From positions 1-41,645 of IMG/VR virus record IMGVR_UViG_3300035564_000010: a stretch of 41,645 nt of DNA; one strand, written 5' to 3'. The notes under the pieces were generated by a model that saw only the letters and a list, made by a program, of their open reading frames with translations, was not told the origin of the DNA and searched no databases. Of this stretch, positions 1-41,645 are shown one piece after another; the first letter of the stretch is position 1; each line of letters opens with the position of its first letter. Both the position numbers and the translations under genes were made by a program. The stretch comes from a virus.

Positions 1-581
1 CGGCGACCCCGGCCAGCACATCGACCCTTACCATGACATCGGACCTTACGGCCTCGATCAAGGCGAAGATGAGCCTAAAGTACGTGATCGGCGGCGTCAC
101 CTACTACGGGCAGGTGAGTTCGATTGCAAGCAATCTCCTGACGGTGAACGGTGCCCCACTTTCCGGCGATGTCACTGCCCTTTATTATGACGGCGGGACG
201 CTGCGGAAAATAATCGTGATGGTCCCCGGCACTTATGAGGATGCTTCGAATACATCCCTGATTGCCAGTGATGTAAAATCCTGCGCTCTTAAGACGTGGG
301 ATCTTCCGGTATCCTACCTTGTCCACTACAAAGCCAGCAGCCTCACCCATGACTCCGGGGCTCATGGCCAGGCTTCCGTGAGGATCAATAATACCGAGAT
401 CAACACGACGGCCGGCGGGCTGACGATTGCCGCAAATGCAACGGAATACCAAACGATCGTCGATATCGCCACTGCCGCTTATGACATCAACCCCGGCGAG
501 GCAATCGAAATTACAAGCGTGAAGGGCGGCAATGGGGATGCCACATATCTGACCGTTGAAATGACCTTCCTCACGCCGTAG
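1..581 (+). CDS. Tail fibre/adhesin protein, 3' part (gene enters from the left edge)
   Basis: The reading frame is open from base 3 to the stop at 579-581, so the first ATG (33) need not be the true start. Joining the right end of the window to the left end keeps the frame: the gene beginning at 41114 would continue here and give one protein of about 370 residues. The visible part has no known catalytic motif. It is rich in Thr, Ser, Gly and Asn, with predicted beta character, as in phage fibre tips. The stretch around SLKYVIGGVTYYGQV resembles the PYY-containing repeats at the end of the protein encoded at 2832-5192. The next gene follows after 11 bases. A receptor-binding or accessory fibre role is inferred from composition and position. 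Confidence 0.6.
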   Translation, partial: ATPASTSTLTMTSDLTASIKAKMSLKYVIGGVTYYGQVSSIASNLLTVNGAPLSGDVTALYYDGGTLRKIIVMVPGTYEDASNTSLIASDVKSCALKTWDLPVSYLVHYKASSLTHDSGAHGQASVRINNTEINTTAGGLTIAANATEYQTIVDIATAAYDINPGEAIEITSVKGGNGDATYLTVEMTFLTP

Positions 582-592
582 GAGAATAAAGA

Positions 593-1351
593 ATGCCCGA
601 AATTTATGTAGGCCAAGAGGCCATAGACCGACCGGCTGCCGCCCCCGCGGGGTCTACTTACATTGCCGATGGTGCATTATCCGGCATAGGGGTAATCACG
701 AAGGTCAAGGTGCGGTTTGCTACGGACGCCACGGGGGTTTATGTCGGTTTCGGGCATAATTCCGGCGGAAATGTCTGGATGATGGACACCGGGGCGGCAT
801 CCCTGGGAGATGTAACTGCCGGGGCCGAACGAACATTTCCGGGGCTGACACTTCAAGCCGCACACGCCGGAGATCTGTTGTGCATTTACTGCGCTACCGG
901 GACGCTTGAGGCTACAGCAGGAGGCGACTCGTATGTTTCCGCATCCGCTCAAAATGAGGTCGGGGATGGCAGCCAATATCAGTTTAACGCCTATAATTAC
1001 ACGCTAAGCCTATACGGAACCGGCGTGACACCTCCCGCGGTCACAACCCAGACGCCCACGGCGATCACGGACACATCGGCCATCGGCCACGGCAATGTTA
1101 CCGATGATGGCGGCGGGATCACCGAACGCTTTATCTGCTGGAATACTGCCGGCTCCCCTACCCATGCAGATAATGTCGTTTACGATAATGTGAACGCCAC
1201 AGGGTCCTTCATAATGAATTTAATAAATCTTCCGCCGGGAACACTGATCCATTGCAAGGCCGGTTGCATCAATGAGACGGGAACAGTTTATGGCGCCGAA
1301 GAGGATTTCACCACCAACAATACTATTGGAAACAACATCATGATTTTTTGA
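593..1351 (+). CDS. Putative tail-associated protein with fibronectin-III-like C-terminal domain
   Basis: The protein has 252 residues, and a GGAG site lies just before the ATG. The N-terminal part (about 1-145) is a Gly/Ala/Thr-rich beta-type region with no recognised family. Residues about 150-245 read like a fibronectin type III-type fold (TAITDTSAIGHGNVTDDGGG, then LPPGTLIHCKAGCINETGTVYG), as found in many phage tail and bacterial surface proteins. It sits between the window-spanning fibre gene and a run of secreted-type proteins, so a role in virion surface or host adhesion is likely but not proven. No signal peptide is seen, unlike its three downstream neighbours. Confidence 0.6.
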   Translation: MPEIYVGQEAIDRPAAAPAGSTYIADGALSGIGVITKVKVRFATDATGVYVGFGHNSGGNVWMMDTGAASLGDVTAGAERTFPGLTLQAAHAGDLLCIYCATGTLEATAGGDSYVSASAQNEVGDGSQYQFNAYNYTLSLYGTGVTPPAVTTQTPTAITDTSAIGHGNVTDDGGGITERFICWNTAGSPTHADNVVYDNVNATGSFIMNLINLPPGTLIHCKAGCINETGTVYGAEEDFTTNNTIGNNIMIF

Positions 1352-1362
1352 GGAGGAACACT

Positions 1363-2211
1363 ATGAAAAACGTATTTGCAAAACTACTGATCGCCGCGGT
1401 GATCCTGCTCATGCCGGGGGTGGGACTGGCGTTTCCTCCGACGCCGCTGGCGGTGGAGGCCAAGGTTCCCTTCTCTACTGGCACCTACGCGGCCAGAACC
1501 GAGCCGTGCGTGAATGGGGCAATATACTATGGAACCGATACAAAAACAGTATATGAGTGTTTCGATACGGCCTACTTAGCCACCTACGGGAAAGGGGCTG
1601 ACGGATCATGGGGGATTGCATTAACCGCTAACACTGCTGAAGCAACCGGATCGGAACCACTCGGAACGGTGAAGGTATCCCTTGCCGGTAGTATGAGCAT
1701 CATGGGTACGAACAGTGAGGATTTCGTAATCCAGCCGGGGAGCGCGGCCAACCAGGTTGATTTTAAATCCAATACGGGCGTTGATAATCTCAATTTACCA
1801 ACCATGGCTATCACGTCACTTCTGAAAGTCTTGCCTATTGCGGCTGATTGTACCATCGGTTCGACATGCGACGGGACGAGCGCCAGGATTGCCAGAGGTG
1901 GCATCATTCTCGCTACGGCGGCGGTCAACATCACCCTCCCGGAGATCGTTGCAAGTTCTCCGACTGCCTCTCAAGTCACAATAGGGGCGTCGATCTGTAT
2001 TATGTCCAGGGATCAGAATGAGGTTGTGACAGTGCATCCAAACGCTGCAGACTCGTTCACGCCGAAGGATCACGCGAAGCAGACTGCCGGGAATCACATG
2101 ATTGAAACGGTATCGGCTTCGACGGGCGCGGGTAATATGATCTGTTTCCTTGCGGCTGAGGCTGACAACTGGATTCAGATGGGTACAATCGGAACATGGG
2201 ATCATGAGTAG
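1363..2211 (+). CDS. Secreted-type phage protein of unknown function (Sec signal peptide)
   Basis: I choose the ATG at 1363 over an in-frame ATG at 1348 because AGGAGG (1351-1356) sits six bases before it. The 282-residue product starts with a typical Sec signal: MKNVFAK, a hydrophobic core LLIAAVILLMPGVG, and a probable cleavage after LA-F (near residue 22). The rest is Ser/Thr/Ala-rich with a middle stretch of beta type and no recognised catalytic motif. An export signal in a gene lying between tail genes is unusual, because tails are built in the cytoplasm. The product may act in the periplasm or at the cell surface, or the hydrophobic start may serve another purpose. Function unknown. Confidence 0.65.
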   Translation: MKNVFAKLLIAAVILLMPGVGLAFPPTPLAVEAKVPFSTGTYAARTEPCVNGAIYYGTDTKTVYECFDTAYLATYGKGADGSWGIALTANTAEATGSEPLGTVKVSLAGSMSIMGTNSEDFVIQPGSAANQVDFKSNTGVDNLNLPTMAITSLLKVLPIAADCTIGSTCDGTSARIARGGIILATAAVNITLPEIVASSPTASQVTIGASICIMSRDQNEVVTVHPNAADSFTPKDHAKQTAGNHMIETVSASTGAGNMICFLAAEADNWIQMGTIGTWDHE

Positions 2212-2220
2212 GAGGGGATG

Positions 2221-2832
2221 ATGAAACGACTACTTTTTATACCGTTGCTTTTCCTCTGTTCTAACCTCTGGGCGGCGGGGTTGGTATTGCACACCACGTC
2301 GGGGTTTCTCCCCGTAGGTACGGCCTGCTCTTCATACGCAAGCGGCGGCGGCATTGCCTCTTATTCGAGTTACGGGACGAGCGCCGGTACGGCCTTTGGC
2401 GGTCTTGCTCGGTACGTTCCGGCGGCCAATATCACGCTCTGCAAGGTGGCGTTCAATCCCCATGCCGTGTCTGGCGACCTAACCGGGTTCGTCTTTACAG
2501 CATACGTCTACACTCAAGACGCGGCGGGTGACATTGTTGCGGCCTCCCCGCAATGCACCTCGAGTACCGTCCTTGGGCCATCCATTGTCGCCGACACGGA
2601 CATGGTGTTTAACTTTACATCCTGCAACCTTGTGACCACGCAGGCGAATGGATACGCGATCGTATTCAAGCATAACCAAGCGGTTGGCGCAGGGAACTAC
2701 GTCGCCATCCACGATTCGACGGATTTGATTTCCGGCGCTCATCTTTCATGGTTCACCGCAGCCGGGGCATTATCGACAGGCATTGACTACGCGACGGACA
2801 ACCCAATGGTAACAATTTATAAGGTGGACTAA
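2221..2832 (+). CDS. Secreted-type phage protein of unknown function (Sec signal peptide)
   Basis: Two ATGs lie in tandem at 2218 and 2221. AGGAGG at 2210-2215 favours the second by spacing. The 203-residue product begins MKRLLFIPLLFLCSNLWAA, a short Sec signal with probable cleavage at WA-A. The mature part is a Gly/Ser/Ala/Thr-rich, beta-type chain with a few cysteines (ACSSY, LCKVAF, QCTSS, SCNLV), which could form disulfides if exported. It resembles the beta-sandwich modules of tail accessory proteins, but no family is recognised. It directly follows another signal-peptide gene, and its stop overlaps the start of the next signal-peptide gene (TAATG), so the three are probably made together. 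Confidence 0.65.
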   Translation: MKRLLFIPLLFLCSNLWAAGLVLHTTSGFLPVGTACSSYASGGGIASYSSYGTSAGTAFGGLARYVPAANITLCKVAFNPHAVSGDLTGFVFTAYVYTQDAAGDIVAASPQCTSSTVLGPSIVADTDMVFNFTSCNLVTTQANGYAIVFKHNQAVGAGNYVAIHDSTDLISGAHLSWFTAAGALSTGIDYATDNPMVTIYKVD

Positions 2833-5192
2833 TGAAAAAGCTAATCCTGATATTGATACTTCTCCTGCTCCTTCCTGGGGTGGCAAGAGCAGCTGATCCT
2901 GCTTGCGGGGCGGCGTGTACTAAGGTCGGAACGGTTTACACCTGTACCGACATCACCCGGAATTGCATCCAGGATGCCGTCACCGCAGCCACGACAGGGG
3001 ACACAATCAATCTGGCATCCGGGTCTGCCACTTGGTATCAAGGCGTGACGCGGGTTCATGGTGGCGGGGCGATTACCCTTCACGGGGAAGGCGCGACCGG
3101 GGCCGGTAAGACGGAGATAACGAGTGCCATCACCGGGGCGCTGTATGAACGTGCTACCATCGACCTTGAGGATACCGCGTCCAGAGTTACCGGAATATCC
3201 ATGATTGCCACGACAAACTATAACTATATCATAGCGGAGGGGCAGGGGTTCCTCATTGATAACTGTAAGTTCTCACAGACATTCCAAATCTCCAAATTGG
3301 TTATCCTGGTACAACCATACAGCTCCACGCACAACAACCCGTCGGGCGTCATCTGGAAAAATACGTTCATCAATTCCGGCGTCATCGTCTACGGGTCTGT
3401 CTATAGTTATTTGAGTGGCGCGACGACTTGGTACGGCGCGCTTGGACTCGGAAGTGCGGATGCGGTTTACATCGAAGGGAATACGGCAAGCATCGCAGCC
3501 CCAAAAACGGCGGCTACCGCAAACTTCATCGACTCAAACAGCGGTGGCAAGTACGTGGCCCGGTGGAATGATGTCACCGACATGTGGTTGATGGTCCACT
3601 CTGCCGATCCTCCCCGCGCCGGTCGTAAGTGGGAAATGTATTACAACAAGTTCGTCGGCACCGGTGGGTTCACCTCTCTCTTTTACCCCGCGTCAATCAG
3701 GGGCGGGACGGGCGTTTACTTCGGGAATACCGTCACGGGATCGTTCAACGATACTCAGCCATACCTTGACAATACCCGCTCATACGCGATGGGTGACGCC
3801 AACATGCTGCAATGTAACGGCAGTTCAACGGTCGACGGCAACACCGCGATCACGGCGGCCATCTACGGAAGCGACAGCACGGGCGTTCATGGTGGCGGTG
3901 ACGGGGCGACCCTCCACGTTGCCGGGAAAGCATGGACGGCTAACAAACTCGTTGGGATCACCGTTTACAATCTTGCCGATGCAGGGGCGAAGTGTATCAT
4001 AACGGGGAATACCGATCACACCGTGACCTGTACTCTGGCAGGCGGGACACGCGACCACTGGCACGACGGCGACACGTTCAAGATCACGGACGGCTGGCCC
4101 TGCCGGGATCAGATCGGGCGCGGCGCGGATGCGGCCGCTATGACGGAATGGGCGACGCCCTCGACGCAAACCACACAAGCAGCCCATGCGTGGGGGAATA
4201 CCGGAAACTTCATTGTCGGGATTGGCGATGCGGCGAATATGTCGCAGTGGATTCGTAACGGGTTCGACTACTTCAACGAAGGCGTCTCCGGGGCGTATCC
4301 TGGCCCGTTCACCCATGCCGACGGTATGTCCTACACGGCACGGGATTGTCCCGATCCGCGAGCTGCGGCGGTTGATGCTACATTGACGGGGGCGACATGC
4401 GATCCCACGACAACAGGCGCGAGTGGATACGGAATATCGGGCGGCGGCGATGTAACGGCTCCTTCGGTCACAGCCTTCGTGATCCCCTCGACGGCAGCAT
4501 CCCTCTCCGTTGCTATCTTGTCCTTCACATGTACGGATGCAGTCGGAGTGACGGGATACTGTGCAACTTCAGTGAACTCCTCTATAGGTTGCTCATGGTC
4601 TGGTTCAGCTCCATCGACCATGACATTCTCCTCTACCGGGGCACAGACCGGGTATGGTTGGTGCAAGGACTTGGCAGGAAACATCAGCGCGGCGTCCACT
4701 GATACCACGGTAATTACGCTACCTCGTCCGGCGATCATGACCGGCGGTTCATGTACGGGGTGTACAGTCACATTCGGGACAATAGTGGCTTTTGAGAGTT
4801 ACACGAATATTATCACCTATGCTGATGCCTCCTTATCGGGAACCCCGATTCTGATAAAAATCATTACAGGGGGGGTGCCTTACTACACAAAAGCGTACCC
4901 GAGCATTTCTGTACTTTCCGGAGACTTGGGAAGCGTATCTCTTGATGATATATTGGCAGCGTCAGACGCGACTCTATCAGGCGTACCTCTACAATTCACG
5001 CTCGCGTCTAACGGCGTGAATTATTATTTCACTGGCTACCCAACAGCCAGTGCCATGGCGTCATTACAGGGCACATACTATCTTAACTGGACTGGATTGC
5101 CTGCGACTACGTTGTCCGGGACTCCACGCGTTGTCAGAATGTATATCAATGGTACACCCTATTATATGAAAGTCTACCCCACAAAGGAATAA
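2832..5192 (+). CDS. Right-handed beta-helix adhesin/tailspike-like protein with Sec signal and C-terminal repeats
   Basis: The 786-residue protein starts at the TAATG overlap with the previous gene. Residues 1-20 form a Sec signal (KKLILILILLLLLPG, cleavage near ARA-A). Residues about 25-480 show the composition of a parallel beta-helix or pectate-lyase-like fold (CIQDAVTAATTGDTINLASG opening, repeated Gly/Asn turns). Residues about 535-625 resemble an Ig-like domain (TAPSVTAFVIPSTAASLSV). The last 140 residues contain three related units, each with a LSG[TV]P motif followed by YY and YP. Beta-helix proteins of this kind bind or cleave surface polysaccharides, but no catalytic residues could be assigned. 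The combination of a tailspike-like fold and an export signal is odd. Position among tail genes supports an adhesion role. Confidence 0.65.
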   Translation: MKKLILILILLLLLPGVARAADPACGAACTKVGTVYTCTDITRNCIQDAVTAATTGDTINLASGSATWYQGVTRVHGGGAITLHGEGATGAGKTEITSAITGALYERATIDLEDTASRVTGISMIATTNYNYIIAEGQGFLIDNCKFSQTFQISKLVILVQPYSSTHNNPSGVIWKNTFINSGVIVYGSVYSYLSGATTWYGALGLGSADAVYIEGNTASIAAPKTAATANFIDSNSGGKYVARWNDVTDMWLMVHSADPPRAGRKWEMYYNKFVGTGGFTSLFYPASIRGGTGVYFGNTVTGSFNDTQPYLDNTRSYAMGDANMLQCNGSSTVDGNTAITAAIYGSDSTGVHGGGDGATLHVAGKAWTANKLVGITVYNLADAGAKCIITGNTDHTVTCTLAGGTRDHWHDGDTFKITDGWPCRDQIGRGADAAAMTEWATPSTQTTQAAHAWGNTGNFIVGIGDAANMSQWIRNGFDYFNEGVSGAYPGPFTHADGMSYTARDCPDPRAAAVDATLTGATCDPTTTGASGYGISGGGDVTAPSVTAFVIPSTAASLSVAILSFTCTDAVGVTGYCATSVNSSIGCSWSGSAPSTMTFSSTGAQTGYGWCKDLAGNISAASTDTTVITLPRPAIMTGGSCTGCTVTFGTIVAFESYTNIITYADASLSGTPILIKIITGGVPYYTKAYPSISVLSGDLGSVSLDDILAASDATLSGVPLQFTLASNGVNYYFTGYPTASAMASLQGTYYLNWTGLPATTLSGTPRVVRMYINGTPYYMKVYPTKE

Positions 5193-5202
5193 GGAGGAAT
5201 TT

Positions 5203-5523
5203 ATGCGAGGCTACCCCAAATACATCGCTACAAAGCAGGATTTAATAAACCTGCTCGCCATGCCGGAATATCGAAACCAGGCGCAAGCGGATATGAAAAA
5301 GATCGCTGATGTCGCGGATGACAAAGTCACCCGGACAATCAGCATCGCCGCGGACGGTTCGGCGGTTACGGAGGAAATCATCAATCCCCTTCCTCTCTGG
5401 AAGCAAAAGGGATTTACAACCCGGAAGGTGCTGTCGGCTCTGATCACGAAAGAGGCAGCGGCTGATGTGATTCTGGAAGAAAAGCCCGTCGAGGAAGGGC
5501 TTTCGGAGGAGGTGATTCCATGA
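5203..5523 (+). CDS. Small conserved-type phage protein next to the receptor-binding gene
   Basis: The product has 106 residues, and AAGGAGG lies eight bases before the ATG. It starts MRGYPKYIATKQDLINLL and is charged and largely helical in appearance, with an acidic C-terminus (EEKPVEEGLSEEVIP). The opening recalls small proteins found beside tail-fibre or DGR-target genes in other phages, but I cannot name a function. Its stop overlaps the start of the Mtd-like gene by four bases (ATGA), so the two are translationally coupled. That suggests a chaperone or accessory role for the receptor-binding protein, by inference only. Confidence 0.6.
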   Translation: MRGYPKYIATKQDLINLLAMPEYRNQAQADMKKIADVADDKVTRTISIAADGSAVTEEIINPLPLWKQKGFTTRKVLSALITKEAAADVILEEKPVEEGLSEEVIP

Positions 5524-7781
5524 ACGCAAAAGTCACCAAGGACATGAGCGACAACATCAAGGCGGCGGCAATCCTCGCGGATTTCTACGGCTACAAGACC
5601 GCCTATACCGACGCCATCGGATCGCGTGGCGGGCAGATCCTGAACGACAAGAGCGGATCGCCGAAGGTCGTGACGTTTAAGGGCTCGAACAACATCCCGC
5701 TGAAGATAGGCGACAACTGGTTTTTCTGCGACACGGACGCAGACATCACGATCCCAAACGATCTTGACGATTATCTGGCCGATAGCGTAGTGGAGGACGG
5801 CACCGGCACATGGACTGCTGCTTCCGCAAACGTGTCGTTTTCGACGGACACCGGGCAGGTGAAACTTGCCGTTGCCGCCGGATTTACCACGGGCCTGGTC
5901 GGGTACATCGACTTCGCGGCGAAGGATTTCTCCACGACTGGGAAGAACGCGATATCGTTTCTGATTACATCGAGCATCAACCTGTATCACGGGGATCTGC
6001 AATTTCTCGCGGATGAACACTCGGCCTGCGCCTCTCCATCGTGCACACTGACTGTACCGGGACTCAAGGCAGGCGTGCAAACGCGGGTGATCCTGTCCTT
6101 TACCGCGCTTGCGGCGGACAGGGACGCAATCATCTCGATCGGGCTGAGCGCCACCCGTGATTTCGGCGCGGCGGATATCTGGATCGACGACATCAAGACG
6201 ACCTCGATCGAGGCGGGCAAGGATTATTGCGTCTACGCCTGCGACAATTCCGGGACGCTGGTGTTCAAAGTCAGCAAGGCGACGACCTACCCGGCGGGGT
6301 TCGCGGCGGCGACCTCGCGGAAGATCGGCGGGTTCCACACGCTGGCCCTGGACGTCGGCATTATGGATGTGACGCTGACGGCCGCTGACGTGCCGCACGA
6401 CGCCGGGACAATCCTGATCGACACGAAAACATACACGTTCAAAACCACGCTTACCCCGACGGAGGGGGAAGTGTTGATCGGCGGAAGCGCCGCCGCTGCC
6501 ATGGACAATCTCAAGGCGGCCGTCAACCACACCGGGACCCCGGATACGGATTACAAGTGCGCGCTCGCCCATCCGACGGTGCAGGCAACGACGAACACGA
6601 ACACAACGCAAAAATTCCAGACGAGGACCGCCGGGGCGATAGTGTCAACCATATCCACCTCGGCAACCCATTTAACGTTCTCGCCCAGCGGTTGCCCGCT
6701 CGGGCATACATTGGAGCTGTTTGCCACGGCGGACATCATCCCGCACTCGATCTGGGATCTCAAGCACCGCCCCCGGAGCGCCCCGGCGGGGATGGTGTTC
6801 TCGCCTCGCACGGGCAAATGGGCGGATATCTATCTCGTTTCCGGCACGGGGGCGTCTTCCCTCTCGGTAAACGGCGGGACGATCTCGGATACCCGCGACT
6901 GGAACGATTTCGTGGATGACGCGGGGATAGTCAACAAGCGCCTGCCGACCGACAGCGAACACCAGTGCTTTTCGACAGGCTGCAACGAAGAGACGAACAT
7001 TATCGGGTCCGCCGATCCGGTTACAACGGGGCCGCACATCGACACCGCCGGGCGGCGCATGATCACCAACATCGGCTGCGAGGATATCGCCGGCGTGATG
7101 TGGCAGTGGCTGCAGGATCAGAGTTACCGCTACACACCGGACGGAACGTCGCTCACCGCGGCGCAGACCTGCGCGGTGACGCACGCGGCCTCTCCCGGAG
7201 GAAACCCGATCTACCTGAAATACGGCACGGACGGAGATGCCTATCTGTGCTGCAACATCGCCGCGGATACCGTGGACAAGTTCATCACCTTCGGGACGCT
7301 GTACAAGCTCATCATCAAGCATGACGTCAACGCGAACACGGGATTGCCGGTGTATTTTGACGATGACGGAACCGCCCCCAACCGCCTCCTGGTCAACAAC
7401 ACCCTGAACGGCGGCAAGGACGTTTACATCATGGCCAACAACGCCGATTTCTGGCTGCCCGTTATCCATAACGCCAATGCAGCCACCACGGGGGTGGCAA
7501 TCTCCTACGACGATGGCGCGGATGAGCGGCTGGAAGGCACGCTGGCCGGAGGGGTAAACGCCAACATGGACCTCTCGTGCGGCACTGGGTTTAACTACTA
7601 CAATCTGCCCGGAACAAAAGGGTCTCTATATAGGCAGGGCGGAACGGCGGATGTAAAGCTGGCCGCGGGCGGCAATTGGAACAGTGGCTCGGGTTGCGGT
7701 TCGCGGGCTCGTTATGCGTATTACTCTCGCTGGGACACGAGTACGAGTTTCGGCGCGCGCTTCGTCTCGGAGCCACTATGA
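5520..7781 (+). CDS. Mtd-like receptor-binding protein with C-type-lectin fold and DGR-type variable C-terminus
   Basis: The protein has 753 residues. Residues about 1-280 are an N-terminal virion-attachment region. Residues about 282-390 match a module common in phage structural proteins (ILIDTKTYTFKT, then GEVLIGGSAAAAMDNLKAAV). From about 400 onward it follows the pattern of major tropism determinant proteins: DIYLVSGTG, DTRDWNDFVDD, KRLPTDSEHQCFS, DTAGRRMITNIGCEDIAG, MWQWL. These are the C-type-lectin/formylglycine-enzyme-like fold. The last 39 residues (GGNWNSGSGCGSRARYAYYS, then FGARFVSEPL) have the form of a DGR variable region. Such proteins sit at tail tips and bind receptors. No reverse transcriptase gene is in the window. 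Family assignment is by motif recognition. Confidence 0.8.
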   Translation: MNAKVTKDMSDNIKAAAILADFYGYKTAYTDAIGSRGGQILNDKSGSPKVVTFKGSNNIPLKIGDNWFFCDTDADITIPNDLDDYLADSVVEDGTGTWTAASANVSFSTDTGQVKLAVAAGFTTGLVGYIDFAAKDFSTTGKNAISFLITSSINLYHGDLQFLADEHSACASPSCTLTVPGLKAGVQTRVILSFTALAADRDAIISIGLSATRDFGAADIWIDDIKTTSIEAGKDYCVYACDNSGTLVFKVSKATTYPAGFAAATSRKIGGFHTLALDVGIMDVTLTAADVPHDAGTILIDTKTYTFKTTLTPTEGEVLIGGSAAAAMDNLKAAVNHTGTPDTDYKCALAHPTVQATTNTNTTQKFQTRTAGAIVSTISTSATHLTFSPSGCPLGHTLELFATADIIPHSIWDLKHRPRSAPAGMVFSPRTGKWADIYLVSGTGASSLSVNGGTISDTRDWNDFVDDAGIVNKRLPTDSEHQCFSTGCNEETNIIGSADPVTTGPHIDTAGRRMITNIGCEDIAGVMWQWLQDQSYRYTPDGTSLTAAQTCAVTHAASPGGNPIYLKYGTDGDAYLCCNIAADTVDKFITFGTLYKLIIKHDVNANTGLPVYFDDDGTAPNRLLVNNTLNGGKDVYIMANNADFWLPVIHNANAATTGVAISYDDGADERLEGTLAGGVNANMDLSCGTGFNYYNLPGTKGSLYRQGGTADVKLAAGGNWNSGSGCGSRARYAYYSRWDTSTSFGARFVSEPL
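7666..7781 (+). other. Candidate DGR variable region (VR) at the 3' end of the Mtd-like gene
   Basis: Directly seen: the last codons encode the GNW..G..CGSR.R.....RW......FGARFVSEP pattern. At the positions that vary in known DGR targets the codons are TAT, TAT, TAC, GAC, AGT, AGT, GGT and AGT. All can arise from AAY (Asn) codons by changing only adenines. Known: DGR reverse transcriptases mutate template adenines, and AAY codons in the template give exposed variable residues. Inferred: this segment was diversified by such a system at some time. No second, adenine-rich copy (template repeat) was found by eye in the window, so the source would lie outside it or be lost. Confidence 0.6.
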
Positions 7782-7804
7782 CGGAAAACGGAGAAAACGG
7801 AAGA

Positions 7805-7828
7805 CGTCGCCGAAATTTTTCGGCGACG
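7805..7828 (+). other. Perfect hairpin/cruciform just downstream of the VR
   Basis: Arms CGTCGCCGAA (7805-7814) and TTCGGCGACG (7819-7828) are exact reverse complements of 10 bp around a four-base loop (ATTT). It begins 24 bases after the Mtd-like stop codon. There is no T-run after the 3' arm, so it is not a standard intrinsic terminator. In the Bordetella phage DGR a GC-rich hairpin/cruciform downstream of the variable region aids target recognition. The same role here is an inference from position and shape. Confidence 0.6.
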
Positions 7829-7857
7829 GAGCGAAGGCGGAAGGGTTTGTACAGGCC

Positions 7858-8025
7858 ATGAAGTCATTGTCGAAGCTGGCCGCGATCGACACCGGTGCCC
7901 ATGTCTCGGGCGTCCACGGAGACGCCAACACCGACTACGCAGGCAACCCGAACAGCATGGGCAGCAAGCCGGACATAGGGGCTTACGAATATCAGCCTGC
8001 AGGATATGGCAGGTGGACATTTTAA
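7858..8025 (+). pseudogene. Remnant of a beta-helix tail protein C-terminus
   Basis: From the ATG at 7858 the frame encodes 55 residues. They include AIDTGAHVSG and NTDYAGNPNSMGSKPDIGAYEY, the typical final turn of parallel beta-helix surface proteins (NxxG...DIGAYEY). The frame is open further upstream, but there is no good ribosome binding site and the length is far below that of such proteins. I read it as the end of a longer gene whose body was lost, perhaps when the Mtd-like gene or a DGR cassette entered or left. It could still be translated as a small protein. The fold assignment is fairly good; its status as a remnant is inferred. Confidence 0.45.
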
Positions 8026-8052
8026 TAAATTCTGGAAGTGAGGGTGACGTGA

Positions 8053-8292
8053 ATGACCGAATCCACTATCCAAGTTTTCTTCTCTGCGGCTACACTGTTC
8101 GGTATTCTTGCGTATGTTATCCATGCAGTCTATACCGGCTATAAGGAACACAAGAAAATAGTGTTTCAAAAATTATACGACCTTGACAAGAAGAAGACCG
8201 ACGAAGAAGATTGCAAGGAATGGAGACGGTTGGAAGAGAAGAATATGGATGAACTCAAGGGAAGTATTGAAAGACGGAGAATGAAACGATGA
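8053..8292 (+). CDS. Small membrane protein with coiled-coil tail, possible holin/spanin-type lysis protein
   Basis: The product has 79 residues, and GAGGG lies eight bases before the ATG. A single membrane segment (about residues 8-28, VFFSAATLFGILAYVIHAVY) is followed by a highly charged helix (KEHKKIVF through SIERRRMKR) that looks like a coiled coil. This architecture is common for holin-like or Rz-like proteins in lysis cassettes. It opens a run of genes joined by four-base ATGA overlaps (to 8289, 8795), just before a peptidase gene. Function in lysis is inferred from topology and position only. Confidence 0.6.
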   Translation: MTESTIQVFFSAATLFGILAYVIHAVYTGYKEHKKIVFQKLYDLDKKKTDEEDCKEWRRLEEKNMDELKGSIERRRMKR

Positions 8293-8798
8293 GGGAAACG
8301 ATTGTAAGGAAACTCGTTCCTGCCTGCTTATCTATCATGACATTAATCTCCCTCTTTTGGTGGGGAGAAAGGTCATATTGGATGTATTGGGATTTCGAGC
8401 CCCTGGTTGTATATGGCATCACAGTTACGAATCCTAACCGGGAAGTCTGCCAGGGAAGCATCATGAAATATGATATAGATTTTGACAAGCGTATGGAGGC
8501 TTCCTGTACGGTGAAACGCGCATTGGTGAATGATTATCTGGTTAACTATGAACCCGTGCATCCTCCTCGGAAGGCATTGGGGCGGCAGATTGCGAAAGGC
8601 GATTTGTTTGTCCCGAAGATTGCCGAAACCCATCCATGGATGATGAGATGGACAGCAGAGTGTGAGGTTGGCCCATATAAACGAATCATTGCAGTTACAA
8701 AGGAAAGTTGTAAATTCCATGTGGTTGATTGTAGTGGAAGTAATAAAGGCCCGAAGGGTGAACCAGGCCCTGCGGGTAAGAACTTCTGGGGGAAATGA
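8289..8798 (+). CDS. Membrane-anchored protein with collagen-like C-terminal tip, unknown function
   Basis: The protein has 169 residues and its start overlaps the previous stop (ATGA). An N-terminal membrane anchor spans about residues 9-26 (LVPACLSIMTLISLFWWG), followed by a soluble domain with conserved-looking Cys residues (VCQGS, SCTVK, ECEVG, SCKFHVVDC), consistent with a periplasmic, disulfide-bonded domain. The last residues, GPKGEPGPAGK, are Gly-X-Y collagen-like triplets, known from phage fibre and surface proteins. Its place inside the lysis cassette suggests a cell-envelope role, but I do not recognise the family. Confidence 0.55.
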   Translation: MRETIVRKLVPACLSIMTLISLFWWGERSYWMYWDFEPLVVYGITVTNPNREVCQGSIMKYDIDFDKRMEASCTVKRALVNDYLVNYEPVHPPRKALGRQIAKGDLFVPKIAETHPWMMRWTAECEVGPYKRIIAVTKESCKFHVVDCSGSNKGPKGEPGPAGKNFWGK

Positions 8799-9187
8799 TG
8801 AGGGCCCGGATAGTCCGTCTCGAAACTTCGGATCAGGGGGCAATCGGGGTGCTCCTGCTTGATTATGTGATATTCTGCTTTACCTTGGAACCGGACGAGA
8901 ACGAACGAGGAAAGCTCTACATCCCGCAGGGAGGCTATCATTGCCAACGATTCCATGGCACGAAATGGCCGAACACCTTTGAGATTGAAGTTCCGGGGCA
9001 TACAGCGGTTCTCTTCCACGCCGGAAACGTGGAGGCGGACACCCTCGGATGCGTTCTCCTGGGTTCTTCTACGGGGAAGTTGAAGGGCAACCGGGCAGTC
9101 CTGAATAGTGGGGCGACATTCCAAGCGTTTCTCGACATAACAAAGAGTGTGGATAATTTCCCACTCTGGATTGAGGATAGATACTGA
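8795..9187 (+). CDS. DUF5675-family phage protein
   Basis: The protein has 130 residues, coupled to the previous gene by an ATGA overlap. It follows the pattern of the DUF5675 family: DYVIFCFTLEP, IPQGGYHCQRFHG, WPNTFEIEVPGHTAVLFHAG, then a TLGCVLLG motif and SGATFQAFL near the end. The conserved His and Cys residues (FHAGN, LGCVLLG) recall an active-site arrangement like that of L,D-transpeptidase-like folds, but the biochemical role is not established. Members usually lie in phage lysis regions, as here, directly before a peptidoglycan peptidase gene. Confidence 0.7.
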   Translation: MMRARIVRLETSDQGAIGVLLLDYVIFCFTLEPDENERGKLYIPQGGYHCQRFHGTKWPNTFEIEVPGHTAVLFHAGNVEADTLGCVLLGSSTGKLKGNRAVLNSGATFQAFLDITKSVDNFPLWIEDRY

Positions 9188-9188
9188 T

Positions 9189-9791
9189 ATGGATCTTATA
9201 GGTATCCAGACGCGACGGGATCAGATCATTAAACTCGCCAACGAGATGGTGGCGCTTGTGGAAGGGGCTTCCCCGGTGACTCCCCCGGAGCCTTCCCCGG
9301 GGGAAGGGGATACGCGGCGCTACCTCTATACCGGCATGGTGATGATCGGGGATAACATGTACGTCCGCAACGCTACCGGCAGCCACATCAACTGCCAGTG
9401 GACGCGGGAGGGATTCCTGAACGCCATCTATGATTCGGCAAAGGAGATCGGCAGGCGCATCAGCATCATCAACGGAACGCCCCTCGACGGGGATTGCCCG
9501 ACATCCCCGGAGGGTTCGCACCGGGAAGGAAACGCAGTGGATTATTCTTACTTCCTGGGTGTGGCCGATCAATTTGACGATGCGGCGAACCTGGCCTTTG
9601 TCCTGGCGTTCAACCGGAAACTCCCCTCCTATCGGTTCAGGATGGACGAGGAGCTGAAAACGGTCCTGAAAGCTAAGGCATCGGCCCTGTATGACCGCCC
9701 AACGGTGCTCCTGGTATCCGACATCATCTGGGGAGACACGCCGCCTGGGGCTTACAATCACGATACCCATTGCCATTTGGAGAAGCGATGA
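9189..9791 (+). CDS. LAS-type zinc metallopeptidase, probable endolysin (M15/M74-like)
   Basis: I prefer the ATG at 9189, two bases after the previous stop, over the in-frame GTG at 9147 that lies inside that gene. The product has 200 residues. Residues about 35-45 form a Pro-rich linker (TPPEPSPGEG). The catalytic domain shows the LAS metallopeptidase signature: SHREGNAVD (H-x2-G-x-A-x-D, two zinc ligands) and a terminal HDTHCHLEKR (H-x-H, third ligand and base). These enzymes cut peptide cross-links in the cell wall. There is no signal peptide, so a holin would be needed for release. The start overlaps nothing, but its stop overlaps a tiny membrane gene (ATGA). Confidence 0.75.
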   Translation: MDLIGIQTRRDQIIKLANEMVALVEGASPVTPPEPSPGEGDTRRYLYTGMVMIGDNMYVRNATGSHINCQWTREGFLNAIYDSAKEIGRRISIINGTPLDGDCPTSPEGSHREGNAVDYSYFLGVADQFDDAANLAFVLAFNRKLPSYRFRMDEELKTVLKAKASALYDRPTVLLVSDIIWGDTPPGAYNHDTHCHLEKR

Positions 9792-9883
9792 TCGACCAGG
9801 GAGTTCTCGGGTTGGGCCTGACTGTGGTGAGTGTGGCGGCATACATCTACTGGATCATCATGCTTGAGGTGTTCGGGGAATGA
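9788..9883 (+). CDS. 31-residue single-span membrane protein in the lysis cassette
   Basis: A tiny frame begins at the ATG that overlaps the peptidase stop (ATGA) and ends with a TGA that overlaps the next start in the same way. It encodes 31 residues, nearly all in one hydrophobic segment (GVLGLGLTVVSVAAYIYWII), with an acidic end. Tight coupling on both sides supports a real gene. Such micro-proteins in lysis cassettes can be holin or pinholin components, but no specific family is recognisable at this length. Confidence 0.55.
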   Translation: MIDQGVLGLGLTVVSVAAYIYWIIMLEVFGE

Positions 9884-10437
9884 CTCGGATTCTTTCGCCA
9901 TTGATCGTTGGCTATATCGACAACAGCAACCGGGCCGCGATGCACGAACCGTTTGGATTCCAATCTGACGTGCTGAAAAAGGCGGGATTACAAGGCGAAA
10001 TATGGGGGCCGGCGGGGTTCGTTTTCGACTTTGAATCAATCCCGAATCCGATCCGGGGGCCGATAGGGGAGAACAAACGAGGCGGGGCGGCTCATGATAT
10101 TCTGTCGCGGAAGAACGTCTGCCCCGGAATTACGAAAAGCATTGCCGCCGATGTCTATTTTGAGATCATGGAGTATTGCGACTCAATCGACATGCAACGG
10201 TTCAACCATAATCCTGGGATAGCTAACGTTATCATCGTGCCCTATGTCAAGACGAGGGACTGGGCCCGGCGATGGGCAAAAAGCACGATCGTTCGCTGGT
10301 GGCCTGGGGATTACTGGCAGAAATATGAATTAACGGCTACCTGCGAAGAGATCTACGGGGCGGCTGGCGACCCCTACGTGACAGTAGAAAAGCTGGATGA
10401 GGCTGCCAATCGAACGAAACCCCAAATACATCCATGA
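9880..10437 (+). CDS. DUF1353-family phage protein
   Basis: The protein has 185 residues and starts at an ATGA overlap. It carries the DUF1353 signature: GPAGFVFDFESIPNPIRGPI followed by GGAAHDILSRKN, i.e. a D-x2-S-I-P motif and an A-x-H-D motif. The family is common near lysis or tail genes of phages. Its His/Asp motifs suggest a metal-dependent activity, but no function is established. A C-terminal membrane-proximal Trp/Arg-rich stretch (DWARRWAKSTIVRWWPGDYW) follows. Its last 101 bases overlap the end of the leftward repressor gene, so the two operons converge here. No terminator is visible between them. Confidence 0.7.
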   Translation: MTRILSPLIVGYIDNSNRAAMHEPFGFQSDVLKKAGLQGEIWGPAGFVFDFESIPNPIRGPIGENKRGGAAHDILSRKNVCPGITKSIAADVYFEIMEYCDSIDMQRFNHNPGIANVIIVPYVKTRDWARRWAKSTIVRWWPGDYWQKYELTATCEEIYGAAGDPYVTVEKLDEAANRTKPQIHP

Positions 10438-10594
10438 TTGTATTTATGGCTTTCAGGGTTGGTTTTTTCGTCTTCCAGCGGGTAGCGGCATCGCGGGAAT
10501 GTACCTTTTCATTAAAAATAGTGGCATTTCCGGCGCATCGTTCCCTTATTATGCGCTGGATATTATTATAAAATATCTCCTGATTCCACTCCAT
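10337..10594 (-). CDS. XRE-type helix-turn-helix repressor, CI-like
   Basis: The gene reads leftward. I choose the ATG at 10594 (a TTG three codons upstream is possible). The 85-residue product starts MEWNQEIFYNNIQRIIRERC and shows a small XRE-like fold: ATIFNEKVHSRDAATRWK as the helix-turn-helix, then TLKAINTIMDVFGVSFDW, the usual last helices of phage repressors. There is no separate oligomerisation or LexA-like cleavage domain, so it is a short repressor. It is divergent from the Cro-like gene at 10696 across a region with inverted TACAAT/ATTGTA sites. It probably maintains lysogeny by blocking the rightward promoter. Its 3' end overlaps the DUF1353 gene on the other strand. Confidence 0.7.
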   Translation of the reverse strand: MEWNQEIFYNNIQRIIRERCAGNATIFNEKVHSRDAATRWKTKKPTLKAINTIMDVFGVSFDWQPHPAFLLSRRGRQPPRRSLRR

Positions 10595-10656
10595 ACAATC
10601 CAACTTGAAAATAATTGTAAAAAAAGCTTGACTTTATACAATCACGATTGTAATGT
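10594..10656. promoter_or_regulatory. Divergent operator/promoter region of the immunity switch
   Basis: TACAAT lies at 10594-10599 and 10637-10642. Its reverse complement ATTGTA lies at 10614-10619 and 10647-10652. The pair 10637-10652 forms a 16-bp inverted repeat with a CACG centre. A rightward promoter is suggested by TTGACT (10628-10633) and TAATGT (10651-10656, 17-bp spacer) or TGTAAT (10649-10654). A leftward promoter is suggested by TTGTAT (complement of 10636-10641) and TACAAT (complement of 10614-10619) with 16 bp between. The repeats overlap both promoters, as expected for repressor and Cro binding sites. Protein binding is inferred. Confidence 0.6.
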
Positions 10657-10695
10657 GGCCTCAACAGCGTAACATCAACCATGTAGAGGCAAAAC

Positions 10696-10926
10696 ATGAA
10701 ACCACAAACAACCCGAAATTTCAAGAAGAATCTATTTTATTCAAAGCTTTGCCTGCTCGGTCTCAATTTGACTGCGCTGGGCGCTCAACTTAACCCTCCT
10801 GTCAAGAAGCATCGCGTTTGGCAGATCGCTCACTTCACTGAGCCGGAGGATCGCCTCAAGGAGATCGCGGCGATCCTTGGAACGAACGTGCAAACAATCT
10901 GGCCGAAAAAGAATGAGGCTGCGTGA
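10696..10926 (+). CDS. Cro-like helix-turn-helix regulator
   Basis: The first rightward gene after the operator region, with AGAGG before the ATG. The product has 76 residues: a basic N-terminus, then a small helical DNA-binding domain (LCLLGLNLTALGAQLN, and KEIAAILGTNVQTIWPKK, the usual closing helix of XRE/YdaS-like proteins). The recognition helix region is unusual (PPVKKHRVWQIAH). As the leading gene of the early operon opposite the repressor, it is the likely Cro counterpart. Its stop overlaps a possible short frame (TGATG). Confidence 0.65.
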   Translation: MKPQTTRNFKKNLFYSKLCLLGLNLTALGAQLNPPVKKHRVWQIAHFTEPEDRLKEIAAILGTNVQTIWPKKNEAA

Positions 10927-11028
10927 TGCAACTCCAATTCGATTTCACCGGGAAGAAGGCAGAAACGACGCGAGCCTAATGCCCAAATACTCGCGATGAT
11001 TGAAGAGTCCATCTCCGCAAGGAGTTGA
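10926..11028 (+). pseudogene. Possible frameshifted mini-gene
   Basis: An ATG overlapping the Cro-like stop (TGATG) opens a 17-codon frame, MQLQFDFTGKKAETTRA, which ends at 10979. From about 10969 the next frame reads on as REPNAQILAMIEESISARS to a stop at 11028. Together they look like one small protein of about 34 residues broken by a one-base change near 10968. It might instead be chance. Evidence is limited to how well the two halves read. Confidence 0.25.
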
Positions 11029-11055
11029 CACACCGCTCGAAAAAGGAGGCGCATC

Positions 11056-11268
11056 ATGTACCAAGAAATGATCCGGCAAGAAACGGCACGGCAAGGATTC
11101 ATCGGCACTGATCCTCGGCACATCGAAGCATTTATGCGGGTTGAATATGGATGCCTCGATGGTTTGTCGCAATCCAAATTCCGGCAGGAAATAAAAACAA
11201 GCATTGCCTGCATACGCGAAGGCGGAGTTATAGCCGCCGAATCGCTGGCAAAATCATTCGGATTATAG
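11056..11268 (+). CDS. Small early phage protein, unknown function
   Basis: The product has 70 residues, and AAAGGAGG lies eight bases before the ATG, a strong start. The sequence MYQEMIRQETARQGF, then DPRHIEAFMRVEYGCLDGLS and SIACIREGGVIAAESLAKSF, is mostly helical and has the look of a conserved small phage protein. I cannot assign a function. It is the first well-initiated gene of a long series of small early genes. Confidence 0.65.
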   Translation: MYQEMIRQETARQGFIGTDPRHIEAFMRVEYGCLDGLSQSKFRQEIKTSIACIREGGVIAAESLAKSFGL

Positions 11269-11278
11269 GGAGGTCGTC

Positions 11279-11443
11279 ATGCTCAAGCTGACGATCGAAG
11301 AGAGCCTTACCGGGCCGCTGGCTCATCCGCCAACCAGGCGGGGAAGGTGCCAGGACTCAAGAAGAAAGGGGATGCAGCGTCAGCGTAGGTCCACGATAAC
11401 GAGGAAAGGAGGCCAGAAATGCCAGGATTCATCCACGAGCTAG
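11279..11443 (+). CDS. Small basic open reading frame, uncertain
   Basis: The ATG at 11279 is preceded by GGGAGG with good spacing, and the frame gives 54 residues, MLKLTIEESLTGPLAHPP followed by an Arg/Lys/Gln/Ser-rich tail. The last 25 bases overlap the next gene. The tail looks less protein-like than the start, so the gene may be truncated or frameshifted. I call it mainly because of the ribosome binding site. Confidence 0.35.
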   Translation: MLKLTIEESLTGPLAHPPTRRGRCQDSRRKGMQRQRRSTITRKGGQKCQDSSTS

Positions 11444-11679
11444 GAAAAGAAGCAAAGGACAAGATCACCGGAATCAAGGGAGTCATTGTTGCGCGGATTG
11501 AATATCTCTTCGGATGCAACCAGTACGGGATATCTCCGCGAGCCGGGAAAGATGGGAAGCGTCTCGACACCGAGTATTTTGATGAAGGGCGGATCGAGAT
11601 CATAGGGAAGGGCGTTACCCCGGAAAGCGTCAAGGCGAAGAAGCCGGGACCGGATTACAACCGCGATGCGCCCCGGTAA
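11419..11679 (+). CDS. Small conserved-type phage protein, unknown function
   Basis: The product has 86 residues, and AAAGGAGG sits upstream of the ATG. The body (KEAKDKITGIKGVIVARIEY, FGCNQYGISPR, DTEYFDEGRIEII) is a short SH3-like or beta-barrel-like pattern seen in hypothetical proteins of many phages, ending in a basic tail (KKPGPDYNRDAPR). No catalytic residues stand out. Function unknown. It lies in the early operon. Confidence 0.65.
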   Translation: MPGFIHELGKEAKDKITGIKGVIVARIEYLFGCNQYGISPRAGKDGKRLDTEYFDEGRIEIIGKGVTPESVKAKKPGPDYNRDAPR

Positions 11680-11743
11680 TCGGAAGTAGCGGCAGCGGTT
11701 TCCCGGTAGCAGCCGAACGAAAACCGGAGGGGAGAAGTCCACG

Positions 11744-11771
11744 GGGCGGCGGGGGTATGAGCCCGCCGCCC
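11744..11771 (+). other. GC-rich perfect hairpin before the 11790 gene
   Basis: GGGCGGCGGG (11744-11753) and CCCGCCGCCC (11762-11771) are exact reverse complements of 10 bp around an eight-base loop. It ends ten bases before the AAAGGAGG site of the 11790 gene. There is no T-run, so termination is doubtful. It could pause transcription, protect mRNA or modulate translation of the small membrane-protein genes that follow. Confidence 0.5.
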
Positions 11772-11789
11772 ACTCTTAAAGGAGGGATC

Positions 11790-11993
11790 ATGGCAAAGAC
11801 CAACACAGCAGAAGAGACAACAGACCGCGAATGGGAGGAGTTCAAGAGGCAGGTCCGGAGCGTCACCATCGTTCTCGGCAGCCTCCTGTTCGCCCCGGTG
11901 ATCATCCTGATCGGTGTCGGATACGGAATCAGGGCCGGGCTCATCGCCGGGACGGAAAAGACGCTGGAGCTTCTCAAGGGATGGGAGGTGTGA
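11790..11993 (+). CDS. Small single-span membrane protein
   Basis: I choose the ATG at 11790, since AAAGGAGGG lies just upstream, over an in-frame ATG at 11757 inside a hairpin. The product has 67 residues: a charged N-terminus (TDREWEEFKRQVRS), one membrane segment (about 28-50, TIVLGSLLFAPVIILIGVGYG) and a short tail. No family is recognised. It is followed after two bases by another membrane-protein gene, so the pair may act together in the inner membrane. Confidence 0.55.
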   Translation: MAKTNTAEETTDREWEEFKRQVRSVTIVLGSLLFAPVIILIGVGYGIRAGLIAGTEKTLELLKGWEV

Positions 11994-11995
11994 CG

Positions 11996-12298
11996 ATGGA
12001 TCATCTTTTTTGGACAGGGTTAGCAGTGGGGATAATCATCGGCGCCGTTCTCGGGTTGCTCATCACGGCCCTGGTGATCGCGGGAAGGGAAGACGCGAAG
12101 TACCTGGGCCAGCACGGGGCCCTCCACTGCCGGCCGGTGAACGATAACGGGGTTTTTAAGTATTCGATCGGATGTGATGAAAATACAACCATCGGGCAGA
12201 TACGGGACTGGCAGCGCGTCAACCTGCGGATCGCGGATACCCATGACTACAAAATGGACGCTGTGAAAATCTGTGAGCCGGATGAGGTGAAACAATGA
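11996..12298 (+). CDS. Membrane-anchored small protein
   Basis: The ATG at 11996 has GGGAGG nine bases upstream and follows the previous stop closely. The product has 100 residues with an N-terminal anchor (LAVGIIIGAVLGLLITALVI) and a soluble part (residues about 32-100) that includes LHCRPVNDNG, SIGCDENTT and VKICEPDEV. It has no recognised domain. Its stop overlaps the next tiny gene (ATGA). Confidence 0.55.
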   Translation: MDHLFWTGLAVGIIIGAVLGLLITALVIAGREDAKYLGQHGALHCRPVNDNGVFKYSIGCDENTTIGQIRDWQRVNLRIADTHDYKMDAVKICEPDEVKQ

Positions 12299-12375
12299 CC
12301 CGCCGCGTCAAGTGGGCCATCATCGGAACCCTCGTCATCCTCGCCTGCCAGTGGGGAATAGGGAGGATTTTGTAA
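12295..12375 (+). CDS. 26-residue single-span membrane peptide
   Basis: The ATG overlaps the previous stop (ATGA) and the stop overlaps the next start (TAATG). It encodes 26 residues: basic MTRRVK, hydrophobic WAIIGTLVILACQWGIG, basic end. Coupling at both ends supports a real micro-gene. The sequence also holds the GGGAGG site of the next gene, so it may partly serve as leader. Function unknown. Confidence 0.45.
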   Translation: MTRRVKWAIIGTLVILACQWGIGRIL

Positions 12376-12566
12376 TGGCTGAGGTCTTTGTAAAAATGAA
12401 GGACGGGACAAATAGGGACTTCCGGTATCAAGGGCGCTGCGGCGGGAGCTATACCAATAGCGTGCGATATGAAGGAGCTTTTGCCATCATCAAAGATGAG
12501 TGGGGAACGGAAACGGTCATTCCCGCTGACGACATCGCAGAAATAAAAATAACCCATAACAGGTGA
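12375..12566 (+). CDS. Small early protein, unknown function
   Basis: The product has 63 residues. The ATG at 12375 is preceded by GGGAGG (12361-12366), eight bases away. The sequence MAEVFVKMKDGTNRDFRYQG, then EGAFAIIKDEWGTETVIPAD and EIKITHN, reads like a small all-beta domain. It resembles short phage proteins with a DUF-type beta fold, but I cannot name one. It lies in a tight early operon. Confidence 0.55.
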   Translation: MAEVFVKMKDGTNRDFRYQGRCGGSYTNSVRYEGAFAIIKDEWGTETVIPADDIAEIKITHNR

Positions 12567-12570
12567 GGAA

Positions 12571-12735
12571 ATGACACGAGAAGAAGAGCTTGAGATTGCA
12601 TTAGCGGAAAGCCTAAAGCTCCAAAGTCACTACGCGGAGTTGCTGAATATTTATGATGGTGGTTTACGAAGAGGATTTGAAACTACTGGCGCATGGATCG
12701 CGCGGCTCAAGGAAACGGGGACCATTAAGCCATGA
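12571..12735 (+). CDS. Small helical early protein, unknown function
   Basis: The ATG at 12571 has GTGAGG just upstream and opens 54 codons: MTREEELEIALAESLKLQSH, then YDGGLRRGFETTGAWIARLK. The first half is an acidic amphipathic helix. The stop overlaps the next start by ATGA. The length, spacing and coupling support a real gene. Function unknown. Confidence 0.55.
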   Translation: MTREEELEIALAESLKLQSHYAELLNIYDGGLRRGFETTGAWIARLKETGTIKP

Positions 12736-12968
12736 ACCTCAAATGGCTCACCGCCCTAATCTTCATCATCCTGGCCTACATGCTCGGCTTCCTGATCATG
12801 TTCGACAGGCCGGTGCCATACGAAAGGTTGCCCGCATGGTCGCCCGCCGAGCTGAAAGTAGTCAAAGGGTTGATGAAACAGCATGGCATTGCGACGGTGA
12901 TCAGGAGCGAGGCGGGGGCATACTTCGTGAGGGATGGGCAGAGGATTTGGTTATCTAAACGAGAATAG
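12732..12968 (+). CDS. Small membrane-anchored protein; its 3' end is duplicated downstream
   Basis: The product has 78 residues and starts at an ATGA overlap. An N-terminal membrane segment (LTALIFIILAYMLGFLIMF) is followed by a short soluble domain (LKVVKGLMKQHGIATVIRSE, GAYFVRDGQRIWLSKRE). The last 20 coding bases before its end, encoding GQRIWLS, recur after the next gene at 13583-13602. That copy also reads in the same frame as GQRIWLSRRES before a stop. This points to an insertion or duplication event that placed the hexapeptide-repeat gene here. Confidence 0.6.
   Translation: MNLKWLTALIFIILAYMLGFLIMFDRPVPYERLPAWSPAELKVVKGLMKQHGIATVIRSEAGAYFVRDGQRIWLSKRE
12936..12955 (+). repeat. Direct repeat A, left copy (20 bp)
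   Basis: GGGCAGAGGATTTGGTTATC occurs here inside the 3' end of the membrane-protein gene and again, without mismatch, at 13583-13602. The two copies bracket the hexapeptide-repeat gene. Beyond the 20 bases the similarity weakens, although both copies keep the Arg-Glu codons and are followed by a GGAGG-type site for the next gene. Confidence 0.85.
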
Positions 12969-12977
12969 GGAGGGGCA

Positions 12978-13580
12978 ATGAAATACTCATTCACGGGAGA
13001 AGTAAAGGTTGAATTTGGTATCACGTTACGCCGGATAAAATACGACGAAACAGGGGAAATCGGCGGGTGGATCGAAAAGGAGTTGAACCTTTCAGTCTCC
13101 GGCGATGCGCGGGTCTCCGGCGATGCGTGGGTCTACGGCGATGCGCAGGTCTACGGCGATGCGCAGGTCTCCGGCGATGCGTGGGTCTCCGGCGATGCGC
13201 AGGTCTACGGCGATGCGCAGGTCTACGGCGATGCGTGGGTCTCCGGCGATGCGTGGGTCTACGGCGATGCGCGGGTCTACGGCGATGCGCGGGTCTACGG
13301 CGATGCGCAGGTCTACGGCGATGCGCAGGTCTACGGCGATGCGCAGGTCTACGGCGATGCGTGGGAAATAACACCGCTCTGCATCCATGCCACTCGGTGG
13401 AGCGTGTCGGTATCCTCAAAAACCACCATATCTATTGGCTGTAATACGCTGACACCTACCGAGTGGGATGAGCGCGGCGATGATTTGGGAAGAAAGGAGG
13501 GGATGACCGATACGCAAATGGCCGAATACCGGCTCTATGTTGATCTTTGCAGGGCATGGATGGCTATCTATTGCAAGTGA
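12978..13580 (+). CDS. Hexapeptide-repeat (left-handed beta-helix-like) protein
   Basis: The protein has 200 residues, with GGGAGGGG before the ATG. The N-terminus (MKYSFTGEVKVEFGITLRRI, EIGGWIEKELNLS) is typical of phage proteins that carry pentapeptide- or hexapeptide-like repeats. Residues about 41-130 hold 15 consecutive six-residue units of the form [SY]GDA[WQR]V, which would build a regular beta-helix. The C-terminus (about 131-200) is a different domain with two cysteines and a helical end. Such proteins are often labelled acetyltransferase-like, but no active-site residues are visible, so catalysis is doubtful. The gene is bracketed by direct repeat A, and its repeat tract could change length by slippage. 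Confidence 0.65.
   Translation: MKYSFTGEVKVEFGITLRRIKYDETGEIGGWIEKELNLSVSGDARVSGDAWVYGDAQVYGDAQVSGDAWVSGDAQVYGDAQVYGDAWVSGDAWVYGDARVYGDARVYGDAQVYGDAQVYGDAQVYGDAWEITPLCIHATRWSVSVSSKTTISIGCNTLTPTEWDERGDDLGRKEGMTDTQMAEYRLYVDLCRAWMAIYCK
13098..13367 (+). repeat. 18-bp tandem repeat tract, 15 units
   Basis: Fifteen in-frame units of 18 bp, variants of TACGGCGATGCGCAGGTC, run through the middle of the gene. The differences fall at two codons only: TAC or TCC at the first, and CAG, TGG or CGG at the fifth. Low sequence divergence between units suggests recent expansion or ongoing conversion. Confidence 0.95.
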
Positions 13581-13582
13581 GC

Positions 13583-13602
13583 GGGCAGAGGATTTGGTTA
13601 TC
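13583..13602 (+). repeat. Direct repeat A, right copy (20 bp)
   Basis: An exact copy of 12936-12955, three bases after the hexapeptide-repeat gene's stop. In the same frame as the left copy it encodes GQRIWLS, with no start of its own. It sits just before the GAGGAGGGA site of the next gene. It looks like a duplicated gene end left by insertion of the intervening gene. Confidence 0.85.
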
Positions 13603-13614
13603 GAGGAGGGAGTC

Positions 13615-13794
13615 ATGATCGGAAACGAATGGACGCAGGGGATTGATCGGCTGAAAGAGGAGAACGCCACCCTCCTGAAGGCGAACAGTGACCTCCTGGC
13701 GGACCTCCTGCGGGAGCGTAACAAAGGGGAGCAGATCCGGCGGGGGATGGTCACGATTCTGGACATGATGAGCATAGAGAGGGGGAAGGGATGA
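13615..13794 (+). CDS. Small coiled-coil protein
   Basis: I choose the ATG at 13615 because GAGGAGGGA lies directly upstream; a longer frame would run into the repeat copy. The product has 59 residues and is almost entirely one helix with heptad-like Leu spacing (IDRLKEENATLLKANSDLLA, DLLRERNKGEQIRRGM). It is likely to dimerise. Its stop overlaps the next start (ATGA). Function unknown. Confidence 0.55.
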   Translation: MIGNEWTQGIDRLKEENATLLKANSDLLADLLRERNKGEQIRRGMVTILDMMSIERGKG

Positions 13795-13928
13795 AGCTCA
13801 AGATAATCAAGCACCTGATTCGCTATATCTTTCGCCGCTGGCCCTATCTGATGATGGACGTAGTGATACCGGACGGAAGCCATATCCAACGTGATTGGAA
13901 CTGGAAACGAAAAGGGGCGAGGGGATGA
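13791..13928 (+). CDS. Small basic protein, unknown function
   Basis: The product has 45 residues with overlapping starts and stops on both sides (ATGA at 13791 and at 13925). The sequence MKLKIIKHLIRYIFRRWPYL, then MMDVVIPDGSHIQRDWNWKR is strongly basic and amphipathic and might bind membrane or nucleic acid. No family is recognised. The call rests on its tight coupling in the operon. Confidence 0.45.
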   Translation: MKLKIIKHLIRYIFRRWPYLMMDVVIPDGSHIQRDWNWKRKGARG

Positions 13929-14124
13929 AATCATGTATGAATTATCAGTGCTTGAAATGCGGGACGTTCTTCTCCCGGAAAGCCGGGTGCTGCGGCCCGG
14001 TTATCAGGATCAAGACGCCGCGATGGATTATCCCGTTGCCTGTGACTGCGGGTACACAGGTTTTCGGGAGGATTGTCAGCGGGGAGAATGCCCGAATTGC
14101 GGCGGAAGGGTGAGGAGATCATGA
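13925..14124 (+). pseudogene. Zinc-ribbon gene that appears split between two frames
   Basis: From the ATG at 13925 (overlapping the previous stop) the frame starts MKSCMNYQCLKCGTFFSRKA, with a CxxC knuckle and CC, but its second half looks random and ends at 14113. The alternative frame, open to 14124, ends with DYPVACDCGYTGF and GECPNCGGRVRRS, a clear second zinc knuckle, and its stop overlaps the next start (ATGA). The two good halves switch frame around 14010-14025. I read this as one small zinc-ribbon protein interrupted by an indel, or a sequencing error. Two overlapping real genes are less likely. Confidence 0.45.
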
Positions 14125-14276
14125 CCTGGATCGCCTACATGACTCAAAGCGGCAAGGATGTAATTCTCAAGATCGGAACGAGGGAGGAGTGCCAGACGGC
14201 GATTGATGCGGTCTCAGGTACTCCCGGCATAACCAAAATAGGCATGAAACGAGAGAGGGAGGGGAAACATGAATGA
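14121..14276 (+). CDS. Small early protein, unknown function
   Basis: The product has 51 residues. The ATG at 14121 follows GTGAGGAG and overlaps the previous frame's stop (ATGA). The sequence MTWIAYMTQSGKDVILKIGT, then EECQTAIDAVSGTPGITKIG suggests a small alpha/beta fold. Its end overlaps the start of the next gene by eight bases. Function unknown. Confidence 0.5.
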   Translation: MTWIAYMTQSGKDVILKIGTREECQTAIDAVSGTPGITKIGMKREREGKHE

Positions 14277-15273
14277 ACCAGCATTACACGAAATGACGCA
14301 GTATCAGGGCGCGGCCGTAGTCAACTTCGAAGAGTACGCAATGACCTCGCAGGGGGTATTGAAGCAGGTGCAAATCATCCAGGACGTCCTTCATGGCGTG
14401 ATGAAGATAGATGAGCATTACGGGACGATACCAGGGACCAACAAGCCGTCACTTTATAAGGCCGGCGCAGAAAAGCTGTCCCTTACCTTCCGGCTGCGCC
14501 CTGAGTATGAGATCCGCCGCTCAGACCTCGGCAACGGGCATCGGGAATACGAAGTTGTCTGTACCCTTTACCATATCCCCACAGGGCAGAGCATCGGCCA
14601 GGGGGTAGGGTCCGCAACGACGATGGAGGGGAAATATCGTTTCCGCCCCGGTCCTGTCGAGTTTACCGGGAAGCCAGTTCCGAACGCATATTGGGACGAT
14701 CCGAAACGCGACCTGTCACACATCGGCGGAAAAGGATTCAGCGCCAAAAAGAACCCGGAGACAGGCCAATGGGAAATTGCCATCAAGGGGGAGATGGTAG
14801 AGCATGACAATCCGGCAGACTACTACAACACAGTTCTGAAAATGGGGAAGAAACGCGCCCACGTTGACGCCATTCTCACGGCGACTGCGGCAAGCGATAT
14901 CTTTACTCAGGATGTTGAGGACATGCCGGAAGTCATACCAGGGGCGAAGAAAGAACCGGAGAAACCCCCGATCAAGGAGCCGGAAAAGAAAAAGCCCGAA
15001 GAGAAGAAACCAGCCGGCGAGCAAACCGCCACCGTCATCGTCTCCGACGTTACCCATAAGGACGGGGAGAAGAACGGGAAGTCATACCGCGTCTTTACGG
15101 TCGTGGACGCCGAAGGGGTAAAATACGCGACCTTCTCCGATACCTTCGCCGATCTCGCAACATGGGCAAAAGAGAACAAGATTCCGGCTTGTATCACCTT
15201 CACCGTGGGGCAGTACGGCAATAAGATCACCAATCTGACAGCCGAAGAGAGGGAGGCAGGAGCGGAAGGATGA
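14269..15273 (+). CDS. Putative DNA recombination-module protein (ssDNA-annealing type suspected)
   Basis: The protein has 334 residues, with GGGAGGGG before the ATG. Residues about 30-215 match a widespread phage family: HYGTIPGTNKPSLYKAGAEK, LTFRLRPEYEI, EYEVVCTLYHIPTGQSIGQG, EHDNPADYYNTVLKMGKKRA and HVDAILTATAASDIFTQD. Residues about 220-255 are a Lys/Glu/Pro-rich linker. Residues about 256-325 look like an OB-type domain (ATVIVSDVTHKDGEKNGKSY). The gene is coupled to a RecB-like nuclease gene (overlap at 15270). This fits an annealing or DNA-binding partner of a phage exonuclease, but the biochemical role is inferred from gene order. Confidence 0.55.
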   Translation: MNEPALHEMTQYQGAAVVNFEEYAMTSQGVLKQVQIIQDVLHGVMKIDEHYGTIPGTNKPSLYKAGAEKLSLTFRLRPEYEIRRSDLGNGHREYEVVCTLYHIPTGQSIGQGVGSATTMEGKYRFRPGPVEFTGKPVPNAYWDDPKRDLSHIGGKGFSAKKNPETGQWEIAIKGEMVEHDNPADYYNTVLKMGKKRAHVDAILTATAASDIFTQDVEDMPEVIPGAKKEPEKPPIKEPEKKKPEEKKPAGEQTATVIVSDVTHKDGEKNGKSYRVFTVVDAEGVKYATFSDTFADLATWAKENKIPACITFTVGQYGNKITNLTAEEREAGAEG

Positions 15274-15857
15274 TCACCTTCGACCCCGCAACCCACGCTT
15301 ATCAGATCGACGGCCAGACGGTCCCATCGGTTACGACTATCCTCAAGGACATGGGATTTGTTGACACCTCTTTTTTCACCGACTATGCGCGGGAGCGGGG
15401 GTCATTGGTTCATCGGATCATTCATTGGCATGTCACGGGGGAGTTAGACGAGGCCACGATTGATGATTCTTTCCGGGGCTATTTTAACGCATGGCTGGCC
15501 TTCGAGAAAGACACAGGCTTTGTATCGGTGGAAACGGAGAAGCCCCTGGGGAGCATCCTGCACCGTTTTTGCGGTACTCCTGATCATATCGGGATGCTGA
15601 ACGGATCACAGGCAATTATAGATTGCAAAACCGGGGCTATCTATCCCCATGTCGGATTACAGTTGGCCGGGTATGAAATTCTCCGCAACGAAGGAATTAA
15701 AGACGGGGGGATGCTTCGATGTAAACGGCTCGCGCTACAGCTTAAAGAGGACGGGAAGTATTCACTTAAACCTTTTGCCGACCGGCAGGACCGGGGAATA
15801 TTCCTCGCGTCCCTGTCCTGCTGGTGGTGGCAGCGAAACAATGGGGGGAGAAAATGA
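15270..15857 (+). CDS. RecB-like PD-(D/E)XK exonuclease
   Basis: The protein has 195 residues and starts at an ATGA overlap. It has the core of the RecB/Cas4-type nuclease fold: an N-terminal helix region (PSVTTILKDMGF, RERGSLVHRIIHWHV), the motif FCGTPDHIGM (metal-binding Asp), IIDCKTGAIYPHVGLQLAGY (D-x-K catalytic pair and the Gln/Tyr helix). It probably resects DNA ends for recombination with the preceding gene's product. The C-terminus is short (LSCWWWQRNNGGRK) and overlaps the next start. Confidence 0.75.
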   Translation: MITFDPATHAYQIDGQTVPSVTTILKDMGFVDTSFFTDYARERGSLVHRIIHWHVTGELDEATIDDSFRGYFNAWLAFEKDTGFVSVETEKPLGSILHRFCGTPDHIGMLNGSQAIIDCKTGAIYPHVGLQLAGYEILRNEGIKDGGMLRCKRLALQLKEDGKYSLKPFADRQDRGIFLASLSCWWWQRNNGGRK

Positions 15858-16537
15858 CAGCAGAACCAGCGTTTAAGCTCGTACCGAAAGAGGATGAAGT
15901 CACCCGCGAGGTGGCAACCGTGGAGACCCAGGCGAAGGAGTTAAAGGTGGTTGACGCCGCCTCGTATATCGCCGCCGGGGAACTCTGGAAAGGGATCAAG
16001 GCGCTACGGGCGAAGGTAGCGGATACGTTCGACGACATTATAAAGGCCGCTCACCTGGCGCACAAGAAGGCGGTCGAAAAGAAGAAGATGCACGATGGGC
16101 CGCTTGACGCTGCCGAGCGGATGGTGAAGCAGGCAATGAGCGTCTATGATTTGGAAGAAGAAAAAAAGCGTCAAGCCGAGCAACGCCGCCTTGAAGAGAT
16201 CGCACGGAAGGCGGCAGAGGAGCAAGCCCTTATGGATGCCATCGCCGCAGAGGACGAGGCGAAGCGGAACGGGGCGACAAAGGAAGAGGCCGCACAGGAA
16301 GCGGAAACGGTCATGGCCGAACCGGTCTATGTTCCCCCTGTAGTTCTCCCGAAGGCCACACCGAAGATGCAAGGGGGGCCGGTCTATCGAACCATCTGGA
16401 AGTTCAGAATCAAGGATGTCAACGCCATCCCCCGCCAGTACATGGTGCCGAATGAGGTTGCAATCGGCGGGGTTATCCGGTCCCTGAAAGGTCAGGCGAA
16501 CATCCCCGGTATCGAGGTTTATGAGGAACGGTGCTGA
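15854..16537 (+). CDS. Coiled-coil phage protein of the recombination module
   Basis: The ATG at 15854 follows GGGGGAG and overlaps the nuclease stop (ATGA). The 227-residue product has a helical N-terminal half, a long charged coiled coil (about 80-165, with EEKKRQAEQRRLEEIARKAA) and a compact C-terminal domain (IWKFRIKDVNAIPRQYMVPN, GGVIRSLKGQANIPGIEVYE). The C-terminal pattern is common in phages next to RecB-like nucleases. The role is unknown; an accessory or DNA-binding part of the recombination complex is plausible. Confidence 0.65.
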   Translation: MTAEPAFKLVPKEDEVTREVATVETQAKELKVVDAASYIAAGELWKGIKALRAKVADTFDDIIKAAHLAHKKAVEKKKMHDGPLDAAERMVKQAMSVYDLEEEKKRQAEQRRLEEIARKAAEEQALMDAIAAEDEAKRNGATKEEAAQEAETVMAEPVYVPPVVLPKATPKMQGGPVYRTIWKFRIKDVNAIPRQYMVPNEVAIGGVIRSLKGQANIPGIEVYEERC

Positions 16538-16586
16538 CAAGCAGGAATGCCGGAAGGGGTGCCCGGTTTGGCCGGAGTGAATCAAA

Positions 16587-16664
16587 GGGCGGGCGCGAAA
16601 GCGTGAGGGTGAGTAGCTGCACGGCACCAAAAGCAGGGATAAGGCACCCAACCCTGCCCCGCCC
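16587..16664 (+). other. Structured leader between the recombination genes and the 16685 gene
   Basis: The 147-base gap 16538-16684 has no convincing gene. It contains GGGCGGG (16587-16593) complementary to CCCGCCC (16658-16664), and inside it GCAGGG (16633-16638) complementary to CCCTGC (16652-16657). The two right arms are adjacent, so both stems could stack. The AAAGGAG site of the next gene follows. A leader RNA structure is possible but unproven. Confidence 0.3.
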
Positions 16665-16684
16665 GACTTAAGAAAGGAGTCCCC

Positions 16685-17038
16685 ATGCACGACATATCCA
16701 ACGAAACATTGCAGAAGATCGCCGGCACCATCGAGGCCCTTTTAATCGAACAGCAGGAGGGCATCGCCTTCGCCTATAAACGGATACCGGACGGTATAAA
16801 GGTGTCCATCGGCGTCAACCTGGACCCGATCTCTACGGGCGTATGTGTGAGCTACACCGTGTCCTATCCGCTACAAGCTGCCCCGGTCCCTGCCGAGAAA
16901 TGCACGGTGAAGAAGCAGGAGATGATCGGGGATAGCGAGCCGCTATTCGGAAGTGTGACCATCACCGCGGAAGGGGCAAAGCGAGCACTTGATGGACTTG
17001 AGGAGCATGATAAACGCTACCGGATGGAGGGGAAATGA
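16685..17038 (+). CDS. Phage protein of unknown function
   Basis: The product has 117 residues, with AAAGGAG seven bases upstream of the ATG. The sequence has an amphipathic first helix (ETLQKIAGTIEALLIEQQEG), then a beta-type region (GIKVSIGVNLDPISTGVCVS, VSYPLQAAPV) and a charged end. It reads like a small phage protein often found in replication or recombination regions, with no recognised catalytic motif. Its stop overlaps the next start (ATGA). Confidence 0.55.
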   Translation: MHDISNETLQKIAGTIEALLIEQQEGIAFAYKRIPDGIKVSIGVNLDPISTGVCVSYTVSYPLQAAPVPAEKCTVKKQEMIGDSEPLFGSVTITAEGAKRALDGLEEHDKRYRMEGK

Positions 17039-17256
17039 CACTCACCTTCGGATCATTCAAGGGGCGGGAGCTATCAGACCCGGCCATACCTGACAACTAC
17101 ATCCGCTGGCTTGCGTCCAGGGGTGCCTACTACAAGCCGGAGAACCGCTTTGAGACTGACTGGAAGGTGCCTATTGATGTCAGCATTTACGCCCGTCGGG
17201 AGATGGGACGGAGAGGATATCGGCACAACGGGGAAAGGTGGGAGTGGAATGGATAA
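17035..17256 (+). CDS. DUF3820-like small protein
   Basis: The product has 73 residues, starting at an ATGA overlap. The pattern LTFGSFKGRELSDPAIPDNY followed by IRWLASRGAYY matches the short DUF3820-type module, which in other proteins is attached to exonucleases or helicases of phages (F-G-x-x-K-G-x-x-L motif, then Y-x-x-W-L). It may bind nucleic acid or support the nuclease encoded upstream. The assignment is by motif only. Confidence 0.6.
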   Translation: MTLTFGSFKGRELSDPAIPDNYIRWLASRGAYYKPENRFETDWKVPIDVSIYARREMGRRGYRHNGERWEWNG

Positions 17257-17323
17257 GACGTATCGCTACCCCGTCCCGCAGGTGAGGGAAGCGGGGATGG
17301 TTTTGGAGGCTGCATGGAGATAA
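17249..17323 (+). CDS. 24-residue mini-gene ending in direct repeat B
   Basis: The ATG at 17249 overlaps the end of the previous gene and opens 24 codons, MDKTYRYPVPQVREAGMVLE, then AAWR. The part REAGMVLEA is encoded by direct repeat B, whose second copy encodes REPGMVLEA at the end of the radical SAM gene. It may be a real short peptide, a truncated gene end, or only the leader of the radical SAM gene. Confidence 0.35.
   Translation: MDKTYRYPVPQVREAGMVLEAAWR
17286..17310 (+). repeat. Direct repeat B, left copy (25 bp, one mismatch)
   Basis: Bases 17292-17310, CGGGGATGGTTTTGGAGGC, recur exactly at 18140-18158. With the preceding GGGAA the match is 24 of 25. The repeat carries the GGAGG ribosome binding site of the gene that follows in each case (17314 and 18165). 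The copies bracket the first radical SAM gene. Confidence 0.85.
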
Positions 17324-18168
17324 TCAGGGTGTTCCCCCGCAAGACGAAGGCCACGCCCGACGATGACCATGTGCGTTTCGGACCTCCGGGGATGTTCGAT
17401 GAGGCGGATGAGGTCCATGTCTCTGTGGCCTTCACCTATGACCTGCCTCGCGCCGAGTGGCTGGCGAAACAATGGGCGCACGTGGCCCCGGTGAGGATCG
17501 GCGGACCCGCAACCGGCGAGAAGAGCGGGGATTTCGTGCCAGGAATGTACCTGAAAAAAGGATATGTGATCACCTCGCGGGGATGCCCGAATCGGTGCTG
17601 GTTCTGTTCGGTCTGGAAGCGGGAGGGGGATGTCCGGGAATTGCCGATCACGGAAGGTTGGAACGTGCTGGACGATAACCTTTTGGCCTGTTCGGAGAAT
17701 CACGTACGATCGGTATTTTCGATGCTCAAGAGACAGCCAGAAAAGACGCAGTTCACGGGCGGACTTGAGGCAAAGATTCTGAAGGACTGGCATATCGATA
17801 TATTGTACGACCTGAAGCCGCAGCGGGTGTTTTTCGCCTACGATACCGAGGATGATTACGAACCTCTGGTTGTTGCCGCCGAGAAGGTGTTTTCTGCGGG
17901 GTTTTTGTCAAAGGCTTCAAATAACATACGGGCATTTGTCCTCATGGGGTTCAAAGGAGATAGCTTCGCCGATGCAGAGAGACGGTGCAGGGCAGTCCTG
18001 CGAACGGGGATATTCCCGATGGCTATGGTTTGGCGCGACACAGACGGACGCCGAGATCCGGCATGGGTAAAATTTGCATGGCCGTGGTCAAGACCAGCCA
18101 GTATCAACGCGATGAAAAAGGTCCCAGAGAGACGGGAACCGGGGATGGTTTTGGAGGCGTTTCTATGA
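17314..18168 (+). CDS. Radical SAM protein (first of two)
   Basis: The protein has 284 residues; GGAGG in direct repeat B precedes the ATG. It has the radical SAM cluster motif in SRGCPNRCWFCSVW (C-x3-C-x2-C, about residues 90-102), binding a 4Fe-4S cluster and S-adenosylmethionine. The N-terminal part (RVFPRKTKATPDDDHVRFGP, VAPVRIGGPATG) is typical of a phage-associated family. The later part keeps barrel-like strands (FTGGLEAKIL, RVFFAYDT, RAFVLMGFKGDS). The substrate is unknown. The gene sits among recombination and replication genes and is bracketed by repeat B, so it looks like an acquired accessory gene. A role in nucleic-acid or host-protein modification is a guess. Confidence 0.8.
   Translation: MEIIRVFPRKTKATPDDDHVRFGPPGMFDEADEVHVSVAFTYDLPRAEWLAKQWAHVAPVRIGGPATGEKSGDFVPGMYLKKGYVITSRGCPNRCWFCSVWKREGDVRELPITEGWNVLDDNLLACSENHVRSVFSMLKRQPEKTQFTGGLEAKILKDWHIDILYDLKPQRVFFAYDTEDDYEPLVVAAEKVFSAGFLSKASNNIRAFVLMGFKGDSFADAERRCRAVLRTGIFPMAMVWRDTDGRRDPAWVKFAWPWSRPASINAMKKVPERREPGMVLEAFL
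18134..18158 (+). repeat. Direct repeat B, right copy (25 bp, one mismatch)
   Basis: This copy lies inside the last codons of the radical SAM gene (encoding REPGMVLEA) and supplies the GGAGG site for the gene at 18165. It differs from 17286-17310 at one base (C for G at the sixth base). Confidence 0.85.
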
Positions 18169-18389
18169 CCCCCCTCGACTCCCACGGACGCCCGATCCGG
18201 TGCGCCCTCTTTGGGTGCAATCGTACCGTTAAGCGGGGCGGGAACGGGAAGCCGCTAAAGTATTGCGATAAGCATCCTAGGCGCCATCACAGAAAAGCAA
18301 AGAAGAATAAAGAGATGGAGAAGACAGTGCAAGTATCACATGAGGAATTAAACAGGCGGTATCGGGAGGCGAGGGGGTTATGCGCTTAA
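18165..18389 (+). CDS. Small zinc-finger-like basic protein
   Basis: The product has 74 residues. The ATG at 18165 overlaps the radical SAM stop (ATGA) and has GGAGG upstream. It has a probable zinc site, RCALFGCNRTV, then YCDKHPRRHH (C-x4-C...C-x2-H), followed by a Lys-rich tail (RRHHRKAKKNKEMEKTV). This suggests nucleic-acid binding. No specific family is recognised. Its end overlaps the DUF1064 gene by ten bases. Confidence 0.55.
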   Translation: MTPLDSHGRPIRCALFGCNRTVKRGGNGKPLKYCDKHPRRHHRKAKKNKEMEKTVQVSHEELNRRYREARGLCA

Positions 18390-18790
18390 CCGAAGAGGAG
18401 TACTTCAAGTTGATCCACCGCGTTCCATGCCCCACGGCTGGGACGCAAACGGGATGGCCGTACACTCCCGAAACGTGCGGATCGTTTCCAAAACCGTCGA
18501 AATACCATGCGGTTTTAACGGAAGTCGACAACATCAAGTTCCAGAGCAAAAAAGAGGCGAAATATTACCGGGAATTGCTGTGTCGGGTTCATGCCGGGGA
18601 GGTGAAATACTTTCTTCGGCAGGTTCCGTTTCGTCTCAAGGGAGGCGTCAAATACGTGGTTGATTTCATGGAGGTGTGGGTAGATGGTTCGATTCATTTT
18701 GTAGATGTAAAAGGATGTAAAACAGAAATGTACAGGGTCAAAAAACGGCTCACCGAGGCGGAATATCCGGTGAGGATTGAGGAGGCATGA
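18380..18790 (+). CDS. DUF1064-family protein, probable PD-(D/E)XK nuclease
   Basis: The protein has 136 residues. From about residue 40 it matches DUF1064: SKYHAVLTEVDNIKFQSKKE, AKYYRELL, EVKYFLRQVPFRL, KYVVDFMEVW, HFVDVKGCKTEMYRVKKRL. The E, D and D-V-K residues fit a PD-(D/E)XK nuclease core. Phage members are thought to process branched DNA or to nick DNA, but this is not established for this protein. It lies between recombination and replication genes and is closely followed by the GTG of the replication protein. Confidence 0.7.
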   Translation: MRLTEEEYFKLIHRVPCPTAGTQTGWPYTPETCGSFPKPSKYHAVLTEVDNIKFQSKKEAKYYRELLCRVHAGEVKYFLRQVPFRLKGGVKYVVDFMEVWVDGSIHFVDVKGCKTEMYRVKKRLTEAEYPVRIEEA

Positions 18791-19780
18791 GTGGCACGAC
18801 CTAAGAAACAGAAAGTTGACTACTTCCCGCACTATTGCGACCACGGGAAAACCCTTTTCATCCTCGAAACGAAATGGGGAAATGACGGGTACGCGTTCTT
18901 TTATAAACTCTGTGAGCTGCTCGGCAGAAAAGAGGGGCATGCTTACGATTGCAGCAGCGTCGATGCCTGGGAATACCTTATGGCGAAAACCCACCTTGAT
19001 CCGGTTATGGCGGTCAGTATCATCGATAAACTTGCCGACCTGAATGTGATCGACCCCGCCCTTTGGGGTGCCAAGATCATCTGGATGCAGTCTTTTGTGG
19101 ACTCAATCACGGACGTTTACAACCATAGAAAGGTTGGAAAACCCCTTCCCCCGGCATTACGGATAGCCGAAACCCCGTTGAACGGGATTTCAGACCTCAG
19201 GAATCCACAAAGTATAGTAAAGGAAAGTATAGTAAAGGAAAGCATACCATCGGAGTTTCAGCCGCAGAAACCCTCACCTGTTGATAACTCAGAAAACCCT
19301 CCCCCCCTACCTGATACGGATGAGCCAGCAGGAGAACCCCCGGCACCGGATCGGAAAGAGGCTCTTGAAAAAGAACCAAAGAAAAACCCTACCCCTTCCC
19401 GGAACACCCACGGCGAAAGGTGGACAAAAAAGCAGGGACAGGATCTTGAAGAGCTCATAAAAGAAATCCAAACCAAGATCAAACCATATCCCTTTCAACA
19501 GGTCTACCAATTTACCCAGACGTATTACAACAGGGCAAACCCGGACGCGATTCTTAAAGTCCTTCAATCGTATCGAACGAAGATCTTGAAAGGGGAAGTG
19601 ATTCTCAAGCCCCTGGAATACCTGGTAGCTGCCCTGATGGGATCCACCAAGACCGGGAAGGCTGGGGAAAACGGGAAGTTTGAAGCGGCTGAATCAGAGC
19701 GCAGGAATGAAGAGTTTAAAAAGCAAGACCCAAAGGGATTTGAATCGATAGGCTCTATTTTGGCCAGAGCATCCCCATAG
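18791..19780 (+). CDS. Replication initiation-type protein with Lin1244/Lin1753-like (DUF4373) N-terminal domain
   Basis: The start is a GTG at 18791, with GAGGAGGC just upstream. The 329-residue product begins with the DUF4373 pattern: RPKKQKVDYFPHYCDHGKTL, FILETKWGNDGYAFFYKL, GHAYDCSSVDAWEYLMAKT. Residues about 130-215 are a Pro/Glu/Ser-rich linker, partly repetitive (SIVKESIVKES). The C-terminal region (RWTKKQGQDLEELIKEIQTK, KPLEYLVAALMG) is helical, DnaD-like in position. Such proteins start or organise phage DNA replication and load the helicase. No separate helicase or primase gene was recognised in the window. Confidence 0.65.
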   Translation: MARPKKQKVDYFPHYCDHGKTLFILETKWGNDGYAFFYKLCELLGRKEGHAYDCSSVDAWEYLMAKTHLDPVMAVSIIDKLADLNVIDPALWGAKIIWMQSFVDSITDVYNHRKVGKPLPPALRIAETPLNGISDLRNPQSIVKESIVKESIPSEFQPQKPSPVDNSENPPPLPDTDEPAGEPPAPDRKEALEKEPKKNPTPSRNTHGERWTKKQGQDLEELIKEIQTKIKPYPFQQVYQFTQTYYNRANPDAILKVLQSYRTKILKGEVILKPLEYLVAALMGSTKTGKAGENGKFEAAESERRNEEFKKQDPKGFESIGSILARASP

Positions 19781-19789
19781 GAGGCCCTT

Positions 19790-20014
19790 ATGGACGACGA
19801 CAACCCCACGGTACAAGAGGATATTGGATACAGGAGGCAGGGAATGGGAGAAGCGCGGCAGAAGGCAAGGCCACAATTAGAGTTGGTTAAAGTGCGGTTT
19901 AAACATGGATTTTTAGCAGGGACAGAAACCATGCTTAATACAGAGCTTGCTACTGAATTGGTTGAACGGATGATGGCTGAGTATGTCGATCGGCAGCCTG
20001 GGGAGGAAGGGTAG
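19790..20014 (+). CDS. Small protein after the replication gene, unknown function
   Basis: The product has 74 residues, with AGGAGG upstream of the ATG. The sequence MDDDNPTVQEDIGYRRQGMG, then VKVRFKHGFLAGTETMLNTE and LATELVERMMAEYVD is largely helical and charged. It has no recognised domain. A short gap of 39 bases separates it from the ParB-N gene. Confidence 0.5.
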   Translation: MDDDNPTVQEDIGYRRQGMGEARQKARPQLELVKVRFKHGFLAGTETMLNTELATELVERMMAEYVDRQPGEEG

Positions 20015-20053
20015 TCATAAACAGCGACAAGATCATAACATGAGGTAATAGTC

Positions 20054-20779
20054 ATGATCCATATCAAGGGAAAACTTGAAGGAATAGATGAACTTACGGC
20101 GAAATTAAAAGCCATGCCGGAAGTGATCGAGAAGCCCACTACCGTCTCCACCCTCACCCCTGCGGCATACAACCCCCGGAAGATCACAGACAAGCAGCTC
20201 TCTATGCTAGCCAAGTCTATGAAAGAGTTCGGCGATCTTTCTGGCATCGTCCGGAACGTGAAGACCGGGAACCTGATCGGAGGCCACCAGCGGGTGAAGA
20301 ACCTCGACCCCTCCTGGCTAATCATCTCAAAGCCTCATACCGACAAGGCCGGAACCGTCGCTCTTGGATACATCGACACCCCGTCCGGCCGCTGGCAATA
20401 CCGGGAGGTCTCCTGGCCGGAGAAGAAAGAGGCAGCCGCAAACATCGCCGCGAACAAGCAGGGTGGGGAGTTCGACATGCCGAAGCTTAAGGAAATCATC
20501 TTGACCCTTGACGACTGCTCTTTCGATACGGAGCTGATCGGCTTCAATTCCCACGAGCTTGAACTGATGATGACGGCGGTTGGTATTCTTGATCTTACGG
20601 GCGGCGATGGGGAAAATAAGCAAACTACTTATGACAAACTGGCCGATAAAAAAGGCGGCGTTCTTTTCAACTTTGGGGATATTCAACAAAGCATCCCCTT
20701 TGAGGTTTATGAATCCTTTTATGCGAAAATTAATATGGGCAACGTCAAGGAATCCTTGATTGAGGAATTGAGCAAATGA
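20054..20779 (+). CDS. ParB N-terminal-domain protein without a methyltransferase domain
   Basis: The product has 241 residues, with TGAGG upstream of the ATG. The ParB/Srx-like core is at about 30-105: VSTLTPAAYNPRKITDKQLS, MLAKSMKEFGDLSGIVRN and the nucleotide-loop motif IGGHQRVKNL. Residues about 135-185 (EAAANIAANKQGGEFDMPKL, DTELIGFNSHELELM) follow the spacer usual in ParB-N/DNA-methylase fusions, but no (D/N)PPY motif follows. Instead a short end domain is present (GGVLFNFGDIQQSIPFEVYE). The gene is coupled by ATGA to a radical SAM gene. It may recognise a substrate for that enzyme, or act alone on nucleotides or DNA; both are inferred. Confidence 0.7.
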   Translation: MIHIKGKLEGIDELTAKLKAMPEVIEKPTTVSTLTPAAYNPRKITDKQLSMLAKSMKEFGDLSGIVRNVKTGNLIGGHQRVKNLDPSWLIISKPHTDKAGTVALGYIDTPSGRWQYREVSWPEKKEAAANIAANKQGGEFDMPKLKEIILTLDDCSFDTELIGFNSHELELMMTAVGILDLTGGDGENKQTTYDKLADKKGGVLFNFGDIQQSIPFEVYESFYAKINMGNVKESLIEELSK

Positions 20780-21987
20780 AAATTGCCGTAATAGATTCAT
20801 CATACCCACTTTCAAAAATGCAGTATGGCGTTTCCGCGTCTTATCTCGTTTGGGAATTATTGCGGCACAGAATAACTCCCGCGCCCCTTAAGGATTCTGA
20901 TTTTATATTCGCTACCGTGCAAGACCCGCGTCAATGGCCTTACCTGAAATCATTGCGGGGAAAGTATCCCGGTAAAAAGATCATCGTCGGCGGATCGGCA
21001 AGCAGCGCGCCCTACTCTCTCGGCCTGTATTGCGATTGTGTTGTGGTGGGCGATGGGCAAGCCTTCATAAAAACCTTGACCGAATCAGGGTATGAGGCGG
21101 CGGTATCTTTGCCGAACATCTGGGTTGAAGCCGAACCAAGGCCCGTAACCATCGATCAAGGTTTCCCGTGGAATCTTCCGCCGATCATGGGAGATAATGG
21201 GCACGTAAATATTTTTATATCGAGAGGTTGCAAGAAAAAGTGTTATTTCTGCCAAACCGGATGGGCCTATGATTACCAGGAGACGGAAAATCTCAATCAA
21301 GTTTTATCTCAGGTTCAATCCTGTAAGGGGAAGAAAATCACCTATGTCTCAAATGACCTTGGACAATATAGCGGCATAGATTATCTTGATAGTAATGCGG
21401 ACGGGAGCTACTCCGTCGAATATATCCTGAAAAAGAAAATGCTTCCGAAGGCTCGAGTGGTGCGCCTCGGGGTTGAGGGCGTATCTGAAAAAATCCGGGG
21501 AATCATAAACAAGCCCATCAAAAATGATGATCTCTATAATCTCACACTTGCCTTGAATCGGGCCGGAAAATCCGTGAAGTTTTTTATGATGGCCGGATTT
21601 CCTTTTGAGACTGCCGAAGACTGGGGGGAATTGAAAGCCTTCATTATGCGCTATCGCCGGAAAGCGCAAAAGGGTACGCTGGAAATTAGTTTTTCCGCAT
21701 GGATACCGAGCCCATCAACGCCGATGTGCATCCTTCCCCTGAAAAACGATTATTGGGAAAGGTTCACGGCTTTTCGGGAATGGTTTTTTAATGCCGGGTG
21801 GTCGAATAAGATCAAACTCCTAAATCTTGCACAGCCTGAAACGCGCCTACAAAGCGCAATGGCGCACATGGGGTTAACTGAAAACGAATTGAGGGAAGGC
21901 GGGAAGTGGGGGCCGAATGATCGGATTGAATACCCATTCAAAAAAGCCGTCCATAAAATCGGGGAGAAATTATGGACGGCACTATGA
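20776..21987 (+). CDS. Radical SAM protein with B12-binding-like N-terminus (second of two)
   Basis: The protein has 403 residues and starts at an ATGA overlap. The N-terminal third looks like a B12-binding-type Rossmann domain, as in many radical SAM enzymes (KKIIVGGSASSAPYSLGLYC, CVVVGDGQAFIKTL), although a cobalamin-binding D-x-H-x2-G motif is not seen. The cluster motif is FISRGCKKKCYFCQTGW (C-x3-C-x2-C, near residue 155). Later strands include LGVEGVSEKIRG and FFMMAGFPFETAEDW, typical of the radical SAM barrel of MiaB/HemN-like proteins. The C-terminus is helical. The substrate is unknown. Coupling to a ParB-N protein suggests action on DNA or a nucleotide. Confidence 0.8.
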   Translation: MKIAVIDSSYPLSKMQYGVSASYLVWELLRHRITPAPLKDSDFIFATVQDPRQWPYLKSLRGKYPGKKIIVGGSASSAPYSLGLYCDCVVVGDGQAFIKTLTESGYEAAVSLPNIWVEAEPRPVTIDQGFPWNLPPIMGDNGHVNIFISRGCKKKCYFCQTGWAYDYQETENLNQVLSQVQSCKGKKITYVSNDLGQYSGIDYLDSNADGSYSVEYILKKKMLPKARVVRLGVEGVSEKIRGIINKPIKNDDLYNLTLALNRAGKSVKFFMMAGFPFETAEDWGELKAFIMRYRRKAQKGTLEISFSAWIPSPSTPMCILPLKNDYWERFTAFREWFFNAGWSNKIKLLNLAQPETRLQSAMAHMGLTENELREGGKWGPNDRIEYPFKKAVHKIGEKLWTAL

Positions 21988-21988
21988 A

Positions 21989-22285
21989 TTACTCAGATAT
22001 ACAAACCTCACCAGTCCGATTAAACAATGCCTTTTCGTTGCTCTGGTTTCTGTCGCGGCTGGCTGCCGCCCTCGATCCGAAAGCGCATTTGCTAAGATCA
22101 ATACACCCATTCACGCGCCTCCATCCCCACAGCCCCGAATGGAAATCTTGCGCCACAGGAAATTTTTCGTTGAAAGCATCAACCGGCGGCCTTCCGCCCT
22201 TCCGCCCGTTCGCGGCGGATGATTTTGCTTTTTTCTCGGATTTCACCCGGCCCATTGCGGCGGCGGCTTGTGATAATGTTTTCAT
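21989..22285 (-). CDS. Leftward small protein with a basic Gly-Gly-Arg-Pro motif, unknown function
   Basis: This leftward gene encodes 98 residues, MKTLSQAAAAMGRVKSEKKA, then KSSAANGRKGGRPPVDAF. The basic N-terminal part is a pattern often found in small phage or regulatory proteins. The rest (about 40-98) is less regular and may be read-through after loss of an earlier stop. It follows the 57-residue gene after a two-base gap (TAAGATG), so it is the second gene of an operon read from the promoter at 22499-22527. Its end lies one base from the end of the radical SAM gene, which is convergent. Confidence 0.5.
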   Translation of the reverse strand: MKTLSQAAAAMGRVKSEKKAKSSAANGRKGGRPPVDAFNEKFPVAQDFHSGLWGWRRVNGCIDLSKCAFGSRAAASRDRNQSNEKALFNRTGEVCISE

Positions 22286-22286
22286 C

Positions 22287-22460
22287 TTATGCCTCCTTCA
22301 AAATTGCGGGCCTCTGTGCTTCCCCCACGATCTGCGCCGCCTCATTACTCAGGCCGTTCGTGCTGCGGTTTTCTTCCAGCTTTTCAGCATCGGAATACAT
22401 CCCCCGAATTCTCAATTTCGATACCAGCCGATCCAATTCGTACCCTTTCGTGAAATTCAT
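22287..22460 (-). CDS. 57-residue leftward protein, first gene of the antisense operon
   Basis: On the reverse strand the ATG at 22460 is preceded by AAAGGAGG with good spacing. It encodes 57 residues: MNFTKGYELDRLVSKLRIRG, MYSDAEKLEENRSTNGLSNE, AAQIVGEAQRPAILKEA. It is helical and charged. No family is recognised. The strong ribosome binding site and a consensus promoter 40 bases upstream make it a convincing gene. Its stop is two bases from the next start. A role during lysogeny, or as a toxin/antitoxin or regulator pair, is possible but unsupported. Confidence 0.6.
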   Translation of the reverse strand: MNFTKGYELDRLVSKLRIRGMYSDAEKLEENRSTNGLSNEAAQIVGEAQRPAILKEA

Positions 22461-22498
22461 AGCCAATCCTCCTTTGGTTTATTTTCTCTGTTGGCCCT

Positions 22499-22527
22499 AA
22501 TATATATCCTATCGTTTGGTTTGTCAA
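22499..22527 (-). promoter_or_regulatory. Consensus sigma-70 promoter of the leftward operon
   Basis: On the reverse strand TTGACA (complement of 22522-22527) is followed after exactly 17 bases by TATATT (complement of 22499-22504). The start codon of the first leftward gene is about 39 bases further. The spacer holds an AACCAAACGA sequence that recurs near 23.74 kb, so a regulator may bind here. This is the best promoter match I found in the window. Confidence 0.75.
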
Positions 22528-22605
22528 GAGAAATCTTTAAAAATGATTACGAAAGAAATCAACACGTTACGCGAAAAGGTGAAAATAAATGGATGAGGTG
22601 ATGAG

Positions 22606-22914
22606 ATGAGAGGCGGAGCAAGGCCCGGCAGGATAGCCTCCCTGAAGCCATCTATCCCTACCCTGGATACCCGGAGGGGTGCGCCTGTTGCGGTGCCAAG
22701 GATCAGGGGAAGCGAGCTTACGAGGATCAGGGAGCGGATAGCCATCAGGGATGGGTACCAGTGTCGGAAGTGCGGACGGGTGACGGTGCATGGCGAGGTT
22801 GATCATATCGTGCCGTTATATTCAGGAGGACGCGAGAGCGATGAGAACAGGTGGTGGCTGTGCCCTGATTGCCACCGTGTTAAAAGCGAACAGGAAGAGA
22901 AGGGAAGGATATGA
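22606..22914 (+). CDS. HNH endonuclease (first of two)
   Basis: The product has 102 residues. GATGAGGTG lies before the ATG. The HNH fold is clear: RDGYQCRKCGRVTV (zinc knuckle), HGEVDHIVPLYSGGRESDEN (DH pair and Asn), WWLCPDCHRVK (second knuckle and His). In HK97-type phages a small HNH protein near the terminase aids DNA cleavage during packaging, and here the terminase genes follow about 2 kb later. It could also be a free-standing endonuclease. The 3' end is coupled to the second HNH gene (ATGA). Confidence 0.75.
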   Translation: MRGGARPGRIASLKPSIPTLDTRRGAPVAVPRIRGSELTRIRERIAIRDGYQCRKCGRVTVHGEVDHIVPLYSGGRESDENRWWLCPDCHRVKSEQEEKGRI

Positions 22915-23675
22915 ACAGCAACGAGCGCGAAAAGAAAAGGCGCGATTCCCTATCTGATTCAATGGTCAAGAAGACCATCTATATTCAGGGCAAAGGCAAT
23001 ATCAGATATAGCGACATCACGCCCGAGATGATCGAAGTAAAGAGGGCGGCGATCATGGCACATAGGAAGCACAGGGTTGAGGGATCAGGCCCCTCATGTA
23101 AGGTCTACTTCCCGACCTGCAAGGTGTGCGGATGCGTCTTTACTGCAAGGCAAAGCACCGCCCTTACATGTTCCCCTGAGTGCCGGCAAGAGAAGGCCCG
23201 TAGGTATTCCCTGAGAAGGGATAGCGCAAAGAAGCAATTAAAAGAGAGGCTATGTACGGAATGCGGCAAGCCATTTGTGTCCGAATACGGCAACAAGCGA
23301 AGGGCATTCTGTTCAACGCTATGTGCATGTAGGCATGATCTACATGACAGGCATGATAGGCAAAGGGCACGGAAGTATGGTGTTGTCTATCAGTACATCA
23401 ATCCCAAGAAGGTATTTAAACGTGACGGGTATCGATGCCAGATATGCGGCAAGGCTACACCAATGAGCAGGCGTGGCACATGCTATCCAAACGCACCGGA
23501 GCTCGACCATAGGATTCCGATATCGAAAGGTGGTGGTCATGTGTATGACAATGTGCAATGCGCTTGCCGCTCTTGTAATGGGAAGAAATCAAACCATAGC
23601 GAAGCGGGACAGGTTTCATTATTCACAATAGAAACAACAACATACCGGGGGCGGCTCCGATCTTTGGGGATCTGA
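22911..23675 (+). CDS. Larger HNH endonuclease with zinc-finger repeats (second of two)
   Basis: The product has 254 residues. It has three zinc-type modules: TCKVCGCVFTARQSTALTCS with CRQEKARR, then LCTECGKPFVSEYGNKRRAF with CSTLCACR, then a C-terminal HNH core (FKRDGYRCQICGK, NAPELDHRIPISKGGGHVYD, CRSCNGKKSNHSE). This architecture is typical of phage HNH proteins that may be mobile or homing. It is coupled to the smaller HNH gene. Base use looks AT-richer than in the following genes, which fits recent acquisition, though I did not measure it. Confidence 0.75.
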   Translation: MNSNEREKKRRDSLSDSMVKKTIYIQGKGNIRYSDITPEMIEVKRAAIMAHRKHRVEGSGPSCKVYFPTCKVCGCVFTARQSTALTCSPECRQEKARRYSLRRDSAKKQLKERLCTECGKPFVSEYGNKRRAFCSTLCACRHDLHDRHDRQRARKYGVVYQYINPKKVFKRDGYRCQICGKATPMSRRGTCYPNAPELDHRIPISKGGGHVYDNVQCACRSCNGKKSNHSEAGQVSLFTIETTTYRGRLRSLGI

Positions 23676-23682
23676 GGTCAGC

Positions 23683-23752
23683 GTAACCGCATGGTTACCC
23701 ATTCGCAGAATTAATTCCCCGTTTGGTTTTCTCGTTTCCCGAAAAACCAAAC
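23683..23752 (+). promoter_or_regulatory. Two inverted repeats upstream of the ParB-N/methyltransferase gene
   Basis: GTAACC (23683-23688) and GGTTAC (23693-23698) form a perfect 16-bp palindrome-like site with a GCAT centre. Further on, GTTTGGTTTT (23721-23730) and AAAACCAAAC (23743-23752) are exact reverse complements of 10 bp, extended by TCG/CGA inside the loop. The second lies directly before the AAGAGGAGG site of the methyltransferase gene. No T-run follows. Either could be an operator, and the hairpin could control translation. GTTTGGTTT also occurs near the leftward promoter at 22.5 kb. Confidence 0.5.
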
Positions 23753-23768
23753 CCAAGAGGAGGTATAG

Positions 23769-24968
23769 ATGAAAATTGAAATAAAAACGGTCAAGTTGAG
23801 TGAAATAAAAATCAATCCAGAAAACCCAAGGCGGATATGCAACCAGGAGATGGACCGCCTCGTAAAATCCCTGACCGACTTCCCCGATATGCTCAACATC
23901 CGGGAGATCGTCGTGGACGAAACCATGACCGTCCTGGGCGGCAACATGCGCCTCATGGCCCTCCGGAAGACCGGGGCGAAGGAAGCCACGGCCAAGATCG
24001 TCCGGGGCCTCACGGACGCACAGAAACGGGAATTTGTCATAAAAGACAACGGTTCCTTCGGGGAATGGAACTTCGATCTACTGGCCAACGGGTGGGCCGA
24101 CCTCCCCCTTGTCGATTGGGGTGTGGATCTTCCTGAGGATTGGCTGTCCTCGACTGCCCCAGATGGCACCGCCGACGCCGAGCCTCAGATTGACCGGGCG
24201 GAGGAGTTGAACAAAACGTGGAAAGTCAAGGCGGGCGACCTGTTCCAGATCGGCACCCATCGCCTCCTCTGCGGCGATTCAACGAAGGCGGAGGACGTGG
24301 CGCGGGTTATGGGGGGAGAGAAGGCCCTTGTCTTTTCCGATCCGCCCTATGGTGTGTCAATCGTCAGCACCGACAAAACCACGGGCTCCATCGGATTCGG
24401 CGGAAAGCTTGGTTTTGTCGGTGCTGGCGGAATGGTTCCGGTAAATGCCTATCATCCCATCATCGGGGATGACACGACGGCGACAGCGGAGGGGTTTTAT
24501 AAAGCCTGCCTTGATGCCGGGATGAATGATTTTGTTTTGTGGGGCGGGAATTACTTCACAGCCTTCTTGCCCGCCTCTCCCTGCTGGCTGATATGGGACA
24601 AGCGGGAGGACATCCCATCAAACAATTTTGCGGACTGTGAAATCGCATGGACGAGCTTCGATAAACCGTCGCGGATTTATCGGCACCTTTGGAGCGGGTT
24701 GCTTCGAAAGGGCAACCGGAAGGATGAGCTTATAGGCCGGGTGCATCCAACTCAAAAACCCGTCGGCCTTGCGGTCAACATCATGCAGGACTTTCCGTCT
24801 GACATTTACTTTGACGGCTTTCTCGGCAGCGGATCGTTTATGGTGGCGGCGCAAAATGTCGGCAAGCGAATGTATGGGATTGAGATGGACGCCTCATACG
24901 CGGCAACAGTCCTCCAGCGCATGACCGACGCCTTCCCGGGCATAGAAATCAAGAGGATCAAGGAGTGA
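23769..24968 (+). CDS. ParB-N/DNA methyltransferase fusion (N6-adenine or N4-cytosine type)
   Basis: The protein has 399 residues, with AAGAGGAGG before the ATG. Residues about 1-80 are a ParB-like domain (VKLSEIKINPENPRRICNQE, VLGGNMRLMALRK). The methyltransferase follows: GDSTKAEDVARVMGGEKALV, the catalytic FSDPPYG (motif IV), HPTQKPVGLAVNIMQDF and FDGFLGSGSFMVAAQ (SAM-binding F-x-G-x-G). Motif IV precedes the SAM-binding motif, the beta-class order. Such enzymes modify adenine N6 or cytosine N4 and may protect phage DNA from host restriction. It lies directly before the terminase genes. The target site cannot be read from the sequence. Confidence 0.85.
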   Translation: MKIEIKTVKLSEIKINPENPRRICNQEMDRLVKSLTDFPDMLNIREIVVDETMTVLGGNMRLMALRKTGAKEATAKIVRGLTDAQKREFVIKDNGSFGEWNFDLLANGWADLPLVDWGVDLPEDWLSSTAPDGTADAEPQIDRAEELNKTWKVKAGDLFQIGTHRLLCGDSTKAEDVARVMGGEKALVFSDPPYGVSIVSTDKTTGSIGFGGKLGFVGAGGMVPVNAYHPIIGDDTTATAEGFYKACLDAGMNDFVLWGGNYFTAFLPASPCWLIWDKREDIPSNNFADCEIAWTSFDKPSRIYRHLWSGLLRKGNRKDELIGRVHPTQKPVGLAVNIMQDFPSDIYFDGFLGSGSFMVAAQNVGKRMYGIEMDASYAATVLQRMTDAFPGIEIKRIKE

Positions 24969-24972
24969 CACC

Positions 24973-25464
24973 ATGAGAGGCGGATGGAGACCAGGCGGCG
25001 GAAGGCCGAAGGGAGTGAAGGACAAGGCGCCGAGGAAATCCCGCAAACCGGAACCGACCGAGGCGGAAAAGACCCGGCAGATGCTGGCGATGGGGATCAA
25101 GGCGAAGGCCCGATTTTATCAGGATTACCTTTTACGGTGCAGCCGGGGCGAAAAGCTGACGGTATCCGAGCAGAAGATGATGGAGAAGCTCGGGGCGGAG
25201 CTGGAGGCCGAGGTGGGGGAGAAGCCGCCGGCGGCACTCGAGATCGGGGAGAAATTGCAGCCCCTCGATTTCATGCTGCAGGTGATGAATGACCCGAAAG
25301 AGGATAAGGAACTCCGGGCGAGGATGGCAGTGGCCGCCGCCCCCTTCTGCCACCCCCGAAAAGGTGAGGGCGCCGGGAAGAAGGACGAGAAAAACGACCG
25401 GGCCAAGGCCGCCGGATCGGGTAAGTTCGCGGCCAGCGCGCCGCCTCTCAGGGTGGTTAAGTGA
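24973..25464 (+). CDS. Probable small terminase subunit
   Basis: The product has 163 residues, with AAGGAG eight bases before the ATG. It begins MRGGWRPGGGRPKGVKDKAP, a basic, Gly/Arg-rich opening common in phage small terminase subunits. A helical middle part follows (RFYQDYLLRC, VSEQKMMEKLGAELEAEVGE, LDFMLQVMNDPKEDKELRAR), then a basic tail. It is directly followed by the large terminase gene with an overlap of one base. It should recognise the packaging site and guide the large subunit. Assignment is by position and general pattern rather than a firm domain match. Confidence 0.65.
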   Translation: MRGGWRPGGGRPKGVKDKAPRKSRKPEPTEAEKTRQMLAMGIKAKARFYQDYLLRCSRGEKLTVSEQKMMEKLGAELEAEVGEKPPAALEIGEKLQPLDFMLQVMNDPKEDKELRARMAVAAAPFCHPRKGEGAGKKDEKNDRAKAAGSGKFAASAPPLRVVK

Positions 25465-27191
25465 TGTCTCACAGTACGGCCTGTAAAGATTGGGAATCCC
25501 GGATCATGGCGGGTGAATCACTGACCCCTCCGCCCATATTCCCGGACGAGGCGGCGGCCGGCCTTGCCGTATTCAAGGAATTGCGGCTTGTTGACGTGCT
25601 TAACCGCCCGACGTTGGCAGAAACCGGAAGACCGTGGATATTTGATTTTGTGAGTTCCGTTTTCGGCGCCTATGATGCCGAATCCGGGCGGCGGTTAATC
25701 TCTGAATTTTTCCTTTCCGTGAGTAAGAAAAACTCGAAAAGTACCCTTGCGGCGGCGCTCATGATGGTAATGCTGATAAGAAACTGGCGCGACTCCGCTG
25801 AATTTCTTATCCTTTCGCCGACTGTGGAGATCGCCGGTAATAGCTTCAATCCCGCAAGGGACATGATAAAGGCGGATGAAGAGCTTTCCGATTTATTCCT
25901 TGTCCAGGAGCATTATCGGCAAATCACGCACCGGGGGACGGGGGCGACTCTCAAGGTTGTAGCTGCGGCCAATGAGACAGTGGGAGGGAAGAAGGCCACG
26001 GGGATACTCCTTGACGAATGCTGGGTGTTCGGCAAGATGGCCAACGCTGAAAACATCCTCCGGGAGGCTTGCGGCGGACTCGCCTCACGCCCGGAAGGGT
26101 TTGTTATTTGGCTGACGACGCAGAGCGACGAAGCACCCGCCGGGATCTTCAAGCAGAAGCTGGACTATGCCCGCGGCGTCCGGGATGGCCGGATTGACGA
26201 CAACAGCTTTCTGCCCGTCTTGTACGAAATGCCCGAGTCCATCCTGAAAGAGAAAAAGCACCTGGAGCCGAAATTCTGGTTTGTCACCAACCCGAACCTG
26301 GGCGCGTCGGTCGATGAGGCTTTCCTTTCCCGTGAGTTCAAGAAGGCGGAAGAGGCGGGCGACGAATCGATGCAGGGCTTCCTGGCCAAACACCTGAACG
26401 TGGAGATGGGGCTTTCCCTCCGGTCCCAGCGATGGGCCGGCGCCGACTTCTGGGAAGCTGCGGCCGGTCACCTCCAAGATCCTCCCGTGATCGTCACTTT
26501 CGAATACCTCCTTAAGCACTCCGAAGTCATAGAAAACGGGATTGACGGCGGCGGTCTCGACGATCTCCTGGGGTATTCTGCGCTCGGGAGGGAAATTGAT
26601 ACAGGACGCTGGCTCCTATTCACCCGCGCATGGTGCAACCCGATTGCCCTAGAGCGCCGGAAATCCGAGGCGGCCCGGTATCGGGACTTCGAGAAGGACG
26701 GCGACCTGATCATTGTGGAAGAGATCGGCCAGGACATCCGGCAGTGCGGGGAGATCGTGCGGCGGTGTGAAGCGTCCGGACTCCTTGACCGGATCGGAGT
26801 TGATCAGGCGGGCATCGGGGCCATCGCGGACGAGATCGAGGCGGGCGATGAAAAGGGCGATGGGGCGATCGAGCATGAGCGGATCGTCGGCATACCCCAG
26901 GGGTGGCGGCTCAACGGTGCGATCAAGACGCTTGAGCGAAAGGTGGCGGAGCGGTCGCTGATCCACGGCGGACAGGCGCTCATGGCCTGGTGCGTCGGAA
27001 ACGCGAAGGTGGAGCCCCGGGGGAACGCGATCAGCATCACGAAACAGGCGAGTGGTACCGGGAAGATCGATCCGCTTATGGCGACGTTCAACTGCGTGGC
27101 GCTGATGGCCATGAACCCAGAGGCGCGGGCAGGAAAAACGGTTTACAAGGGCATGACGGCCGACGAAATGAAGGCGAGGATGACACTTTAA
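25464..27191 (+). CDS. terL: Terminase large subunit (HK97/YmfN type)
   Basis: The ATG at 25464 overlaps the previous stop (TGATG); a GTG one codon upstream is possible. The product is 575 residues, a usual length. The ATPase shows SVSKKNSKST (Walker A variant lacking the usual Gly, as in the HK97 group), FLILSPTVEIA, and ATGILLDECWVFG (Walker B, LLDE). The nuclease half has GGGLDDLLGYSA (metal-binding Asp pair), RIGVDQAGIGAIADE and a late Asp in KIDPLMATF. It cuts concatemeric DNA and drives packaging into the prohead. It is followed by a zinc-ribbon gene and a helix-turn-helix gene rather than directly by the portal. Confidence 0.9.
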   Translation: MSHSTACKDWESRIMAGESLTPPPIFPDEAAAGLAVFKELRLVDVLNRPTLAETGRPWIFDFVSSVFGAYDAESGRRLISEFFLSVSKKNSKSTLAAALMMVMLIRNWRDSAEFLILSPTVEIAGNSFNPARDMIKADEELSDLFLVQEHYRQITHRGTGATLKVVAAANETVGGKKATGILLDECWVFGKMANAENILREACGGLASRPEGFVIWLTTQSDEAPAGIFKQKLDYARGVRDGRIDDNSFLPVLYEMPESILKEKKHLEPKFWFVTNPNLGASVDEAFLSREFKKAEEAGDESMQGFLAKHLNVEMGLSLRSQRWAGADFWEAAAGHLQDPPVIVTFEYLLKHSEVIENGIDGGGLDDLLGYSALGREIDTGRWLLFTRAWCNPIALERRKSEAARYRDFEKDGDLIIVEEIGQDIRQCGEIVRRCEASGLLDRIGVDQAGIGAIADEIEAGDEKGDGAIEHERIVGIPQGWRLNGAIKTLERKVAERSLIHGGQALMAWCVGNAKVEPRGNAISITKQASGTGKIDPLMATFNCVALMAMNPEARAGKTVYKGMTADEMKARMTL

Positions 27192-27209
27192 CCGAAAGGA
27201 GAATTGAAA

Positions 27210-27449
27210 ATGGGAGAAGCAGTACGAAGAATGGCGGCGGGCGGTCCACAGTTCCAGCAACTCAAACCCGGCCAACAGTTCCAAATCGACCTCAAGAACG
27301 CAACCCCGAAAGTCTGCGAATGCGGCAGCGAGTTTTTCACCCCGGCCGTGAAGCTCTTTACCGTCTCCGCCCTGGTATCACCGACGGGCATAGACATGGT
27401 GGCGCAACAGCCGGTGTTGGTGTGTATGGGTTGCAAGAAAGTCGCCTGA
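27210..27449 (+). CDS. Small zinc-ribbon protein
   Basis: I choose the ATG at 27210, nine bases after AAAGGAG, over a TTG at 27204. The product has 79 residues: a Gln-rich N-terminus (GPQFQQLKPGQQFQIDLKNA), then a zinc ribbon (VCECGSEFFT and VLVCMGCKKVA, two C-x-C/C-x2-C knuckles). Similar zinc-ribbon proteins lie near terminase genes in other phages. Its function is unknown. Confidence 0.6.
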   Translation: MGEAVRRMAAGGPQFQQLKPGQQFQIDLKNATPKVCECGSEFFTPAVKLFTVSALVSPTGIDMVAQQPVLVCMGCKKVA

Positions 27450-27498
27450 GGGTAACGCTTTTCGGGGGCGCGCATCGTTCACGCGCAGAAGGAGAGCC

Positions 27499-27675
27499 AT
27501 GACTGACATCCTGATCGGCTGGAAAGAAATATCGACCTACTTGCGCGTGAGTGAAAAGACCGCCGTTCGATATCAGAAAGAGCGGGGCCTCCCCGTGGAG
27601 AAAGATCCGGCCGGCCACCCCATAATCAAGAAAGATCACGCCGATGAATGGCGTTTGAATGCCGCGAATCCCTGA
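27499..27675 (+). CDS. Small helix-turn-helix (MerR/excisionase-like) DNA-binding protein
   Basis: The ATG at 27499 has AAGGAGAG upstream and opens 58 codons. The sequence ILIGWKEISTYLRVSEKTAV, RYQKERGLPVEKDPAGHPII, KKDHADEWRLN is the winged helix-turn-helix of the excisionase/MerR type (also called HTH_17). Such proteins bind DNA, sometimes as packaging factors or regulators. Four 10-bp-spaced TGTCC-type repeats begin three bases after its stop, which would be natural binding sites; this is an inference. Confidence 0.65.
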   Translation: MTDILIGWKEISTYLRVSEKTAVRYQKERGLPVEKDPAGHPIIKKDHADEWRLNAANP

Positions 27676-27677
27676 CG

Positions 27678-27717
27678 TGTCCGCTTTTGTCCTATTTTGA
27701 CCGTCTTTGTCCGTTGC
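27678..27717 (+). repeat. Four phased 10-bp TGTCC-type repeats
   Basis: TGTCCGCTTT, TGTCCTATTT, TGACCGTCTT and TGTCCGTTGC lie head to tail, with the TG(T/A)CC cores at exactly 10-bp steps (27678, 27688, 27698, 27708). They occupy the start of the 134-base gap before the portal operon. The regular helical spacing suggests a protein-binding array. No clear promoter could be set in the rest of the gap (a TTGACA at 27771 lacks a good partner). Confidence 0.6.
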
Positions 27718-27809
27718 GACAAATCTTATTAATCTGCCATTATCCCATCAAAAGAGCAATCCCATATTTTTTGACAGTAATTCTCGGAAAGTGAGCACGG
27801 TATGAGGAA

Positions 27810-28016
27810 GTGAGCCTTGTCTCCATACTCAAAACGATTAAATCCCGGATCAGTGCGGCATGGGCGGCGCTCGACATCCGGGATTTGCTCGTTTACGGGG
27901 GGCTCCTCTCCATCGGCTATGGCCTCTATCAGTTCCGGCCGTGGCTCGGCTGGACGGCATTCGGCGTCGTCTCGATGCTCCTGGGGCTCGGCTGGCTCTT
28001 TAGGGTGAGGAAATAA
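27810..28016 (+). CDS. Small two-span membrane protein preceding the portal
   Basis: The start is a GTG at 27810, with TGAGGAAG upstream. The product has 68 residues with a hydrophobic region (LLVYGGLLSIGYGLYQF, then WTAFGVVSMLLGLGWLF) that could form two membrane segments. Short membrane proteins occur just before the portal gene in several HK97-like phages. Its stop overlaps the portal start (TAATG), indicating coupling. Function unknown. Confidence 0.6.
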   Translation: MSLVSILKTIKSRISAAWAALDIRDLLVYGGLLSIGYGLYQFRPWLGWTAFGVVSMLLGLGWLFRVRK

Positions 28017-29299
28017 TGGGCGGCAGTATAGCGGCAATGGAAAAACGCATGGCGATGGGTCCCACGGATGATTCCTGGTACACCCCCGGCGGCATGTTCT
28101 ATGGCGGCCCCGGGACGAAAACCAAGTCCGGCTCCTCCGTCTCTGAATTCAACGCCATGCAGCTTGCCGTGGTCTGGGCCTGTATCAAGATCCTGTCCGA
28201 GGACTCCGCCTCTCTCCCCCTCCACCTCTACCGGCGGCGCAAGGGCGGCGGGAAAGACCGCGCCTGGGCCGACGACCGTTATTTCCTCCTTCACGATCAG
28301 CCGAATCCCGAAATGACAGCAATGTCCTTTCGGGAATCCTACGCCTCGCACCTTCTTTCGTGGGGGAACGGGTATGCCGAAAAGGAAAGAACCGGCGGCA
28401 GGATCAACAAAGTCATCGCCCTCTGGCCGATCACCCCGAATCGCGTCACCGTCAAGCGGGATGAAAAAAGGAAGCTCGTTTATGCCGTGAACATGAGCGG
28501 CTCGAATCTTCAAAACGTCACCCTCCCGAAAGAGAACATCTTGCACACTCCCGGCCTGAGTTGGAACGGCCTTGTGGGCTACTCCCCTATCGCGGCAGCG
28601 CGGGAATCGATCGGCCTTGGCATGTCCCTCCAGGAATACGGGGAACTTTACTTCGGCAACGGAACCCATCCCGGCGTGATTGTTTCCCATCCAGGGAAAC
28701 TAGGGAAAGACGGCTACGAGAGTATGAAAAATGCTCTCATGGACGCTTATAGCGGTCTCGGGCAGTCTCACCGCCTGATGCTCCTGGAAGAGGGGCTCAA
28801 GATGGAGAAGGTGGGAATCCCGAACAACGAAGCGCAGTTCCTTGAGTCCATGAAATACAACAACGTAGACATCGGGACCCGGATCTATCGCCTTTTCCCC
28901 CAGCAGTACGGAGAATACGACAAAGCCAGTACCTACGCGAGCGCGGAGCAGTTCGCCATTGACTATGTGACAAAGGTTCTCCGCTCCTGGTTGGTCCGCC
29001 TTGAGCAATCCTATAACATGAGCCTCCTGGACCCGTCCGAGTACGGCGTCTACTTTTGGGAGCACAACATCGAGGGGCTCCTCCGGGGCGATATCGCAGC
29101 CCGGTATGCCGCCTATGTCATGGGCAAGCGCAACGGCTTCTTGAATGCCGACGAGATCCGGGATCAGGAGAACCTCAATCCGATCCCGGATGGTCTCGGG
29201 CAGGAATACATCGTCGAGAAGAACATGATCGGCGTCGGCGATCTCGGGCAAGACCTTGCACAACCGACGCCGCCCAAACCGCCGCCGGTGACGCCATGA
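28016..29299 (+). CDS. HK97-type portal protein
   Basis: The protein has 427 residues, starting at TAATG. It matches the HK97-type portal family: NAMQLAVVWACIKILSEDSA, SLPLHLYRRR, HDQPNPEMTAMSFRESYASH, LLSWGNGYAEKERTGGRIN, LWPITPNRVTV, ILHTPGLSWNGLVGYSPIAA, and a C-terminal helix around RLFPQQYGEYDKASTYASAE. Twelve copies form the DNA entry ring in the capsid vertex. The Pro-rich end (PTPPKPPPVTP) is typical. The stop overlaps the start of a short basic frame, then the protease gene. Confidence 0.9.
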   Translation: MGGSIAAMEKRMAMGPTDDSWYTPGGMFYGGPGTKTKSGSSVSEFNAMQLAVVWACIKILSEDSASLPLHLYRRRKGGGKDRAWADDRYFLLHDQPNPEMTAMSFRESYASHLLSWGNGYAEKERTGGRINKVIALWPITPNRVTVKRDEKRKLVYAVNMSGSNLQNVTLPKENILHTPGLSWNGLVGYSPIAAARESIGLGMSLQEYGELYFGNGTHPGVIVSHPGKLGKDGYESMKNALMDAYSGLGQSHRLMLLEEGLKMEKVGIPNNEAQFLESMKYNNVDIGTRIYRLFPQQYGEYDKASTYASAEQFAIDYVTKVLRSWLVRLEQSYNMSLLDPSEYGVYFWEHNIEGLLRGDIAARYAAYVMGKRNGFLNADEIRDQENLNPIPDGLGQEYIVEKNMIGVGDLGQDLAQPTPPKPPPVTP

Positions 29300-29406
29300 A
29301 ACCGAACTATGAAAAAGCTATCCCGCCTAAATACGAAACTCGGAAAGAAGGAAAAGACGGGAAGGAGGCGAAAGATGCCAGAAAAAAGAAAGAAAGACGA
29401 AGTTGA
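29296..29406 (+). CDS. 36-residue basic peptide between portal and protease, uncertain
   Basis: The ATG overlaps the portal stop (ATGA) and opens 36 codons, MKPNYEKAIPPKYETRKEGK, then a Lys/Arg/Glu-rich end. It contains the AAGGAGG site and first codons of the protease gene, so it could serve to bring ribosomes to that start. The low-complexity composition makes it doubtful as a functional protein. Confidence 0.35.
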   Translation: MKPNYEKAIPPKYETRKEGKDGKEAKDARKKKERRS

Positions 29407-30010
29407 GCGCCGGTTCTTCCCAGTGACGGAGCTGCGGGCGATCACTGATGATACCGGTCTCCGGCATATCACCGGGTATGCCGCTGTCTTCGATTCCCTC
29501 TCCGAAGACCTCGGGGGGTTTCGGGAGAAGATTGACAAGGGCGCCTTCAAAAAGTCGATCAAGAAAGACGACGTGCGGGCGCTGAAAAACCACAACACGG
29601 ATTATGTGATTGCCCGGACCAAAAGCGGAACGCTGAAGCTCTCCGAAGATGAACGTGGCCTGAAGATCGACGCCGCGCCGCCTGACACTCAATGGGCGAA
29701 GGACCTCATGACGTCCATCGACCGGGGCGACATCGATCAGATGTCTTTCGGCTTTCGGACCGTCAGCGACCGATGGGAGACTCAGAACAAGGAAGAGATT
29801 AGAACCCTGATGGAAGTGAAACTCTTCGATGTTTCCCCCGTCACGTACCCGGCTTACCCGGACACAGAAGTGGGGCTTCGGTCCCTTGAAGAATATAGGA
29901 AAACCGCCTCCCCGTCAAACGGCGATGGCGGGGGCGGGCTCGATCCGGCGATCATGAACGGCCTGCTTGCGGCAGAAGAAGAAGAACTTAGATTGAAAAT
30001 CAACGGTTAA
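29375..30010 (+). CDS. HK97-type prohead maturation protease
   Basis: I choose the ATG at 29375 because AAGGAGG lies seven bases upstream; a longer frame from 29309 is possible. The 211-residue product fits the U35/S78 prohead protease family: ELRAITDDTGLRHITGYAAV, FDSLSEDLGGFREKIDKGAF, VRALKNHNTDYVIAR (catalytic His), DRGDIDQMSFGFRTVSDRWE (catalytic Ser) and VKLFDVSPVTYPAYPDTEVG. It cleaves the scaffold-like N-terminus of the capsid protein during head maturation. The Gly-rich tail is typical. Confidence 0.9.
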   Translation: MPEKRKKDEVERRFFPVTELRAITDDTGLRHITGYAAVFDSLSEDLGGFREKIDKGAFKKSIKKDDVRALKNHNTDYVIARTKSGTLKLSEDERGLKIDAAPPDTQWAKDLMTSIDRGDIDQMSFGFRTVSDRWETQNKEEIRTLMEVKLFDVSPVTYPAYPDTEVGLRSLEEYRKTASPSNGDGGGGLDPAIMNGLLAAEEEELRLKING

Positions 30011-30024
30011 AAGGAGGTAACAAG

Positions 30025-31416
30025 ATGAATCCCTATCAGAAACGCATGAAGGACGCCCTTGATAAGATGGAGGCAATCCGCAAGAAAGCCGAAACCGAAA
30101 AGAGGGCAATGACCGCCGAAGAACTTACCCAGCGGGAAGTGCTCGCGGCGGAGTACAAGGCGGCGGACGCGGAATGGAAATCCATCCAGACCGAAGAGGA
30201 GCTCCGGGCGCAGGCATATGGCGAAGGAGGCGGCGCTCTTACGGTCGAGGGCGATCCGGTTGTCGCCATCCCCGACGCTCCTATCTATCGCGGATCGGCA
30301 GCATCCGCCCTGGGGCAGCAGCTCCTGGACGTTCGCACCATGGGCCGCCCCGATAACTTCGCGAAGAGCGAGGTTTCCGGCGCGCGCGCCCGTCTTGAGC
30401 AGACCGAGAAGCGCAACCAGGTGCAGCTCGAAGCGCAGGCCAAGAAGGAAGGCCGGGCAGCCGGGACCGGCGGCTTCACCGTCGGCATTCCCTCGGAAGG
30501 CGGTTTCTTCCTCCAGGGCGAGACCTCCGTCGACCTCATGACGGCGGGGTTCAACAACAGCGAAGTCCTCTCCCGTTGCGCCTCCCGTACTCTCTCGGCC
30601 GGGACTCAGTTCGTTGAGATCATCGGGATCGATGAGTCAAGCCGGGCCGATGGGTCCCGCGGCGGAGGCGTCCGCGTCTATACCACGGCTGAACTCGCGG
30701 CCATGACGCAGAGCAAGACGGTTTTCAACAAGCTCCGGATCGAACCGAAGAAGTTGACCGGCCTCTATTATGCCTCCGGGGAAATGATCAAAAACGTCAC
30801 CTTCCTCGGGCAGGAAATGCGGCAGCTGTTCGGCGAGGAATTCGCCTTTAAGTGTCAGAACCTCGTGATCCGCGGGACCGGCGCCGGCGAGGCCCTCGGC
30901 ATCCTGGAGGCCCCGTGCCTGATTTCCCAGGCGAAGGAGACCGGGCAGAAGGCCGACACGATCCAGACGGAAAACATCCTCAACATGGAAAAGAACCTCT
31001 GGAACGAAGGCCCGTCGTGCGTCTACTTGGTGAACCGGGAGACGAAACCCCAGCTGTCCGTCCTGTCCATCGCAGTCGGCACCGGCGGCGTCCTCGCCCC
31101 GCTCTACAAGAACGACTTTTACAACGGCAAGCGGATGAGCACCCTGAACGGCTTCCCCTGCATCACCATCGAGCAGGCCTCTGCCCTCGGCGACAAGGGC
31201 GACATCATCCTCGCCGACCTCAGCCAGTACATCACGGCGAACAAGGGCGACATCAACGAGGCGATGAGCATCCATGTGATGTTCCTGTACGACCAGGAGA
31301 CCTACCGCTTCATCTACTACTTCGATGGTCAGCCCAGGTGGGCGCAGTCCGTCACGCCTTACAAGGGCGCAAGCGGCGCGAAGGTAGGCCCGTTCGTCAC
31401 CCTGGCGGCCCGGTAA
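30025..31416 (+). CDS. Major capsid protein, HK97 fold with N-terminal delta domain
   Basis: The protein has 463 residues, with AAAAGGAGG before the ATG. Residues about 1-70 form a charged coiled coil (KRMKDALDKMEAIRKKAETE, LAAEYKAADAEWKSIQTEEE), the delta or scaffold-like domain expected to be removed by the protease. The rest follows the HK97 fold pattern: GGFTVGIPSEGGFFLQGETS, NKLRIEPKKLTGLYYASGEM, NLVIRGTGAGEALGILEAPC, KNDFYNGKRMSTLNGFPCIT and IILADLSQYIT. Between about 65 and 150 there is a longer insert than usual. It forms the icosahedral shell. Confidence 0.88.
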   Translation: MNPYQKRMKDALDKMEAIRKKAETEKRAMTAEELTQREVLAAEYKAADAEWKSIQTEEELRAQAYGEGGGALTVEGDPVVAIPDAPIYRGSAASALGQQLLDVRTMGRPDNFAKSEVSGARARLEQTEKRNQVQLEAQAKKEGRAAGTGGFTVGIPSEGGFFLQGETSVDLMTAGFNNSEVLSRCASRTLSAGTQFVEIIGIDESSRADGSRGGGVRVYTTAELAAMTQSKTVFNKLRIEPKKLTGLYYASGEMIKNVTFLGQEMRQLFGEEFAFKCQNLVIRGTGAGEALGILEAPCLISQAKETGQKADTIQTENILNMEKNLWNEGPSCVYLVNRETKPQLSVLSIAVGTGGVLAPLYKNDFYNGKRMSTLNGFPCITIEQASALGDKGDIILADLSQYITANKGDINEAMSIHVMFLYDQETYRFIYYFDGQPRWAQSVTPYKGASGAKVGPFVTLAAR

Positions 31417-31473
31417 CCATTAACCATGCAGGCCAGGGAGAAATCCCCGGCGTTAACGAAGGAGGATAAAACA

Positions 31474-31956
31474 ATGCTTACACCCGAAACCTACCCGATC
31501 ATCCTGGGCCATGAGCCCATCGCGGCGTCTTCCATCGCCGACACGTCGGATGCCATTTGCCTAAGAGACGCCCGCGGCGTCCTGATCACCGTCCTTTTTG
31601 CGGTCAACAGCGATTCCGACTGGACACTGAGCGTCCATGAAGGCGCAACTGCGGCAGTCGCGGCGGCGGGAACCTACGAACTCGCGTCGACCTTCCCGAT
31701 ATGGGTCAACTATGACGCGGCGGCATCGGATGCCATGGTGCGGCAGACCGACGCGGCCACCCTAGTGGTTGACACCGGTGTCTACGCCGGGAAACTCATC
31801 GTGGTGTGCTTCTATGTTTCAGCCGACAAGCTGACCAGCGGCCGGCCGTGGATTGCCCTCGGCGCATCCGGCGGCGGGACCGGCCTCGCGTCGGTTCTCT
31901 ATCAGCTCGACGGCGCCCGGTATCAGCAGGCAACTCCGCCGACAGAGATCGCGTAA
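31474..31956 (+). CDS. Putative capsid decoration or other head protein
   Basis: I choose the ATG at 31474, with AAGGAGG upstream. The product has 160 residues and is Ala/Thr/Ser/Val-rich with alternating hydrophobic residues, a beta-type chain (DARGVLITVLFAVNSDSDWT, VDTGVYAGKLIVVCFYV). It lies directly after the major capsid gene, where many siphoviruses carry decoration or stabilising proteins. No named family is recognised. A GC-rich hairpin follows its stop. Confidence 0.55.
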   Translation: MLTPETYPIILGHEPIAASSIADTSDAICLRDARGVLITVLFAVNSDSDWTLSVHEGATAAVAAAGTYELASTFPIWVNYDAAASDAMVRQTDAATLVVDTGVYAGKLIVVCFYVSADKLTSGRPWIALGASGGGTGLASVLYQLDGARYQQATPPTEIA

Positions 31957-31966
31957 ACCAATAACT

Positions 31967-31992
31967 GGGGCGGCCTGAAAAATGGCCGCTCC
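31967..31992 (+). other. GC-rich hairpin between head genes
   Basis: GGGGCGGCC (31967-31975) pairs with GGCCGCTCC (31984-31992), nine pairs with one G-T wobble, around an eight-base loop. It lies between the decoration-type gene and the 32015 gene. No T-run follows. It may stabilise mRNA ends or tune expression of these probably abundant proteins. Confidence 0.5.
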
Positions 31993-32014
31993 ATCTCTCA
32001 AGGAGGAAAAGAGA

Positions 32015-32557
32015 ATGAGAAATTACTCCCAATCGACCCGTGAAGTCATCAGCGACATGGTGATGGGGATGCACGTTCAAACCACCGGGGGCGTCCTTGT
32101 CGCGGCTAATTTCACCACGGGCGGCACGCAGACGGAGCTCTTTACGATCGTCGGACGGATTGCGGTCATGGGGCTCTTCATCGAACTGACGGCCGCGGCC
32201 GACGCGAACGCGACTCAGGTCGCTTTCAACGTCACCTATACGACCCCGGTCATCGCTGTCAACGCCATGTGCGGAAAGTGCGCTTCCATCGCCAACCTCG
32301 GAGCATACGGCCGCATCGTTTATGTAGGCGGGGCTGTCGCCACTGCTGCCGTCATCACAGATTCGGCAGGACTCAGCGACGTGGAGCAGGCGGCAAAAAA
32401 GGCCATCCTCGGCGGGGTTTCCGCGGCCGGAGTTTTGACGGTCGGTTCCATCGGGATGATCGCCTCCGATGCTACCCAGGCGGCAACCATCGCGGCCACG
32501 GCGCACCTGTTCTATGTCGGGCTCTCAGCCGGTGCCTACGCAGAAGCCAAGCTCTAA
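32015..32557 (+). CDS. Putative structural head protein
   Basis: The ATG at 32015 has AAGGAGG upstream (a longer frame to 31982 would cross the hairpin). The 180-residue product is Ala/Thr/Gly/Val-rich and beta-type (VVAANFTTGG-like strands, ELFTIVGRIAVMGLFIELTA, GAYGRIVYVGGAVATAAVIT). It resembles small head or decoration proteins of other phages in composition and place, but no family is recognised. A second GC-rich hairpin follows it. Confidence 0.5.
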   Translation: MRNYSQSTREVISDMVMGMHVQTTGGVLVAANFTTGGTQTELFTIVGRIAVMGLFIELTAAADANATQVAFNVTYTTPVIAVNAMCGKCASIANLGAYGRIVYVGGAVATAAVITDSAGLSDVEQAAKKAILGGVSAAGVLTVGSIGMIASDATQAATIAATAHLFYVGLSAGAYAEAKL

Positions 32558-32564
32558 ACCCCGT

Positions 32565-32601
32565 GGGCGGGGAGGTTTGCCTCCCTCCGGCCTCCTCGCC
32601 C
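32565..32601 (+). other. GC-rich hairpin before the signal-peptide head-region gene
   Basis: GGGCGGGGAGG (32565-32575) pairs with CCTCCTCGCCC (32591-32601), eleven pairs with one G-T wobble. An alternative inner stem GGAGG/CCTCC has a four-base loop. It lies 19 bases before the next start codon. There is no T-run. It could act as an attenuator or an mRNA-stabilising element. Confidence 0.5.
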
Positions 32602-32619
32602 CCTCATGAGGATAGAACC

Positions 32620-33135
32620 ATGAAACGAACCATCTTGATAATTGCCCTGGCCCTGGCATTGCTCTTTCCATCCTCCTCATTATGGGCCGCGACTCCGGGA
32701 AGTTGTACGCAGACGCCTCTTAACTACACTCCCGGGGGAATGTTTAAAGTAACGCTGGCCTGTTCCGGGTCGCCCGACGATGGGGCAATCCCGAACACGG
32801 CTATCGCCACAGCGACGATAACAGCATTGACCGGCATGTACTACCTCTACGCCGTCTCTGCCTATCCAACAGCCGGCGGCACCGCCCCGGACGCAGCCGA
32901 TGTTTTCATCTTGGACGCCAACGGAGAAGACCTCCTCGGGTCGACAGACGGCGGAACCACGGCGAACAAGGGGGCGAACTTGATTCATGCGACCCTCAAG
33001 AAAACGACGCTGCCCTATAGCCATTATCTGAGTATGCACTACTTTCCGCCGATCCTGGGCACGTTAACGCTGAAGGTCTCGAATCAGGCGACGAACAGCG
33101 CAAACTATACCATCGAGCTGGTATTCGTGAGATGA
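32620..33135 (+). CDS. Secreted-type protein encoded among head genes (Sec signal peptide)
   Basis: The ATG at 32620 has TGAGGAT upstream. The 171-residue product begins MKRTILIIALALALLFPSSS LWA-A, a clear Sec signal with cleavage near residue 23. The mature part has two early cysteines (SCTQT, ACSGS) and a beta-type chain (TAIATATITALTGMYYLYAV, ADVFILDANGEDLL, GTLTLKVSNQATNSANYTIE). No family is recognised. An exported product inside the head operon is unexpected. It may act in the envelope, for example in superinfection control, but that is a guess. The stop overlaps a tiny basic gene (ATGA). Confidence 0.6.
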   Translation: MKRTILIIALALALLFPSSSLWAATPGSCTQTPLNYTPGGMFKVTLACSGSPDDGAIPNTAIATATITALTGMYYLYAVSAYPTAGGTAPDAADVFILDANGEDLLGSTDGGTTANKGANLIHATLKKTTLPYSHYLSMHYFPPILGTLTLKVSNQATNSANYTIELVFVR

Positions 33136-33212
33136 AAACGGCGGCGGCGAAATTGAAAGAACAGTCGACAAAGGAAAAGCGGCAGCGACGGAAGAAGAGG
33201 AAAAAGCGATGA
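33132..33212 (+). CDS. 26-residue highly basic peptide
   Basis: The ATG overlaps the previous stop and the stop overlaps the connector start (ATGA on both sides). It encodes 26 residues, about half Lys or Arg (KLKEQSTKEKRQRRKKRKKR). It may be a real nucleic-acid-binding micro-protein or a translational coupler that carries ribosomes to the connector gene, which lacks a clear site of its own. Confidence 0.4.
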   Translation: MKTAAAKLKEQSTKEKRQRRKKRKKR

Positions 33213-34156
33213 TCCTCAAGCAATATCTGGCCCCGGCCATCGAACCCGTCAGCCTCCAGGACATAAAGGAGCATTTGAGGTTAGACAGTGGAAGCCTGTC
33301 TGACAACCTCTCCCCTCTCCAGTCCATCGTTCCCGGAAGCCATGCCGTGACGGTCGGCTATGCCCTCCTTGGCACCTATGCCGATGTCCTCGGTTATCAG
33401 GCGGTGGTCATCCTGGACAGCGGCACGAACGCAGCCACGGGCACGCACGACTTGAAGATCCAGGAATCCGACGACCATACGACATGGACCGACTGGACCG
33501 GCGGCGCCTTCACTCAGGTGACCACGGCAAACGACAACGCGATTCAGAAAATCTCCTACACCGGCGCGAAGCAGTATATCCGGGTGGTCTCGAAGGTGCT
33601 CCTTGCAGCGTGTGAGTTCGGAGTGCAGGTGGTCAAATATGCCGGGGACACGACAGAGGATACCATACTCGCAGCTATGATCACAGCCTCCCGGCAACAG
33701 GTAGAGGCAATCACCCGGCGGGCCTTGATCATGCAGACATGGGATGCATGGCTTGATTCATTCCCGGTCAAGGATCACATTGACCTGCCCTTTGGGCAAC
33801 TCCAAAGCGTGACATCCCTAGCCTATACCGACAGCACCGGGACCGTGACGACTATGACCGTGACGACGGACTACATTGTCGACGATGATTCGGATCCGGG
33901 CCGGATCGTTCTTCCCTATGGCGTCTCCTGGCCATCGGCGACCCTTCATCCGGTGAATCCGATAGCAATCCGGTTTGTATGCGGCTTCGGAAGTAATGCA
34001 AGCGACGTACCCGCCGCCATTCGCACCGCTATAAAAATGTTAGCGGAGGATTTGTATAACAATCGAAGCGCGACGAATACACAGGCGGCGGGGAATGTGA
34101 TGGAGAATAAGGCGGTCATGAGCTTGCTCTGGCCCTATCGGATTTGGAGCTTCTGA
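33209..34156 (+). CDS. Head-tail connector (gp6-like) with inserted beta-rich domain
   Basis: The protein has 315 residues. The ends match the HK97 gp6-like connector family: LAPAIEPVSLQDIKEHLRLD at the N-terminus, then from about residue 150 ILAAMITASRQQVEAITRRA, LIMQTWDAWLDSFPV, LPFGQLQSVTSLAYTDSTGT, DPGRIVLPYGVSWPS, IRFVCGFG and LAEDLYNNR. Between them, about residues 27-145, is an additional beta-rich domain (PLQSIVPGSHAVTVGYALLG, LDSGTNAATGTHDLKIQESD, YIRVVSKVLLA) not present in ordinary gp6 proteins, which are much shorter. The connector forms a ring under the portal. The extra domain might face outward at the neck. Confidence 0.75.
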   Translation: MILKQYLAPAIEPVSLQDIKEHLRLDSGSLSDNLSPLQSIVPGSHAVTVGYALLGTYADVLGYQAVVILDSGTNAATGTHDLKIQESDDHTTWTDWTGGAFTQVTTANDNAIQKISYTGAKQYIRVVSKVLLAACEFGVQVVKYAGDTTEDTILAAMITASRQQVEAITRRALIMQTWDAWLDSFPVKDHIDLPFGQLQSVTSLAYTDSTGTVTTMTVTTDYIVDDDSDPGRIVLPYGVSWPSATLHPVNPIAIRFVCGFGSNASDVPAAIRTAIKMLAEDLYNNRSATNTQAAGNVMENKAVMSLLWPYRIWSF

Positions 34157-34157
34157 G

Positions 34158-34487
34158 ATGCAGAGCGGGGATTTGCGACACAGAATTGAACTCCAATCGC
34201 AGACCCGGACCCCGGACGGCGGCGGCGGGTTCGTGGTTGCCTGGGCTGTTGTCCACACCGTCTATGCTTCGATTTGGCCGCTCAAAGGCGAGGAATCACT
34301 TGAAGGCGGGCGCACAATAGCCGCCGTTACTCACCGCGTCCGAATCCGTTTCCGCCGGGGCGTGAAGGCTTCAATGAGGATCCGGGATCTCTTCTCCGGG
34401 AAGTATTTTTCGATCATCACGGCTCCGATCGACCTGGGGGACCGGCACGAATACCTTGAAATGATGGTCAAGGAGACGACGGCATGA
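34158..34487 (+). CDS. Head-tail joining protein (SPP1 gp16 / HK97 gp7-like adaptor family)
   Basis: The product has 109 residues and fits the head-tail joining family: MQSGDLRHRIELQSQTRTPD, GGFVVAWAVVHTVYASIWPL, GEESLEGGRTIAAVTHRVRI, RIRDLFSGKYFSIITAPIDL and RHEYLEMMVKE. It closes the neck between connector and tail. The gene begins one base after the connector stop. Its own stop overlaps the next gene (ATGA). Confidence 0.8.
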   Translation: MQSGDLRHRIELQSQTRTPDGGGGFVVAWAVVHTVYASIWPLKGEESLEGGRTIAAVTHRVRIRFRRGVKASMRIRDLFSGKYFSIITAPIDLGDRHEYLEMMVKETTA

Positions 34488-34927
34488 CAAAAGCCGAGCG
34501 CACCGGATTAGCGACCTTCTTTAACGCCACCGTCGCCGGGGTGCATAATGATTTCTGGATTGACGTGAACGGGCGGCTTTTCTGGAAGAAGGCTCCGGCG
34601 GGGACCTCTCTGGCAGATGGACCCTATGCAATCTTTTTCAGCGCGTCGGATGTTAATGAGGACACATTCACCGAGGAGATCCGGGACGATTTCATCCAGT
34701 TCTCCCTTTTCTCCGGGGAGTCAAGCGACGACAAGATCCTCGACATGGATGAGCACCTTACCGCTCTATTGAACGGGAAAACATACGCGATCACCGGCGC
34801 ACGGGTGACGATGTTGAGGCAACAGGGGAATGGTCCGGTAGCGGTTTCCGAGGCAACCGAAATGGGAACCGAGGAATACAGTCAAACCGACGTTGATTAC
34901 AAATTTTCGATTCAACCAACATTCTAG
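34484..34927 (+). CDS. Probable tail terminator/tail completion protein
   Basis: The product has 147 residues with a start at an ATGA overlap. The sequence FNATVAGVHNDFWIDVNGRL, ADGPYAIFFSASDVNEDTFT, DDFIQFSLFSGESSDDKILD and ALLNGKTYAITGARVTMLRQ has the alpha/beta pattern of tail terminator or completion proteins (DUF3168-like in arrangement), although the sequence match is loose. It sits between the head-tail joining gene and the major tail gene, the usual place for that function. Confidence 0.6.
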   Translation: MTKAERTGLATFFNATVAGVHNDFWIDVNGRLFWKKAPAGTSLADGPYAIFFSASDVNEDTFTEEIRDDFIQFSLFSGESSDDKILDMDEHLTALLNGKTYAITGARVTMLRQQGNGPVAVSEATEMGTEEYSQTDVDYKFSIQPTF

Positions 34928-34939
34928 GAGGAACATATC

Positions 34940-35653
34940 ATGGGAAACGTAAACAGGAAACTCGGTGTAAATGCGGCAATCATTCTGAAATTCGGGGATC
35001 AGAATCAGGCGACCGTCAAGGGTATCAACCAGCTCACCCTCCCCGCCCTGACAAGATCGAAAATCAAAACGGAGGAGTTCGGGGTTGACTTCGCCGTGAA
35101 CGATGCGGGCGGTGGAGAGCATGGTGATATCGCCTACTCCGGAAACATGGTTTTTGGCGATACGAAGGGACAGGATCAGCTCCGGACCTATCTCAAAAAC
35201 AACACAAAGTTTACCGATGCGCGGGTCTATATCGATACCGTCACCGGAGATTTCCTGGCGGCCGATACGGTCAACGATCCGGAGGCGGGTTTCCAGGTGC
35301 TTTCCCATACGCCCGGAGGGGTCAATAAAAACGGCACCTATTCCTTCTCTGGTTCATGGTGCGTCAACGGCCTATACGTGATCGCGGGAATCCACAAGAC
35401 CGACGTGGCGACCCCTACAATGGCTTTCGTGGCCGCAGGCGGCGGGAATGCCACCATCACGGATTCCGCCAGCGGTTTCGTCACGGCGGGATTTGTGGCC
35501 GGGCAGACACTTTTTGTCGACGGGTCAACCTCTAACGACGGCATTTACACCATCAAGACCGTCGCGGCAGGAACGCTCACCCTTGACGACGGCCAGTCGC
35601 TTAGTTCTGAAGCGGCCCTCGCAACCACGTCTCTCCACGCTGGAACCCTGTAA
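34940..35653 (+). CDS. Major tail tube protein
   Basis: The product has 237 residues, with TAGGAGGAAC before the ATG. The N-terminal 150 residues fit a tail tube protein (NVNRKLGVNAAIILKFGDQN, SKIKTEEFGVDFAVNDAGGG, GNMVFGDTKGQDQLRTYLKN, SFSGSWCVNGLYVIAG). Residues about 155-235 are an additional Gly/Thr-rich beta module (AAGGGNATITDSASGFVTAG, FVAGQTLFVDGSTSNDGIYT), like the decorating C-terminal domains of other tail tubes. Its place between the tail completion protein and the tail chaperones supports the assignment. Confidence 0.75.
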   Translation: MGNVNRKLGVNAAIILKFGDQNQATVKGINQLTLPALTRSKIKTEEFGVDFAVNDAGGGEHGDIAYSGNMVFGDTKGQDQLRTYLKNNTKFTDARVYIDTVTGDFLAADTVNDPEAGFQVLSHTPGGVNKNGTYSFSGSWCVNGLYVIAGIHKTDVATPTMAFVAAGGGNATITDSASGFVTAGFVAGQTLFVDGSTSNDGIYTIKTVAAGTLTLDDGQSLSSEAALATTSLHAGTL

Positions 35654-35688
35654 ACGGCCATCGGCCAGAAAGAAAAGAGTGAAGAGTC

Positions 35689-36111
35689 ATGATCGTTGAC
35701 CTGAAAGAAAAAGAAGAATCCGGATCGTTCGACCTGAAGGGCGGAGGGAAAGTTCACCTCCGCCTCAGAAGCGAGCAGGATGAAAAAGAGATCCGGGCGG
35801 CATGTGTGACGACTACGGCGGAATACCCTTTCCTTGATGGGAAGTACCAGCGGTTCGAGGTGGAGAAAACCAACACGGAACTCTATGTCGAAATGTGCTG
35901 GGACAAGAACATCACCGGGTGGGAAGGGGTACTTGAAGATAAAAAACCGGTCCCCGTCACGAAGGAAAACAAGATCCTTCTGATGAGGAAATCTCTTCCG
36001 TTTCAGGAGGCCGTCACGAACGGATTGAAGGCTCTCCAGGAGGCATCAAGATCCAGGACGGAGCGAGCTGAAAAAAACTCCTTACCTTTGCCGTCTGGCG
36101 CTGTTGCATAG
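35689..36111 (+). CDS. Tail assembly chaperone G (short product)
   Basis: The product has 140 residues: DLKEKEESGSFDLKGGGKVH, LRLRSEQDEKEIRAACVTTT, VEMCWDKNITGWEGVLEDKK, LMRKSLPFQEAVTNGLKALQ. This is the usual layout of a tail chaperone lying between tail tube and tape measure. Near the end the in-frame heptamer A AAA AAC (36072-36078) allows a -1 slip. Without slippage, translation ends at 36111 and gives the short G protein. It keeps the tape measure soluble and positions tail-tube subunits. The gene has GAAGAGT rather than a strong ribosome binding site upstream. Confidence 0.75.
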   Translation: MIVDLKEKEESGSFDLKGGGKVHLRLRSEQDEKEIRAACVTTTAEYPFLDGKYQRFEVEKTNTELYVEMCWDKNITGWEGVLEDKKPVPVTKENKILLMRKSLPFQEAVTNGLKALQEASRSRTERAEKNSLPLPSGAVA

Positions 36112-36467
36112 GGCGGCAAGGGTGTGACGAATGCAGGTCTACCTATGAGGCGCAAAATACCCGTCTCCCTGGGGAAAAAGAGACTCCCCGCGTCGAACCT
36201 CCATGCAAGACCTGCAAGCCGGACGACCTCCTTGAATGCAATTTCCCCGTGATGGAGGTTTGGGACCGCTGCGGAGATGAGTGGATCACGGCGGGGGCGA
36301 ATGGGATCAAGATAGCGATATCGGGGCCATCGATTGAGGCGGCAATGAACGTCACGGGCATTAGGGGGGAACAGGCACGGGCGGGAATGTTCGACAAAAT
36401 AAAGATGGTCAGCCGAGCTGTGGCGGGGGAACTTTTTCAGGAACGAATGAATCAGGCGGAGAAGTAA
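35689..36467 (+). CDS. Tail assembly chaperone GT, made by programmed -1 frameshift
   Basis: If ribosomes slip one base back at A AAA AAC (36072-36078), they enter a frame that stays open to 36467. This gives about 259 residues: the first 129 of G, then about 129 more. The added part has a Cys-rich linker (RCCIGRQGCDECRSTYE, CKTCKPDDLLEC), perhaps a zinc site, then a T-like domain (MEVWDRCGDEWITAGANGIK, GIRGEQARAGMFDKIKMVSR). G/GT frameshifts are a known feature of long-tailed phages. Here the slippery heptamer, its phase and the open second frame are all visible. The frameshift rate and any RNA stimulator are unknown. Confidence 0.75.
36072..36078 (+). promoter_or_regulatory. Slippery heptamer A AAA AAC for -1 frameshifting
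   Basis: The zero-frame codons are GAA AAA AAC, so the heptamer has the canonical X XXY YYZ phase. It lies 33 bases before the G stop codon. The -1 frame has no stop until 36467. This is one of the strongest -1 sites known in bacteria. Confidence 0.8.
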
Positions 36468-36476
36468 GGTCCGGAT

Positions 36477-36944
36477 ATGCCGGATGTGCTTTTTCCACTT
36501 TCTGGACGAGGGGCGGGAGTAATGGCGGAAGTTAAACTCAACTTCGCACAATATGATGAGATGCTAGCAAATGCCAGCCTGGACCGCATGATGACGGCGG
36601 CAGGCGTTCTCCAGACAAACATGATTCTCAAGTGCAAGAAAAGTTATACGAACCGCCGTCCTGTCTACAAAAAAGGCCCCTATGCCGGGCAGATTTATAC
36701 TGCTCGCGATATGGACATCATGGCAAAGACGATCCGTGTTGTTTCAAAAAAGGTCGGCGGCCTGCATGGAAAAATAAACGTCCGGGTATATGCCGGTAAT
36801 TTCAAAACATGGTGGGCATTGCAAATGGAATATGGGCGTGGGGCATGGAAGGGCGGAGCCCAGCCGTTCATGCGGCCTGCAATCAGTGGGTCTAAATCTC
36901 AGATTCAGGTGGTTCTCGAAACCGGCCACGGGGAGACACGGTAA
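36477..36944 (+). CDS. HK97 gp10-like tail component
   Basis: The frame from 36477 has 155 residues, but the ATG at 36522 (GAGGGG eight bases upstream) gives a start (MAEVKLNFAQYDEML) more like the family, and may be the true one. The body (LQTNMILKCKKSYTNRRPVY, KKGPYAGQIYTARDMDIMAK, INVRVYAGNFKTWWALQMEY, GRGAWKGGAQPFMRPAI) matches the HK97 gp10-like pattern: a small alpha/beta protein with a conserved E-x-G and P-F-M-R-P-A end. These act in neck or tail assembly. Its place after the chaperones is later than usual. The stop overlaps the tape measure start (TAATG). Confidence 0.7.
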   Translation: MPDVLFPLSGRGAGVMAEVKLNFAQYDEMLANASLDRMMTAAGVLQTNMILKCKKSYTNRRPVYKKGPYAGQIYTARDMDIMAKTIRVVSKKVGGLHGKINVRVYAGNFKTWWALQMEYGRGAWKGGAQPFMRPAISGSKSQIQVVLETGHGETR

Positions 36945-39900
36945 TGCCCGGTAATCCAGTCGGAACGATGTTTGTTGAGCTTGACCTGAATGCTGCAAAG
37001 TATGTCCAGAAGCAGCAGGATATCCTGGAAAGCGGCAAGATCACCGCAAACAAGCTGGAAGAGCAATACAAAAATCTTGGCATAAAATCTGCCGATCACT
37101 TTGACCTTCTCAGGCAGAAAGCCGAAAACTCCTACGCTCTCATTAAGAATGCCGGAACGTCATCCGCTGGCGACATTACTCGCGCTCACACGGCGATGAC
37201 CGAAAAGATCACCTCCCTAAATGAGCAGCAGTTCGGCAAATCAATCACCTCAATAGGTTTCTGGAAAGATCACTGGATTTCCGCCACGGTTGCCATCGGC
37301 GCAGCCATGGTGGTCATAAGCAAGGCCGGGGAGTACATGGAGATCGGCGCGAAAGCACAGCAGGCCGCCGAATCCTTTGACCTTGTCGGAAAGTCGGCCG
37401 GTTATTCGGCAGATCGGCTTGACAATTTCAAGGAGCGCATGTCCGCCGCCGCCGCTGGGACCGTTGACGACTCCGACATTATGCAGAAGGCCGTCAAGGG
37501 CATGGTTCTCGGGCTCTCTGATGATCAGATGGTCGGTATCATGGAAGCCGCCCGGATCTCCGCCCGTGTCGCCGGGGAGGATGTCAAGACAGCTTATGAG
37601 AAGATCACGGACGCGATTTCAACCGGGATGCCGAAAGCCCTCCGGCAGTATGGACTCGTAAGCAAGGAAGAGGCGGTTATCGTCAACGCAGCCCTGAAAG
37701 CAGGGGTAGAGGGAATTGACCTTTACCGGATCGCCATGACAAACGCCTCGATCCAAGCGGCGAAGTTCGGGGAGGTCCACGACACAGCGGCGGAGAAGAT
37801 ACAGCGGCATAGGGCAATCCTCAATGAAGCAAAGGAGACGGTTGCGCAATGGGCGCTTGCCGTAGCCGCCTCCACCATTCAGTATCTGACGCATACAGAA
37901 AAGCAGCTCCTCATTATGGATGGCATGAGGAAACAGAAAGAGCAAGGCGCTGCCGCCGATATGGAGGATGCGGAAAACGGTATCGCAATGCAGGAGCGGT
38001 CAAAGGCCCTTTATCTTACCGGGATAAAGGAAAAGACTGAAGCCGCGAAAGGGGCAGAGGCGGAACGGAAGAGGATCGAAGCGGAGGAAAAGAAGGCCGC
38101 CGAACTGCTCAAGAAAATGCAGAATGACAGCACCGCTGCCTACATCAAGGGCGTCGATGAAGAAATAGAGGTCAACGAAAAGGCTCTCCGCGAAGAGGCG
38201 GCAGAGCAGAAAAAATACTGGAACGATGTCGACAAGCTCCGCGAAGACAGCTTGAAAGACTACCTTCTTGGCCTCGAAAAAGAAACTGAGGAAGTCGGAA
38301 AGGCAATGAACGAGCAATACTTCGCGGAGAAGAAAGCCACCGCCGACCGCCTCACTGCCGAGCGTGACCTTTATAAAGATCTTCGGGGCTACGACGATCA
38401 GTATTATGAAGCATCACAAGCCTTGATTGCTTCTCAGGCCGCAGAGTACCGGAAAAAGGGGATCGACGAGATCGCCGTTGCTGCGTGGGTCGCTCAGGAG
38501 ACGGAAAAGCAGGCCATTCGCAAGGCCAAAGCCGAAGGCGATTTCATGGCCGGTGTCAACGCCGGGTTCATCGAAATGCAGAACAACGCCATGACCTTCG
38601 GGAAGGCTGGGTATGAGGTCTTCAATACCCTCGCCACAACCTCACAAAAGACCATGTCGGATGTTCTATTCGACGGGATAAAGACCGGCACGATTGACAC
38701 GGAAAAGATCTGGACAACCTTCTCTGACAACATGCTCCGTAAGTTCACGGATATTGTCGGGCAGATGGTAGTTGACGCTGCGGCGAAGGACATCGCCCTG
38801 GCCTTCCAAGCCAACTGGACGGCAGACAGCTCGGCGGTTCTCGGGTTGCTCAACAAGGTGTGGGATCTGGGAAGCTCTTTGGTCGGAGGTAGCGGGGCCG
38901 GTTCGGTAGGCTCCGACGTTGGGGATTGGGCGGCAGGCGCAGGCGGCTATGGCAGCCATGCGACCGGCCTTAATTATGTGCCTGCTGACAATTACCTTGC
39001 CAATCTGCATGAGGGCGAGGCGATTCTGACGAAAGAGCAAGCCGATATGTGGCGGCGCACGAGTGGCGATGCGGCATTTACGAAAAGCAATCTTGCCGCG
39101 GCAAGTGCTTTCATCCGCTCCGGGGCATTCGCCATGGAATCAGCAGGCGCTTACCAGGAATGGCAAACCAGCCCCTACGGTCCGATGGCAGAAGGCCGAG
39201 GCGATCAGTCATTCGTCAACCCGGTCAATCCACTTATCTTTTCAGCGCAATTCGAGGGGGAGAATGATTATGTAATCCGATACCGCGACGGAAGTGTCCA
39301 GCATTTAGATATTTCTGATTCAAACAATACTTTCTCAAGTAGATACGGGGCGGGGATCGTCCAGACGGTCGGGCAGGCGATAATGTCATATGTGAATCCA
39401 TTGGTCGGCGCGGCCAATGCGTATCTTTACTCGGCCTCTCAAGGCGGGGAGACCTGGGAAAACACATTGAAGGCCGTCGTTTCCTACTATGCTGGCGAGA
39501 GCGCCGGCGGAGGTGCCAGCGGAACGGATACCGGGCTGGCCTCATACGTCGGGAAGGCCGGGTTGGGATATGCTATCAAGGCAGGCATGGGGAGCCTCTT
39601 CGGGGGGGGCGCAAGCGGGAGTGGTGGAGGCATCGGCTTTGCCGGGATGGATGACGGGGGTCTCTTCGCCTCCCTCTCGGGCTCCATGGGGGCGATTGCT
39701 CCGCAGTCGTCACGGTTCTCGTTTCCGATGTTCGGTGCGAAGAATGGGCTGGACTATGTTCCCTATGACAATTTCCCGATCCTGGCACACAAGGGCGAGA
39801 GGGTACAGACGGCGGGAGAGGTGGCGGGGCTGGTTGATGAGATCCGGGCATTACTCCCATATCTTCGCGTCATGGCGAAAACCGGTGTTAAGTTGGCAAG

Positions 39901-39961
39901 GATCGCGGATTCATTCGATCAGGACCGGATGACAACCGGCATTCTTACGAGGACGGCATGA
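36944..39961 (+). CDS. Tail tape measure protein
   Basis: The protein has 1005 residues, starting at TAATG. The N-terminal third is helical (LDLNAAKYVQKQQDILESGK, AADRLDNFKERMSAAAAGTV-like helices, EDVKTAYEKITDAIS), with a membrane-like segment (WISATVAIGAAMVVISKAG, about 110-128). A long charged coiled coil runs through 360-530. From about 670 the chain becomes Gly-rich, with two copies of a motif: LNYVPADNYLANLHEGEAIL and LDYVPYDNFPILAHKGERVQ, usual near the end of tape measures. It sets tail length and may help DNA cross the membrane. It directly follows the chaperones that hold it. Confidence 0.88.
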   Translation: MPGNPVGTMFVELDLNAAKYVQKQQDILESGKITANKLEEQYKNLGIKSADHFDLLRQKAENSYALIKNAGTSSAGDITRAHTAMTEKITSLNEQQFGKSITSIGFWKDHWISATVAIGAAMVVISKAGEYMEIGAKAQQAAESFDLVGKSAGYSADRLDNFKERMSAAAAGTVDDSDIMQKAVKGMVLGLSDDQMVGIMEAARISARVAGEDVKTAYEKITDAISTGMPKALRQYGLVSKEEAVIVNAALKAGVEGIDLYRIAMTNASIQAAKFGEVHDTAAEKIQRHRAILNEAKETVAQWALAVAASTIQYLTHTEKQLLIMDGMRKQKEQGAAADMEDAENGIAMQERSKALYLTGIKEKTEAAKGAEAERKRIEAEEKKAAELLKKMQNDSTAAYIKGVDEEIEVNEKALREEAAEQKKYWNDVDKLREDSLKDYLLGLEKETEEVGKAMNEQYFAEKKATADRLTAERDLYKDLRGYDDQYYEASQALIASQAAEYRKKGIDEIAVAAWVAQETEKQAIRKAKAEGDFMAGVNAGFIEMQNNAMTFGKAGYEVFNTLATTSQKTMSDVLFDGIKTGTIDTEKIWTTFSDNMLRKFTDIVGQMVVDAAAKDIALAFQANWTADSSAVLGLLNKVWDLGSSLVGGSGAGSVGSDVGDWAAGAGGYGSHATGLNYVPADNYLANLHEGEAILTKEQADMWRRTSGDAAFTKSNLAAASAFIRSGAFAMESAGAYQEWQTSPYGPMAEGRGDQSFVNPVNPLIFSAQFEGENDYVIRYRDGSVQHLDISDSNNTFSSRYGAGIVQTVGQAIMSYVNPLVGAANAYLYSASQGGETWENTLKAVVSYYAGESAGGGASGTDTGLASYVGKAGLGYAIKAGMGSLFGGGASGSGGGIGFAGMDDGGLFASLSGSMGAIAPQSSRFSFPMFGAKNGLDYVPYDNFPILAHKGERVQTAGEVAGLVDEIRALLPYLRVMAKTGVKLARIADSFDQDRMTTGILTRTA

Positions 39962-41103
39962 AGATAATCCGCCCGATAACGATCACCGATGCCATGATGA
40001 CATCCTCAAATGTCCCCGATGTTGCGGCTATCGGAACAAGTACAACTTCCCTGGCCATTGGAACCGGGTCGAAAACCTTTACCACACAGGCCAGCCTTCC
40101 CATCATCGCCGGTGAATGGATGAAGGCAGCGAGTGCTGCGGACAATGCAAATTACATGTATGGGAAGGTAACATCCTATACCGGCACCACGCTTGTGATC
40201 AATGTTTCCGTCGTCGGCGGCAGCGGGACAAAGACAGATTGGCAAATCGCTTACGGCTGGGATGTCGGGGCGACCTATCTTGCCGCGGATCGCGCGCAGG
40301 TTGCATCAACCCATAAAATCTATGAATCACTGGCTGGCGCGAATGTTGGCCATGATCCGGTTGTAGACTGTGCCCTTGCCGTTCCCCTCTATTGGAAAGA
40401 AGTCTCCGCAACGAACCGCTGGAAAGCATTCGACAACAAGGTCGGATCACAGACATCCCAGGCGACCTCGATCACCTACAGGATCACTGCCGGTCTCCAA
40501 TTTGACAGCATCGCCTTCCTTAACCTCGATGCCGTTTCGGTGCAGGCGGTGCTTACCGATCCGGTTGATGGTGAGGTTTATAATGAAACAGTTGACCTTT
40601 TGGCGACGGGTGCCTCCGGAGTTTATTCGATTATCGATTGGTACACCTACTTTTTCAGTAGCGTCATAAAGGCTACGGACTGCGTAATGTTCGACATTCC
40701 GCCCTATCTCAATGCCGTACTCGATATCACCATCACCTATACGGGCGGCACGGCAAAGGTGGGGGGGATCATGCTCGGGCTGAAAACGACTATTGGCAAT
40801 ACCCTTTATGGCGTCGGGGTTGGGATTCGGGATTATTCCCAAAAAGAGGCGGATGATTACGGCGTCTATTCGATTGTTGAAGGGCCGTTCTCAAAGCGAA
40901 TGAGTGTCGACATGACGATGGTGAATACCATCATCGATGAGGTTTCCCGGCTGTTCGCCATGTATCGCGCCATTCCTATCGTTTGGGTTGCCGATGAATC
41001 GTATTCGTGCCTCATCATTTACGGGTTTTTTAAGGACTTTGAAATCGTGATTCCGGGACCGGTAAAATCAGAATGTAGTCTTGAGATTGAAGGCTTAACA
41101 TAG
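39958..41103 (+). CDS. Distal tail/baseplate-type protein with an N-terminal fibre module
   Basis: The product has 381 residues, with a start overlapping the tape measure stop (ATGA). Residues about 20-100 contain a module with SLAIGTGSKTFTTQ, MYGKVTSYTGTTLVINVSVV, GGSGTKTDWQIA, which recurs in the next gene. Residues about 110-370 read like a distal tail protein common in siphoviruses: WKAFDNKVGSQTSQATSITY, GLQFDSIAFLNLDAVSVQAV, IDWYTYFFSSVIKATDCVMF, IRDYSQKEADDYGVYSIVEG and RAIPIVWVADESYS. It is probably part of the tail tip and may bind carbohydrate. Assignment is by motif and gene order. Confidence 0.65.
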   Translation: MKIIRPITITDAMMTSSNVPDVAAIGTSTTSLAIGTGSKTFTTQASLPIIAGEWMKAASAADNANYMYGKVTSYTGTTLVINVSVVGGSGTKTDWQIAYGWDVGATYLAADRAQVASTHKIYESLAGANVGHDPVVDCALAVPLYWKEVSATNRWKAFDNKVGSQTSQATSITYRITAGLQFDSIAFLNLDAVSVQAVLTDPVDGEVYNETVDLLATGASGVYSIIDWYTYFFSSVIKATDCVMFDIPPYLNAVLDITITYTGGTAKVGGIMLGLKTTIGNTLYGVGVGIRDYSQKEADDYGVYSIVEGPFSKRMSVDMTMVNTIIDEVSRLFAMYRAIPIVWVADESYSCLIIYGFFKDFEIVIPGPVKSECSLEIEGLT

Positions 41104-41113
41104 GAGGCCCATC

Positions 41114-41645
41114 ATGCCAATATCAACACCCCCTACCCCGCCAAGCAGAAGCGCACCGTCCACGTTTTCTACTCTTGCGGATGCGTTCCTCGCGTGGTGG
41201 GTAAATACATTCGTGCCGGAGATCAATGCCGCGATCACGGCTATGAATCTAAACGACACGACGGCGGCCAGCACAACCAGCGTGGCAATAGGAACCGGGT
41301 CAAAAACATTCACCGTTGACACGGCGAAGAGTTTTCAGCCCGGCATGAGCGTGATGATCGCTCACGATTCCTCGAACTGGATGCACGGGCAAATAACCTC
41401 CTACAATACAGGGACCGGGGGATTAATAGTCAATATCTCGAACATCATGGGCAGCGGGACGGAGGCCACCTGGACGGTGACGTTATCGGCTCCGGTCAAC
41501 GCGATGGCTTCCTCCACCTCCGCCTCCGGGGTGATTGAGATCGCCACGAATGCAGAAGCCCTTGCCGGATCGGACACGGCGCGGGCAGTGACTGCAGATG
41601 ACTTCCTCTATGTGCTTAATACCCTGAATGTCCGCCGCTGGAAAC
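41114..41645 (+). CDS. Tail fibre/adhesin protein, 5' part (gene runs off the right edge)
   Basis: The ATG at 41114 has TAGGAGG upstream, eight bases after the previous stop. The frame is open to the end of the window (177 codons plus one base). An early segment (TLADAFLAWWVNTFVPEINA) is typical of phage fibre N-termini. Next come the module STTSVAIGTGSKTFTVDTAK with WMHGQITSYNTGTGGLIVNI, and a fibre motif IATNAEALAGSDTARAVTAD. The frame continues exactly into the frame entering at base 3, so the whole gene is probably 370 codons with its second half at 1-581. It is a host-recognition protein by motif. Confidence 0.75.
   Translation, partial: MPISTPPTPPSRSAPSTFSTLADAFLAWWVNTFVPEINAAITAMNLNDTTAASTTSVAIGTGSKTFTVDTAKSFQPGMSVMIAHDSSNWMHGQITSYNTGTGGLIVNISNIMGSGTEATWTVTLSAPVNAMASSTSASGVIEIATNAEALAGSDTARAVTADDFLYVLNTLNVRRWK

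Follow-up and report, generated by a model that had tools for sequence, protein, structure and literature searches.

A phage Mtd-type receptor-binding protein probably orphaned from its DGR cassette, and the apparent recurrence of cassette separation among its relatives

Introduction

A diversity-generating retroelement (DGR) is a targeted mutation machine, and its reverse transcriptase (RT) normally lies beside the target gene. The window analysed here, the whole 41,645-base viral record IMGVR_UViG_3300035564_000010, contains a gene for a Mtd-like protein ending in a DGR-type variable region (VR), and a first-pass annotation noticed neither an RT nor a template repeat (TR) with it. This raises the question of how a DGR target came to stand alone and whether its tip can still be rewritten. 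The first-pass annotation left two answers side by side, a host-encoded or co-resident DGR acting in trans, or a lost cassette and a frozen variant. We addressed the question by comparing the window with related loci in IMG/VR.

Results

The product of ORF 5520-7781, the coordinates of which are exact, belongs to the Mtd family (Table 1). In addition to the Pfam domain mtd_2nd, the tail protein family phrog_11262 (PHROGs; E 5e-50) and, by phmmer against PDB sequences, Mtd-M1 1yu2 (E 4.5e-8) match this protein, with a second phmmer stretch to Mtd-M1 covering the C-terminal 'GG.W...S..GSRA' region, and Mtd-U1 matches a profile of the product at E 3e-20. Residues 232-753 were modelled with AlphaFold2 (mean pLDDT 68.9; the VR-bearing end mostly 57-91, the loop region before the lectin domain poor), and the top five Foldseek matches of the model are the five solved Mtd variants (E 1.7e-9 to 4e-8). 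These align to the model in VIA-align with Z 19.3-19.8 across 225-236 residues, compared to Z values of at most 13.6 for the next fold relatives, among them formylglycine-generating enzymes and the variable proteins of other DGRs. The protein combines the Mtd second domain with a C-type-lectin-like VR domain, the two features that define a Mtd-type receptor-binding protein. This bears out the first-pass reading of a Mtd-like protein with a terminal DGR variable region, for which a C-terminus of another fold had been named as contrary evidence.

Table 1. Features at and around the Mtd-family gene of the window
Feature	Position	Strand	Basis or remark
Small ORF; homologues accompany Mtd in many relatives, upstream of Mtd or after RT	5203..5523	+	
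Mtd-family tail/receptor-binding protein, 753 aa, former DGR target	5520..7781	+	homology, profile, fold
Mtd second domain, residues 199-273	6114..6338	+	PF21916 mtd_2nd (Pfam), E 9.9e-16
VR core AGGNWNSGSGCGSRARYAYYSRWDTSTSFGAR	7665..7760	+	alignment with relatives; VR/TR homology continues to ~7771 (...TCGGA, ending before GCC)
Stretch after the VR, similar to the gap between VR and TR in relatives (ACGGAAAACGGA..ACGTCG, cf. L004/L005)	7782..7830	+	read by eye
Inverted repeat, 10-bp stem, 4-nt loop ATTT	7805..7828	.	candidate DGR target hairpin or terminator
Remnant (3' part, 55 aa) of an adhesin-type gene of the choice-of-anchor-Q kind, covering just the C-terminal end of the domain	7858..8025	+	NF041518

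The VR of the window carries an adenine-specific signature. At the ten columns in which the TRs of relatives have AAY, the window reads NNY at 10/10 (AAT AAC AGT GGT TAT TAT TAC GAC AGT AGT), against a gene-wide NNY rate of 55.6%, in agreement with the first-pass observation that the variable-looking codons are reachable from AAY by adenine changes. Compared to the best-fitting TR of a relative (L085), the VR differs at 18/30 adenines and 6/66 other bases (Fisher 3e-7, a value that is the best of 47 TRs, before allowing for that choice). The TR of L001, the nearest relative of the window with 74.6% identity across the aligned constant part, gives 13/26 and 13/70 (Fisher p 0.003), and the adenine excess is absent from the constant part of the same pair (p 0.95). 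Among the other in-frame 96-nt segments of the gene, the next best has 35 non-adenine mismatches to the TRs of relatives, compared to 6 for the VR, and the share of changed template adenines in the VR (60%) equals the average of the relatives' VRs. Adenine-specific VR differences, one of the marks of a complete DGR, are hence present in the window when it is measured against the TRs of relatives, and the pattern of base changes identifies the VR as a DGR product and the gene as a former DGR target. We regard as close to negligible the reading according to which the protein is an ordinary C-type-lectin tip with a mere resemblance to DGR targets: the NNY codons at all ten columns, the concentration of differences at adenines and the nesting of the window among active DGR targets speak against it, and its support comes from the tips of the RT-less L147/L152 and of Bartonella L260/L267, which have drifted to 7-8/10 NNY and may have ceased to be targets long ago or never have been targets.

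Bartonella genomes contain many Mtd-like genes (L256-L261, L263-L267, L270, L272, L273, L275, L277), some genomes having several copies; the tips read there (L260, L267) are drifted and VR-like.

To describe the cassette in relatives we used two profile queries of IMG/VR, which gave 452 and 476 loci, 80 being kept from each. A typical locus begins with Mtd and its VR; after a gap of ~60-100 nt come the TR, a conserved spacer of ~140 nt and an RT with YCDD, then a ~100-aa ORF ending KKIDRYYTF and finally a homologue of window 5203-5523. The RT match starts 74-417 nt (median 324) beyond the VR core in 63/63 RT-bearing viral loci, and a TR was recognised in 59 of these 63, at +143 to +229 nt from the VR. 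In 47 VR-TR pairs of relatives, 740/1238 template adenines are changed, compared to 12/3274 other bases. Between near-identical phages, nearly all differences fall in the VR, with 21 differences within the VR and 0 elsewhere in 8 kb for L002/L033, 17 and 3 for L039/L046, 7 and 1 for L060/L061, and 18 and 0 for L185/L188, and cassette-bearing pairs of 94-99% identity often differ at 14-18 VR bases. These comparisons indicate that the DGR cassettes of the relatives are active; since other near-identical pairs have one common VR, diversification is episodic.

The conserved ~100-aa ORF after the RT (L001 3357-3674 and homologues) has no family match in Pfam and PHROG. We noticed no Avd-like ORF between TR and RT in the relatives, so this post-RT ORF may encode the accessory protein of this DGR type. 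The conserved noncoding stretch between TR and RT (L001 2224-2370 and homologues; CTCCTGGCTGGA...GGCCTTG...ACGGAGG...TTAGTAGG) is probably the structured spacer of the DGR RNA. Two loci depart from the usual picture. The RT-bearing locus of L099/L100 has a VR differing from its own TR at 14 non-adenine positions, VR and TR thus being decoupled, and its cassette is perhaps foreign. L009 (record 3300049911_000188) has two RTs, at 12094 and 25576, one in the DGR and the other 13 kb away.

Neither the RVT_1 profile nor the phage RT family phrog_1423 has a match across the 41,645-base record of the window, and no second VR copy or TR occurs in it, even with free mismatch at template adenines. The window record thus has neither an RT beside the target nor a TR near-identical to the VR, both of which belong to a complete DGR, and presents the features of a leftover (orphan) DGR target, i.e. 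the VR signature, a record free of TR and RT, and a cassette in relatives. The first-pass annotation was right in noticing no RT frame and no second copy of the variable region, but its impression of a complete genome goes beyond what the record shows: the record is linear, end repeats are absent and the ORF at 41114 runs past its end, so a small part of the genome may be missing, which leaves some room for a remote RT. The record is probably near-complete.

We consider it unlikely that the cassette exists in the virus and is merely missing from the record, be it by an unassembled end, a strain variant or a misjoin at the inverted repeat. The linear record with its cut last ORF and the position of the junction next to the inverted repeat would suit such a reading, as would the structural variants with intact RT and TR found at one incomplete DGR locus of Thiohalocapsa (PMC10907252). 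Yet in 63/63 RT-bearing viral relatives the RT starts no more than 417 nt from the VR core, while the window is continuous for 33.9 kb downstream, and the same absence is seen in many independent records, which one misjoin would not explain.

Repeats were observed at two further places of the record. ORFs 39958-41103 and 41114-41645, the latter cut by the record end, have a repeated domain in common (TSVAIGTGSKTFT...), which is also present in the N-terminal part of the Mtd proteins of L009 and L089. An 18-bp tandem repeat at 13041-13418 within ORF 12978-13580 encodes SGDAWVYGDAQ-type hexapeptide repeats.

The window is not alone in having a target and no cassette. Among the viral records extending at least 1.5 kb past the VR or containing an RT (n=92, window included), 29, about a third and again including the window, have no full-length RT; L059, which duplicates L032 as far as the VR, is left out of this count, and with it the RT-less total is 30. 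RVT_1 is absent throughout 17 RT-less records searched whole, several of them 35-44 kb long, and present in 3 RT-bearing controls. In a tree built from the conserved portion of the Mtd-family protein, VR excluded, the distribution of RT-bearing and RT-less records requires a minimum of 22 changes of state, and no fewer than 12 are forced by branches with strong support. The RT-less records cluster no more than with shuffled labels, and the window is nested with the RT-bearing L001 and L002 (SH-aLRT 97). The orphans have NNY at 123/130 of the TR-AAY columns, the other records at 478/490. Change counts alone lack direction, but taken together with the VR signature and the leftovers described below they argue for loss of the cassette or transfer of the target alone, and not for gain. 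The cassette appears to have been separated from its target repeatedly, in many events, within this phage family.

Several records preserve scars of such events. L043 and L003 match at ~90% as far as ~60 nt downstream of the VR, and the match resumes after the RT; L043 lacks ~1.45 kb containing TR, spacer and RT, and its joint lies inside the post-RT ORF. L007, L073, L084 and L207 all end in the same C-terminal part of this ORF, of which L010 retains more. L073 and L084 still have VR, TR, spacer and an RT stub; in L207 the VR looks joined to the end of its own TR, followed by an RT stub; L048 retains an RT stub, and L089 a TR stub with an inverted RT fragment. HNH endonuclease genes (phrog_3377 / phrog_374) are found in place of TR and RT in L059 (7522-8085) and L042 (7509-8258), and L059 is otherwise 99.96% identical across 7,479 nt, VR included, to the cassette-bearing L032 from the same metagenome.

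We also observed that the deletions in L007 (1693-1838), L043 (7414-7560), L073, L084 and L207 finish in the ..EKYG.EIPF..TIKKIDRYYTF part of the post-RT ORF, a coincidence that would suggest some constraint on where independent cassette deletions can end downstream.

In the window itself, the ~25 nt directly after the gene resemble the VR-TR gap of L004/L005, where relatives have the TR next. The inverted repeat lies 33 nt past the VR, its loop being ATTT and not GRNA; a post-VR hairpin as a family-wide feature is unsupported, the folding energy having a mean z of -0.18 in 63 RT-bearing loci. The adhesin-type fragment further downstream matches NF041518 at E 5.4e-7 over profile positions 24-58 of 58. 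Among the relatives, L025 alone matched this fragment, weakly (E 0.004), and a choice-of-anchor-Q search of 32 relatives gave no match but is uninformative, its positive control being likewise silent. Remnants of TR, spacer, RT or post-RT ORF were not found in the window, so a deletion in place is not directly visible there. In the phages closest by terminase (60-81%) we saw neither Mtd nor RT, the Mtd search having been run without a positive control. These phages were discarded as guides to the ancestral locus, as they have mainly the head module and not the tail-tip region in common with the window.

Two routes to the present arrangement are about equally likely. The cassette would have been removed in place, as in L043 compared to L003, together with the start of the adhesin gene, or the target gene would have arrived without its cassette and taken the place of most of a resident adhesin. 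The import route would agree with the remnant of an adhesin gene shortly after the target and with the terminase-closest phages apparently having neither Mtd nor RT; the cassette may have been left behind during gene transfer between phages instead of being deleted in place.

The alternative raised by the first-pass annotation, diversification in trans, is improbable in our judgement; here a DGR belonging to the host or to a co-infecting phage would continue to rewrite the VR of the window via the retained 3' end and hairpin. DGR loci are reported to act in trans within a single genome in Thiohalocapsa PB-PSB1 (PMC10907252), and in BPP-1 a transplanted IMH plus hairpin suffices to make a target (PMC3240598). 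The inverted repeat being retained 33 nt past the VR, the candidate target hairpin at 7805-7828 is intact and the site might still be a substrate, even though such a hairpin is no clear feature of the family. The pair L032 (with cassette) and L059 (without), coming from one metagenome with identical VRs, can be read in both directions, as it places both types of phage together but shows no VR difference between L059 and L032. The VR of L147/L152 is not hypervariable. A search for a matching template elsewhere, of the kind suggested by the first-pass annotation, covered 84,980 genomes and 2.9 million viral contigs, collections in which uncultured hosts are poorly represented, and gave no exact match to a 39-nt TR-shaped pattern derived from the window VR. 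We likewise give little credence to a model according to which cassette-free phages are 'cheaters', their target ends being rewritten by the DGRs of co-infecting relatives; if true, the diversification machinery would be held in common by the phage population.

As neither a template nor an RT lies nearby, the tip should be inherited unchanged apart from ordinary mutation, and we infer that the VR is frozen at present. One comparable cassette-free pair is available, L147/L152, which is 89% identical overall with downstream sequence common to both. Its VRs differ at 3/96 bases, all silent, but are already drifted (7/10 NNY), which makes the pair a weak proxy for the window. The pair L149/L150 is identical across 9,026 nt and so uninformative on this point.

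Discussion

Our data probably reflect a Mtd-type tip that was once diversified by the DGR of this phage family, has since been cut from its TR-RT cassette and is now locked. According to this model, the C-terminal lectin tip would have been diversified by a DGR of the family, the target gene would then have been separated from the TR-RT cassette, and the tip would thereafter have been inherited unchanged except by ordinary mutation, locking the phage to a single binding variant. Of the two answers left by the first-pass annotation, the lost cassette with a frozen variant is well supported by the adjacency of VR, TR and RT in relatives, by the adenine signature and by repeated loss with remnants, while diversification in trans gained no positive support.

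Looking target-first, we see that roughly one in three of the members checked in a phage receptor-binding family has no usable cassette, apparently by many separate events. Phages seem to part the mutator from its product again and again, the window being one of many cases. The natural pairs with and without a cassette, i.e. L032/L059, L003/L043 and L009/L089, make it possible to ask under what conditions adaptive host-range switching is retained or given up by a phage, and whether a target cut from its cassette becomes frozen or is served in trans. One large survey detects DGRs RT-first and itself notes that it misses remote targets (Roux et al. 2021, PMC8144416), so that targets without an RT are invisible to it. 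In our literature search, which had subscription journals and preprints outside its scope, we found no description of leftover DGR targets across a phage family.

Compared to known systems, the protein of the window has the same Mtd domain order and fold as the target of the Bordetella phage BPP-1 DGR (mtd-VR, avd, TR, brt), and both have the VR at the 3' end of the gene and adenine-directed variation. DGR target hairpins are reported 4-34 bp past the VR with a 7-10 bp stem and a 4-nt loop (PMC3240598), a range that includes the possible inverted repeat 33 nt past the VR of the window. The window differs from BPP-1 in having neither TR nor RT in its record, in the hairpin loop ATTT instead of GRNA and in a large insertion of ~150 aa before the VR stretch. 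The phrog_11262 tail proteins with a DGR, e.g. vir525 of Methanosarcinales (BK063673, L024), belong to the same tail protein family; vir525 has VR, TR and RT adjacent, in contrast to the window with no TR and RT. The incomplete DGR loci of Thiohalocapsa PB-PSB1, some of which are diversified in trans (PMC10907252), resemble the window in having a target without its own complete cassette, whereas in the window we found no TR matching all non-adenine sites and no evidence of diversification. Closest in kind are Treponema denticola strains without the core DGR, which keep leftover DGR target genes (PMC4891356): there as here, the VR differs from the TRs of relatives mostly at adenines, RT and TR are absent, and close relatives contain the cassette. 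The Treponema denticola target is a bacterial gene, in contrast to the phage tail protein of an uncultured virus described here, and the present case recurs in a broad phage family, with decay at graded stages. Leftover targets as such are thus already known from Treponema denticola; what is new is that they recur across a phage family.
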